41,922 nucleotides of DNA from a virus. The stretch lies in IMG/VR virus record IMGVR_UViG_3300045240_000009, positions 1-41,922 of that record; one strand, written 5' to 3'. The notes beneath the pieces are model-generated. The model made no database searches and was not told where the DNA came from. It saw nothing but the letters and a program-made list of their open reading frames with translations. This document shows, one piece after another, positions 1 through 41,922 of this stretch; position 1 is the stretch's first letter, and every line of letters begins with the position of its first letter. Made by a program: the position numbers and the translations under genes.

Positions 1-127
1 GAGTTATTATCCCAATCCTTTCGGAAGGGTTCACCGGAGACCTCATCTACTGGCAGGGCCGGGCCTACGACTGGACTCCCGAAGTTCAGAGACCTAAGTA
101 CCTCAACCCTCACGCAACTGGCAGTAG
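1..127. repeat. Terminal direct repeat, left copy (assembly overlap)
   Basis: These 127 bases are identical to bases 41796-41922. The repeat lies inside the primase reading frame and the frame continues across it, so it is a circularisation overlap rather than a biological end. A length of exactly 127 matches a common assembler k-mer size (inference). The non-redundant unit is therefore 41,795 bp. Confidence 0.97.
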
Positions 128-464
128 TCGGGGAGTATGGTTCACTCAGCCAGAAGCTTGCGACCGACGAATTATTACGGAGGACTTTCTCTCAGCCTAT
201 CGCATCTATCGAGCCGGGTACTCAACCTGCTGTCTGCTCGGAACCAAGCTATCCAATAGCGTCCTCAATAGGCTGCTTTCCTCCGGCGTACCTGCTACCA
301 TCTGGCTTGACAACGATACCGGACGACGCGATAACCCTGGGCAAGATGCGGCGCGCAAGATACTCCGCAACCTGCGAAGCCTTGGCCTCACTGTCGGGAA
401 CATTGTAAGCGACCGAGACCCGAAGTCATATTCAAGAAAGGAAATTCAATGGCAGTTGAGCTGA
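1..464 (+). CDS. DNA primase, C-terminal part (TOPRIM domain; gene continues from window end)
   Basis: This is the 3' part of the primase whose start is at 41420; reading from base 3 the frame is open to TGA at 462-464. Joining 41420-41795 to 1-464 gives 279 residues. The visible portion holds a TOPRIM fold: an acidic ITED segment followed by WLDND, matching the catalytic Glu and DxD metal ligands of bacteriophage primases such as the N-terminal half of T7 gp4. The protein would lay RNA primers for lagging-strand synthesis. Unlike T7, primase and helicase are separate genes, as in phiKMV-like phages; the primase stop overlaps the helicase start by 16 bases, suggesting coupled translation and a working pair. 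Confidence 0.9.
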   Translation, partial: VIIPILSEGFTGDLIYWQGRAYDWTPEVQRPKYLNPHATGSSRGVWFTQPEACDRRIITEDFLSAYRIYRAGYSTCCLLGTKLSNSVLNRLLSSGVPATIWLDNDTGRRDNPGQDAARKILRNLRSLGLTVGNIVSDRDPKSYSRKEIQWQLS

Positions 465-1732
465 CCGTCTTATCGTTGTTGAAGTACCGGGCGCGCTACG
501 ACAAGCTCGCCCGTGCAGTACCGGCGCATGTGCTGAACCATCAAACCCAGGTGATCCTCAAGGATTACGACGCGTACTACAAGGAGTTCCCTGACGTTGA
601 CCGCATCGAACATGATCCGTTCTTCTTCTGGTTCAAGACAGTACGACATCCGAAGCTCAAGCCCGAGGACGTAGCGATTTATAATGGTCTGCTCCGTAAG
701 GTACAGGAGGATGTGTCGCCGGACCTGGAGGCTGGGCTTATGGATCGATTGGTCCAACTGTCCGCAGCCACCAAGGTGCAGTCGTTGATCGAACTCTTCA
801 TGGATGGGGGCGAGGTTCACTTCCCTTCCGAGTTGAAGAAGATCAATGACCAGATGGATGCTGACATCGTGCGCAAGGTCAAGACCGTCGAGGTCAAGAC
901 TGCCATCGAAGACATGCTGAAAGAGGACGAGAATGATACAGGGTTACACTGGCGGCTGGACTGCCTTAACCGTAGCATACGCCCGTTACGTGGTGGAGAC
1001 TTCGGCATCATCGCCGGAAGACCGGACAAGGGCAAGACTAGCTTCCTCACTTCTGAGCTTACTTTCATGGCCCAACAGGTGGAGCTACTGTACCCCAATG
1101 AAGGGCGTCACATTATCTGGCTCAACAACGAGGGGCCGGGCAAGCGAATCAAGTACCGCTGCTATCAGTCTGCGCTCAATGCGACTACGCAGGACATGGT
1201 TAAACTCAACGCTGAGGGCAAGCTTCACGCCGACTACGCTGCAGCATTGGGCGGACGCGCTGACATCATCCGTGTGTTTGACATCCATGAGTGGTGGAAT
1301 TACGAGGTCGATGAACTGCTCACCGGACTCAAGCCAGCGCTCGTCGTCATTGACATGGTGGATAATCTCAGGTTCGGCGGTGATGTGGGCAACAACGGGC
1401 AGCGGACCGATCAACTCTTGGAAGCCATGTATCAGTGGGCAAGAACCAAGGCAGTCAAGTTGGATGTGCCAGTGCTTGCCACCAGCCAGATCAGCGCTGA
1501 CGGCGACGGCATGTCCTATCCTACACTGTCAATGCTTAAGGATTCCAAGACAGGCAAGCAGGGGGCCGCAGAGTTTATCATCACGCTCGGCGCACTGAAC
1601 GAACTGACGATGCAGAACTCACGGTTCATCGGTATGACGAAGAACAAGTTGCACAAGGAAGGCGGGCCGAAAGACCCGCACTGTGAGGTAGTGTTTGACG
1701 GATTGCGTGGCCGGTATTCCATGCCTTTATAG
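449..1732 (+). CDS. Replicative DNA helicase (DnaB/T7 gp4 C-terminal type)
   Basis: A 427-residue protein with a RecA-type hexameric helicase core. Walker A is GRPDKGKTS at about residues 190-198, Walker B is LVVIDMVD near residue 300, and an ATSQIS segment near 350 fits the conserved Gln motif of DnaB-like helicases. The first 170 residues are helical and lack a zinc ribbon, so primase activity is supplied by the preceding separate gene. It would unwind the fork 5'-3' ahead of the phage DNA polymerase. The start is ATG 449, preceded by AAAGGAAA at good spacing and overlapping the primase stop. It heads a run of replication genes read in the same direction. Confidence 0.93.
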   Translation: MAVELTVLSLLKYRARYDKLARAVPAHVLNHQTQVILKDYDAYYKEFPDVDRIEHDPFFFWFKTVRHPKLKPEDVAIYNGLLRKVQEDVSPDLEAGLMDRLVQLSAATKVQSLIELFMDGGEVHFPSELKKINDQMDADIVRKVKTVEVKTAIEDMLKEDENDTGLHWRLDCLNRSIRPLRGGDFGIIAGRPDKGKTSFLTSELTFMAQQVELLYPNEGRHIIWLNNEGPGKRIKYRCYQSALNATTQDMVKLNAEGKLHADYAAALGGRADIIRVFDIHEWWNYEVDELLTGLKPALVVIDMVDNLRFGGDVGNNGQRTDQLLEAMYQWARTKAVKLDVPVLATSQISADGDGMSYPTLSMLKDSKTGKQGAAEFIITLGALNELTMQNSRFIGMTKNKLHKEGGPKDPHCEVVFDGLRGRYSMPL

Positions 1733-1741
1733 GAGAGCATC

Positions 1742-1918
1742 ATGTTGCAACTAACGTTAGTCATTATGCTGTGGACGCCATCGGGATTCATGAAGCGTGA
1801 GGTTCCCATCCCCGACCGCGTGAACTGCACAGTCGAAGCTGCGCTTGCGCAGTCAGTCATTGAAGAAAACAAACTGCAGGGCGAAGCGCTCTGCGTCATT
1901 CGGAGGTTGCCAGTATGA
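1742..1918 (+). CDS. Small hypothetical protein between helicase and winged-helix gene
   Basis: A 58-residue reading frame with ATG at 1742 preceded by AGGAG, ending TGA 1916-1918 with an ATGA overlap into the next gene. The N-terminus (MLQLTLVIML) is hydrophobic for about ten residues, followed by a charged segment containing two cysteines. I do not recognise the family. Tight packing with both neighbours and a good ribosome site support a real gene. Confidence 0.7.
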   Translation: MLQLTLVIMLWTPSGFMKREVPIPDRVNCTVEAALAQSVIEENKLQGEALCVIRRLPV

Positions 1919-2433
1919 CCGTTACTCAAACAAGCCTGCAGTCCTACGATCAACTGCAGCGCAGCGGTAAGCTGTCCGTCCTGGAAGACCGCGTGACTGC
2001 AGCCATGCAGGAGGTCGAGGATTGGGGCGAGACATATGAGCCACGTACCCGCCGCGAAATAGCTGACCGCCTTGGTATTCAGGCCAGCACAATCAGTGGC
2101 GTCGTCAATCGTTTGATCAAGACTGGTGCCATCGAAGAGATTGGCACAACCATCTGCAACATCACAGGCCGACGCGTTTCTCGCATCGCCTTGGTCCGTG
2201 ATCCAGAGATAGGAGAGAAGGATGACGGAAATATATTCCGAGTTGAAGGAACAGCGTATGTTTCAGTCCCGGCCACTGCACATCTTTCCTGTGCCGGGTG
2301 CGCATGTGACACTCGCAATTTTCAGGGAACTGATGATCAAGCCTATCAGCTTGGTCGGCACTGCGTTGGCCTCCCTCCCTGCGGATCATCCGAACAGAAT
2401 CCTCATGGGATTATCTTTCTCAGAAAGGAGTAG
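1915..2433 (+). CDS. Winged-helix DNA-binding protein with Cys-rich C-terminus
   Basis: A 172-residue protein of two visible parts. Residues about 40-90 form a winged helix-turn-helix: REIADRLGIQASTISGVVNR has the spacing of a recognition helix, followed by a turn and a beta wing. The C-terminal third carries CAGCAC, a later HC and a PPC followed by GIIFLRK, a pattern I recall from short stand-alone phage proteins and possibly zinc-binding. It sits between helicase and DNA polymerase, so a role in regulating transcription or replication is plausible but unproven. Start ATG 1915 overlaps the previous stop. A 73-residue frame at 2222 with a fair ribosome site lies inside in another phase and was not accepted. 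Confidence 0.75.
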   Translation: MTVTQTSLQSYDQLQRSGKLSVLEDRVTAAMQEVEDWGETYEPRTRREIADRLGIQASTISGVVNRLIKTGAIEEIGTTICNITGRRVSRIALVRDPEIGEKDDGNIFRVEGTAYVSVPATAHLSCAGCACDTRNFQGTDDQAYQLGRHCVGLPPCGSSEQNPHGIIFLRKE

Positions 2434-2435
2434 GC

Positions 2436-2582
2436 GTGGTTAAGCCTCGCATCTATTGTTTCCGTGACTTCACTGGCGAGCGACGCTGGATGTGTGCCGG
2501 TCACGGTGTCGCTGAGTGGGCGTATTCTCCAGGCACAGCTTACTACTTCTGGTACGGTAAGAAATCCAGGGTGTTCGAATGA
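2436..2582 (+). CDS. Small conserved phage protein, GTG start
   Basis: A 48-residue protein starting with GTG at 2436, preceded by AAAGGAG, and ending TGA 2580-2582 with ATGA overlap into the DNA polymerase. The composition (RWMCAGHG, then SPGTAYYFW) follows a recurrent pattern of very short phage proteins with a W-x-C-x-G core and a Tyr/Trp-rich end. Function is unknown. The GTG start was chosen because it is the only start codon with a ribosome site in this frame. Confidence 0.65.
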   Translation: MVKPRIYCFRDFTGERRWMCAGHGVAEWAYSPGTAYYFWYGKKSRVFE

Positions 2583-4927
2583 GCTATCGTACCTGGGACG
2601 TAGAGACCACAACCCGCACCAGCTTCAAGCGCAAGGCTAACCCGTTTGACGATGCCAACTTCGTCGTGATGTCCGGCCACAAGTACAAGGATGGTCGGGT
2701 TATAGGTGAATACTTTGGCCGCGACAAGAAGCCCTTCGACTGGTTCACCAAGCTACTGGTCAACACCAAGATTCTCGTCGGCCAGAACATCAAGTTCGAT
2801 TTGCTGTATGCACTGCGTGAGCCACAGAATCTGGAAGCCTGGATGCAGTGGGTGGCAGACGGTGGCAACGTATGGGACATCCAGCTCGCCGAGTACCTGC
2901 TGAACGGGATGAGCCAAGAGGACCATATGTTAAGCATGGACCTGATGGCCCCGCGCTATGGTGGTAACTTGAAGATCGACGAAGTGAAGATGCTCTGGAA
3001 TGCAGGCGTCGACACCATCGACATCGACGAGGACTTGCTGACTCGCTACCTGATCGGCACAAAGGATGACCACGGCGACATTGGCAACACCGAGCTGATC
3101 TTCCTGGCCCAGCTTGAACGTTCGCGGCAGGCCAAGCAGACCAAGTCTATCCTGTTGAACATGGGTAGCCTGTTGTGCACCATCGAAATGGAACGCAACG
3201 GCATGATGGTCGACGAGGTCTTGGCATACCAGCAGGCCGAAGAGTTACAGAAAGCACTGGCAGAAATAAAGTCGAACCTTGACACGTTCCTGCCCAAGGA
3301 CTTGCCGTTCGAGTTCAACTGGACGAACCGTTACCACCTGTCGCCGCTGATCTTCGGTGGCAAGGTGAAGTTCGAGAAGCGGGTGCATACCAAAGATGAG
3401 CATGGCGTTTTACTCTACGCTCAGACCAAGCAGGAGCACTACTGCTTGGCAGGCGGCGGCACGATCAGCAAGGAACATTTCCTGGCTACATCTCTACCGC
3501 CTCAGCTTGCCTACTTCAAGGCCGGGAAGAACGCTGGTGAGGCGAAGACCAAACAGGTCTCGGTTAATGACCTGACCAAACCGAAGACGCGGATGGAAGA
3601 TTTCTTCTACGCGTTCCCTCGGATGACAGAACCGGAGCGGGCCTGGAAATCCAGCACTGAGGGGCTGTGGTCGGTAGCCAGTGAGGTCATTGAGATACTG
3701 GCGATGCGCGACATCCCGTTCCTTAAGAACCTGGGCAAGGTGCAGGCCATGTCGAAAGACCTGGGCACGTACTACATCAGCGAGGATGGTAAGGGTGGCA
3801 AGAAGGGCATGCTCACCATGGTGCAAAATGGGATCATCCATCATAGCATCAACCACACCAGCACGGTGACTGGCCGGTTCAGCTCCAGCAATCCGAACCT
3901 GCAGAACATCCCGAAGGAAGGGAAGTCGGTCGTCAAGTCCATCTTCATTTCCCGATTCAAGGATGGCGTCATCTGCCAGTCGGACTTCACTGCGCTTGAG
4001 GTCTACGTGCAGGCAATCCTGACGAAGTGCAAGCAGTTGATCCTTGACTTGCAAGCTGGTCTGGACATGCACTGCGTCCGCGTATCACAGAAGGAAGGGA
4101 TCACATACGAAGAAGCTCTGCTTCGCTGCAAGGGTGACAAGTCAAAAGGTATTGCTGCGCTTCCAGAGTGGGACAAGAAGCGAACTGGTGCTAAGGTCTT
4201 CTCATTCCAGCGGGCCTACGGTGCTGGTGCAAAGAAGATCAGTGACTCAACCGGCATCCCGCTGGAAGACATTGAAGCCCTGATCCGCGCCGAGCAAGAG
4301 CGCTATCCCGAAGTCGACAGGTACTACATCGACCTCACCAAGCTGATCGAAGCGAACCGTTATCCAACGTCACGCTTCTGTAAGCACCCGGCCAACGAAT
4401 CGATTACCTGCCAGCTCGGTCGGTCTACGATGCGGACGCCGGACAACAAGCTGTACCTGTATCAAGAATCACCCACGCCTGACTTCGTTCTCAAGCGGAC
4501 AGGCAAGACGGTAGGCTTCTCGCCAACAGAGATTAAGAACTATGTTGTGCAGGGCCAGGGTGGCGAGTGGGCGAAGGCCGCAATGTGGCTGGCTGTCCGT
4601 GAGTTCTACCGTCACAAAAACTTCAACCAGTTTGCGCTCTTAGTCAACCAAGTTCACGATGCATTATATGGTGACTTCGCAAAGGACGTCCACTTCCAAG
4701 CCGCTGTAGTTCTGCATGCTTGCATGGAAGGTGCGTCAGACTTCATGGAATACTACTTCGGCTGGGAAGTCCCTGTGCCGGTGCCGTCAGTTACAGAGTG
4801 CGGACCGAACATGATGACAGCCGACGAGATGCAAGGTGAAGACTGGAAGAAAGCAACACGAGAAGCGCGGCTCGCACTCCGCAAACGCTACATGAACGAC
4901 TACGTTCCATCCTTTGAAAGGCAATAA
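2579..4927 (+). CDS. DNA polymerase, family A (T7 gp5-like)
   Basis: A 782-residue polymerase, somewhat longer than T7 gp5 (704). The N-terminal 3'-5' proofreading exonuclease shows Exo I as WDVETT (Asp7, Glu9) and Exo II as NIKFD (residues 70-74). The polymerase part has a GRFSSSNPNLQNIP segment, motif A with Asp469 in QSDFTALE, an O-helix-like stretch (KVFSFQRAYGAG) and motif C as NQVHDAL (His693, Asp694). It copies the phage genome, probably using a host processivity factor as T7 does with thioredoxin (inference). ATG 2579 overlaps the previous stop; the putative SSB follows after 3 bases. Confidence 0.97.
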   Translation: MSYRTWDVETTTRTSFKRKANPFDDANFVVMSGHKYKDGRVIGEYFGRDKKPFDWFTKLLVNTKILVGQNIKFDLLYALREPQNLEAWMQWVADGGNVWDIQLAEYLLNGMSQEDHMLSMDLMAPRYGGNLKIDEVKMLWNAGVDTIDIDEDLLTRYLIGTKDDHGDIGNTELIFLAQLERSRQAKQTKSILLNMGSLLCTIEMERNGMMVDEVLAYQQAEELQKALAEIKSNLDTFLPKDLPFEFNWTNRYHLSPLIFGGKVKFEKRVHTKDEHGVLLYAQTKQEHYCLAGGGTISKEHFLATSLPPQLAYFKAGKNAGEAKTKQVSVNDLTKPKTRMEDFFYAFPRMTEPERAWKSSTEGLWSVASEVIEILAMRDIPFLKNLGKVQAMSKDLGTYYISEDGKGGKKGMLTMVQNGIIHHSINHTSTVTGRFSSSNPNLQNIPKEGKSVVKSIFISRFKDGVICQSDFTALEVYVQAILTKCKQLILDLQAGLDMHCVRVSQKEGITYEEALLRCKGDKSKGIAALPEWDKKRTGAKVFSFQRAYGAGAKKISDSTGIPLEDIEALIRAEQERYPEVDRYYIDLTKLIEANRYPTSRFCKHPANESITCQLGRSTMRTPDNKLYLYQESPTPDFVLKRTGKTVGFSPTEIKNYVVQGQGGEWAKAAMWLAVREFYRHKNFNQFALLVNQVHDALYGDFAKDVHFQAAVVLHACMEGASDFMEYYFGWEVPVPVPSVTECGPNMMTADEMQGEDWKKATREARLALRKRYMNDYVPSFERQ

Positions 4928-4930
4928 CTC

Positions 4931-5812
4931 ATGACACAAAACGCCGCACTCGCAGCAGCCATCGCCGCAGCCAAGCAAGCCGAAGACCAAACCCAAGTTA
5001 CAGCAGGCCCGGGCTTCGAGCCGCTGGCTGCTGGCCCATGCTACGCTCGTCTGGTTTCGTACCTGGAACTCGGTAAGTCCGACTACGACTACCGTGGGCA
5101 GAAGAAGACCAAGAACAATGTTCGTCTGGTGTTCGAACTGTTCGGCAAGAAGCATGCCCCGACCATCCTCAAGGACGATGCTGGCAATGTAACGGGTACG
5201 ATCCCGAAGCGTATCACGGTCAACATCAACAAGTCCTTCGGCGAGAACGGTAACTGGCATAAGCTGATGGCCCGTTTGAATTGGGCTAAGGACATCACCC
5301 ACGCTGCCGAAGCATTGGGCCGTGCGTTCAAACTGACCATCGTGCACGTTGCCGACGAGAAGAAAAAGGATGTGATCTACGCCAACGTCACTGACTCAAG
5401 CGGCACATTCCTCATCGATCCACCGCGCCGTGAGATCGATGAGGATGGCGAGATTCGCTACGAGACAGTCGCTGTGCCTGATGCACTGACACCACTCAAG
5501 CTATTTCTGTGGGACTTCCCTGACATGGACCAATGGAACTCAATCTTTATCGACGGTACTTACGCCGAGAAGAAAGACGCAGCAGGCAACGTGACCGCAC
5601 CAGCCAAGTCCAAGAACTCCATCCAGGAAGCGATAAAGGCTGCAACGAACTACGTTGGCTCTCCGATCTTCACGCTGTTGGCCTCGGCTGGTGACGAGCT
5701 GGACATCAAGGATGACCCAACTCCACCGCGCAAAGAAGCCGACATTCAGAAAGTGATCGAGACCAAAGCTGGTGCCTCGGCTGCTGACGTAGACCCGCTG
5801 GACGACCTGTGA
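4931..5812 (+). CDS. Putative single-stranded DNA-binding / replication accessory protein
   Basis: A 293-residue protein between DNA polymerase and 5'-3' exonuclease, the slot where phiKMV-like phages carry a conserved replication-associated protein often guessed to be an SSB. The N-terminus is a short Ala-rich helix; the middle is beta-rich with alternating charged and aromatic residues (DYDYRGQKKTKNNVRLVFEL), compatible with an OB-like fold. The C-terminus is acidic and ends DPLDDL, resembling the acidic tails of SSB proteins that recruit partner enzymes. I see no catalytic motif. The function is inferred from position, predicted strand content and the acidic tail. Confidence 0.6.
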   Translation: MTQNAALAAAIAAAKQAEDQTQVTAGPGFEPLAAGPCYARLVSYLELGKSDYDYRGQKKTKNNVRLVFELFGKKHAPTILKDDAGNVTGTIPKRITVNINKSFGENGNWHKLMARLNWAKDITHAAEALGRAFKLTIVHVADEKKKDVIYANVTDSSGTFLIDPPRREIDEDGEIRYETVAVPDALTPLKLFLWDFPDMDQWNSIFIDGTYAEKKDAAGNVTAPAKSKNSIQEAIKAATNYVGSPIFTLLASAGDELDIKDDPTPPRKEADIQKVIETKAGASAADVDPLDDL

Positions 5813-6810
5813 AACCTTCGTTCGCTGCTGCTATCTTAGCGGCTGCGGCGGCTGAACCCGTGCTGCCGAGTGTGCAGCCGGGTTTGGTTCTCCATGCCGA
5901 TGGGGACTACTTTGCGTATGCCTGTGCAGGCAGCGATGAGTGTCCTCCCGAGGTAGCACGTAACGCTGTTGTCGAGCGATTGGCGAAAGCCCAACGTCAT
6001 GCAGGAGCAGAGCATGTCCTCATTCACCTGTCGCATCAGGCCACCACGAAGGGTGACCGTGGCCTCATTGCAACGGTCAAGCCGTACCAAGGTCAGAGAG
6101 ATGGTGGCCGCAAGCCGGTCAACTGGCGGTATCTGCGCGAGTTTCTTGAATCGCTACCGAACGTTTGCATCTCAGTCCACAGGGAAGCGGATGATTCCAT
6201 TGCCGAAGCTGCTCATTCACAGCCTGGATTGGTCGCTATCTATACGGCAGACAAAGACATGCGGATGCTTCCTGGTCTACACGTTGATTGGAAGTCCTAT
6301 GCCCTTACGAGGGTGGAGAGCGGACAGTATGATTGTCGACGAACTGACGACGCTGGAGACGAAGTAGCCTACGGGCTGCGCTGGTTCTGGCTGCAGATGC
6401 TGCAGGGTGATACAGCGGATAACATTCCTGGCCTGCCGAAGTGCACCCTCGACGGTAAGCAGAAGCTGTGTGGCGAGAAGACAGCGCAGGCTTTGCTGGC
6501 TCACTGCAATAACACGGACGATGCATTCGACACAGTCTCCGAGCAGTACGCTCACTACTATGGCGACAACTGGCCGACCATGTTCTGCGAGCAGGCCATG
6601 CTGCTGTGGCTCAGAGCAAAGCCCGAGGCGTTTATGACGGACTTCCTGCTGCATCCAACGCTGCTCACCCGTGAGTGGCCTGTGGTCTTGCGTCAGTTGA
6701 TCACGGCATCCAACGAAATTATCAAACGGGTGAAAGGAGTTAAGGATGAGGCTAAAAGCTACGGAAGTGAAAGCAGCGCGGGAACATCTGCTGATGGTGC
6801 AGAATGGTAA
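5809..6810 (+). CDS. 5'-3' exonuclease (T7 gp6-like, FEN/PIN fold)
   Basis: A 333-residue nuclease. LVLHADGDYFAY near residue 25 supplies the first metal-binding aspartates; HREADDSIAE and YTADKDMRML are the acidic clusters of the 5'-3' exonuclease family; QGDTADNIPGLP followed by GEKTAQALL is the helix-3-turn DNA-binding signature of FEN-type enzymes. It would remove RNA primers, degrade host DNA and prepare ends for recombination. The start is GTG 5809 in a GTGA overlap with the upstream gene. Its last about 21 residues are low-complexity and overlap the first 65 bases of the endonuclease VII gene. Confidence 0.92.
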   Translation: MKPSFAAAILAAAAAEPVLPSVQPGLVLHADGDYFAYACAGSDECPPEVARNAVVERLAKAQRHAGAEHVLIHLSHQATTKGDRGLIATVKPYQGQRDGGRKPVNWRYLREFLESLPNVCISVHREADDSIAEAAHSQPGLVAIYTADKDMRMLPGLHVDWKSYALTRVESGQYDCRRTDDAGDEVAYGLRWFWLQMLQGDTADNIPGLPKCTLDGKQKLCGEKTAQALLAHCNNTDDAFDTVSEQYAHYYGDNWPTMFCEQAMLLWLRAKPEAFMTDFLLHPTLLTREWPVVLRQLITASNEIIKRVKGVKDEAKSYGSESSAGTSADGAEW

Positions 6811-7120
6811 GTGCGCGTTATGTCAGTTGCCTTGTACGTCACAGGACGCAAGGCTGGACCACAACCACGCGACAGGCGCTATTCGTGGTGTGCTGCATAA
6901 CGGGTGCAATTCGCTGTTGGGAAAGGTCGAGAACAATGCGGCTCGCTTCGGTGTCAAAAACATCGCAGCGTTCGGTCACGGTGTCGGCAGTTACCTCCAG
7001 CGCCACCAGACAAACATCACAGGCTACACACACCCAACTCACAAGACCGAAGAAGAGAAACGGTTACTTCGAAACAATCGAGCGCGGACTGCCCGAGCTG
7101 CAACCAAAGGAAAGAAATGA
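6746..7120 (+). CDS. Recombination endonuclease VII
   Basis: A 124-residue Holliday-junction resolvase of the T4 gp49 type. CALC and a later NGCN provide a zinc site of the form CxxC...xxCN, and LDHNHATGAIRGVLHNGCN is the beta-beta-alpha metal active site of the HNH/endonuclease VII superfamily. It resolves branched DNA before packaging. ATG 6746 has a strong AAAGGAGTTAAGG site and lies inside the exonuclease gene in another frame. The C-terminal about 40 residues are basic. A second endonuclease VII-type protein is encoded behind the capsid gene at 17715. Confidence 0.92.
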   Translation: MRLKATEVKAAREHLLMVQNGKCALCQLPCTSQDARLDHNHATGAIRGVLHNGCNSLLGKVENNAARFGVKNIAAFGHGVGSYLQRHQTNITGYTHPTHKTEEEKRLLRNNRARTARAATKGKK

Positions 7121-7902
7121 ATCCAAAGCCTCCAGTAATAAAGCTGTTCGACATCGAGACAGCGCCTATCATCGGGGCGGTGTGGCGGCTGTTCGACCAG
7201 AACGTGGGACTGAACCAGATCGTCAAGGATCAAAGCGTCCTGTCGTTCGCCATAAAGGACTTGGGCAAGCGCGGAGTTCGGTACATGGACACCAGCGGGA
7301 AGAAGGACTATGCTGATGACCTCGACCTGTGCAAGGCACTGTGGAAGGAGCTGGACGAATGCGACTTTGTGATTGCTCAAAATGGTCGCAGCTTCGATGT
7401 GAAGAAGATCAATGCTCGGTTCATATTTCACGGCATGCTGCCGCCGTCACCGTACCAAGTGATCGACACGTTGATCGAAGTGCGCCGGGTCGCAGCGTTC
7501 ACCAGCAACAAGCTGGAGTACCTGACCGACAAGCTATGCACGGTCAAGAAGTTGACGCATGGTCGGTATCCTGGCTACGAGCTGTGGAAAGCATGTTTAG
7601 CTGGCGATCCTCGTGCGTGGAAAGAGATGAAACAGTACAACATTCGAGACATTACTTCCCTCGAAGAGTTGTATTACAAACTCCGTCCATGGATGCTGGG
7701 CCATCCGAACCTTACCACGTTCGTCGACAACGAGAAGATCGCCTGCCCTAAGTGTGGCAGCCACGATGTCATCCGCAAGGGTGTACGTCATACGTCCGTG
7801 TCACGATACCCACGCTACCAATGCAATAGCTGCGGCGGCTGGTCTCGTGGCCGGTATTCAATCCGTGGAACTGAGTTCCGCACAAGCCTACTGGTGAACT
7901 AA
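7117..7902 (+). CDS. DEDD-type 3'-5' exonuclease with C-terminal zinc ribbon
   Basis: A 261-residue RNase H-like nuclease. Residues 9-15 are LFDIETA (Asp, Glu of exo I); VIAQNGRSFDVKKIN gives the exo II aspartate; YNIRDITSLEELY gives the Tyr/Asp of a DEDDy exo III motif. This matches the family described as predicted 3'-5' exonucleases related to the PolB exonuclease domain. The last 60 residues carry CPKCG and CNSCGG separated by about 30 residues, a zinc ribbon likely to contact nucleic acid. ATG 7117 overlaps the previous stop (ATGA). It could process DNA ends or recombination intermediates; the substrate is unknown. Confidence 0.85.
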   Translation: MNPKPPVIKLFDIETAPIIGAVWRLFDQNVGLNQIVKDQSVLSFAIKDLGKRGVRYMDTSGKKDYADDLDLCKALWKELDECDFVIAQNGRSFDVKKINARFIFHGMLPPSPYQVIDTLIEVRRVAAFTSNKLEYLTDKLCTVKKLTHGRYPGYELWKACLAGDPRAWKEMKQYNIRDITSLEELYYKLRPWMLGHPNLTTFVDNEKIACPKCGSHDVIRKGVRHTSVSRYPRYQCNSCGGWSRGRYSIRGTEFRTSLLVN

Positions 7903-8106
7903 ATGAAGAAGCGACTACGTAAGCTGGCTGAAGAGTGTGGAGAGCTGACACAAGCGGCCATTAAACTGCACCACGAAGACAGCCGGAAACGTGGTCGCTT
8001 GTTGGTCGAGGAAGCTGGTGACGTTATCGCACAGATAACCAAGCTGGTTGACCTCGGAGTGATCAGCAAGAAGAAACTAAAACGCAGGATCAAGGAGAAA
8101 TTATGA
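7903..8106 (+). CDS. Small MazG-like nucleotide pyrophosphohydrolase domain
   Basis: A 67-residue protein with the metal-binding pattern of the MazG / all-alpha NTP pyrophosphatase superfamily: LAEECGELTQAAIK followed by LLVEEAGDVIAQI, i.e. ExxE and ExxD on two helices. The family hydrolyses (d)NTPs to monophosphate and pyrophosphate. It is close to the minimum size for the fold and would need to oligomerise. It starts directly after the upstream TAA and overlaps the next gene by ATGA. In context it probably adjusts nucleotide pools or removes non-canonical nucleotides during phage replication. Confidence 0.8.
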   Translation: MKKRLRKLAEECGELTQAAIKLHHEDSRKRGRLLVEEAGDVIAQITKLVDLGVISKKKLKRRIKEKL

Positions 8107-8447
8107 GCAAGACACTTCCAACGGATAGCGCAGAACGCAAGACAATCCCTATGTACTCGGGCCTGCTGACATACTTCCCAGCGGCCTTGGCATCAGTCGC
8201 CCACCACAGCTATATCGGCAACGAGAAGCACAACCCAGGTGAGCCTCTGCATCATGCCCGTGGCAAGAGTATGGATCACGAGGACTGTATAATCCGTCAT
8301 CTGGTTGACGCCTCCGAGTATCACCGAGGAAGCACAGAGCGGGTAGAGGAATTGCAAGCGCTGTGCTGGCGAGCACTGGCTGCTCTGCAGCAGGCATGTG
8401 AGGACGCTGGTGCACCACTAGCTCCAGGGGCACGCCATGCAGAGTAA
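8103..8447 (+). CDS. DUF5664-like protein (possible dNTP diphosphohydrolase-related)
   Basis: A 114-residue protein with LLTYFPAALASVAHHSYIGN, KHNPGEPLHHARGKSMDHED and IIRHLVDASEY, the His-rich pattern I recall from the DUF5664 family, which later annotation connects with dATP/dGTP diphosphohydrolases. The Asp/His residues in MDHEDCIIRHL could be metal ligands. It overlaps the MazG-like gene by 4 bases and the membrane protein gene by 11, suggesting co-translation and a common nucleotide-pool function. The enzymatic assignment is from memory of the family, not shown directly. Confidence 0.7.
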   Translation: MSKTLPTDSAERKTIPMYSGLLTYFPAALASVAHHSYIGNEKHNPGEPLHHARGKSMDHEDCIIRHLVDASEYHRGSTERVEELQALCWRALAALQQACEDAGAPLAPGARHAE

Positions 8448-8673
8448 ATTGCAGAGCCTCTACGAGACATGCATCAATGTCCTGATCGGGTTCGTCATCA
8501 GCTTCTGGTTGAACTTGGTGATCCTGCCAGCGTTCGGCCACGGTCATCCGTCGCTGCTCAATAACCTGGGCATGACTGCAGTGTTCACCGTGGCATCTAT
8601 CCTGCGTGGCTACGTGATCCGTCGCTACTTCAACGCCAAGATCAGCCGCATGGCAGAACGGTGGGCGAAATGA
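8437..8673 (+). CDS. Small membrane protein (DUF7220-like)
   Basis: A 78-residue protein with two predicted membrane helices: about residues 12-33 (CINVLIGFVISFWLNLVILP) and about 44-60, then a basic tail (RRYFNAKISRMAERW). The pattern of a helix, a PAFGH turn, a second helix and an R-x-R-R-Y/F exit is common in phage membrane proteins assigned to DUF7220. Function is unknown. ATG 8437 lies 11 bases before the upstream stop, and its own stop overlaps the next start (ATGA). Confidence 0.75.
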   Translation: MQSKLQSLYETCINVLIGFVISFWLNLVILPAFGHGHPSLLNNLGMTAVFTVASILRGYVIRRYFNAKISRMAERWAK

Positions 8674-9230
8674 GCACGATCATTGAAGCGCTGCACGAGA
8701 AGCTGTTCCAGCACTCAGCATATAATGGGGTGATGTGTGGCGGTGCTGCACGGGACGAGCTGCTTGGGCGTGAGCCAAAGGACTACGACTTCGTGCTACT
8801 GAATGACGGCGACAAGTTGGATGTGTACGACATGATCAACGAGCTGAACGGCATCAGCGGCGTCCAAGTTGTTACAGTGTACGCCAAGGGTTACGATAAG
8901 GCGCAGTCAGAACGATTCGACTGGTGCATCAAGGCTGAGGTATGGCTTGGACTGCATTCAGGATTCGTCGATGTCGACATCATCAGCTTGAAGAAGCCGG
9001 TGTTCACTCCAGAGGATGTGATCGACACATTCGACTTTAGCATAAACCACGCCTACATCGGCCAGGACTTCAAGCCGGTTGCAGGTAAGCACTTCCCGCA
9101 GCCGGGCGACATCATCAAGGTGTTGCCAGAGGCAGAGCTGACCGGATGCCGCACAGCGCGTATGCGTGACAAATTTCCCGACTACATCTGGTCTGATGCA
9201 GTCGAAGCAACCTACAGGGCACTCGCATGA
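8670..9230 (+). CDS. Nucleotidyltransferase-fold protein
   Basis: A 186-residue protein whose N-terminus matches the pol beta/CCA-adding nucleotidyltransferase fold: MCGGAARDELLG is the GG(S/A)xRD-type loop and KDYDFVL the paired metal-binding aspartates, with a further DVDIIS strand providing the third acidic residue. Similar proteins occur in T7-like and phiKMV-like phages without a known substrate. The start is ATG 8670 (ATGA overlap) rather than the in-frame GTG 9 bases upstream. It could modify an RNA, protein or nucleotide; the sequence does not say which. Confidence 0.8.
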   Translation: MSTIIEALHEKLFQHSAYNGVMCGGAARDELLGREPKDYDFVLLNDGDKLDVYDMINELNGISGVQVVTVYAKGYDKAQSERFDWCIKAEVWLGLHSGFVDVDIISLKKPVFTPEDVIDTFDFSINHAYIGQDFKPVAGKHFPQPGDIIKVLPEAELTGCRTARMRDKFPDYIWSDAVEATYRALA

Positions 9231-9505
9231 CTTTCGACTTCAACACCTTCAAACCCGCAGAACGCGTCGACCGCTTCACAGCATCCATCATCAACCGTGT
9301 CGACGTACACCACACCGAGGATGACTTCGGCGAAACCCTCCAGGAAGCGATAGGAGGCGTTCTGGCAGGTTTAACCGACCCGCAGCAGGCCGACCTATAT
9401 GCTCGCATCATGAAGGGCTACGAGCTGGTCTCCTTGGGTCAGGCAAGCCTGTCGGAATTGATCCGTTATGAACTGACCCGCACTAACCTTTGGGGAATCA
9501 ATTGA
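9227..9505 (+). CDS. Hypothetical protein (early-middle region)
   Basis: A 92-residue soluble, acidic protein with no motif I recognise. It begins with ATG 9227 in an ATGA overlap and ends at TGA 9503-9505, where the next gene apparently starts at TTG. Two predicted helical segments (residues 35-60 and 65-85) separated by DPQQ. Its place between the nucleotidyltransferase and the ligase suggests a DNA-metabolism role, by association only. Confidence 0.7.
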   Translation: MTFDFNTFKPAERVDRFTASIINRVDVHHTEDDFGETLQEAIGGVLAGLTDPQQADLYARIMKGYELVSLGQASLSELIRYELTRTNLWGIN

Positions 9506-9735
9506 CCAATCAAGACGAAATCCTCCTGGCAGTAGCCATCGAGCGGAATAACCAGGACCAGCAATGGGGCGGGCCAGAGCATGATGATAAGTATTCGTCA
9601 CTGGACTTCACTGCGTACATTGGCCGTCAGGTACACAAAATGTACGGCGACCCCGCTAGTGACCGTGACCGCTTTATCAAGATCGCAGCCCTGGCTGTCG
9701 CCGCAATCGAATCCATCGATAGGAAATCAGCATGA
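9502..9735 (+). CDS. Small conserved phage protein, TTG start
   Basis: A 77-residue protein with a probable TTG start at 9502 (TTGA overlap with the upstream stop), preceded by GGGGA at 6 bases. A TTG at 9490 is also possible but has no ribosome site. The text AIERNNQDQQWGGPEHDDKYS and the C-terminal KIAALAVAAIESIDRK follow a pattern I recall in many phages: an ER-x-x-QD-x-x-W-GGP-x-HDD head and an AALAVAAIE helix. Function is unknown; helical content and paired Asp/Glu would suit a small metal-dependent or helical-bundle protein. Confidence 0.75.
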   Translation: MTNQDEILLAVAIERNNQDQQWGGPEHDDKYSSLDFTAYIGRQVHKMYGDPASDRDRFIKIAALAVAAIESIDRKSA

Positions 9736-10610
9736 GCGAATACCTTTCTCAGTCGGCTGTCGAATACGATAAGCTGCCAGTTCGCGTCAGGAACGTCCTG
9801 GCGACACGCAATCTGTCTGACCACTACCTACTGCAGTTCAAGTATGACGGCGTCTGTGGGATCGTTGTGACAGGTAAGAAGGTCATGACCCGCGTGGGCA
9901 CTCCGATCATCTCGATGGACCATATCCTTGAACAGCTCACCGAAATGTACGGGCCGGACATCGTGGTCTTCGGTGAGTTCTGGAAGCCCAACGTCAACCA
10001 GTCCACGATCAACGGCAGCGTGGCCCGGCACAAACCTGATGACACCATGCAGTTCATCATGTTCGACATGATCACGTTGAAGCAGTACATCGATGGCAAG
10101 TCCGAGCGTGGCTACATGGACCGCTACAACGGTATGTGGATGATCGAAGGTGAGTGGCAACCAAGTATCTCTGTGGCCTCGACGTTCAACCCAGGTACGT
10201 ATGGCGACTACAAGCTATTCCGCAAAGACCTCCTGGAACGGAACAAGTTAGGCTTCGATGGTGTGATCCTCCGCGACCCGACTGCGCCGTGGATTCCTGG
10301 TAAGGACAAGTCCGGCTATGTCATCAAGGACAAGAATGTCGACACCTACGACCTCGAAGTGGTTGCAGTCGAAGAGGGCAAAGGAAAGTACGCCGGGACC
10401 ACAGGTGCAATCGTGGTTCGCTACAAAGACAGTAAGCTGGTGTCGATCAGCGGTATGTCTGACGATCATCGCCAGCTCTGGTGGGCGCAGCCTAAGTGCA
10501 TCATAGGCAAGATCGTCGAGGTCCACAGCATGGGCTTGAGCAGTAACGGATCGTTGCGTGAGCCACGGTTCAAAGGTATCAGGACAGACAAAGACAAACC
10601 CGACTTCTAA
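9732..10610 (+). CDS. ATP-dependent DNA ligase
   Basis: A 292-residue ligase of the compact phage type (T7 gp1.3 has 359). Motif I is FKYDGVCG with adenylated Lys37; FGEFW is motif III; FDGVILRDP motif IV; YVIKDKN motif V with the nucleotide-contacting lysine. The C-terminal 80 residues form the OB domain (VVAVEEGKGKYAGTTGAIVV). It seals nicks after lagging-strand synthesis and recombination. ATG 9732 overlaps the upstream stop, and the RNA polymerase gene begins 8 bases after the ligase stop, preceded by AAGGAAA. Confidence 0.95.
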   Translation: MSEYLSQSAVEYDKLPVRVRNVLATRNLSDHYLLQFKYDGVCGIVVTGKKVMTRVGTPIISMDHILEQLTEMYGPDIVVFGEFWKPNVNQSTINGSVARHKPDDTMQFIMFDMITLKQYIDGKSERGYMDRYNGMWMIEGEWQPSISVASTFNPGTYGDYKLFRKDLLERNKLGFDGVILRDPTAPWIPGKDKSGYVIKDKNVDTYDLEVVAVEEGKGKYAGTTGAIVVRYKDSKLVSISGMSDDHRQLWWAQPKCIIGKIVEVHSMGLSSNGSLREPRFKGIRTDKDKPDF

Positions 10611-10618
10611 GGAAACGC

Positions 10619-13033
10619 ATGACACAGATCGAACTGGAACAAGAGATGGTGGATGGTGGCCGCGAGCGAGCACGTAAGATGTTCGAGAACAACGCGGAAG
10701 CAGGGAACGCAGCAGCGAACCCTTATGCGTCTGCAATCTTCCGCCGGTTCGTTCTGCCGCTCGCTGCAATGATCCGTGAGGACATGGAGGCCAAGGCGGT
10801 AGGACGGCGCATGGCCCACGTTCAACTCATTGAGGGTATGGACTACGACGCAGTAGCGTTCATCGCTGTGCGTAACGTACTCAATACCTGCATGAATGGT
10901 TCGGACCGTGGTGGTCGCGGCGTAGTGCAAGAAGTAGGTAAGGCAGTGCATAGCGAATACTGCTTGACTGTGTTTTCCACGGCAGAGCCAGCCCTCTACT
11001 ACACTCTGGTCAATGACTTCGACCGGAAGATGACGAAGAGTGAGCGGCATAGAATGACCGTGTTCAAGATGCAGGCAAAGCAGGCGGGCATCGCGTTCAC
11101 AGAATGGGGCATCGGCGGGCAAGCCCAGGTAGGAAGCTACTTGGTTGAGTGCCTGCAAGCCCTCGGTATGTGCGACGTTGAGAATGTCCGGCAGGTCCGG
11201 GGTGGACAATTGCGTAACGTGATCGACGTTACCTTGACCGTGGAAGTCAAGGCGCTCTTGAGCAAGATTCAGGAGCATGTCATGGAGGCCACCCCGGCTG
11301 TAATGCCGTGCGTTGAAGTACCCAAGGACTGGACAGCGATTGACAAGGGCGGCTGGCATACGGAAGGGATGCAACGTGCATCGCCGTACTGCGTAAAAGC
11401 GCGCCCTGTGCAGCGGGAACACTTCCGCAAGAACGACATGAGCACAGAATTCAAGGCCATCAACATCCTGCAGCGGGTAAAGTGGAAGATCAATAGCCGC
11501 ATGCTGGACACGATCCGGCGCGTGGCTGCACACTTCGACATGGATGAAATCGTCAGCCAAGCAGACTTCCCGGCACCAAAGAAACCAGCGTGGCTGGAGC
11601 AGGGTGTCGAGAAAGCACAGATGACAGCTAACCAGCTGGGCGAGTTCACGAACTGGAAGCGCGCTACCGCAGAGTGGCACACACAGATGAAACTACGGGG
11701 CACAAAATGGGGTCGGTTCTACACCGCCACCCGTATCGCTGAGAAGTTCCGCAACGAAGAACGTCTGTACTTTGTGTACTTCTCGGACTTCCGTGGCCGC
11801 AAGTATGCACAGACGACCGGAGTTTCACCACAAGGTTCGGACATGCAGAAAGCCCTACTGCAGTTCGCAGAGGGAAAGAAGCTGGTAACGCCGGACCAAA
11901 AGGAGTGGTTCCTGATCAACGGGGCTAATCGCTTCGGTGTCGACAAGGTGAGTATCGGTGATCGTATCGAGTGGGTTCGTGAGCATCATGAACAGATACT
12001 GGCATTCGCTCGTGACCCTATCGAGAACAACGAATGGCGTGAGGCCGACAGCCCGTTCCAGTTTCTGGCGTGGTGCTTTGAGTACGCTGACTGGCATGTG
12101 TTTGGTGCGAACTTCCGTAGTCACCTTGCGGTCGGTATGGACGGTTCATGCAACGGCCTACAGAACTTCTCGGCCATGCTTCGGGATGAGGTAGGCGGAG
12201 CTGCCACGAACCTGACACCGGGAGATGTACCGAACGACATCTACGCAATGGTGGCTAGAATCGTCCAGGCGGAGCTACAAGAGGCCGTAGACGATGAGGC
12301 GGGGTATCGGAAGATGTGGGTCGCTCATGGCGTCAATCGCTCTCTGGTGAAGCGAAGCGTCATGACCTTGCCGTATGGTAGTACACGGTTCTCCTGCTCG
12401 GATTTTATCGTAGGTGATTATCTCCGCATGGGTAAAGCACCGGAGTTTGCAAAGGAAGACTACAGTAGAGCAGCAACGTACTTAAGTCATTTCGTATGGA
12501 GAGCTATTGGTCAGGTAGTTATCAAGGCTCGTGCTGCTATGGACTGGTTGCAGGCTTCTGCTCAACAGTTAGTTCGCAGTGGTATTACTGAGATCAGTTG
12601 GGTTACTCCTTCTGGTTTCCCTGCCATCCAGACCTATTGGGAGGCTGAGGTCCGCCGCATCAATACTCGTTTGTGTGGTGGTACTAAGTTGTCTATCAAT
12701 GCTGAGACTGATGTTGCGGATCGTAATCGTCATCGTAATGGTATCGCTCCTAACTTCATTCATAGTATGGATGCTTCTCACCTAACTCTTACCGTCCTGG
12801 CTGCTGCTACCAGTGGAATAGATGCACTTGCCATGATTCATGACGATTATGGAACACATGCTGCTGATGCCCCTGCACTGGCGAAAGCTATCCGTGAGGT
12901 ATTCGTCGAGATGTACAGAGACTCTTCACCGTTGGAAGACTTGCGTAAGCGTTACCCAAAGCTGCCTAAGCCACCGGCTATAGGAACCCTTGACCTGGAA
13001 GCTGTACTGGCAAGCCGGTACTTCTTCTGCTGA
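10619..13033 (+). CDS. Single-subunit DNA-directed RNA polymerase (T7 type)
   Basis: An 804-residue polymerase (T7: 883). Catalytic landmarks are MDGSCNGLQ with Asp508 (T7 Asp537), RSLVKRSVMTLPYGS with Arg574, Lys578 and Tyr586 (T7 Arg627, Lys631, Tyr639) and the C-terminal MIHDDYGTHA with His741 and Asp742 (T7 His811, Asp812). The protein ends in FFC, resembling the T7 Phe-Ala-Phe-Ala end. It transcribes phage late genes from its own promoters, probably the 20-bp motif listed here. From about 12420 to 12860, covering the specificity-loop region, most codons end in T, unlike the rest of the gene. No intervening promoter was seen upstream, so it is probably read from early host promoters. Confidence 0.97.
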   Translation: MTQIELEQEMVDGGRERARKMFENNAEAGNAAANPYASAIFRRFVLPLAAMIREDMEAKAVGRRMAHVQLIEGMDYDAVAFIAVRNVLNTCMNGSDRGGRGVVQEVGKAVHSEYCLTVFSTAEPALYYTLVNDFDRKMTKSERHRMTVFKMQAKQAGIAFTEWGIGGQAQVGSYLVECLQALGMCDVENVRQVRGGQLRNVIDVTLTVEVKALLSKIQEHVMEATPAVMPCVEVPKDWTAIDKGGWHTEGMQRASPYCVKARPVQREHFRKNDMSTEFKAINILQRVKWKINSRMLDTIRRVAAHFDMDEIVSQADFPAPKKPAWLEQGVEKAQMTANQLGEFTNWKRATAEWHTQMKLRGTKWGRFYTATRIAEKFRNEERLYFVYFSDFRGRKYAQTTGVSPQGSDMQKALLQFAEGKKLVTPDQKEWFLINGANRFGVDKVSIGDRIEWVREHHEQILAFARDPIENNEWREADSPFQFLAWCFEYADWHVFGANFRSHLAVGMDGSCNGLQNFSAMLRDEVGGAATNLTPGDVPNDIYAMVARIVQAELQEAVDDEAGYRKMWVAHGVNRSLVKRSVMTLPYGSTRFSCSDFIVGDYLRMGKAPEFAKEDYSRAATYLSHFVWRAIGQVVIKARAAMDWLQASAQQLVRSGITEISWVTPSGFPAIQTYWEAEVRRINTRLCGGTKLSINAETDVADRNRHRNGIAPNFIHSMDASHLTLTVLAAATSGIDALAMIHDDYGTHAADAPALAKAIREVFVEMYRDSSPLEDLRKRYPKLPKPPAIGTLDLEAVLASRYFFC

Positions 13034-13034
13034 T

Positions 13035-13054
13035 TATCCATAGGCGTACCGAAA
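13035..13054 (-). promoter_or_regulatory. Candidate phage promoter pointing left (antisense to RNA polymerase gene)
   Basis: Read on the - strand this is TTTCGGTACGCCTATGGATA, differing at two positions from the + strand copy at 13080-13099. It begins 2 bases after the polymerase stop codon and would fire back into the polymerase gene. It is either a real divergent promoter or simply the second arm of a hairpin. Confidence 0.5.
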
Positions 13055-13079
13055 CTACCCGACCATTAGCCTCCAGGGC

Positions 13080-13099
13080 TTTTGGTACACCTATGGATA
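13080..13099 (+). promoter_or_regulatory. Candidate phage RNA polymerase promoter before structural block
   Basis: TTTTGGTACACCTATGGATA, followed by GGAGAAC. The same 20-mer with two changes at positions 4-5 occurs at 28828 and 35401, each in an intergenic position. It lies directly downstream of the polymerase gene and upstream of the structural genes, where a late promoter is expected. CACCTATGG resembles the CACTATAGG core of T7/SP6-type promoters; initiation at or near the GG is likely (inference). Confidence 0.75.
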
Positions 13100-13111
13100 G
13101 GAGAACATTTC

Positions 13112-13306
13112 ATGAGTGAAGAACAGAAAATTATTACGCATCAAGTTGACATTTTGAGTCAGTCATCCTATGAACGTCTAACCACGCTGGTGCCCGGTGG
13201 TACTTGCTACGTGTCCTCATCGACAACTGAACTTCAGGCCGGTTATCAACTCGGCGTCCAAGCAGTGTTGCAAGTCCTCCGTGGCAACTTCGTATCGGGG
13301 CGCTAA
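13112..13306 (+). CDS. Small hypothetical protein after the late promoter
   Basis: A 64-residue protein starting at ATG 13112, 12 bases after the candidate phage promoter; the promoter's own GATAGGAGA supplies the ribosome site. The stop overlaps the next start (TAATG). No recognised motif; the C-terminal AGYQLGVQAVLQVLRGNF is a predicted amphipathic helix. It is the first product of the late transcript. Confidence 0.7.
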   Translation: MSEEQKIITHQVDILSQSSYERLTTLVPGGTCYVSSSTTELQAGYQLGVQAVLQVLRGNFVSGR

Positions 13307-13752
13307 TGATCATCAAAGAATTCCCATTCAGTGACGCAGACTGGTCACTGATTGAACCTGCCATCAGGGCATGCCATTCAAACGTAGGCCACCGCACTAG
13401 CAAAGTGTGGTTCAAGGCCGTCGACATCGAGCATGTCCTGACCCAAATTAAATACGGCAACATGCATGCCGCGTACATCGACAACAGCTACGTTGTAGTC
13501 TACAGCTTCGGTGTGCCTTGGTATAGCTCGGACGTTACGTTCATTGAAGAACACTTCGTCTGTGCTGTCAACCCGACCACAAGCTTTGATTCCGTGACCA
13601 AGTTCATGGACCTCCTGGCTGAGTTTCACAACGCAGATTACATCGCCGTGGGTACAGCCCTGGCCCACAGCAACGGGTCACTCGTAAGGCTTTACCAGCG
13701 GCATGATCCTGGATACCAGCCCGAGTGCATCCAACTCATAAAGGAAGCATGA
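13306..13752 (+). CDS. Possible GNAT-like acetyltransferase fold protein
   Basis: A 148-residue protein. The C-terminal half (ADYIAVGTALAHSNGSLVRLYQRHDPGY) resembles the last strand-helix-strand of GNAT enzymes, where a residue pattern of A-x-x-LY-x-R-x-GY/F ends the fold; the middle strands (HAAYIDNSYVVVYSFG) fit a beta sheet. The classic acetyl-CoA-binding R/Q-x-x-G-x-G/A loop is not evident, so it may be a degenerate relative. phiKMV- and T7-like phages commonly carry such a protein just before the head genes. The start is in a TAATG overlap. Confidence 0.6.
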   Translation: MIIKEFPFSDADWSLIEPAIRACHSNVGHRTSKVWFKAVDIEHVLTQIKYGNMHAAYIDNSYVVVYSFGVPWYSSDVTFIEEHFVCAVNPTTSFDSVTKFMDLLAEFHNADYIAVGTALAHSNGSLVRLYQRHDPGYQPECIQLIKEA

Positions 13753-14051
13753 TGGGTACACTCTCAGACCAAATGAAAAAGCAAGTACTGAACGCCACAG
13801 TTCAGAAGCAAGACCTTTCGCAGACTGACTCAGCAGCTTCAACTGCTCCTGTCGGGCCTGCGTCCGACCTGGGCATTGGGGCTATCGTCCCAGCTACTCA
13901 GCAGTCGGCCAGCGGTGTCGGCCAGCCACAACCACAGGTAGACACTCTTCAACAAGCCTCCACTGAAATCTCGTCTAGCAATGACGCGATTGCTAAGTCG
14001 GGGATTATCAAGCGCCCCGCCAAGACAACTGGTGCGGGACTCAACATCTAA
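13752..14051 (+). CDS. Small virion-associated protein candidate ending in AGLNI
   Basis: A 99-residue low-complexity protein rich in Ser, Gln, Ala and Thr, ending KTTGAGLNI. ATG 13752 was preferred to ATG 13749 because it gives better spacing from AAGGAAG and a TGATG junction with the previous gene. The neighbouring protein ends in NAGLNI, so the two share a C-terminal tag. Its position just before the portal is that of T7 gp7.3/gp6.7, small virion proteins ejected early in infection; this is a positional inference. Confidence 0.7.
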   Translation: MGTLSDQMKKQVLNATVQKQDLSQTDSAASTAPVGPASDLGIGAIVPATQQSASGVGQPQPQVDTLQQASTEISSSNDAIAKSGIIKRPAKTTGAGLNI

Positions 14052-14060
14052 GGAGTTCCA

Positions 14061-14402
14061 ATGGGTGGAATCGTCAACAGCATTCTCAAGCCAGTCGCCA
14101 AGCTCGTCGGTTATGACAGCAACGCCATTGCCCAAGCAGGTAACGACCAAGCCGCAGCCACCAAGGCCGCAGCCGCACAGACCGCACAGGCAAACCGTGA
14201 CGCTGCTCAAGCAGCTCAACGATCACAGGAGACCCAGCTCGCTCAGAAGCAGGCCAGCGATAAAGCTGCCGACCTATTGAATGTGCCGGTGGCTCAGGCC
14301 GATGTCACGACTGGAGCAAAGGATGCAACGTCTGTCGATACGTCGACAGGTAAGCGGGTCAAGCCCCGCGACCAGTATAGCAACGCTGGCCTCAACATCT
14401 AA
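14061..14402 (+). CDS. Small Ala/Gln-rich virion-associated protein candidate ending in AGLNI
   Basis: A 113-residue protein. Residues 1-20 (MGGIVNSILKPVAKLVGYDS) are a potentially membrane-active amphipathic helix, residues 25-75 an Ala/Gln-rich coiled coil, and the C-terminus is QYSNAGLNI. The start has AAGGAG 5 bases upstream. The architecture resembles T7 gp7.3, a tail/virion protein needed for adsorption and ejection. It shares the terminal AGLNI with the upstream gene product. Confidence 0.75.
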   Translation: MGGIVNSILKPVAKLVGYDSNAIAQAGNDQAAATKAAAAQTAQANRDAAQAAQRSQETQLAQKQASDKAADLLNVPVAQADVTTGAKDATSVDTSTGKRVKPRDQYSNAGLNI

Positions 14403-14410
14403 GGAAACCT

Positions 14411-15940
14411 ATGTCCCGCACCTATGTAGCGGGTCAGCGGTGGAGTGAACTGCATGGGGTACGGCAGGGCTTTATCAATCGTTGTGAGGGGTACGCCTCT
14501 CTGACGATCAGGAAGCTCTGCCTGCCCGAGGGCTACGATCAGTACAGTTCTGATCTACAGCACGACTGGCAGTCAGTTGGGGCACAGGCGGTCAATCACC
14601 TGTCGAACAAACTGATGCTGGCTTTGTTCGCACCATCTCGACCCTTCTTTCGTCTTGACCCAACTCAAGCCTACCTCACGAAACTGGCGCAAGCACAGAT
14701 CGACAAAAGCACCCTCTCCGAAGCGTTAGCTGCCGGGGAAGCGGATGCGGTCAAAGAACTCGATCAGAGTTCATCCCGACCAAAACTCTACGAAATTCTC
14801 AAGCACCTTGTTGTAACCGGAAACTGCCTAATGATCCTGGGCAAGGACGGAATGCGCGTCATGGGTATCAAGCACTACTGCGTCAAGCGGGCTGCTGATG
14901 GCAAGATTCTCGAAATCCTGATCCGTGAATGCGTCAAGTTCGATGAGCTGGACCCCGAGGCCCAGGCCGAACTGTTCAGCGCTGGCTATCAACCAGACAC
15001 CAAGGTCGACCTGTTCAAGTGGGTCTGCCGTAACTCGGCGGGTAAGTTCGAACTCAAGACTTTCGTAGGCAACATCAAACTCTCCAAAGCATTTGAAGGT
15101 TCCTGGCCCGAAGATCAATGCCCGTACCGCGCCCTCACCTGGGACTTAGCAGACGATAGCGACTACGGCACTGGCTTGGTCGAAGACTACGCCGGAGACT
15201 TTCAAGCACTCTCAGCGTTAAGCGAGGCCCAGGTCACTGCGGCTATTCTCGCATCCGAGTTCCGCTGGCTCGTCAATCCTGCTGGCATGACCAAGGCTGA
15301 GGACTTCACGAACTCAGTCAATGGCTCCGCAATCCCAGGCGTCGAGGGCGACGTACACCTGATCCAATCAGGCAAGGCCCAAGACCTACAGGTGATCCAG
15401 GCCGTCAATGCAGATTACATCCAACGAATTGGCCGAGGCTTCTTGCTAGGCTCCGCAGTCACCCGAAACGCCGAGCGCGTCACAGCGGTGGAGATGCGGA
15501 TGCAGGCCGAGGAACTGGAGACTAGCTTGGGTGGCGCATATAGCCGCCTCGCTGTCGATCTGCAGAAACCCATCTGCTTCTGGCTGCTCAAGAGAATCAA
15601 CCTGACCTTCAACGGTAAGGAATTCCAGCCCGTAGTTGTCACTGGTCTGGACGCTTTGTCGCGTTCCGGTGACCTTGAGAACCTTAAGCTGTTCCTCGGC
15701 GACTTGGCCGCTGTCTCTCAGTTGCCCCCTGGCCTCCAGTCGCTCTTGCGTCTACGATCCCTGGCACAGGCATTCGCATCAGCCCGTGGCATCAAGTCCA
15801 CAGAGTTCTTGAAGACCGACGAGGAAGTCCAGCAAGAAGCACAAGCCCAACAACAGCAAGCCCTCCAGCAACAGGCACAGTCCGCAGGGATTGACGCCGC
15901 CGCTCAACAGCAAGCTGCCCAACAAGGACAAGCACAATGA
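14411..15940 (+). CDS. Portal (head-tail connector) protein, T7 gp8-like
   Basis: A 509-residue protein close to the length of T7 gp8 (536). The N-terminal part (RWSELHGVRQGFINRCEGYASLTIRKLCLPE) and the later LVEDYAGDFQALSALSEAQVTAA and RNAERVTAVEMRMQAEELE segments are typical of the podovirus portal family, the latter matching the long helix that lines the portal channel. The C-terminus is a Gln/Ala-rich tail. It forms the dodecameric gate through which DNA enters and leaves the head. It starts 8 bases after the preceding gene behind AAGGAAA; its stop overlaps the scaffold start (ATGA). Confidence 0.95.
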   Translation: MSRTYVAGQRWSELHGVRQGFINRCEGYASLTIRKLCLPEGYDQYSSDLQHDWQSVGAQAVNHLSNKLMLALFAPSRPFFRLDPTQAYLTKLAQAQIDKSTLSEALAAGEADAVKELDQSSSRPKLYEILKHLVVTGNCLMILGKDGMRVMGIKHYCVKRAADGKILEILIRECVKFDELDPEAQAELFSAGYQPDTKVDLFKWVCRNSAGKFELKTFVGNIKLSKAFEGSWPEDQCPYRALTWDLADDSDYGTGLVEDYAGDFQALSALSEAQVTAAILASEFRWLVNPAGMTKAEDFTNSVNGSAIPGVEGDVHLIQSGKAQDLQVIQAVNADYIQRIGRGFLLGSAVTRNAERVTAVEMRMQAEELETSLGGAYSRLAVDLQKPICFWLLKRINLTFNGKEFQPVVVTGLDALSRSGDLENLKLFLGDLAAVSQLPPGLQSLLRLRSLAQAFASARGIKSTEFLKTDEEVQQEAQAQQQQALQQQAQSAGIDAAAQQQAAQQGQAQ

Positions 15941-16701
15941 CCACAGACGCAGCATCCGGCACCGAAGCCGCAGCAACAGCAACCACTACTGTAGTAGCTA
16001 CACCGGCACCGAACGCTGCAGCTCCTGCGGCCCCGGTAACGCCGACACCTAATGCCGCCGCTGATTCAGGCGAGCCGACGCCACACGTTTATGCTGAGGT
16101 TCCTAACGACCCAGGCTTGAACATGGCCCTCGGCTTCATTGGCAAGCTGGGAGTCACACCGGAACATCCTGCCCTGCAGGAAGCCCTCAAGGGCAACTTC
16201 GATTATCTGAAAGCACACCTTGCATCCCTGGGCGACAAGGCCCGTGGCTACGAGCACTACTTGGCCCTGGCTGAAAAGTCCTACGAAGCCCATGTCAGTG
16301 TCGCAGCAGAGACAGCCGCCAAGACAGCTGAGGCAATCCACGGCGCAGTCGGTGGTGAGGAAGCATGGCAGAGCATCCAGCAATGGGCCTCAGCCAATGC
16401 AGAGCCTGCAGAGAAAGAAGCTGTCAACGCGATGATCAACGCTGGTGGTCTGCAAGCCCGTGCCGCTGCGCTGCTCCTGCAGTCGCTGCATGCCAAGGCA
16501 AGCAACACCGTGATCGAACCGAAAGATGCAGTGGGCCATGTGCCTGCTAACAGTGCCTCGACGGCACAGCACGCTTTGTCACCAGCAGCCTATCAGGCCG
16601 AGATGTCAAAGTTAGTCCAGCAGTATGGTGCGTTGGGTGCAGGCAAAACGCCTGAATACCAAGCACTCCAATCCCGCCGTACCGCCTATCGCGGTCAATA
16701 A
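15937..16701 (+). CDS. Capsid assembly scaffold protein, T7 gp9-like
   Basis: A 254-residue acidic, Ala-rich protein between portal and capsid, the fixed position of the T7 gp9 scaffold. After a 50-residue low-complexity head, residues 60-190 are predicted long helices (PGLNMALGFIGKLGV, then AETAAKTAEAIHGAVGGEEA). The C-terminal region (SPAAYQAEMSKLVQQYG, then ALQSRRTAYRGQ) is basic, as expected for scaffold tails that bind the capsid. It guides procapsid formation and is then lost. The start overlaps the portal stop. Confidence 0.9.
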   Translation: MTTDAASGTEAAATATTTVVATPAPNAAAPAAPVTPTPNAAADSGEPTPHVYAEVPNDPGLNMALGFIGKLGVTPEHPALQEALKGNFDYLKAHLASLGDKARGYEHYLALAEKSYEAHVSVAAETAAKTAEAIHGAVGGEEAWQSIQQWASANAEPAEKEAVNAMINAGGLQARAAALLLQSLHAKASNTVIEPKDAVGHVPANSASTAQHALSPAAYQAEMSKLVQQYGALGAGKTPEYQALQSRRTAYRGQ

Positions 16702-16716
16702 TAAGGAGCAACACAT

Positions 16717-17715
16717 ATGTCCCTCGATACCTTCGTAGTACAGACCCCGAACAAGGGCGTAGGCTCGACAACCGACAACCTGATCGTTGAAGAATTCACT
16801 GGTCTGGTCAAGGGTACGGTTGACCGTATGTCGGCACTGGATGGCTTCATTCCATTCCAGCCGATGAAAGGCACTGACACCATCACTTCGAACGCCATCG
16901 GCGAGTCGACCCTGGGTGTCCTGCAACCGGGCGTTACGCCTAACGGCACCAAGAACGATTTCGGCAAGATCAAGCTGACTGTGGATACTCCATTGTTTGC
17001 TCGTGCCTCGTTCACCCTGATCGACATCTGGCGTACTTCGTTCGACGCTCGCGCTAAGGTCGCGCAAGAGCAAGGCAAGAAACTGGCAAAGCAACGTGAC
17101 TTGGCCCTGTTCACTCAGGCCATCAAGGCTGCTCTGGCAACTCAATCGGCCTACGCTAACGGCGTGTCCGGTGCGCCTGCTGGTCACTTCGGTGGCTCGC
17201 AAACCACTCTGGCAAGTTCCGGCGCGGCAAGCGATCCTGCTGCAGTGTACGCTGCTATCGCCAAGCTGTTCGCAGCAATGGAGAAGAAGGACGTTGACCC
17301 ACGCGCAGACAACGTGCTGCTGGCCCTGGGCGTCGACACCTATTACACTCTGCTGCAAGCCGAGCAACTGGTGAACACGACTTACGTCACAGCCCAAGGC
17401 ACCAAGGTCGAGAATACCATGGTCCTGAAAGCCTACGGCGTTCCGGTCATCAACAGCAACAACTTCCCAGGCGGTAAGACCATTACTGGTTCCCTGCTGT
17501 CCAACGCTGCCAACGGCAACGCCTACGATGGTGACTTCACCAAAGTGCTGGCTGTCGCATTCAGCGCTGAGTCGCTGCTGGCCGGTGAGCTGTCCTCGCT
17601 GCAATCCGATGTGTTCTTCGACAAAGTTTCGAAGCACTGGTTTGCTGACTCGTGGCAGTCGTACGGCGTTACTCAAGACCGTAACGAGTACGCTGGCGCG
17701 ATCTTGCTCCCCTGA
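16717..17715 (+). CDS. Major capsid protein, T7 gp10-like
   Basis: A 332-residue protein, similar in length to T7 gp10A (345). The N-terminal arm, the E-loop-like stretch (TITSNAIGESTLGVLQPGVTP), the long spine helix (FDARAKVAQEQGKKLAKQRD) and the A-domain (DNVLLALGVDTYYTLLQAEQ) are in the order expected of HK97-fold podovirus capsids. The ribosome site AAGGAG is strong and codon choice is the most biased in the window, consistent with high expression. The stop overlaps the start of the HNH gene. No shift-prone run for a gp10B-like extension is obvious. Confidence 0.95.
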   Translation: MSLDTFVVQTPNKGVGSTTDNLIVEEFTGLVKGTVDRMSALDGFIPFQPMKGTDTITSNAIGESTLGVLQPGVTPNGTKNDFGKIKLTVDTPLFARASFTLIDIWRTSFDARAKVAQEQGKKLAKQRDLALFTQAIKAALATQSAYANGVSGAPAGHFGGSQTTLASSGAASDPAAVYAAIAKLFAAMEKKDVDPRADNVLLALGVDTYYTLLQAEQLVNTTYVTAQGTKVENTMVLKAYGVPVINSNNFPGGKTITGSLLSNAANGNAYDGDFTKVLAVAFSAESLLAGELSSLQSDVFFDKVSKHWFADSWQSYGVTQDRNEYAGAILLP

Positions 17716-18083
17716 TGTCTAAGACGCTGGCCGAGAAAGCCGCTCACATGCGCGAGTATCGCCAGCGTCGAAAGGCGGCTGGGAGACCACTCGCCAATAA
17801 GACACCAGAGCAAGTCTGGTCACACAGTCTCAAGAAGCGCTACGGTATTACTCCTGCTGACTGGAACCAAATGTTCCGTGAGCAGGGTGGTGTATGCGCG
17901 ATTTGCCGCAAGGAGTTCGCTGAGACAAACCAAGCAGGAAATCACAAGGATAACGCAGTCGTAGATCATTGCCACAAGACTGGCAAGGTTCGTGGGCTGT
18001 TGTGTCCGCACTGTAATCTAGGGCTGGGCCACTTCATGGACTCACCAAAGATTCTACAGGCGGCACTGCTATACCTGCCGTAA
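17715..18083 (+). CDS. Endonuclease VII-type HNH nuclease (possible homing endonuclease)
   Basis: A 122-residue nuclease inserted directly after the capsid gene (TGATG overlap). CAIC and CPHCN form the zinc site and VDHCHKTGKVRGLLC is the beta-beta-alpha-metal catalytic core (His-x-His). The N-terminal part (KKRYGITPADWNQMF) is the helical lead seen in many free-standing endonuclease VII/HNH genes of phages. T7 has no gene here. A nuclease parked between capsid and its terminator is best explained as a mobile homing-type gene exploiting capsid expression; a packaging or recombination role is the alternative, since a separate endonuclease VII exists at 6746. Confidence 0.88.
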   Translation: MSKTLAEKAAHMREYRQRRKAAGRPLANKTPEQVWSHSLKKRYGITPADWNQMFREQGGVCAICRKEFAETNQAGNHKDNAVVDHCHKTGKVRGLLCPHCNLGLGHFMDSPKILQAALLYLP

Positions 18084-18090
18084 TACAATT

Positions 18091-18123
18091 AGCCCTGCTG
18101 CCATTTCGGTGGTGGGGCTTTTT
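18091..18123 (+). terminator. Rho-independent terminator after capsid/HNH
   Basis: Arms 18091-18102 (AGCCCTGCTGCC) and 18108-18119 pair over 12 positions, counting four G.U pairs, around a five-base loop, followed by TTTTT at 18119-18123. Position matches T7 Tphi, which sits just after the capsid gene and reduces transcription into tail genes. Confidence 0.88.
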
Positions 18124-18140
18124 CGCTTAAGGAGTTTCAC

Positions 18141-18761
18141 ATGGCCTTTATGACCGAGCTGGACGTAGTAAATGATTGCTTGAGCACGCTCGGCGAATTG
18201 CCAGTCAACGCTCTGGATGACGACCACAACCTTATCGCTGCAGCCCGCCGTGCATTCAGAACATGCAACGTGCGCGAGCAAGCTAAGGACTGGTGGTTCA
18301 ATCGTGAAATCATTACCCTAGTGCGCGATGTAGACGACTACATCTGGACGCCTGCAGACGCAATTCGCTGCGACCCAATTAACAAGCACTTGAACCTGAT
18401 CCAACGCGGACGCCGCTTCTACGACCCGCAGAACGCCACGTACAAGATGCTGAATGAATCAGTAACCTGCTGGCTGGTTCGCCAGATTCCTTACGAGGAC
18501 TTGCCCCCAAGTGCACAGGTACTCATCAACATTTCCACAAGTCTCAAGTTCATGTCGGCATACGACGCGGACTCGACCAAGTATCGCCAGCTCGTTGCAG
18601 ATTATCAGGAAGCATACTCCACGATGAACTCAGAGCACATCCGCAACTCCGACAACAACTTGCTGGAGAAGCACGACACCCTTCGCACACTCAGCCGCAT
18701 TCGTGGCTACCGTAACGGAAGGCTTCTGACACCGCCGTACACCGGCTTCGAACAGGGGTAA
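18141..18761 (+). CDS. Tail tubular protein A, T7 gp11-like
   Basis: A 206-residue protein (T7 gp11: 196). The head MAFMTELDVVNDCLSTLGEL and the following AARRAFRTCNVREQAKDWWFN are strongly conserved in the family, as are the central VTCWLVRQIPYEDLP and the C-terminal TLSRIRGYRNGR. It forms the adaptor ring between portal and nozzle. AAGGAG lies 7 bases before the start, just downstream of the terminator. Confidence 0.95.
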   Translation: MAFMTELDVVNDCLSTLGELPVNALDDDHNLIAAARRAFRTCNVREQAKDWWFNREIITLVRDVDDYIWTPADAIRCDPINKHLNLIQRGRRFYDPQNATYKMLNESVTCWLVRQIPYEDLPPSAQVLINISTSLKFMSAYDADSTKYRQLVADYQEAYSTMNSEHIRNSDNNLLEKHDTLRTLSRIRGYRNGRLLTPPYTGFEQG

Positions 18762-18763
18762 TT

Positions 18764-21325
18764 ATGAGCAGAGTCTCAGGTTCATACCAAAGCGTAGTAA
18801 GGGGAGTCTCTGAGCAGGTTCCCCAAGACCGGAGGCCCGGTCAGCACTACGAGCAGATCAACCTGATTTCTGATCCTGTTCGTGGGCTGGCCCGGCGTCA
18901 CGGCTCCCTCCTGCAGCACACTAAGTCCCTGCGAGCATACACACCGGAAGCCTACGCGGCCATGGTGGCAGACACGCAGCGCTTCAAGACATTCACCTTC
19001 CAATGCAACGGTAAGGACTACGATCTGATCTACCGCACTATGAACACGGCGGGGCAGATTCGCAACGATGGCATGGTGTGCTACAATCGCACCGATAAGC
19101 ATTTCATCAACTGCGTGTTCAGTACCTCAGCAAATATGTCCTCGCTGCTAGACGGCGGTGTATCCGCAATCGTCAACGTGGGCAAGTATGTATTCGCCTC
19201 AGCCAACACCGTGGTGTCCTCAGCTCCCGGCGTCGACACTATGGCCGCAACCATGTTCTACTCAGTAGCCTGGGTGCGTGGTGGTGCATACGCTCGCAAG
19301 TACACAATCAAAACAATTCACCAATCTGGCGCAGTTGCCATACATTCCTACACTACTCCTACCTCTGCCTACCCTGGCGTGCTCGATACGAGCGACATTC
19401 CCGCTACCGCAACAGACTACACCAAGCAAGTCAATGACCGCGTCAACGCATACAACTCCGCTGTCACTCAGTGGATTGGCACAGCGGCTGCGGCTATCGT
19501 TCCATCGGCAATCGCTACCCAGCTCCGCACTGTGCTCCAGGCTAACCTCGGGGCGTTCGGTGTGTTGAGCGAAGTGCGCGACAGCACGGTGGTGATCGAT
19601 GCCAACTTCATGTCGGACAAGATCATCGAAGTGACTTGCGAGGACTCGGGCGATGGTACACTATTCCGTGGTGTCGGCAACGATGTCACGGCTGCAGAGC
19701 TGGTCAGCACCATCCACACGGTGGGCAAGACAGTTCGTGTGCGTCCGAAGAAGAATGACGGTAGTGATGTCTACTACTTGGTCGCCACCCCAAAGGTGGC
19801 TGGCTCAACAAGCTGGACGGATGTGATTTGGAAGGAAGGCCCAGGATACACAACCAACATCACGAACCTGTTCTGTATGGGCACGGTCGTGAGCGACACC
19901 CTGTACTTCGCTGGGAACGCTGCAGAGCTGACGGTGCTGGCTGGTGGTACTCACCCAAGCCCTGTGCCGAATGGCGTAGGCGACCGCGTGTCAGTACCTC
20001 TGCCTACCTTCATTGGTCGGCGTATTGACTACCTAGGAATCTTCCAGGACCGACTTGTAGTTGGAGCTGGAGCAGTCCTATACTTCTCACGAACGGGCGA
20101 CTACCAGAACTTCTGGCGACAGTCCGTGCTGACAATCGATCCATCCGACCCGATTGAGATGTTCGCACTTGGTGCTGAGGATGACACCATCCAGGCGTCG
20201 ACAACGTATGACCGTAACCTCCTGCTGTTCGGGGAACGGAAGCAGTACGTGGTCTCAGGTCGTCAGCCGCTAACACCGAGCAACGCTTCGATTGTGATCC
20301 AGTCGGCGCATGAGGACGCAGTGGATTCGTTCCCTGTGAACTCCGGTAACTTCGTGTTCTACAACAAGTTCCGCAATGGTGTGGCAAGCATGCATCAGGT
20401 GCAGATCGGCCAGCTAGTGGATACCCCTGAGTCGTATGAGGTAAGCAAGCAGCTCGACCGCTACATCAAGGGCATGCCTGTTGAGATCGTCGCAGTGACT
20501 TCGCCGAACAACGTGTTCGTGCGGACGCAGACGCAGCGTGATCGTGTCTACGTGTACACCTACCTCGACAGCCCAGCTGGTGCAGAGCGCTTATTCGACT
20601 CATGGTCAACATGGTCGTGGCGTCCCGCAGTGGGCACCATGATGGGCATCAGCCGAGACATGGGCGACATCCTGGCGTACTACTTCCGCTACGATGGCGT
20701 CGGCAGCATCTGGCTGGCATGTGATCGCTTCGTGCTTGACACGGATGTGAGCAACTACCCGTACGTGGATAGCCTGCGCCCAATGTCGACGTACCTCGCC
20801 GGTGGTGCCACGGACCTCCGCAAGGATGGTTCATACGTGCCGGACCTGTCACTAGCATTCGATGTAAGCGTACCTGAGTTCATGCTCGGTGTGCCTGCAG
20901 CACAGATGCTGGACTTCAACATCGACTACCCTGACAACGCAGCAGCCAAGTGGGTCGGTGTGAACTACGATGCGTTCGTGACTCCAACGAACCCGTACAT
21001 CCTGGACAGCAACGGCAAGGCCATCGTCAATGGTCGCTTGACAATCAGCTCGGCCATCGTGTCGGTTGCTGACTCTGGCGGCTTGACTGCAAAGCTGGTA
21101 ACTAAGAACGGTATGTCGGTTCCCGTGGACTTCACAGGTCGCGTACTCGGCACCAGCACCAACGTAGTCGGTCGTGCACCTATTGCGACCACAGCGATCT
21201 CCGTGCCTTTGGGTCGTGAGACTCGTGACTTCACCTACACCCTTTCAGCTCGTAAGTGGTTGCCTCTCACGGTAACGGCTATCGAGTGGACAGGCCAGTT
21301 CTTCAACAACACACGGAGGGTCTGA
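18764..21325 (+). CDS. Tail tubular protein B (nozzle), T7 gp12-like
   Basis: An 853-residue protein (T7 gp12: 794), following the adaptor by 2 bases. The N-terminus (GVSEQVPQDRRPGQHYEQINLISDPVRGLARRHG) is the hallmark of podovirus nozzle proteins, and RRIDYLGIFQDRLVVGAG and ERKQYVVSGRQPLTPSNA are conserved beta-propeller segments. It builds the hexameric tail tip that opens for DNA ejection. The C-terminal 150 residues form beta-rich repeats. The stop overlaps the start of the next gene. Confidence 0.95.
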   Translation: MSRVSGSYQSVVRGVSEQVPQDRRPGQHYEQINLISDPVRGLARRHGSLLQHTKSLRAYTPEAYAAMVADTQRFKTFTFQCNGKDYDLIYRTMNTAGQIRNDGMVCYNRTDKHFINCVFSTSANMSSLLDGGVSAIVNVGKYVFASANTVVSSAPGVDTMAATMFYSVAWVRGGAYARKYTIKTIHQSGAVAIHSYTTPTSAYPGVLDTSDIPATATDYTKQVNDRVNAYNSAVTQWIGTAAAAIVPSAIATQLRTVLQANLGAFGVLSEVRDSTVVIDANFMSDKIIEVTCEDSGDGTLFRGVGNDVTAAELVSTIHTVGKTVRVRPKKNDGSDVYYLVATPKVAGSTSWTDVIWKEGPGYTTNITNLFCMGTVVSDTLYFAGNAAELTVLAGGTHPSPVPNGVGDRVSVPLPTFIGRRIDYLGIFQDRLVVGAGAVLYFSRTGDYQNFWRQSVLTIDPSDPIEMFALGAEDDTIQASTTYDRNLLLFGERKQYVVSGRQPLTPSNASIVIQSAHEDAVDSFPVNSGNFVFYNKFRNGVASMHQVQIGQLVDTPESYEVSKQLDRYIKGMPVEIVAVTSPNNVFVRTQTQRDRVYVYTYLDSPAGAERLFDSWSTWSWRPAVGTMMGISRDMGDILAYYFRYDGVGSIWLACDRFVLDTDVSNYPYVDSLRPMSTYLAGGATDLRKDGSYVPDLSLAFDVSVPEFMLGVPAAQMLDFNIDYPDNAAAKWVGVNYDAFVTPTNPYILDSNGKAIVNGRLTISSAIVSVADSGGLTAKLVTKNGMSVPVDFTGRVLGTSTNVVGRAPIATTAISVPLGRETRDFTYTLSARKWLPLTVTAIEWTGQFFNNTRRV

Positions 21326-22176
21326 TGGGATCAGCTATGGAACTCCTGAGCAGCGGCACGAAGCACACCGTTGAGCAGGCAAAGATCGACGCAGCCCGAG
21401 TGGTACAGGCGTCGAAGAACGAACGCACAGCAGCAGAGACATCCTTGGCCCGCTTCTCTCAGTCGCTGAACAACCAGCGCAAGATGGAAGCTGCCGGGGT
21501 GCAGTTCAATGCACAGACGCAGAACATACTAGCGAAGCAAGACTCGTCGGTGGCAAGGACGTTCGTGCAGCGCCTCTCTACAGCCCAGCAACTAGGGGAA
21601 GCAACTGTGGCCGCATCTGCTGCAGGCGTGGGCGGGTCTTCCGTCGAGACATACAAGGACACCCTGCGGCTACGTGCTGCAGTGTCCGAGGAAAGTGCAC
21701 TACGAGCAGCAGGCAACGACACGACCAACGCCACGGCGTCCAAGTCAGCAATAATCGTTGACGCTACAGCCAGCTTGCAGAATGACAGCTTCCAGCCAAA
21801 CTTCGATTACACGCAGTACATCGACCACGTAGCGCAGAAGAACCTCTTCGGTGCATTCGTGGCTATCGGCGTGGCATCCTACTTCGGTGGGCCTGCAGCC
21901 GGTATGGCAACGTCTGACGCAATCGCTTCGGGTAACCGTGCTGCCAATGGCGACAACGCTGGCGCAGGAGCATACCTCACGAGCGCAGCTAACAACGCAG
22001 CTCAGGCGTACAGTAACTACAACCGTTCAGCACCAGCTCCAACACAGCAGACAGCACCAAGTAGCACGAGCGCAGACCTAGGCACTGGCCTACGCGCACC
22101 AAGCTACAGCGACAATTCCGGCAGCGGAAGTCGTGGCGGCTTTTGGGGCACAACGGAAAGTTTCAACATTAAATAG
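21325..22176 (+). CDS. Internal virion protein A, T7 gp14-like
   Basis: A 283-residue protein starting at ATG 21325 (TGATG overlap), preceded by GGAGGG. The N-terminal two thirds are long Ala/Gln helices (AETSLARFSQSLNNQRKM, then SAAGVGGSSVETYKDTLRLR), and residues 170-200 (LFGAFVAIGVASYFGGPAAG) are a membrane-compatible helix. The C-terminus is Ser/Gly-rich. These match T7 gp14, which forms the outer-membrane channel during ejection. It precedes the gp15-like and gp16-like genes in the standard order. Confidence 0.88.
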   Translation: MGSAMELLSSGTKHTVEQAKIDAARVVQASKNERTAAETSLARFSQSLNNQRKMEAAGVQFNAQTQNILAKQDSSVARTFVQRLSTAQQLGEATVAASAAGVGGSSVETYKDTLRLRAAVSEESALRAAGNDTTNATASKSAIIVDATASLQNDSFQPNFDYTQYIDHVAQKNLFGAFVAIGVASYFGGPAAGMATSDAIASGNRAANGDNAGAGAYLTSAANNAAQAYSNYNRSAPAPTQQTAPSSTSADLGTGLRAPSYSDNSGSGSRGGFWGTTESFNIK

Positions 22177-22184
22177 GAGGCCAC

Positions 22185-24488
22185 ATGGCTGAGTCATCTT
22201 CGGGCGGTAGCTCCGGTTACGAAGCAATTCAACGCGGTCCTGAACTAGGGCTGTCGGTAGCAGAGCAGCAAGCAGCAATCGCCGCACGATCAGGACAAGG
22301 TGCAACACCACAGATCGTAGGTGGTAACATCCAGTCAGGTGTGGTGCGTCCAGACATGGACCCGGTAACTGGATGGGGAGGTTTAGGCCAAACCATTCAG
22401 CGTATCCTGGAGCCGCAAATCCAGCTCAAGGAAAAGGCCAACTTCTGGCAGGGTGTTGTAGCAGCCAGATCAGGAATGGCGATCAAAGACATCGTCGACA
22501 CTCAATCTCCGCTAAGTAAAATCTTCGGGCCAAGTTCCTACGTCCAGGGTGCGCAGTTCTACAACGCCCAGGACAACATCGCTCGCTTCAATCAGGACAT
22601 GATCCAGAACGCCGAGGACATCGCCAAGGTGCCACCATCGGAGCTGGGCAAGCGACTTAACGCTGAGGCGAGCAAGTACGAAACAGGTGACCCTGGCACA
22701 GACGCCCTCACGCACAGCGCTTGGGTCGAGAACACTGCACCAATGCTCAACGTGGTCAACAAGACTCGCTACGCAATGCAACAACGTGATGCCACACAGG
22801 CATTCGTGAATAACGCACAGAACACAGGTAACCTATTGGCTGCTATGGGTCCGCATCTGGTCCAGGGTACAGCCAACGAGGACGACCTGAACCTCACGAA
22901 GCAGCAGCTCGTGCATGCGATCATGCCACCTCCAGGGATGGACCCAGCGACATGGCGTGCAACGCTGCCTAAGCTGACATCGTCGTTCGCAGACAATGGA
23001 AACTTCCATGCTGTCGAGCTAATGAAAGCCTCTGGTGCATTGGATCAGATGGACCTGGAGCAGCGCACGAAGCTGGACGATAGGCTCGACAAGAAAGCCA
23101 AGGAAGCAGCGGTGCAGTATCGTGCATCCGTCGCACCACAGATGTCGGACCTGACCGCGTCAGTGAAAGCTGGTGCCATGACTCCCGAGATATATCAGCA
23201 AGAGATGTCCAAGCTGCAGAAGGACTTCACGCAACGTACGGGTAACCGTGAACCACTCGCACCGTACTCGGAGCAAGAGGGTAACTACGTTGTGGGCCGG
23301 ACCAACTGGTGGAATGCACAGAAAGACCGCATCGCCAATCAGCAGGCCAACTCGTTGAAGGAGCAGAACGCAGCAGAGAAAGCTCGCGTCGAAGCTCAGG
23401 AGTCCTCGGACGTAAATCGTCTGATCTCCATTGGCTCGGTTGGTGAGTATGCACGGCTTGGCGGTAACGCAGAGCTGGCGACTGCACAGTTCACCAAGGC
23501 TTACGAGCAGTATCAGCCCCAAGAGCGCGACCAGCTCCTGACGAACAACTACACTGGCTCCGCGTACGTTAATCCCGTAGTGCAAAACCGGATGCAATCA
23601 GCACTACGTACTATCGCAAGTGGTGGCGAGTACAGCCCAGCACTGGAACAGACGTACACGGATTGGGCGCGGCTTAATGCAACTCCGAAAGGGCAGGCAA
23701 CTGCTGCAGCATACTACTCGGAAGACCAGCAAGCCCGCCTGAATAAGTTCGACATGCTCAAGAAAGGTGGCGTTGATTCGACCATCGCATTCCAGTCGGC
23801 ATTTAAAGACCCGCTGACTGCAGCAGTAGACTGGACCAAGACCCATGGTGTTGATAAAGACGTAGTAGGCGTCGTGAACTCGCAGTTCAATCAGTGGTTT
23901 CCCGCTGAACAGAACCTCGACGACACAAGCAAGCGCCTAGTTGCGGGCCTCATCATGAAGAACGTCGGTACTACGCTGCAGAACACGGGCCTGACAACTG
24001 AGCAGGCATCCTATCAGGCGCTGCACAACCTCCGAGCCAATGGCCTGGAAGTGTTCGGTGGTCGGGCATGGATGAAAACGCGTGACCAGAAGCCGCTGGA
24101 GCAGATGATCACGGGCGGTAAGGCAACGGAAGGTCCGAACGCAGAGTTTGATTTCCAGGCCGTGCCACACAAGGCGCTGTCGGAAGTCATGAACGATGTG
24201 ATCGGTGAAGGGTTGAAGAAGTCCGGCCTCAACAAGGCTGAGACAGTGCAGATTCTGCGCCTCCCTGATGTGAATGGTAAGGCCCACTTCGCTGCCCTCG
24301 GGTATAGCAAGGAAGGCGTACCGACTCCGTATCAATTCGACTCGGATGAAATCAGTAAGTCGTACAATGCACGGCTGTCGAGCAAGAACGGCAGCTATTC
24401 CGCACCATCAGCAGGCATGGTGGGCGGCGATAAGTCGCAGCCGAAGATTAACAGCAATGCCTACAGGCAGGGCTGGGAGTCCAACTAA
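22185..24488 (+). CDS. Internal virion protein B, T7 gp15-like
   Basis: A 767-residue largely helical protein (T7 gp15: 747) with many Gln/Ala-rich coiled-coil stretches, such as WQGVVAARSGMAIKDIVDTQ and LTKQQLVHAIMPPPGMDP. It sits between the gp14-like and gp16-like genes and has the expected length of the inner-core protein that spans the periplasm during DNA ejection. Sequence motifs are few, so the call rests on length, composition and gene order. AGGAGG precedes ATG 22185. Confidence 0.88.
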   Translation: MAESSSGGSSGYEAIQRGPELGLSVAEQQAAIAARSGQGATPQIVGGNIQSGVVRPDMDPVTGWGGLGQTIQRILEPQIQLKEKANFWQGVVAARSGMAIKDIVDTQSPLSKIFGPSSYVQGAQFYNAQDNIARFNQDMIQNAEDIAKVPPSELGKRLNAEASKYETGDPGTDALTHSAWVENTAPMLNVVNKTRYAMQQRDATQAFVNNAQNTGNLLAAMGPHLVQGTANEDDLNLTKQQLVHAIMPPPGMDPATWRATLPKLTSSFADNGNFHAVELMKASGALDQMDLEQRTKLDDRLDKKAKEAAVQYRASVAPQMSDLTASVKAGAMTPEIYQQEMSKLQKDFTQRTGNREPLAPYSEQEGNYVVGRTNWWNAQKDRIANQQANSLKEQNAAEKARVEAQESSDVNRLISIGSVGEYARLGGNAELATAQFTKAYEQYQPQERDQLLTNNYTGSAYVNPVVQNRMQSALRTIASGGEYSPALEQTYTDWARLNATPKGQATAAAYYSEDQQARLNKFDMLKKGGVDSTIAFQSAFKDPLTAAVDWTKTHGVDKDVVGVVNSQFNQWFPAEQNLDDTSKRLVAGLIMKNVGTTLQNTGLTTEQASYQALHNLRANGLEVFGGRAWMKTRDQKPLEQMITGGKATEGPNAEFDFQAVPHKALSEVMNDVIGEGLKKSGLNKAETVQILRLPDVNGKAHFAALGYSKEGVPTPYQFDSDEISKSYNARLSSKNGSYSAPSAGMVGGDKSQPKINSNAYRQGWESN

Positions 24489-24505
24489 CTTTAAAGGAAG
24501 TCCAT

Positions 24506-27500
24506 ATGGCAGATCAGAACAAAGTCGGGTCATTCCGCGATCAGTACACACCAGCAGCGCAACAAGCTGGTGCAGCGTTAGGCGTGTCCCCCGATGTCCT
24601 GTTAAGCCAGTGGGCTTTGGAGACCGGCTGGGGCAAGAGCATCATCCCGGGCACCAATAACCTGGGCAACATCAAGGATTTCAGCGGTGCAGGCACGGCG
24701 GCTGTGGATAACATGACCAAGACAACGGACAAGTACCGCAGCTACGCCTCACCAGAAGCCTTTGCACAGGACTACGTCGACCTGATCAAGCGCAAGTACC
24801 CATCAGCCGTGGGTGCAGGCAATGATCCGGTGGCATACGCCTCAGCACTACATGCTGGCGGCTATGCAGAAGACCCGAACTACGTCAACAGCGTGGCAAA
24901 GGTCTACTCAGGGCTGACGAATACCCCGTTCAGTCCATCCCCTATTCAGGCAACGGTTCCAGTCCAGGTGGCTCAGACAGTTCCACACGCCTCAGACGCC
25001 ACGCGGGTAGCTTCGGCAGGCCAACTACCCGGCACAGTCCCAACGGCGTCACCAGCGACCGCTGATGCGTCCTGGCGGCAGTTCCCTGACAGCGTCCTGG
25101 GCGACCAACAGGTCAAGCAGGCCGAACCGAAGTACACTACCTACGAGAAACTTGCAGTTCAGCAAGAGCAAGGCTTCGCTGCCCGGGCTGGCTACAACGT
25201 CGACCAGCTTGAGCAGGTTGCCAAGGAGTCCCGGGCAAACGCCGGGCCGCTGGCGCAGCAGATCATCCTAGCTGGCGCAGACCGCACGAACCTGGACACC
25301 AGCCCAGCAGAGCCTATTGCCCGACTGGCCGCTACAAGCGACCGTATCGTGCAGGACAAGGCTAACCTGGACGCAGTAACCCTGACTGACAAGGCCACCG
25401 CCGCGATCCGCCGCTCTGGCACCATGCAGGCTATCAGCGACATCTACAACAAGCAGAACATGCCGCCTGAGCCGCAGTTCAACCAGGACTTTATGGCTAA
25501 CTGGCAGCAGAAGTTGGCAGGTTACGACTACAATGAGCAGGAGCGCTTGCTCGGTAGCCGGTCTGAGCAGGAGTTCACCTACAACGAGAACATCATCAGG
25601 CGCGAACGCAACGATGACAGGACTTTGCGTGGTGGTAGCCAAGTCGCCAGCGTTGGATTGAACCTCCTGGCGGGCCTGACGGACGTTCCCAGCATGGTAG
25701 CGTTCATGGGCGTGGGCAAAGTCGCCCAGCTCGGTGGCGTTGGTGCGTTCCAACTGGCTAAAGCAGGACGGCCTGTTGCTGCATTGCTGTCGTCTGGTGT
25801 TGAAGGTGCTGTCGGTGGTATGCTGCTCGACGGAACCCTGGCTGCGGCAGGCCAGCACTACACCATGAACGATGTGGTAGCATCGACAGGGATCAACTTC
25901 GGTATGGGTCTCGGCTTCGGCCTGCTCCACCTTCGTGGTGCGTCTATGAAAGAGGCCAGCAACATCCTGGCTGATTCCGCTGCAGCTAATGCGGACCGCG
26001 AGAAAGCCTTATGGGCGCAGGCTCAGGATAACCTGGGTGCTGGTGCCACGCCAGAACAGCTCGCCAAAGAGGTCGACACGATCCAGGTGGGCGAGGCCAA
26101 ACAGGTCTACGATGCCGCGATGTCAGAGGCGTCACCAGAACGCAGCTTCGGTAGCGCAGAGCAGCAGGATATGTTCAGCATGAATGCCGACATGGAACAC
26201 TTGCAGGATGAGTTCTCAATGGACATCCCACTGCAACGCCCGGGTCGTCCACTTCCTGAGCCGCGCATGCTTACACCAGAAGAGACAGCACGAGCAAAGG
26301 CAGAGCAGAATCAGCCAGGACTCAACATCCTTCTGGCTGATGTGCCTGAGAACCGGAAGATGATGAACACCAACGGCCCAACGCCCCGCTCGCCAGAAGT
26401 TGTGGCAGCACTGGAAGCCCGTTACGGTGTCGAGGGTATCGCTGATCCAGGTGAACGTGCACTAGCAGTGATGTACTATGAAGGTGCAGAGCGTATCCTC
26501 AAGAACAACCAGATCGACTTGAGCCGCGTGTCGAAGTTGACCAAGGCTGTCGGTATGGAATCCACATCGCAGACCATGTTAAGTAGCAAGAATCCGTTGC
26601 TGCAAGCATTCGGTGCAGTTATCACCGAGTCAGGTGCAGGCATCGCAGGCCGGGGGCAGACTGCATCGTTGTCCCGGCACATGAACTATAAGAACTTCAT
26701 GAGCGATTTCAATACCGTGTACGACAATGCCTACTACTTGTGGTCCCGTGAGAACGGTGGCAGCACCTGGGGTGATCACACCAATGGCAAACACCGTGAG
26801 CGCTTCAACCGTTTGGTGGCTGAGACTATCGAGCACCAGCTCCAGGCCAAAGGCCCGCTGCCAGAGATGCACCCAGCACTTGCTGCAGCAGTACGTGCAC
26901 AGCGCGAAGGCATGGACCGCATGCGTGTGGCTATGCAAAAGGTCGGCACCGTTGGTTCAGCACGGTTGGGCGACAACTCGGTAGCCTACATGACTCGCAC
27001 GATGTCCGCTGAACGAGTCCGCAACTTGTCAAACGCTGAGAAGAAGGGTGTCACGAACATCCTCAAGCAGCAGTTCATGGAGCTGAACGGTTACGACGAA
27101 GCATTCGCCGCAGAGCATGCAAAGCGTTACCTGGACATTGCTAACCAACGTGCACTCGGTAACACTGAGATGCCACTATCCATCCATGACGAACGCGCAG
27201 CAGACGTTGTAATGGATTCGCTGCGAGCAATGAACGTGCCGGAAGAAGAAATCCGCACGATGTTAGGACGCTTCTCCCGTGGTGGTGCAAACTTCACAAA
27301 GGGTCGCGCAGACCTGAACCTCAACACACGCTACGACATCGACGGTCACTCGTTTAGTCTCATGGACTTGGTCGACACCGATGTGCCTCGGCTGTATCGG
27401 GCATATGCTCAACGTGCAGCCGGTGAAGTTGCGCTGACTCAGCATGGCATCCAAGGCCGCAACGGTCTGTCAGCTATGCGTGTCGCCCTGGCCCATGGCC

Positions 27501-28795
27501 CTGACGGCATGAAAGTCACCGAGGCCGAGATGGCAGCATTTGACCAAGTGTCCGCAGAGATGATGGGCACACCGTTCGGTAATCGTGTCAAGGCAATCGA
27601 CAACGCCACAACCTTGGCGTCGATCTTGCGCTTAGGCGGTATGGGTATCACGCAGGCTGGTGAATCCCTGAACGGTCTTAGCGTGCTCGGTGTCGGGCGT
27701 GTACTGCAATCCATCGCAGGGATGCCACGACTGATCCGCGAGGCTGGGATGCAGGCCAAGGGCGGCAAGCCAAAGAACCCGATCATCGGCAGCATCGAAG
27801 TTGTCGGCGGTGAGCTGGGTATGGAGCACTATCGCACGGCCATCCCGTTTGCACAGAACGACATCATCAGCAAGAACCTGGGACTCGAAACCATGACGAC
27901 TATGGACCGCATCATCAAGTCCGGCTCGCATGTCCAGGCAAAGCTGTCGTTCCACCAAGCTATCATGACAGGTCAGATTCGCGGCATGTCGGAGCAGATC
28001 GTGCACAAAGCTGTCCGGTTCATTCGTACCGGCGCAGAGGATGCAGCACTGGCCGACATGGGCTTCTCGCCAGCTACACTCAAGGCATTGAAGAAAGACC
28101 TCCCAGCAATGGCTAAGTTCGAGGGCGACAAGCTCGTGGACTTCGACATCACCAAGGCGACTGACAAGACCGCTGCTGCAGAATTCGTTACTGCAGTGAA
28201 CCGTGGCGCATCGCAGATCATCCAGGGAACCTACATCGGGGAAACTGGTAAGTGGGCGCACAGCTCCTGGGTTAAGATGCTCACTCAGTTCCGCACGTTC
28301 GGACTCATCTCCGTCGAGAAGCAGTGGAACCGTCAGGCCGGTGTGCACGGTGCAGCCAAAGCATTAGGTTATATCCTGGCCGCTACCTCGGTGGCAATCC
28401 CAATGCAGGTTGCTCGCGTCTACGCAGCCTCAGTTGGTATGTCTCGTGCTGATGCTGACAAGTATCGTGAGAAGAACCTCTCTCCTTTCGCACTCGTCAA
28501 GTCCAGCATGAACTACATCAGCGCCCTCGGTATGGCTCCAGACTTCTTTGATGCTCTGTCCATCCCGCTGGGACTGGAACCGTCCGATGCTCGTGGCTTG
28601 TCCACTGGCCTGGGCCGGGTAGTGCCAGTAGCTGGAGCAGTAGAGGATGTGATGAAAGCTGGCAAGGCTGTGAGCACTTGGTCACCGCTGTCTTCGCGCC
28701 CGGCTGCATCACCAGCGGATGCCTTTAAGAACCTCGTGCCCTTCGGGCGCTTGCCTTACGTCATCCCTTTGGTCAATGCTCTGACTAACAAGTAA
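24506..28795 (+). CDS. Internal virion protein C (gp16-like) with N-terminal glucosaminidase-like domain
   Basis: A 1429-residue ejection protein (T7 gp16: 1318), the largest gene. Residues about 10-145 look like a FlgJ/GH73-type peptidoglycan hydrolase: LLSQWALETGWGKSIIPG with Glu39 as likely acid, NNLGNIK, a YRSYASPEAFAQDYVDLI stretch and the end ALHAGGYAEDPNYVNSVAKV. T7 gp16 instead has a lytic transglycosylase there. The domain would cut a hole in the cell wall during DNA entry. The remainder is helical, with hydrophobic segments around residues 375-475 and 1285-1310 compatible with membrane insertion. A terminator and phage promoter follow immediately. Confidence 0.92.
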   Translation: MADQNKVGSFRDQYTPAAQQAGAALGVSPDVLLSQWALETGWGKSIIPGTNNLGNIKDFSGAGTAAVDNMTKTTDKYRSYASPEAFAQDYVDLIKRKYPSAVGAGNDPVAYASALHAGGYAEDPNYVNSVAKVYSGLTNTPFSPSPIQATVPVQVAQTVPHASDATRVASAGQLPGTVPTASPATADASWRQFPDSVLGDQQVKQAEPKYTTYEKLAVQQEQGFAARAGYNVDQLEQVAKESRANAGPLAQQIILAGADRTNLDTSPAEPIARLAATSDRIVQDKANLDAVTLTDKATAAIRRSGTMQAISDIYNKQNMPPEPQFNQDFMANWQQKLAGYDYNEQERLLGSRSEQEFTYNENIIRRERNDDRTLRGGSQVASVGLNLLAGLTDVPSMVAFMGVGKVAQLGGVGAFQLAKAGRPVAALLSSGVEGAVGGMLLDGTLAAAGQHYTMNDVVASTGINFGMGLGFGLLHLRGASMKEASNILADSAAANADREKALWAQAQDNLGAGATPEQLAKEVDTIQVGEAKQVYDAAMSEASPERSFGSAEQQDMFSMNADMEHLQDEFSMDIPLQRPGRPLPEPRMLTPEETARAKAEQNQPGLNILLADVPENRKMMNTNGPTPRSPEVVAALEARYGVEGIADPGERALAVMYYEGAERILKNNQIDLSRVSKLTKAVGMESTSQTMLSSKNPLLQAFGAVITESGAGIAGRGQTASLSRHMNYKNFMSDFNTVYDNAYYLWSRENGGSTWGDHTNGKHRERFNRLVAETIEHQLQAKGPLPEMHPALAAAVRAQREGMDRMRVAMQKVGTVGSARLGDNSVAYMTRTMSAERVRNLSNAEKKGVTNILKQQFMELNGYDEAFAAEHAKRYLDIANQRALGNTEMPLSIHDERAADVVMDSLRAMNVPEEEIRTMLGRFSRGGANFTKGRADLNLNTRYDIDGHSFSLMDLVDTDVPRLYRAYAQRAAGEVALTQHGIQGRNGLSAMRVALAHGPDGMKVTEAEMAAFDQVSAEMMGTPFGNRVKAIDNATTLASILRLGGMGITQAGESLNGLSVLGVGRVLQSIAGMPRLIREAGMQAKGGKPKNPIIGSIEVVGGELGMEHYRTAIPFAQNDIISKNLGLETMTTMDRIIKSGSHVQAKLSFHQAIMTGQIRGMSEQIVHKAVRFIRTGAEDAALADMGFSPATLKALKKDLPAMAKFEGDKLVDFDITKATDKTAAAEFVTAVNRGASQIIQGTYIGETGKWAHSSWVKMLTQFRTFGLISVEKQWNRQAGVHGAAKALGYILAATSVAIPMQVARVYAASVGMSRADADKYREKNLSPFALVKSSMNYISALGMAPDFFDALSIPLGLEPSDARGLSTGLGRVVPVAGAVEDVMKAGKAVSTWSPLSSRPAASPADAFKNLVPFGRLPYVIPLVNALTNK

Positions 28796-28802
28796 CCTCG
28801 TG

Positions 28803-28830
28803 AGCCGCACCGTTGCTGGTGCGGTTCTTT
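28803..28830 (+). terminator. Rho-independent terminator after ejection gene
   Basis: AGCCGCACC (28803-28811) pairs with GGTGCGGTT (28818-28826) over nine positions including one G.U, around the loop GTTGCT, followed by CTTT. It begins seven bases after the gp16-like stop codon and its T tract merges with the phage promoter starting at 28828. Confidence 0.85.
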
Positions 28831-28847
28831 CAGTACACCTATGGATA
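28828..28847 (+). promoter_or_regulatory. Candidate phage RNA polymerase promoter before tail fibre
   Basis: TTTCAGTACACCTATGGATA, identical to the other two + strand copies except at positions 4-5. It is placed between a terminator and the tail-fibre gene, 18 bases before ATG 28865. This would start a separate transcript for fibre, holin, terminase and lysis genes. Confidence 0.78.
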
Positions 28848-28864
28848 ACTAACAGGAGCAACAC

Positions 28865-30736
28865 ATGGCTGATCCCGTTGTCTCAGATGACAAGTATTCG
28901 ATCTTCACCGGGCCGGGCAACGGGACGCAGACACAGTGGGAGTTTAACTTCGCTGGTGGCTACATCACCAAGGCTCACATCAAGGCTTACTTTACGAACG
29001 ACACCACGCATGTGGTTACACCGATCGTTATTGCCTCCGGTGACTGGATTGGACCCAATACCATTCAAGTAGTACCTCCGGTTCCGACCGGCTCGACGAT
29101 CACGATCTACCGTGACACGCCAAAAGACATGCCTCTCGTGAACTATACGAACGGCGCAATCATCAATGAAGCAAACCTCGATATGTCGAACGAGCAGGCG
29201 ATCTTCGCTGCCGCTGAGATGGTCGATCAATTCCTTGGCGTGCAAGCTATCGCTGACAGTGCCAACGCCAACGCGGCTACCGCACTTAGCACATCCGTGC
29301 TCGCTATTGCCGACGCATCCGTCGCCCTTAGCACTTCCCTGGTCGCAGGTTCGAACGCTGCCACAGCGCTCTCTACGTCTGTCGTGGCCGGTGCGCAAGC
29401 ATCAACTGCCTTGTCCACTGCCCTCGCTATCGATGGTAAGGCACAGACCGCCCTAGACAATTCTGTCGTCGCCCTGAGCACCGCTCTGGCTATCGATGCG
29501 AAGGCCACCACGGCCCTGTCGAACTCGGCCACGGCCCTCAGCACCGCCAATGGTGTGGATGCCAAGGCTGACTCGGCAATCGCCACAGCAGGCTCTGCAC
29601 AGGCTCAGGCAGGCGTAGCCCTGTCGACTGCCAATAACGCCAACACGAACGCCTCCAGCGCCCTCAGCACTGCTTCCGCATTGAGCACCAGCATCGCTAC
29701 CGCGAATGCCACGGCCTCTACTGCACTCTCCACCGCGAACGTTGCCCTGAGTACTTCGGCTGTCGCCCTGAGCACAGCCACCGCAGCGGCATCGCCAGCA
29801 ATGAACCTCATCATCAACGGTGACATGACCATCGACCAGCGTGGTGCCGGTTCCGGTGGCGGCTACACCTTGGGCAATGCTGCGGAGAACTTCACAGTTG
29901 ACCGTTTCATTACACTCAAGAATGGTACGTGGTCTGCCTTTGGCGCACGTAGCATCAGCCAAGTCCCTGACTCGTCGTACACCAACGGTGTTCAGATGCT
30001 GTCAACAGGCGCGGCCACTGCTGCCGAGTACCTTGCGATCAACCATCCAATCGAGGGCATCAACATCGCCCACGGTCAGCTTGGTTCGGCCAACGCACAG
30101 CCTATCACTATCGGCTTTTGGGTCCGCGCTACTAAGGCCGGGACGTATCCTTTCGTTGCAGTCAATGGTTCATCGACACCGACACGTTCGTATGTCACGA
30201 CCTACACGATTAACGCAGCTAACACCAACGAGTTCAAGCAGCTCACGATACCAGCTCCGACTAGCGGTACATGGTCGACAGCGGCTGGCTCTGCTGGCCT
30301 GAGCTTCCTATGGGGGCTGAACGTTGGTAGCAACCGACGTACGGCCAGCATAAACTCCTGGCAGTCCGCTGATGCATGGGCACCGACCAGCGGTATCGTT
30401 CAGCTCGACACCAATGGTGACGCGTTCTTCTTGAGCAAAGTCTCCGCAGCATTCGGGAACAACCTGCCAGCCGAGTCGCGCAAACGGCCTACTGCGGTCC
30501 TGCAGGAATGCCAGCGGTACTACGAGCAGCTTGAGATCACAACCACCACTGCGATGCCTCAGTACACCCAATGGGAATACAAGGTCACGAAGTGCAAGAC
30601 GCCTACGACTGTCGCCATTATCTCTGGCTCTGCAGTTGGCGTTACCTTCCAATCGACAGTGAGCAAACTTCGCATGGGCACACAAGCCACAGGCTCACCC
30701 GCTGATGCAGTCATTGCTATCGGCGCAGAAATCTAA
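28865..30736 (+). CDS. Tail fibre protein, T7 gp17-type N-terminus
   Basis: A 623-residue fibre. Residues 1-130 match the T7 tail-fibre attachment domain: YSIFTGPGNGTQTQWEFNF, GDWIGPNTIQVVPP and INEANLDMSNEQAIFAAAEM. Residues 140-305 are an extended ALST-containing heptad repeat, with Ala at 140, 154, 168, 182, 196, 203, 217, 224, 238, 252 and 266, a register expected of a trimeric coiled-coil shaft. Residues 311-623 begin MNLIINGDMTIDQRG and form a beta-rich receptor-binding end without depolymerase motifs that I can see. It recognises the host surface. A phage promoter lies just upstream. Confidence 0.92.
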   Translation: MADPVVSDDKYSIFTGPGNGTQTQWEFNFAGGYITKAHIKAYFTNDTTHVVTPIVIASGDWIGPNTIQVVPPVPTGSTITIYRDTPKDMPLVNYTNGAIINEANLDMSNEQAIFAAAEMVDQFLGVQAIADSANANAATALSTSVLAIADASVALSTSLVAGSNAATALSTSVVAGAQASTALSTALAIDGKAQTALDNSVVALSTALAIDAKATTALSNSATALSTANGVDAKADSAIATAGSAQAQAGVALSTANNANTNASSALSTASALSTSIATANATASTALSTANVALSTSAVALSTATAAASPAMNLIINGDMTIDQRGAGSGGGYTLGNAAENFTVDRFITLKNGTWSAFGARSISQVPDSSYTNGVQMLSTGAATAAEYLAINHPIEGINIAHGQLGSANAQPITIGFWVRATKAGTYPFVAVNGSSTPTRSYVTTYTINAANTNEFKQLTIPAPTSGTWSTAAGSAGLSFLWGLNVGSNRRTASINSWQSADAWAPTSGIVQLDTNGDAFFLSKVSAAFGNNLPAESRKRPTAVLQECQRYYEQLEITTTTAMPQYTQWEYKVTKCKTPTTVAIISGSAVGVTFQSTVSKLRMGTQATGSPADAVIAIGAEI

Positions 30737-30748
30737 CCAAGGAAAAGA

Positions 30749-30949
30749 ATGGACAGCACTGAACTCATCGCCCAACATGCGAAGACTGTGATTGCCGGGA
30801 GTGCAGTGTATCTCGGCTTTACCCTCTCCGAGTGGGCCGCAATCTTTGGTATCATCTTTGCGATCATCAACACAATCGCCATCCTCCCTGCTACCGTCAA
30901 AGCAGTCAGGGAGGGCTGGCAGAAATGGAGAAGTAATGGCAGCAAGTGA
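30749..30949 (+). CDS. Holin (class II, T7 gp17.5 position)
   Basis: A 66-residue membrane protein with two predicted helices, about residues 12-25 (VIAGSAVYLGFTL) and 28-48 (AAIFGIIFAIINTIAILPAT), then a basic tail (REGWQKWRSNGSK). Size, topology and position between tail fibre and small terminase fit the class II holins of T7-like phages. With a SAR lysozyme downstream, it could act as a pinholin that collapses the membrane potential. Its end overlaps the small terminase start by 14 bases. Confidence 0.85.
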   Translation: MDSTELIAQHAKTVIAGSAVYLGFTLSEWAAIFGIIFAIINTIAILPATVKAVREGWQKWRSNGSK

Positions 30950-31283
30950 AGAACTTCTCGGAGGTCTGCATGAACGTATTGCCACGTACCTCGTAAAGAA
31001 GATCGACGGAGCCACTGACGACATCGACAAGGACTTTGTCCCTGCTGAGGTAGACTCGGAGGGTGTCGTCATCAAACCTGCGGAAGTACCTCGAACCATC
31101 TCCGCAGCCGAGCTTGCGTGCGCAATCGCGCTCTGTAAGAACAGTAACATCACAGCTCAAAAAGCAAAGGGCAGCGCACTTGACGACCTCAAGAAGCAGC
31201 TCGCAGCACGCGGTGCGATCAAGCCTTCCGAGGCCGACATCGCTGGTGCCATGGAGCGCGTCGAGTTTAACGGCGTACACTAA
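30936..31283 (+). CDS. Terminase small subunit (T7 gp18-like)
   Basis: A 115-residue acidic protein directly before the large terminase (TAATG overlap), the position of T7 gp18. ISAAELACAIALCKNSNITA and LDDLKKQLAARG fit the helical oligomerisation core; the N-terminal helix (LLGGLHERIATYLVKKI) may bind DNA. It recognises concatemeric DNA for packaging. The start is ATG 30936 inside the holin gene, preceded by TGGAGAAG. Confidence 0.85.
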   Translation: MAASEELLGGLHERIATYLVKKIDGATDDIDKDFVPAEVDSEGVVIKPAEVPRTISAAELACAIALCKNSNITAQKAKGSALDDLKKQLAARGAIKPSEADIAGAMERVEFNGVH

Positions 31284-33079
31284 TGGCTGTCCGCGAAACG
31301 GAGGAAGCTGCTGAACTACGGTGGGCCAAACTAGGTCTACTCCGAGAGCACTACTCGGATTTCAGCACCTTCCTCGACGCGGTTATGCGCCATATAGGAT
31401 TCGGAACATCCTGGCTGCAGCATGACATCGCACAGTTCCTGCAACATGGCCCGGCGTACCTGATGATTCAGGCGCAGCGCGGCCAAGCCAAGACAACGAT
31501 CACTGCGGCATATGCAGTGTGGGCCTTGATCATGAACCCGAGCCTTCGGGTATTGATCGTGTCAGCCGCTGGTGGTCAAGCCAGCGACATCTCTACCCTC
31601 ATTGTCCGTATCGTGCTAACTATGGAAGAACTCGAATGCATGCGGCCCGACCAGACCAATGGCGACCGCACTAGCACCGAGAACTTTGATGTGCACTATA
31701 CCCTCAAGGGCGTGGATAAGTCTGCCTCAATCGCCTGTATGGGCGTCACAGGCACCCTCGTTGGTAAGCGTTCCGACTTGCTTATCGCCGATGACATCGA
31801 ATCACCCAAGAATTCCGCGACTGCCGTGCAACGCGAGCAGTTGCTTCACCTCACCCGAGAATTTACGTCCATCTCTGCGACGGACAGGGAAGGCGCACCC
31901 TCGCGCATCGTGTACCTAGGCACTCCGCAGTCTATGGAGTCCGTCTATAACACCCTCCCATCTCGTGGATTCGAGGTACGCATCTGGCCGGGCCGTTACC
32001 CAACGCCTGAACAGATGAAGAACTACGGCGACATGCTGGCACCAGCCATCCTGACCCGCCTAAAGCGTGACCCAAACCTGATTTACGGTGGTGGTATGCT
32101 GTCCGACCAAGGCCAGCCGACCGATCCTGAGCTGGTCTCAGAGGCCGCCCTGCAGAAGAAGGAACGCGACCAAGGCAAGGCCCACTTCCAGCTCCAGTAC
32201 ATGCTGAGTACGGCCCTGTCGGACGCACAGCGCTACCCTCTAAAGCCTGAGAACCTGATCGTGATGCGTATGGCTGGTATCAAGTTCCCGATGTCCCTCA
32301 CCCGGGCGTTCGGAGACTCTGCCATCAAGCGTTTCGCGGTGCACAGCCACAAGTTTGGTATGTCCATGCCGCTCCAGGTGTCCGAAGACCTCCAGCCCTT
32401 CCAAGGGATTGCGATGTACGTCGACCCTGCGGGCGGTGGTATGAACGCCGACGAGAACGGCTACGCGGTCACAGGCTTCTTGAACGGTAACGTGTACCTG
32501 CTCGATGTTGGTGGCTTCCCTGGGGGCTACTCACAGGCAGGGCAGCAGCTCCTAGCGGACGTTGCGCTCAAGTGGCGGGTCAATGTAGTCGTCATCGAAA
32601 AGAACATGGGCTTTGGCGCGTTCAGAGAAGTCTGGACACCCACCCTGCTGCGGACCTGGAAGTGCGCTATCGAGGACGACCTCGTAGTCGGACAGAAAGA
32701 GAAGCGGATCATCTCAATCCTTGAGCCTATCATGGGCCGTGGATCACTCATCGTCAATGAGGACATCGTCGAGCAGGACATCCTGCTGACATCCAAGTAC
32801 GATGCAGCCAATCGAATCACCTACAGCTTCTTCCATCAACTCTGCAAGCTTACCCATTCACCTGGATGCCTTGCACATGACGACCGACTCGACGCAGTAG
32901 CCGGTGCCGTCAACTACTGGAAGCAGTACCTCGCAATCGACGAGGACAAGAATGAGGAAGAACAGCGAGCCAAGCGTATGCTTGAATTCCTCAAAGACCC
33001 AAGAGGTCGCAACCGCTACACTCCGAACGCGCCGAATCCATCGGCAACCAGCGTTCTCAACCGTTTCAGGAGATACTAA
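31283..33079 (+). CDS. Terminase large subunit (DNA packaging ATPase/nuclease, T7 gp19-like)
   Basis: A 598-residue motor (T7 gp19: 586). Walker A is RGQAKTT (about residues 66-72), Walker B LLIADDIES with Asp170-Asp171, followed by the KNS coupling region. The C-terminal RNase H-like nuclease shows MYVDPAGGGMNADENG, VVVIEKNMG and HDDRLDAVAGAV, giving the metal-binding aspartates. It cuts concatemers and pumps DNA into the procapsid through the portal. It overlaps the small subunit by one base and the next gene's start overlaps its stop. Confidence 0.96.
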   Translation: MAVRETEEAAELRWAKLGLLREHYSDFSTFLDAVMRHIGFGTSWLQHDIAQFLQHGPAYLMIQAQRGQAKTTITAAYAVWALIMNPSLRVLIVSAAGGQASDISTLIVRIVLTMEELECMRPDQTNGDRTSTENFDVHYTLKGVDKSASIACMGVTGTLVGKRSDLLIADDIESPKNSATAVQREQLLHLTREFTSISATDREGAPSRIVYLGTPQSMESVYNTLPSRGFEVRIWPGRYPTPEQMKNYGDMLAPAILTRLKRDPNLIYGGGMLSDQGQPTDPELVSEAALQKKERDQGKAHFQLQYMLSTALSDAQRYPLKPENLIVMRMAGIKFPMSLTRAFGDSAIKRFAVHSHKFGMSMPLQVSEDLQPFQGIAMYVDPAGGGMNADENGYAVTGFLNGNVYLLDVGGFPGGYSQAGQQLLADVALKWRVNVVVIEKNMGFGAFREVWTPTLLRTWKCAIEDDLVVGQKEKRIISILEPIMGRGSLIVNEDIVEQDILLTSKYDAANRITYSFFHQLCKLTHSPGCLAHDDRLDAVAGAVNYWKQYLAIDEDKNEEEQRAKRMLEFLKDPRGRNRYTPNAPNPSATSVLNRFRRY

Positions 33080-33756
33080 TGCGCATCGAAACCCTTCCAA
33101 ATCCTGGCGTTATCGCCTCCGGCTTGCGCCTGCGTACTGAATGCGCAAAGGCTATCAGCTCTGCTGAGCAGTACCTCGACGCTGTAGGCAAGCAGTCCTT
33201 GACGGACTTCTTCTCGTATTGCGCCAATAACACTGGTGGTACGGTCACTCCGGTCCTACCTGCAACTCAGGCCATCGTGTCGAACGCCAATGCAACTGCC
33301 CCTGTGCAGAACTCTGCTGGCACTGCAGTCGGCCCAGGCACCTACACCGTAGCTGGTGGTGCAGTCACCGCGATCAAGCTGGCAGCAACTAAGGCTGTCG
33401 TGAACAACGGCGACACGGTCAACGTGACCAACTCTGCTGGCACTGCAGTGCCAGGAACTGAACTCGCAGTCGTGGCAGCAGGTTTGCTTACCTCTGTGAG
33501 CCTTCCTGCAACTGCTGCTGTGGTCAACCAAGCGGATGCTAATGTGACTGTACAGAACTCTGCCGGTGCTGCTATCAGTGCTGCTGGTGTAGCGACAGTG
33601 GCTGCTGGTGTATTATCCAATGTTAAGCTGCCTGCCACTGTAGCTGGTGTGCTCAACGGCGTCAAGATCACCATGCCGAACATCACAGGCACCTATGTCA
33701 ACGGTATCACGTTCACTGTGGCTGGTGGTGTCATCACTGGCGGCGTAGCGAGCTAA
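33079..33756 (+). CDS. Beta-repeat protein between terminase and lysozyme
   Basis: A 225-residue protein with four repeats of about 41 residues starting at LPAT/LAAT (residues 60, 101, 142 and 184); NSAGTAV-like turns recur at 78, 118 and 160, and each unit ends in a VAAG or VAGG segment. The first 55 residues are different and partly helical. Composition (Val, Ala, Thr, Asn, Gly; almost no charge) suggests a beta-solenoid or strings of small beta sandwiches. T7 has nothing like it here. It may decorate the virion or assist adsorption, but no homologue is recognised. TAATG joins it to the large terminase. Confidence 0.75.
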   Translation: MRIETLPNPGVIASGLRLRTECAKAISSAEQYLDAVGKQSLTDFFSYCANNTGGTVTPVLPATQAIVSNANATAPVQNSAGTAVGPGTYTVAGGAVTAIKLAATKAVVNNGDTVNVTNSAGTAVPGTELAVVAAGLLTSVSLPATAAVVNQADANVTVQNSAGAAISAAGVATVAAGVLSNVKLPATVAGVLNGVKITMPNITGTYVNGITFTVAGGVITGGVAS

Positions 33757-33757
33757 G

Positions 33758-34231
33758 ATGAACAAGCTCCGCAATCTAGCCATTGCGGTAATTACGTCCT
33801 TCGGCTTATCCTTTCTGGTACAACTGGAAGGGTATAAGCTCAAGGCGTACCTCGACGGCGCGAACGTGCCCACTATCTGCGTCGGCCATACTAAGGGCGT
33901 GCGGATAGGCGATGTTGCTACCAAGGCCCAATGCGAAGTCTACCTCAAGGAGGACATCAAGGTCTCCGAGGCTGTCGTCCGCAAGTATGTTAAGGTAACG
34001 ATTACCCAAAACCAATATGACGCCCTCGTGCTGTTCGTCTTCAACGTGGGTGAAACCAACTTCCGTACCTCCACCCTGCTGCGCAAGCTTAATGCTAGCG
34101 ACATCATCGGGGCCTCTGACGAGTTTGTCAAGTGGAATCGGATCACTGTGAACGGATCAAAGGTTGAGTCGAAAGGCTTGACTAATCGCCGCATCGCAGA
34201 ACGCAATCTCTTCCTAAAGGACTACCTATGA
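33758..34231 (+). CDS. Endolysin: SAR-type lysozyme (GH24)
   Basis: A 157-residue lysozyme. The catalytic triad has the T4-type spacing E-x8-D-x5-T (Glu24, Asp33, Thr39) in LEGYKLKAYLDGANVPT. The N-terminus (LAIAVITSFGLSFLV, residues 7-21) is a weakly hydrophobic helix without a signal cleavage site, as in signal-arrest-release endolysins such as P21 Lyz and phiKMV gp45. QYDALVLFVFNVG is the conserved C-lobe segment. It degrades peptidoglycan once released from the membrane. The start follows the repeat-protein stop by one base. Confidence 0.93.
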   Translation: MNKLRNLAIAVITSFGLSFLVQLEGYKLKAYLDGANVPTICVGHTKGVRIGDVATKAQCEVYLKEDIKVSEAVVRKYVKVTITQNQYDALVLFVFNVGETNFRTSTLLRKLNASDIIGASDEFVKWNRITVNGSKVESKGLTNRRIAERNLFLKDYL

Positions 34232-34392
34232 CTGGTCGTAACCTCTTCTCTGGTGCAGTAGAATCGGCCAGCTCCATGGATGGCGCACAGAGCGGCGTTC
34301 GCTACTTGTCGCCCGGCACGTACTACATCGAGATTACGGTCACTGGCACAACCTCTGGCCTGTATAGTCTTGAGTGGGAAGAACGCCCATGA
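34228..34392 (+). CDS. Small hypothetical protein in lysis cassette
   Basis: A 54-residue protein with ATGA overlaps on both sides (lysozyme upstream, Rz downstream). It has no hydrophobic segment and is predicted to be beta-rich (GTYYIEITVTGTTSGLYSLEW). No family recognised. Perfect coupling to both neighbours argues it is expressed. Confidence 0.65.
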   Translation: MTGRNLFSGAVESASSMDGAQSGVRYLSPGTYYIEITVTGTTSGLYSLEWEERP

Positions 34393-34727
34393 TCGTAGCC
34401 GGTGTAATCGACCAGATGGTTAAGTGGTTCATTGCTGCCCTAGTACTCATTGTTGTAGTGCTCGGCCTCGGCTGGTACTCTTACAGTCAGCACTCCAAGG
34501 CAGCAGCCCTTAGTCTACAGGTTGACTCACTCAACAGTCAGTTGGCTATAGCTAAGAAGTTAGCAACCGCTGACCGTAACTCTATCGAACAACGTAGCCT
34601 TGATGCTCAGGCCGCCAAGCAACGAAAGGAACTCGCCGATGAGGCAACTAAGAAAGCCCTTAAGTCGAATCCTGATTGGGCCACTAGCGTTGTGCCTGAC
34701 GATGTCCTTGACGCTATCGGGATGTAA
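34389..34727 (+). CDS. Rz-like i-spanin
   Basis: A 112-residue inner-membrane spanin. Residues 13-32 (FIAALVLIVVVLGLGWYSYS) form the N-terminal membrane anchor, and residues 35-95 a periplasmic coiled coil (LQVDSLNSQLAIAKKLATAD, then QRSLDAQAAKQRKELADEA). It pairs with the Rz1 lipoprotein encoded in an overlapping frame to fuse the membranes at lysis. The start is ATG 34389 in an ATGA overlap. Codon use is more AT-rich than in the head genes. Confidence 0.9.
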   Translation: MIVAGVIDQMVKWFIAALVLIVVVLGLGWYSYSQHSKAAALSLQVDSLNSQLAIAKKLATADRNSIEQRSLDAQAAKQRKELADEATKKALKSNPDWATSVVPDDVLDAIGM

Positions 34728-34932
34728 GACAGCACCTCCTAGGGATGTCATCGTGCTCCCGCCAGCAGCCTTCTACGATGAAGCTCACCAGGAAGCGATT
34801 CCAGCCCCGCCACGGGGTTCTACCAATGCGGACCTAGTTGCATACGTCCGTAAGCTGAAAGATGCCCTGGGGGCCGCGTATGCTGATCGTAGGGCCATCC
34901 GTCTGTGGGCCGATAGTGTGCGGGAAAAGTGA
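34639..34932 (+). CDS. Rz1-like o-spanin lipoprotein
   Basis: A 97-residue lipoprotein starting at ATG 34639 behind AAAGGA, within Rz in another frame, and extending 205 bases beyond it. The signal peptide (RILIGPLALCLTMSLTLSGC) ends in the lipobox LSGC; the mature part is Pro-rich near its start (TAPPRDVIVLPPAAF), typical of Rz1. The long C-terminal extension (VAYVRKLKDALGAAYADRRA) is helical and may contact Rz. It is the last gene before the non-coding terminal region. Confidence 0.88.
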   Translation: MRQLRKPLSRILIGPLALCLTMSLTLSGCKTAPPRDVIVLPPAAFYDEAHQEAIPAPPRGSTNADLVAYVRKLKDALGAAYADRRAIRLWADSVREK

Positions 34933-35381
34933 AACTAAAATTTACTGTGGGTATGCGAGCGGGGGCCTCCGACTTCGCACGCGCCCACGCCCCCATGCGC
35001 ATCACACGCGCGTCCAGTTAGTCATCAGGCAACCTGCCATGGTCGAACGTGCGGACGCACCAGGAAGCGCCAGGAGCCACGCTGCATTGATCAGGCTAGG
35101 CTGGTATAGGCGAGGGTGTGATCGTGCCTCCTAGGTGCCATAGCGTGGCTGCAATCAGCATTTGTGGGTGATCGGATGGTAGATGTGGACATGGTGTCAC
35201 ATTTATCTGTCCTCAGCTCCTGCCCAGGCTGCACCACACCAGCTCTCAGCACAGGTAAGCACAGAACAATGCTGCATCGCATGATCTACCAGGGAGCAAG
35301 CTTTCATTACACAATGACAATACTATGCTCTACCTCTCATTAAACAGGTAAATCGGATGTAAGTCATTGATTACACTAGGT

Positions 35382-35396
35382 TATTTACTGTAAATA
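35382..35396. repeat. Perfect AT-rich palindrome beside phage promoter
   Basis: TATTTAC-T-GTAAATA, a seven-base inverted repeat around one centre base, ending four bases before the phage promoter at 35401. It could be an operator for a dimeric regulator or a weak hairpin. Confidence 0.6.
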
Positions 35397-35400
35397 GTCC

Positions 35401-35420
35401 TTTTAGTACACCTATGGATA
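35401..35420 (+). promoter_or_regulatory. Candidate phage RNA polymerase promoter in terminal region
   Basis: TTTTAGTACACCTATGGATA, matching the copies at 13080 and 28828 except at positions 4-5. T7 has comparable promoters (phiOL, phiOR) near its ends that help start replication and transcription; the same role is plausible here. Confidence 0.75.
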
Positions 35421-35459
35421 AGGAAACCTGCATCTATTCCACAGTGAATGAACTGGTAG

Positions 35460-35660
35460 CAGATAGGTAGAGCAGACAGATAGGTCGGATGGTAGGACAG
35501 ACCACACCATAGGACATGGACAGATAGACCAAGGTATGAAGACAGACTACCGCTAGGATGAGACAGGTAGGTAGACATAGAACCTACAGGGTAATGAATG
35601 GTAGAGACTACGGATGGACCACAGGACATAGACAGCTGGATAGACAGCAAGAGCACAGAA
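35460..35660 (+). repeat. Low-complexity AGACAG/GATAG repeat tract
   Basis: The + strand is made of imperfect reiterations of AGACAG, GATAG, GGACAT and GTAGACATAG, poor in pyrimidine runs. A longer near-repeat is seen between 35501-35531 (ACCACACCATAGGACATGGA...) and 35618-35646 (ACCACAGGACATAGACAG...). No reading frame with a ribosome site uses it. T7 carries short imperfect repeats (SRL/SRR) next to its terminal repeats, so this may be the analogous end-processing region. Confidence 0.65.
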
Positions 35661-35717
35661 TACTAACGGTATGAGGCATAGATACAACTACGGCATGGAT
35701 ACAGTAATAGAAATGAG

Positions 35718-35771
35718 TTGACACGATCAAACAAACTATGTTCCAATGGAATCCTCATCACAACGATGAGG
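35718..35771 (+). promoter_or_regulatory. Putative host sigma70 early promoter 1 with downstream hairpin
   Basis: TTGACA at 35718-35723, an 18-base spacer, TG at 35739-35740 and TCCAAT at 35742-35747 as a weak -10 element. It is followed by the hairpin CCTCATC-ACAAC-GATGAGG at 35753-35771. The same arrangement is repeated about 196 bases downstream with a better -10. Confidence 0.5.
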
Positions 35772-35913
35772 TAAGGCAAGGTTCTTTAACAAGCTGCTAG
35801 ACACTACACATTACCTGCATATAACGACTATGCGTTAGTGGTGAGATAGTAGGTAGCATTAGGCTAAGGCCAAGAGCTACTGAACTTAAACACCACAGGT
35901 TAGCAACAAGTAG

Positions 35914-35979
35914 TTGACAGCGGTGAACGAACCATGTTTTAATGAAGTCCTCGGTGTAGCAGACACAACGTCCTACACC
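35914..35979 (+). promoter_or_regulatory. Putative host sigma70 early promoter 2 with downstream hairpin
   Basis: TTGACA at 35914-35919, an 18-base spacer, extended -10 TG at 35935-35936 and TTTAAT at 35938-35943. A hairpin GGTGTAG (35953-35959) / CTACACC (35973-35979) lies just after the expected start. This is the best host-type promoter seen in the window and points into the early genes. Confidence 0.68.
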
Positions 35980-35988
35980 TAGTGGATA
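35974..35988 (+). promoter_or_regulatory. Degenerate phage-promoter-like sequence
   Basis: TACACCTAGTGGATA equals the core of the phage promoter motif (TACACCTATGGATA) with one inserted G. It overlaps the right arm of the hairpin after early promoter 2. An insertion would change the helical phase of the motif, so activity is doubtful. Confidence 0.35.
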
Positions 35989-36063
35989 GCACTGGATGCT
36001 TAATGCGGATGGATGCTTGATGCTGAACACGTTCTCTCACAATTCTAGTTAATGGGCGCTACA

Positions 36064-36143
36064 CTGCCCGACCGGATACGAACCGGAATACCTTACAAGG
36101 GCCGCTATGCGGTAAATACTCTACCTCACTGGACAACAGGGCT
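36064..36143 (-). other. tRNA-like remnant, - strand
   Basis: Read on the - strand: an acceptor-like AGCCCTG, a D-loop-like GAGGTAGAGTA, a CTTGTAA segment that looks like a tRNA-Thr(UGU) anticodon loop, and a T-arm-like CCGG-TTCGTAT-CCGG. Against a real tRNA: only partial acceptor and anticodon pairing, T instead of A at T-loop position 58, no variable loop, and about a dozen extra bases forming a mini-hairpin between the D and anticodon regions. Confidence 0.25.
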
Positions 36144-36272
36144 AAACGCCTGTAGTTGCCGGGTTCACATAATCAGAAATGACTTGTGGTTCGGAGGTAG
36201 CTAACAAAGTGTAGACTTGAGGGCCACATGGATGATCAGTGTTGCCTGCATACACTTCCGGTAATACCTTAC
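36083..36272 (+). repeat. Short direct repeat CCGG(T)AATACCTTAC
   Basis: CCGGAATACCTTAC at 36083-36096 recurs as CCGGTAATACCTTAC at 36258-36272, with one inserted T. Both copies are in the leader region before the first early gene. The function is unknown; one copy overlaps the tRNA-like segment. Confidence 0.5.
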
Positions 36273-36331
36273 GATAGGTCGCCTTACCGTGAAAGTTGTG
36301 CCTCCAGACAGATGACTGTGTGGTCCTCAAG

Positions 36332-36346
36332 CCTACATTTTGTAGG
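36332..36346 (+). promoter_or_regulatory. Leader hairpin before first early gene
   Basis: CCTACA-TTT-TGTAGG, a perfect six-pair stem ending 21 bases before ATG 36368, with the ribosome site AGAGGAA between. Several other early genes also have a compact hairpin immediately upstream of their ribosome sites. Confidence 0.6.
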
Positions 36347-36367
36347 ATAACTCTTAGAGGAATTATC

Positions 36368-36856
36368 ATGTCGAAAGAACTGATCGTAGATAGCAAACTG
36401 TTCGCTAAAGCCTGCGAATCCATCCAATCACGCGGTAAGGTGCTGGACGCTGACATCCAACATGCAGCACTGTCGGCAATCAACCATGCCGAGAAACACG
36501 GCGACATAGGGTTTGTCAATCGTCTGTATCTGGCGATGCCACAAGGGAGCCGCAAGGCTGCTCTGACAGACTGGCTGATTAGCTTCGGCAAGGTCTCTGC
36601 TAATGCTGGTGAGGGCAAGAAAGAAATGCCTTTCCTGTTTGATCGTGAGAAGCATACCAACATGGTTGAAGCTGCGGCTAACCCATGGTTCACTTTCAAG
36701 CTGGACAAAGCACCAGACGAAACGTTTGACATCATCGTCGCCTTGCGCCACATCATCAAGAAAGCACAAGGAAAGAACGTCGACGTACTCAGCCTGACAA
36801 AGGTTGAAAACTTGGTTAGCGAGCTGGCCCAGGCCGAGCTGTCCGCTGACGAATAA
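36368..36856 (+). CDS. Conserved early phage protein
   Basis: A 162-residue protein, first of the early block. The pattern of residues 35-75 (AALSAINHAEKHGDIGFVNR, then AMPQGSRKAALTDWLISFG) and a later NPWFTF is one I recall from a widespread family of uncharacterised phage early proteins, with HGD and AMP-x-G-x-R as its most constant parts. No catalytic motif or membrane segment. The ATG at 36368 is used because AGAGGAA precedes it; the upstream in-frame extension has none. An RNA element (36861-36908) follows the stop. Confidence 0.85.
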   Translation: MSKELIVDSKLFAKACESIQSRGKVLDADIQHAALSAINHAEKHGDIGFVNRLYLAMPQGSRKAALTDWLISFGKVSANAGEGKKEMPFLFDREKHTNMVEAAANPWFTFKLDKAPDETFDIIVALRHIIKKAQGKNVDVLSLTKVENLVSELAQAELSADE

Positions 36857-36860
36857 AGCG

Positions 36861-36908
36861 CAAGCTATAGTCTTACTTCGGTAGGACTATGTCGTGTGCT
36901 TTGCACGG
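36861..36908 (+). ncRNA. Structured intercistronic RNA element, copy A
   Basis: CAAGCTA (36861-36867), then hairpin 1: ten pairs 36867-36876 with 36881-36890 closed by a C(TTCG)G tetraloop, then TGTCGTG (36890-36896), then hairpin 2: CGTG 36893-36896 with CACG 36904-36907 around the loop TGCTTTG. The ribosome site TTGGAGG follows. Copies B and C have the same order with compensated base changes in hairpin 1. Confidence 0.75.
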
Positions 36909-36923
36909 TTATTGGAGGTCATC

Positions 36924-37058
36924 ATGAGCATCAACAAGAAGATTCAACGGGCCGTCAGCATTCGCAAGTCGCTGGGTGCAAAGGCCGCTGCCTACTACAT
37001 GCGTAAGCATGGGTTCAGCATTGAGAGCGCCGTGTGGTTGTTGGCACGGGCTAAGTAA
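36924..37058 (+). CDS. Short conserved phage early peptide
   Basis: A 44-residue basic protein beginning at ATG 36924 behind TTGGAGG. KAAAYYMRKHGFSIESAVWLLA fits a short helix-turn-helix-like pattern (AA-x-Y-x-R-x-x-G-x-S-x-x-x-A-x-W-x-L) common in very small phage proteins. Function is unknown; charge would suit nucleic-acid or host-protein binding. It is translated immediately downstream of RNA element A. Confidence 0.75.
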   Translation: MSINKKIQRAVSIRKSLGAKAAAYYMRKHGFSIESAVWLLARAK

Positions 37059-37263
37059 TTCCTGCAGGATAGGCGCAAAGCAAGGCCCATGGCATTCCAT
37101 GGCACCTACAGCGCGCCGGGCTTTGTTCACGCCGGACAGATAAACCGGGATTAGAGGCAAGCCTTATGTGTTGATGATAGATTACCTCGCCGATGTCAGG
37201 CGTAACACTACCCTTCAACACATAAGCCTTGCCTTTGCAAGGAACTTTATTGGAGAGGTAATC
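37059..37263 (+). promoter_or_regulatory. Long structured leader before 27-residue membrane peptide
   Basis: This 205-base gap holds several nested structures. GGCG-CAAAGC (37072-37081) pairs with GCTTTG (37120-37125) and, after four bases, CGCC (37130-37133); inside it CCATGG-CATT-CCATGG (37087-37102). Next, 37155-37174 pairs with 37215-37234 in 19 of 20 positions, enclosing a CGCC/GGCG mini-hairpin. Finally CCTTGC-CTTT-GCAAGG (37227-37242) shares bases with the long stem's right arm, so the two cannot form together. It ends at the ribosome site TTGGAGAGG. It may be an RNase III site or a regulatory RNA. Confidence 0.7.
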
Positions 37264-37347
37264 ATGCTTAAGTCCGTATCTATAATCGCCTTGATGGCAT
37301 GGGCTGTTGTCGCCGTGCGCATCATCGCCTTGATGAAAGGAATGTGA
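37264..37347 (+). CDS. 27-residue membrane peptide
   Basis: MLKSVSIIALMAWAVVAVRI followed by IALMKGM: a single membrane-spanning helix with Lys at both ends. ATG 37264 has TTGGAGAGG at ideal spacing. The next gene starts one base after its stop. Too short for homology; the exceptionally structured leader and good ribosome site support expression. It may alter the host membrane during early infection (inference). Confidence 0.65.
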   Translation: MLKSVSIIALMAWAVVAVRIIALMKGM

Positions 37348-37348
37348 A

Positions 37349-37735
37349 ATGAAACAGGTCACTATACTGGAGTTCTTTCTCTATGTGAGGAAGCTAGTAG
37401 ACGAACGTAGCCAGGAGCAGCGCGACTATCGCAAACAGTTCGCTGACAAGAAGATGAACACTTACCAGTCAGAACGCTGGCCGGTCTATGTGTGCGATCA
37501 GTTGATACATGCTAAGTTTGCTATGCGCAAATTAGGCATCTTCACTGATTCCCAGGACTCAGAGGCCATCTCGATATGGTACTCTGTCAAGCCCCGCAAG
37601 ATTCGCAAGGCCAGCACGGGCCTGGGCTGGTGGTCGCAGACTGAGCGGGGCAACAAGGCCCGGGGTGCAGCGCTGGACCGTATCATCCAGGGCCTGGAGG
37701 ATGATGAGCTGTTAGCCGCGCTGGGTGAATCATGA
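37349..37735 (+). CDS. Hypothetical early protein
   Basis: A 128-residue soluble, basic protein. The N-terminal half is helical with many charged residues (LVDERSQEQRDYRKQFADKK), and the C-terminal half contains GLGWWSQTERGNKARGAALD and an acidic helix (GLEDDELLAALG). No known domain recognised. AAGGAATG lies just before the start, and its stop overlaps the next start (ATGA). Its size and early position are typical of phage host-takeover proteins, which is inference only. Confidence 0.75.
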   Translation: MKQVTILEFFLYVRKLVDERSQEQRDYRKQFADKKMNTYQSERWPVYVCDQLIHAKFAMRKLGIFTDSQDSEAISIWYSVKPRKIRKASTGLGWWSQTERGNKARGAALDRIIQGLEDDELLAALGES

Positions 37736-37848
37736 GGATGTATCTGTACGTATTCGGCGGTATCGCCCTGCTCCTGGGCTTGGCAGTGTTGTCGCTGCTA
37801 GTCAAGGTGTGGGTCTACGGCCAGCTCTATCAGTGGTTATTCCAATGA
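37732..37848 (+). CDS. 38-residue membrane peptide
   Basis: ATGA-coupled to both neighbours. Residues 4-25 (YLYVFGGIALLLGLAVLSLL) form one membrane helix, followed by a short Tyr/Trp-rich end (YGQLYQWLFQ). No family recognised. It is part of a run of four membrane-associated micro-proteins in the early block. Confidence 0.65.
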   Translation: MRMYLYVFGGIALLLGLAVLSLLVKVWVYGQLYQWLFQ

Positions 37849-38051
37849 CACTCACCCTCCTGTTCACAGCCCTTGCACTTACAGCCAAGATTGGTGTGGG
37901 TGCATTCCTGTTCTGGTATCTGTGTGTCTGCGTGGCGCTACTTATGAAGGACAGCCTCACGTTCGGAGCATTCCTCCTGATCACAGCAGCAATCGTTGTC
38001 GGCATCTTCTCCTCCGTTGTGTTCGTCTTAATCTTAAAAGGTATCGTATGA
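37845..38051 (+). CDS. 68-residue membrane protein
   Basis: ATG 37845 lies in an ATGA overlap with the preceding peptide. Two or three predicted membrane helices: about residues 2-15, 18-34 (VGAFLFWYLCVCVALLM) and 40-66 (FGAFLLITAAIVVGIFSSVV). A single KD pair separates the halves. No family recognised. Its stop overlaps the next start. Confidence 0.7.
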   Translation: MTLTLLFTALALTAKIGVGAFLFWYLCVCVALLMKDSLTFGAFLLITAAIVVGIFSSVVFVLILKGIV

Positions 38052-38167
38052 ATCCTAAAGCCGCAGCAGTAGTTGCAGTACTCGCCCTGGTCGTGCTGTT
38101 TGCATGTTCAGGTTGTTCCGTTGTCGTGGTCGGTCATGCTACTGTGACCGCCACCCAAAGCAAGTGA
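38048..38167 (+). CDS. 39-residue putative lipoprotein
   Basis: The signal segment AAAVVAVLALVVLFACSGC contains the lipobox LFAC; cleavage would leave a mature peptide of only about 20 residues beginning CSGCSVVVV. The start is ATG 38048 (ATGA overlap) and the stop overlaps the GTG start of the next gene. An early-expressed small lipoprotein is a plausible superinfection-exclusion factor, as in T5 Llp, but no similarity was shown. Confidence 0.65.
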   Translation: MNPKAAAVVAVLALVVLFACSGCSVVVVGHATVTATQSK

Positions 38168-38313
38168 CCGTCGAAGAATTAATCCGGCAACTACGCCTTT
38201 GCGGTCAAAGGCAGGTAGTCAAAACATTCTGCCCTGACGCGGAAGAATGGTTACCTGTTACCGGATTCACGTATGGTGAGGACGGTGTGAAGTTATACAC
38301 CGACGAGGAGTAA
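38164..38313 (+). CDS. Small conserved-looking early protein, GTG start
   Basis: A 49-residue protein with GTG start at 38164 in a GTGA overlap. TVEELIRQLRLCGQ at the N-terminus and VTGFTYGEDGVKLYTDEE at the C-terminus resemble a short phage protein pattern (an initial helix, then a V-TG-x-x-x-x-x-x-x-x-L-x-TD beta hairpin). The gene product at 38609 has a similar plan. Function is unknown. Confidence 0.65.
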   Translation: MTVEELIRQLRLCGQRQVVKTFCPDAEEWLPVTGFTYGEDGVKLYTDEE

Positions 38314-38317
38314 GTAA

Positions 38318-38364
38318 CAAGCTACAGCCTTGCTAGTCAGGGCTGTGTCGTGGGACTTGCCACG
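38318..38364 (+). ncRNA. Structured intercistronic RNA element, copy B
   Basis: CAAGCTA (38318-38324), hairpin 1 of nine pairs ACAGCCTTG (38324-38332) with CAGGGCTGT (38338-38346) around CTAGT, the invariant TGTCGTG (38346-38352), and hairpin 2 CGTGG (38349-38353) / CCACG (38360-38364) around GACTTG. CTTG in this loop is complementary to CAAG at the element's start. The ribosome site AGGAG of the next gene follows. Confidence 0.75.
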
Positions 38365-38382
38365 TTATTCTAGGAGATTGAA

Positions 38383-38604
38383 ATGATTGACTACACACCA
38401 AAGCGCCGTGCTACTGTTGAGCAAGGCGTGAGTCTGGAAGCTGCCCGTGTCACCGAAGCAAAGCGCAAGCTGGCGAGCAACACAGCGTTCCGTCTTGCGT
38501 TTGCCAAGGCGTACTTCCGTGACACCACAGCAGCCGTGCAAACCAAGGTGCTCAACGCCTTGACGCAGGGAGCCGGGACTCGCACCAAGTACATGAGCCG
38601 GTGA
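38383..38604 (+). CDS. Hypothetical early protein
   Basis: A 73-residue basic protein, mostly helical (VEQGVSLEAARVTEAKRKLA, then AFRLAFAKAYFRD). No family recognised. ATG 38383 is preceded by AGGAG at 9 bases, directly downstream of RNA element B. Its charge suggests nucleic-acid or ribosome association, which is not demonstrated. Confidence 0.7.
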   Translation: MIDYTPKRRATVEQGVSLEAARVTEAKRKLASNTAFRLAFAKAYFRDTTAAVQTKVLNALTQGAGTRTKYMSR

Positions 38605-38608
38605 TACC

Positions 38609-38785
38609 ATGGGTATGACCTCTCACCAACTGGCAGCTAGTCTGCTGGAGGAACCGGACGTTCCTGTGTACGTCACAGACAACGAGACAGGCCAGCCCGG
38701 TCCAGTGACTGGTCTACTCAGACTCGAAGACAACTTGTTAATCTGCACTGACACCGCGTGGTCAGGCATGGTCTATCATAACTGA
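38609..38785 (+). CDS. Small early protein with beta-hairpin end
   Basis: A 58-residue acidic protein from ATG 38609; an internal ATG at 38615 is equally possible because neither has a strong ribosome site. SHQLAASLLEEPDVPVYVTD and PVTGLLRLEDNLLICTD follow the pattern of a common short phage protein (helix, then strands with P-V-TG). It resembles the product at 38164 in plan. Function is unknown. Confidence 0.65.
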   Translation: MGMTSHQLAASLLEEPDVPVYVTDNETGQPGPVTGLLRLEDNLLICTDTAWSGMVYHN

Positions 38786-38796
38786 AAGGAATTATC

Positions 38797-39156
38797 ATGA
38801 GTAAAACATTGAACACTCGCCTCACGATTACCGTGCCTGAATCCCGGTTCGATAGTAATCATTCGGAACGCTTTCTCCGTGCACTGGCCGCTGCTGCTGG
38901 TGGCTACACGGTGGTTGAGGGCGACGGCGGCTGGACCAACGGTAACGGCGACGTTATCGAGGAAGAGATTGTCGAGGTCACTGTCCGTTGGAATGACCAA
39001 GACAAGGAGCAGGACTTCGCTGTCAAGAAAGCAGTGCTAACGTACATCGTGCATCTGTTGAATGAGGGCGAGGAAGCTGTGTTGGTCTCTGAGCCAGTCA
39101 AGTCCCACCTCTTCTACGCTTCGGACATCCCGCACATCATCAAGGAACTGGCATGA
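38797..39156 (+). CDS. Hypothetical early protein
   Basis: A 119-residue acidic protein behind GAAAGGAATT. The N-terminus (TRLTITVPESRFDS) and the strand-rich middle (GGYTVVEGDGGWTNGNGDVI, then EEIVEVTVRW) suggest an alpha/beta fold. No catalytic motif. The stop is ATGA-coupled to the next gene. I do not recognise the family. Confidence 0.72.
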   Translation: MSKTLNTRLTITVPESRFDSNHSERFLRALAAAAGGYTVVEGDGGWTNGNGDVIEEEIVEVTVRWNDQDKEQDFAVKKAVLTYIVHLLNEGEEAVLVSEPVKSHLFYASDIPHIIKELA

Positions 39157-39284
39157 AACAGACAACTCCCACGCAGTATAAGCGCACTCCCTTCGTCCCG
39201 ACTGCGGGCATACCACCAGCAGGAACGCCGGTCGCCGCGCCGCGTAACTGCATCGTTAAACGTGCATTGAGGGCACCACAATGA
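39153..39284 (+). CDS. 43-residue Pro-rich basic peptide
   Basis: ATG 39153 and its stop are both in ATGA overlaps. The sequence is Pro/Thr/Ala-rich with a basic end (NCIVKRALRAPQ) and is probably disordered. No family recognised; the translational coupling is the main support. Confidence 0.55.
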   Translation: MKQTTPTQYKRTPFVPTAGIPPAGTPVAAPRNCIVKRALRAPQ

Positions 39285-40183
39285 CCAATACTATCCGACT
39301 TGCCAGAGTCAAGAAAGAACTGGAAGACGCCCGTGCTATTCGCGGCTCCACAATCCGTCGCTTAAAGGACGCTGAGGCTGCACTACTGCGGCACAACGAA
39401 GCCCTCAAGCATACCAAGTCGGTGGTCGACTCCCATAAGATAAACGTGGACCACCTGTACAACCAGGACTCTCTGGCCCTCAAGCGAACTCAGCAATTGG
39501 AAGGTGAGTTGAAAGAAGTTGAAGCCCGGGTCGAGGCTGATCGTCAGGCCGATGTCTTGAAGAGCGCACGGTATGCCCTGGCCTATGGAGTGGGCTACGC
39601 TGACTTGCTAAATCTGCTGAATAGCTACCCGCCCACCAAGCTGCAGGAGACAGCGATGCAGCAGTGGGAGCGCAAAGAACGTGAGCGCGAGCAGCATGCA
39701 GCCTTCGTCAAGATGTGGGAAGCGATCAAGAATGATCCGTGCGGTATCTACACTGGTCCGGTCGGCCTTGCCTACACCGGAACCATGACAGGCCGGTTCA
39801 CCGTCAACGTCCCGACGATTATCGACATCCCGAAGAAGCGGGAAGGTGCTGCGGCCTACGCTGTGATGGGCACGGAGAACCCACACACAGGCGCTGGCGG
39901 CGTTCGCAAGTCAAGCCAAGGGGATAACTACCCGTGGGTTATTCAACGCCGTGAGCACGGTGTATTCAAGGCTGGTGTGGCATCGACCTACACCTGGGAA
40001 GCGCTGCACCCTGGCATCAACCATATCACCGTGGGCATCCCGACATACGACGATGCCCTGCGTGTGATCCAGTATGCAGAGCATCACAACAAGCTCAACG
40101 GCAATAACTACGGCACTCTGCTGGGCCGTAGCCGCGACTGGAAAGAGCTGGGCGTGGCGCTCACCGGCTGGAAATTGAAGTAG
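39281..40183 (+). CDS. Large orphan early protein: coiled coil plus unknown C-terminal domain
   Basis: A 300-residue protein, the largest in the early block. Residues 1-95 form a long coiled coil (RVKKELEDARAIRGSTIRRL, then QQLEGELKEVEARVEADRQA). Residues 120-145 are a highly charged helix; the C-terminal 150 residues form an alpha/beta domain with TMTGRFTVNVPTIIDIPKKR, GGVRKSSQGDNYPWVIQRRE and GINHITVGIPTYDDALRVIQ. No known fold is evident to me. RNA element C begins immediately after its stop. The coiled coil suggests an oligomeric or host-binding protein. Confidence 0.78.
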   Translation: MTNTIRLARVKKELEDARAIRGSTIRRLKDAEAALLRHNEALKHTKSVVDSHKINVDHLYNQDSLALKRTQQLEGELKEVEARVEADRQADVLKSARYALAYGVGYADLLNLLNSYPPTKLQETAMQQWERKEREREQHAAFVKMWEAIKNDPCGIYTGPVGLAYTGTMTGRFTVNVPTIIDIPKKREGAAAYAVMGTENPHTGAGGVRKSSQGDNYPWVIQRREHGVFKAGVASTYTWEALHPGINHITVGIPTYDDALRVIQYAEHHNKLNGNNYGTLLGRSRDWKELGVALTGWKLK

Positions 40184-40231
40184 CAAGCTACTGCCCTGTG
40201 ACAGAGGGCAGTGTCGTGCAACTTCCGCACG
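40184..40231 (+). ncRNA. Structured intercistronic RNA element, copy C
   Basis: CAAGCTA (40184-40190), hairpin 1 of eight pairs ACTGCCCT (40190-40197) with AGGGCAGT (40205-40212), TGTCGTG (40212-40218), and hairpin 2 CGTGC (40215-40219) / GCACG (40227-40231) around AACTTCC. The element starts at the first base after the upstream stop codon; the ribosome site GAAAGG follows. Confidence 0.75.
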
Positions 40232-40251
40232 TAACCTGAAAGGTATTGAAC

Positions 40252-40674
40252 ATGGCACAAGTCAACGTCGCAGCACTGCAAAAGAAATTGGAATCCCTGC
40301 GTTCGCAAGTCCAGAACATCGAAGCTCAGATCGCAGCAGCAAATAAGTTCGGCAACATTGAAGTTGGTGGCACTGTTGGCTTCGTCTTCGGTCGTGGCGA
40401 GAACAAGAAGAACCTGTCCGGCAAAGTCCTGGGCGTGGGCACCCTGGAAAATGGTGTGGCTTCCCTGGCTGTGCAATTGGGCAGCGGCCTGGATGTCAAG
40501 GTCTTGCGCATCCCGCAGTCCACAGTCAATGGCTATGTCCCACTGATTATCGACGAGCTGACATCGACTGACGTTACCCTGGCCGGTGGTCCGGTCGGTG
40601 ATGCAGCCTCTGAACCAGAAGCTGTTGGCACTGACGGCACGATCAACGCTGACGCCTTATTGGCGGGTGCCTAA
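40252..40674 (+). CDS. Early protein with N-terminal coiled coil
   Basis: A 140-residue protein. Residues 5-32 are a coiled coil (ALQKKLESLRSQVQNIEAQI), and residues 38-95 a small beta-rich domain (VGGTVGFVFGRGENKKNLSG). The C-terminal 40 residues are acidic and probably flexible. ATG 40252 was chosen over the in-frame TTG at 40246 because of its spacing from GAAAGG. I recall similar two-part proteins in other phages but no function. It follows RNA element C. Confidence 0.75.
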   Translation: MAQVNVAALQKKLESLRSQVQNIEAQIAAANKFGNIEVGGTVGFVFGRGENKKNLSGKVLGVGTLENGVASLAVQLGSGLDVKVLRIPQSTVNGYVPLIIDELTSTDVTLAGGPVGDAASEPEAVGTDGTINADALLAGA

Positions 40675-40685
40675 GTTAGAGCTAA

Positions 40686-40708
40686 CCCTGTTCGGCTTTA
40701 GGACAGGG
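40686..40708 (+). promoter_or_regulatory. Leader hairpin with GGCTTTA loop
   Basis: CCCTGTTC (40686-40693) pairs with GGACAGGG (40701-40708) over eight positions with one T.G, around the loop GGCTTTA. GAGCTAA precedes it. It lies between a stop codon and the ribosome site AAGGAG, and shares the CTT loop and upstream GCTA with the three two-hairpin RNA elements. Confidence 0.6.
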
Positions 40709-40735
40709 ATTGTATTTCATCTCAAGGAGAATCAC

Positions 40736-40933
40736 ATGCGTGGAACTGCCGACCGCTCCGATGTGTACCCGTACCGGGCCATCGAAGTCAAACCAAACCT
40801 GCCATTCTATCAAGGCCACTGGAAAGTTTTCAACGTGGCGAAGCAAGAGGATGCGCTACCAACTCCCTTCCCAACTGAGGCTCTTGCTATTGCAGCAGCC
40901 CACACCCTCAAGCAGTACGAGGATGCACGATGA
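40736..40933 (+). CDS. Small hypothetical early protein
   Basis: A 65-residue protein from ATG 40736, behind CAAGGAGAA. YPYRAIEVKPNLPFYQGHWKV forms predicted strands, then a helix (TEALAIAAAHTLKQYEDA), a plan reminiscent of small dsRBD-like or DUF1508-like folds but without a convincing motif. Its stop overlaps the next start (ATGA). Confidence 0.7.
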   Translation: MRGTADRSDVYPYRAIEVKPNLPFYQGHWKVFNVAKQEDALPTPFPTEALAIAAAHTLKQYEDAR

Positions 40934-41253
40934 CCTACTCGCACTTCACCCGTGGTGCCGTACGTAACGTCACCAAACTAATCCGTCTGCTGACCTCGCT
41001 GCAGGTCGCGCTGCTGGAACGCGCCAAGGCTGTGCACACTAAGTCCATCCAACGCGATGTGGTTGTCACGTTCAAGGCTGCGTTCAAGAAGAAGCGTGAG
41101 ATGCACGAGCAACAAGTGATGTACAAACAGATCATCGACGACGCTACTACACAGCTCAACCGTGCGAACAAAGCGACCGACGCTGCATTCAATCATGCCT
41201 ATGCAGTGCAAGCTGCTGCCGGTGTAGAACTGTCTAATCTTCGTAACAACTGA
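40930..41253 (+). CDS. Coiled-coil early protein
   Basis: A 107-residue basic, almost wholly helical protein (VTKLIRLLTSLQVALLERAK, then KKKREMHEQQVMYKQIIDDA). No family recognised. ATGA-coupled to the gene before it; GAAAGG for the next gene follows its stop. Probably an oligomeric rod or an antagonist of a host factor (inference). Confidence 0.7.
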   Translation: MTYSHFTRGAVRNVTKLIRLLTSLQVALLERAKAVHTKSIQRDVVVTFKAAFKKKREMHEQQVMYKQIIDDATTQLNRANKATDAAFNHAYAVQAAAGVELSNLRNN

Positions 41254-41264
41254 AAGGTATTACC

Positions 41265-41420
41265 ATGTCGGATAACAAACCAAAGCGCACGTTCCTGAAC
41301 CAAGTCTATTACCATGGCGAGAACGTCCGCACCCTGGTGTTCATCGTTCGTCAGGTCGCCACAAGCGTCCTGTTCTTTGCAGTCGCTACCGCCCTCATCA
41401 AGGTCGCTATCGTTCTGTAA
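41265..41420 (+). CDS. 51-residue membrane protein before primase
   Basis: ATG 41265 behind GAAAGG. An N-terminal polar part (SDNKPKRTFLNQVYYHGENV) precedes one membrane helix at residues 24-50 (VFIVRQVATSVLFFAVATAL). Its TAA overlaps the primase ATG (TAATG). Function is unknown; similar membrane peptides precede replication genes in several podoviruses, as far as I recall. Confidence 0.72.
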   Translation: MSDNKPKRTFLNQVYYHGENVRTLVFIVRQVATSVLFFAVATALIKVAIVL

Positions 41421-41922
41421 TGCTTGACCCAAAGTCATGGCTTCACCTAGCACAGGAGCTGCGTCTTGATGAGCAGCGCCGTGTGCGTCATGACTGCGGT
41501 AGTGGTTCACCTATGGTGGTGTTCCACAAAGACGAAGGCTGGTCGGCCTACTGTCACAGGTGTGGCGAACCTGGGTTTGTAGCCCGGCCTGCTGAGTCGT
41601 TAGCCGAAAGGTTAGCCCGAGTCAAGGCGCGTCAGCTAGTGGAGGCGACCGTGCAATCGAGCATCGTGCCACCAACACCAGCGGTGTCCGATGTTACTCA
41701 ATGGCCTGCCCTCGCAAGAGTGTGGTTATACAAAGCTGGTCTTTCGAATGACGACATAGAAAGTTTGGGTATCTACTATCATGAAAAGCTTGACCGAGTT
41801 ATTATCCCAATCCTTTCGGAAGGGTTCACCGGAGACCTCATCTACTGGCAGGGCCGGGCCTACGACTGGACTCCCGAAGTTCAGAGACCTAAGTACCTCA
41901 ACCCTCACGCAACTGGCAGTAG
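41420..41922 (+). CDS. DNA primase, N-terminal part (zinc-binding domain; gene continues at window start)
   Basis: ATG 41420 in a TAATG overlap. The first 50 residues hold a zinc ribbon of the T7 primase type: HDCGSGSPMVVFHKDEGWSA followed by YCHRCGEPG, which reads the primase recognition site in template DNA. A linker and the start of the RNA polymerase domain follow (GIYYHEKLDRVIIPI). The frame runs off the window end at the 127-base overlap and continues at base 3. The full protein has 279 residues. Confidence 0.9.
   Translation, partial: MLDPKSWLHLAQELRLDEQRRVRHDCGSGSPMVVFHKDEGWSAYCHRCGEPGFVARPAESLAERLARVKARQLVEATVQSSIVPPTPAVSDVTQWPALARVWLYKAGLSNDDIESLGIYYHEKLDRVIIPILSEGFTGDLIYWQGRAYDWTPEVQRPKYLNPHATGS
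41796..41922. repeat. Terminal direct repeat, right copy (assembly overlap)
   Basis: Identical to bases 1-127. Removing one copy restores an uninterrupted primase gene, which confirms that the sequence is a closed circle in the assembly. Confidence 0.97.

Follow-up and report, generated by a model that had tools for sequence, protein, structure and literature searches.

A conserved long hairpin with an AGCU/GUCG internal loop between early genes of a T7-like phage, a predicted RNase III processing signal

What function does an RNA element perform that is present three times between the early genes of one phage genome? The window analysed here, which is the whole 41,922-base viral record, belongs to a T7-like phage with a DnaB-type helicase, a family A DNA polymerase, a head-tail adaptor, a terminase and a single-subunit RNA polymerase that has up to 58% identity to known autographivirus enzymes. 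The three copies are spread over 3.4 kb of the early region, upstream of the primase gene, which spans the ends of the record, and no further copy was found elsewhere in the 41.9-kb record when both strands were scanned. A preliminary description of this DNA had reported CAAGCTA at positions 36861, 38318 and 40184, followed each time by a hairpin and TGTCGTG, and had placed every copy between a stop codon and the next ribosome-binding site; the motifs are exact in the sequence and the placement was borne out. Only eight comparably strong hairpins are present on the plus strand of the whole record. Five of them are intergenic, and besides the three copies these are two intrinsic terminators that carry T tracts. 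Plain 60-nt folding energies fail to separate the sites from coding sequence, but stem length does separate them. The copies were also considered as intrinsic terminators, and this was rejected, as no U tract follows copies 1 and 3 and a weak TTATT follows copy 2.

The conserved fold is one long hairpin, which consists of an 8-pair lower stem (P0), the internal loop AGCU/GUCG and an upper stem, hairpin 1 of the preliminary description (table 1). In the window the copies are 47-48 nt long, with an 8-position P0, a 4x4 loop, an upper stem of 9-11 pairs and covariation in both stems. P0 overlaps the preceding stop codon, and its 5' strand was omitted from the boundaries given originally, so that the element starts about 6 nt further upstream. 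The long hairpin of copy 3 was detected as a 24-nt inverted repeat as well.

Table 1. Coordinates of the three long hairpins, their parts, the alternative hairpin 2 and the genes that follow (CM, covariance model)
Feature	Position	Strand	Basis
Copy 1, whole long hairpin	36855-36902	+	fold -22.1 kcal/mol; P0 8/8 pairs; CM 51.4 bits (copy in model); covariation
Copy 1, P0 5' strand	36855-36862		
Copy 1, AGCU	36863-36866		
Copy 1, upper stem-loop (hairpin 1, cUUCGg loop)	36867-36890		
Copy 1, GUCG	36891-36894		
Copy 1, P0 3' strand	36895-36902		
Copy 1, alternative hairpin 2 (CGTGT-GCTTT-GCACG)	36893-36907	+	sequence; excludes P0
Gene after copy 1, 44 aa	36924-37058	+	ORF with RBS; start 22 nt past hairpin
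Copy 2, whole long hairpin	38312-38358	+	fold -18.9 kcal/mol; P0 6/8 pairs; CM 55.8 bits (copy in model)
Copy 2, P0 5' strand	38312-38319		
Copy 2, AGCU	38320-38323		
Copy 2, upper stem-loop	38324-38346		
Copy 2, GUCG	38347-38350		
Copy 2, P0 3' strand	38351-38358		
Copy 2, alternative hairpin 2 (CGTGG-GACTTG-CCACG)	38349-38364	+	sequence
Gene after copy 2, 73 aa	38383-38604	+	ORF with RBS; start 25 nt past hairpin
Copy 3, whole long hairpin	40178-40224	+	fold -21.6 kcal/mol; P0 7/8 pairs; CM 53.2 bits (copy in model)
Copy 3, P0 5' strand	40178-40185		
Copy 3, AGCU	40186-40189		
Copy 3, upper stem-loop	40190-40212		
Copy 3, GUCG	40213-40216		
Copy 3, P0 3' strand	40217-40224		
Copy 3, alternative hairpin 2 (CGTGC-AACTTCC-GCACG)	40215-40231	+	sequence
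Gene after copy 3, 140-aa early protein	40252-40674	+	ORF with RBS; start 28 nt past hairpin

A DNA similarity search with the window region itself gave no match in 50,697 phage records. Three elements (L106, L251 and L254) were found by degenerate pattern scans of IMG/VR, where patterns with 14-16 fixed bases gave mostly chance among the matches listed and an 18-base pattern added L251 and L254. L251 has the same sequence as L106, and L254 led to the Xanthomonas phages F5, NED111, f20-Xaj and f30-Xaj and to NUT phages. L302, L317 and L360 were found by a structural descriptor in related early regions that had been retrieved via the helicase; simulated sequence equal in size to the searched data gave 0-3 control matches. 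A covariance model built from nine elements detected two new members, L346 (E=2.6e-4) and L345 (E=0.003), and recovered L106, which had been held out of the model, at E=6.6e-8; the weak matches L300, L305, L356 and L320 look like chance and were discarded. Further copies in related phages, on which the preliminary description had made its case depend, are thus present, and the long hairpin is common to Xanthomonas phages and five divergent metagenomic or isolate phages. Even among related autographiviruses the signal is not universal, as many of those searched had no recognisable copy.

How well the pairing is maintained can be seen from 13 elements. Pairing is retained in 90.4% of the cells; the figure is 62.2% for shuffled sequences and no more than 41% if the partners are slid by 1-3 columns. 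In 14 of the 16 pairs both sides have changed. The covariation score was reached by none of 500 shuffles, with the same result when 11 elements were used, so the covariation in homologues that the preliminary description had asked for is strong. Its observation that hairpin 1 covaries among the three copies also holds, and the upper-stem sequences differ among all copies. In P0 each pair is changed on both sides in some element. Because the elements are related and the pairing tests were run successively, their p-values are indicative only, be it that of the in-register test of P0, in which the upstream bases of an element fit the downstream strand of the same element better than that of another (p=0.0015), or those of the duplex-energy permutation, which are about 0.5 with 12-nt flanks, where the constant part dominates, and 0.013-0.035 with longer flanks; the covariation count on more elements is the main evidence.

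The most conserved part is the internal loop. AGCU is invariant in all 13 elements, and GUCG is invariant save for GACG in f20 and f30. RNAfold pairs the central G and C of this loop, which results in a nearly unbroken helix where A.G and C.U are mismatched and U.G may form a wobble.

Hairpin 2 (CGTGX..XCACG) can form in the three window copies and in all relatives of the Xanthomonas group. Since its 5' arm lies within the 3' strand of P0, the two are mutually exclusive. It is absent in L302, L360, L345 and L346, all of which keep P0, and in L317 at most a shifted, partial hairpin 2 is possible; owing to its nearly invariant sequence it has no covariation support of its own (p=0.11). Hairpin 2 was therefore rejected as the conserved core: it forms in all three copies, as had been described, but it is not a covarying conserved part. 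The pseudoknot proposed between the leading AAG and the CTT of the second loop was rejected. The CTT is found in the hairpin-2 loop of the three window copies and in none of ten homologues, where these loops read GACTG, AATCG and AGTGG, and in the window a better partner for it is the AAG a few bases before the reported start, with which it forms the outer part of P0 (AAAGCGCA:UGUGCUUU in copy 1). What stands is a structured, covarying RNA, possibly a processing site; the architecture of two hairpins plus a pseudoknot does not, as homologues keep one long hairpin.

In T7 and T3 the long early mRNA is divided into gene-sized pieces by RNase III, an enzyme of the host. The T3 record annotates five RNase III recognition sites of 40-54 nt, which are imperfect hairpins with a lower stem, an internal loop and an upper stem; the distance from the end of the site to the next start codon is 20-37 nt, and for R0.5 and R1 the preceding gene ends 0-3 nt from the start of the site. 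The window copies have the same layout, with 47-48 nt against 40-54 nt in length, 22-28 nt against 20-37 nt to the start codon, and three copies against five in one early region. Sites R0.3, R0.5, R1, R1.1 and R1.3 of T7 and T3 likewise lie between early genes, several per early transcript; their upper stems have about 8-12 pairs, with an internal loop and a lower stem as here, and some of them have their start at the upstream stop codon or just past it. Three characteristics of T7/T3-type RNase III sites, namely an imperfect two-stem hairpin of about two helical turns, an intergenic position 20-37 nt before a start codon and the presence of several sites in one early region, are found in the window. 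RNase III sites had been set aside in the preliminary description as "longer simple hairpins", which the size and shape of the five T3 sites contradict.

T7 itself also resembles the window: at the positions taken to be those of its RNase III sites (after Dunn and Studier 1983), it folds like the window elements. More specifically, a descriptor consisting of GCU, a hairpin and GUC, which was taken from the window and built without T7, matches the 39.4-kb T7 genome at one place, 6417-6449, where a 12-pair hairpin lies shortly ahead of gene 1.3 (start 6475); 20 simulated T7 genomes gave no match with at least 9 pairs. The T7 match is presumably at the place of RNase III site R1.3, and T7 R1.3 would then have the same GCU/GUC core of the internal loop as the window element, whereas T3 R1.3 is without it. 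Other characteristics differ. The coliphage upper-stem sequence AAGGUC..GGCCUU was not found in the window copies, although it is typical rather than required in coliphage sites (T3 R1 has ACAGGUC..GGCCUGA); the nearly invariant AGCU/GUCG contrasts with loops of the CUCA/UAUGA type in most T7/T3 sites; and no alternative resembling hairpin 2 was noticed in the T7/T3 folds. Rfam gave no match in the window at the gathering score and tRNAs only in the relatives. T7/T3 RNase III sites have no Rfam match either, and its silence therefore says little: the RNA family was called undescribed, which is correct as to an Rfam entry but is a weak sign of novelty.

What was computed is the long hairpin with its covariation, where it is placed, that distant phages conserve it and that it resembles the annotated T3 sites; from these we infer cleavage, the position of the cut and the effect on the mRNA. 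Each copy is probably an RNase III processing signal in a polycistronic early mRNA, with an AGCU/GUCG signature of its own. The transcript would fold into an almost continuous helix of 21-24 steps, made of P0, the internal loop (an A.G mismatch, a G-C pair, a C.U mismatch and a U.G wobble) and the upper stem with its small loop. By analogy with T7, the cut by host RNase III would fall on the 3' side, at the internal loop or adjacent to it, at about GU^CG. The upstream mRNA would then have a 3' end capped by hairpin 1, and the downstream gene would obtain a separate mRNA, whose new 5' end would lie about 30-40 nt before the start codon. The genes that follow the 13 elements represent at least seven unrelated families, a diversity to be expected if the element is a generic processing signal and not a regulator of particular genes.

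Where hairpin 2 is present, its 5' arm would be freed from P0 by the cut and could fold at the new 5' end, where it is a plausible stabilising cap. Whether the signal works in this way, as a cut-activated two-state element in which P0 holds that arm until RNase III releases both capped ends, is a tentative proposal. If it is true, one 50-nt element makes both protected ends, the 3' cap from hairpin 1 and the 5' cap from hairpin 2. RNase III recognition does not require hairpin 2, which the Xanthomonas group conserves, and this counts against the processing reading.

To our knowledge, a specific sequence of the internal loop is not usually needed by RNase III. The strict conservation of AGCU/GUCG exceeds generic double-strand recognition, and the main rival is therefore a specific phage or host RNA-binding protein that reads this loop and controls a regulon of early genes, without cleavage by RNase III. 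Conservation is higher in the internal loop than in either stem, and the elements lie just upstream of the ribosome sites, as such a protein would have it. On the other hand, neither the long hairpin nor hairpin 2 takes in a ribosome site, these being located just downstream; the downstream genes are mostly unrelated, no candidate protein emerged, and size, shape and placement fit the annotated T3 RNase III sites. We consider a binding site of this kind unlikely.

The competition between P0 and hairpin 2 for the same strand, which is possible in the window and in the Xanthomonas-group elements, could also be the basis of a two-state RNA switch, where a signal or upstream translation decides between the folds by attenuation or translational coupling. 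The overlap of the 5' strand of P0 with the upstream stop codon gives this idea some appeal, as a terminating ribosome would melt P0. It is nevertheless improbable, considering that hairpin 2 does not itself covary, that divergent members lack it, and that neither a U-tract terminator nor a sequestered ribosome site is present.

Still less probable is an RNA antiterminator like put of phage HK022, a pair of hairpins that would bind the host RNA polymerase and keep it from terminating in the early region. In HK022 there are two such elements, each about 70 nt long, located just downstream of early promoters or about 270 nt from them (PMC9378689). The window element shares with putL and putR its place in an early phage transcript and, in one possible fold, two adjacent hairpins; the host polymerase is expected to transcribe its region, and the Xanthomonas group conserves hairpin 2. 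It differs from the put elements (PMC9378689), however, in where it is placed, in copy number and in length, the conserved structure here being one long hairpin with a dispensable hairpin 2. Two stem-loops of about 70 nt close to early promoters are not what the window contains: there are three copies over 3.4 kb, each beside a start codon, and the four homologues without hairpin 2 keep P0. That the copies are chance or degenerate repeats without function, for which the window's having only three of them might speak, is a reading already refuted, as far as sequence allows, by the covariation (0 of 500 shuffles), the conservation in distant phages and the scarcity of control matches (0-3).

The element is best called a T7-type processing signal, a kind already known; its own internal-loop signature and, in one branch, the alternative hairpin are what is new. 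The division of early mRNA at RNase III-type sites, for which T7 and T3 are the main known examples, would thereby be extended to divergent autographiviruses of other hosts. The AGCU/GUCG signature of sequence and structure, together with the covariance model, can be used for annotating such sites, and if hairpin 2 is a 5' cap released by the cut, the element would be a compact natural module for stable monocistronic mRNAs.

Hairpin 2 is also encountered in other surroundings. Long-stem leaders of Xanthomonadaceae phages (XAJ24, Titan-X, DoCa7, phiL7 and BUCT603) occupy the same kind of place, before early genes, but in them a GNRA hairpin and a long stem closing 60-100 nt replace the AGCU/GUCG hairpin. 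The same hairpin 2 (CGTGCNNNNGGCACG) ends the leaders of XAJ24, Titan-X, DoCa7 and phi31 and a second site in f20, and Titan-X and NED111 have an identical hairpin 2, leader and gene start in common.

Hairpin 2 (the CGTGX..XCACG pairing), the leader and the downstream gene start are identical between NED111 (phage record L281, 1109-1190) and Titan-X (phage record L268, 2130-2290); 5' of hairpin 2, each of these phages has a different type of sequence, as if the processing module had been exchanged. In the relatives SB3, SB4 and SB5, AC/UG replaces AGCU/GUCG while hairpin 2 is unchanged, and their element has the lower stem GUAUG:CGUGC together with an additional outer stem. This AC/UG form is a sister type of the AGCU/GUCG hairpin element. 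In phage record L106, this hairpin element is immediately followed by a leader and start duplicated in tandem (8690-8760, minus strand; ACCAACGGAAGTCAGACCATGAATATCGAA twice).

Elements and terminators outside the AGCU/GUCG hairpin (L, phage record)
Feature	Record	Position	Remark
AC/UG-type element	L267	3373-3433	relative SB3
AC/UG-type element	L367	about 2501-2563	relative SB4
AC/UG-type element	L271	1408-1465	relative SB5
Second leader RNA	L269	2200-2320	
Second leader RNA	L268	2134-2251	
Second leader RNA	L277	6830-6930	
Second leader RNA	L273	2488-2640	
Second leader RNA	L363	2500-2640	
Second leader RNA	L364	2500-2600	
Intrinsic terminator	Window	18091-18119	late region, ahead of gene at 18141; strong stem and T tract
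Intrinsic terminator	Window	28802-28827	late region, ahead of gene at 28865; strong stem and T tract

Xanthomonadaceae phages carry a second conserved leader RNA, without a match in Rfam, in which a hairpin like GTGCCCTTCGCAAGAGGGGCCAC precedes a long stem that encloses 60-100 nt. This leader RNA is also present outside the phages classed as autographiviruses, namely in phiL7, Valrath and BUCT603, where it lies close to primase genes.

Directly 5' of the early gene at 36368 the window has a long inverted repeat (36194-36353; arms 35 nt, complementarity 80%, spacer 90 nt), whereas homologues of this gene in four other phage records (L106, L254, L345 and L346) are preceded by the AGCU/GUCG hairpin; the repeat is possibly an additional processing site. 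Another inverted repeat (37155-37234; arms 20 nt, complementarity 95%, spacer 40 nt), which sits in the gap ahead of the ORF near 37265, has a layout similar to that of the long-stem leader elements in Xanthomonas phages. Between the genes ending at 40674 and starting at 40736, an 8-pair hairpin, CCCTGT..ACAGGG (40686-40708), is followed by ATTGTATTTC and is a candidate for a weak terminator or another processing hairpin.
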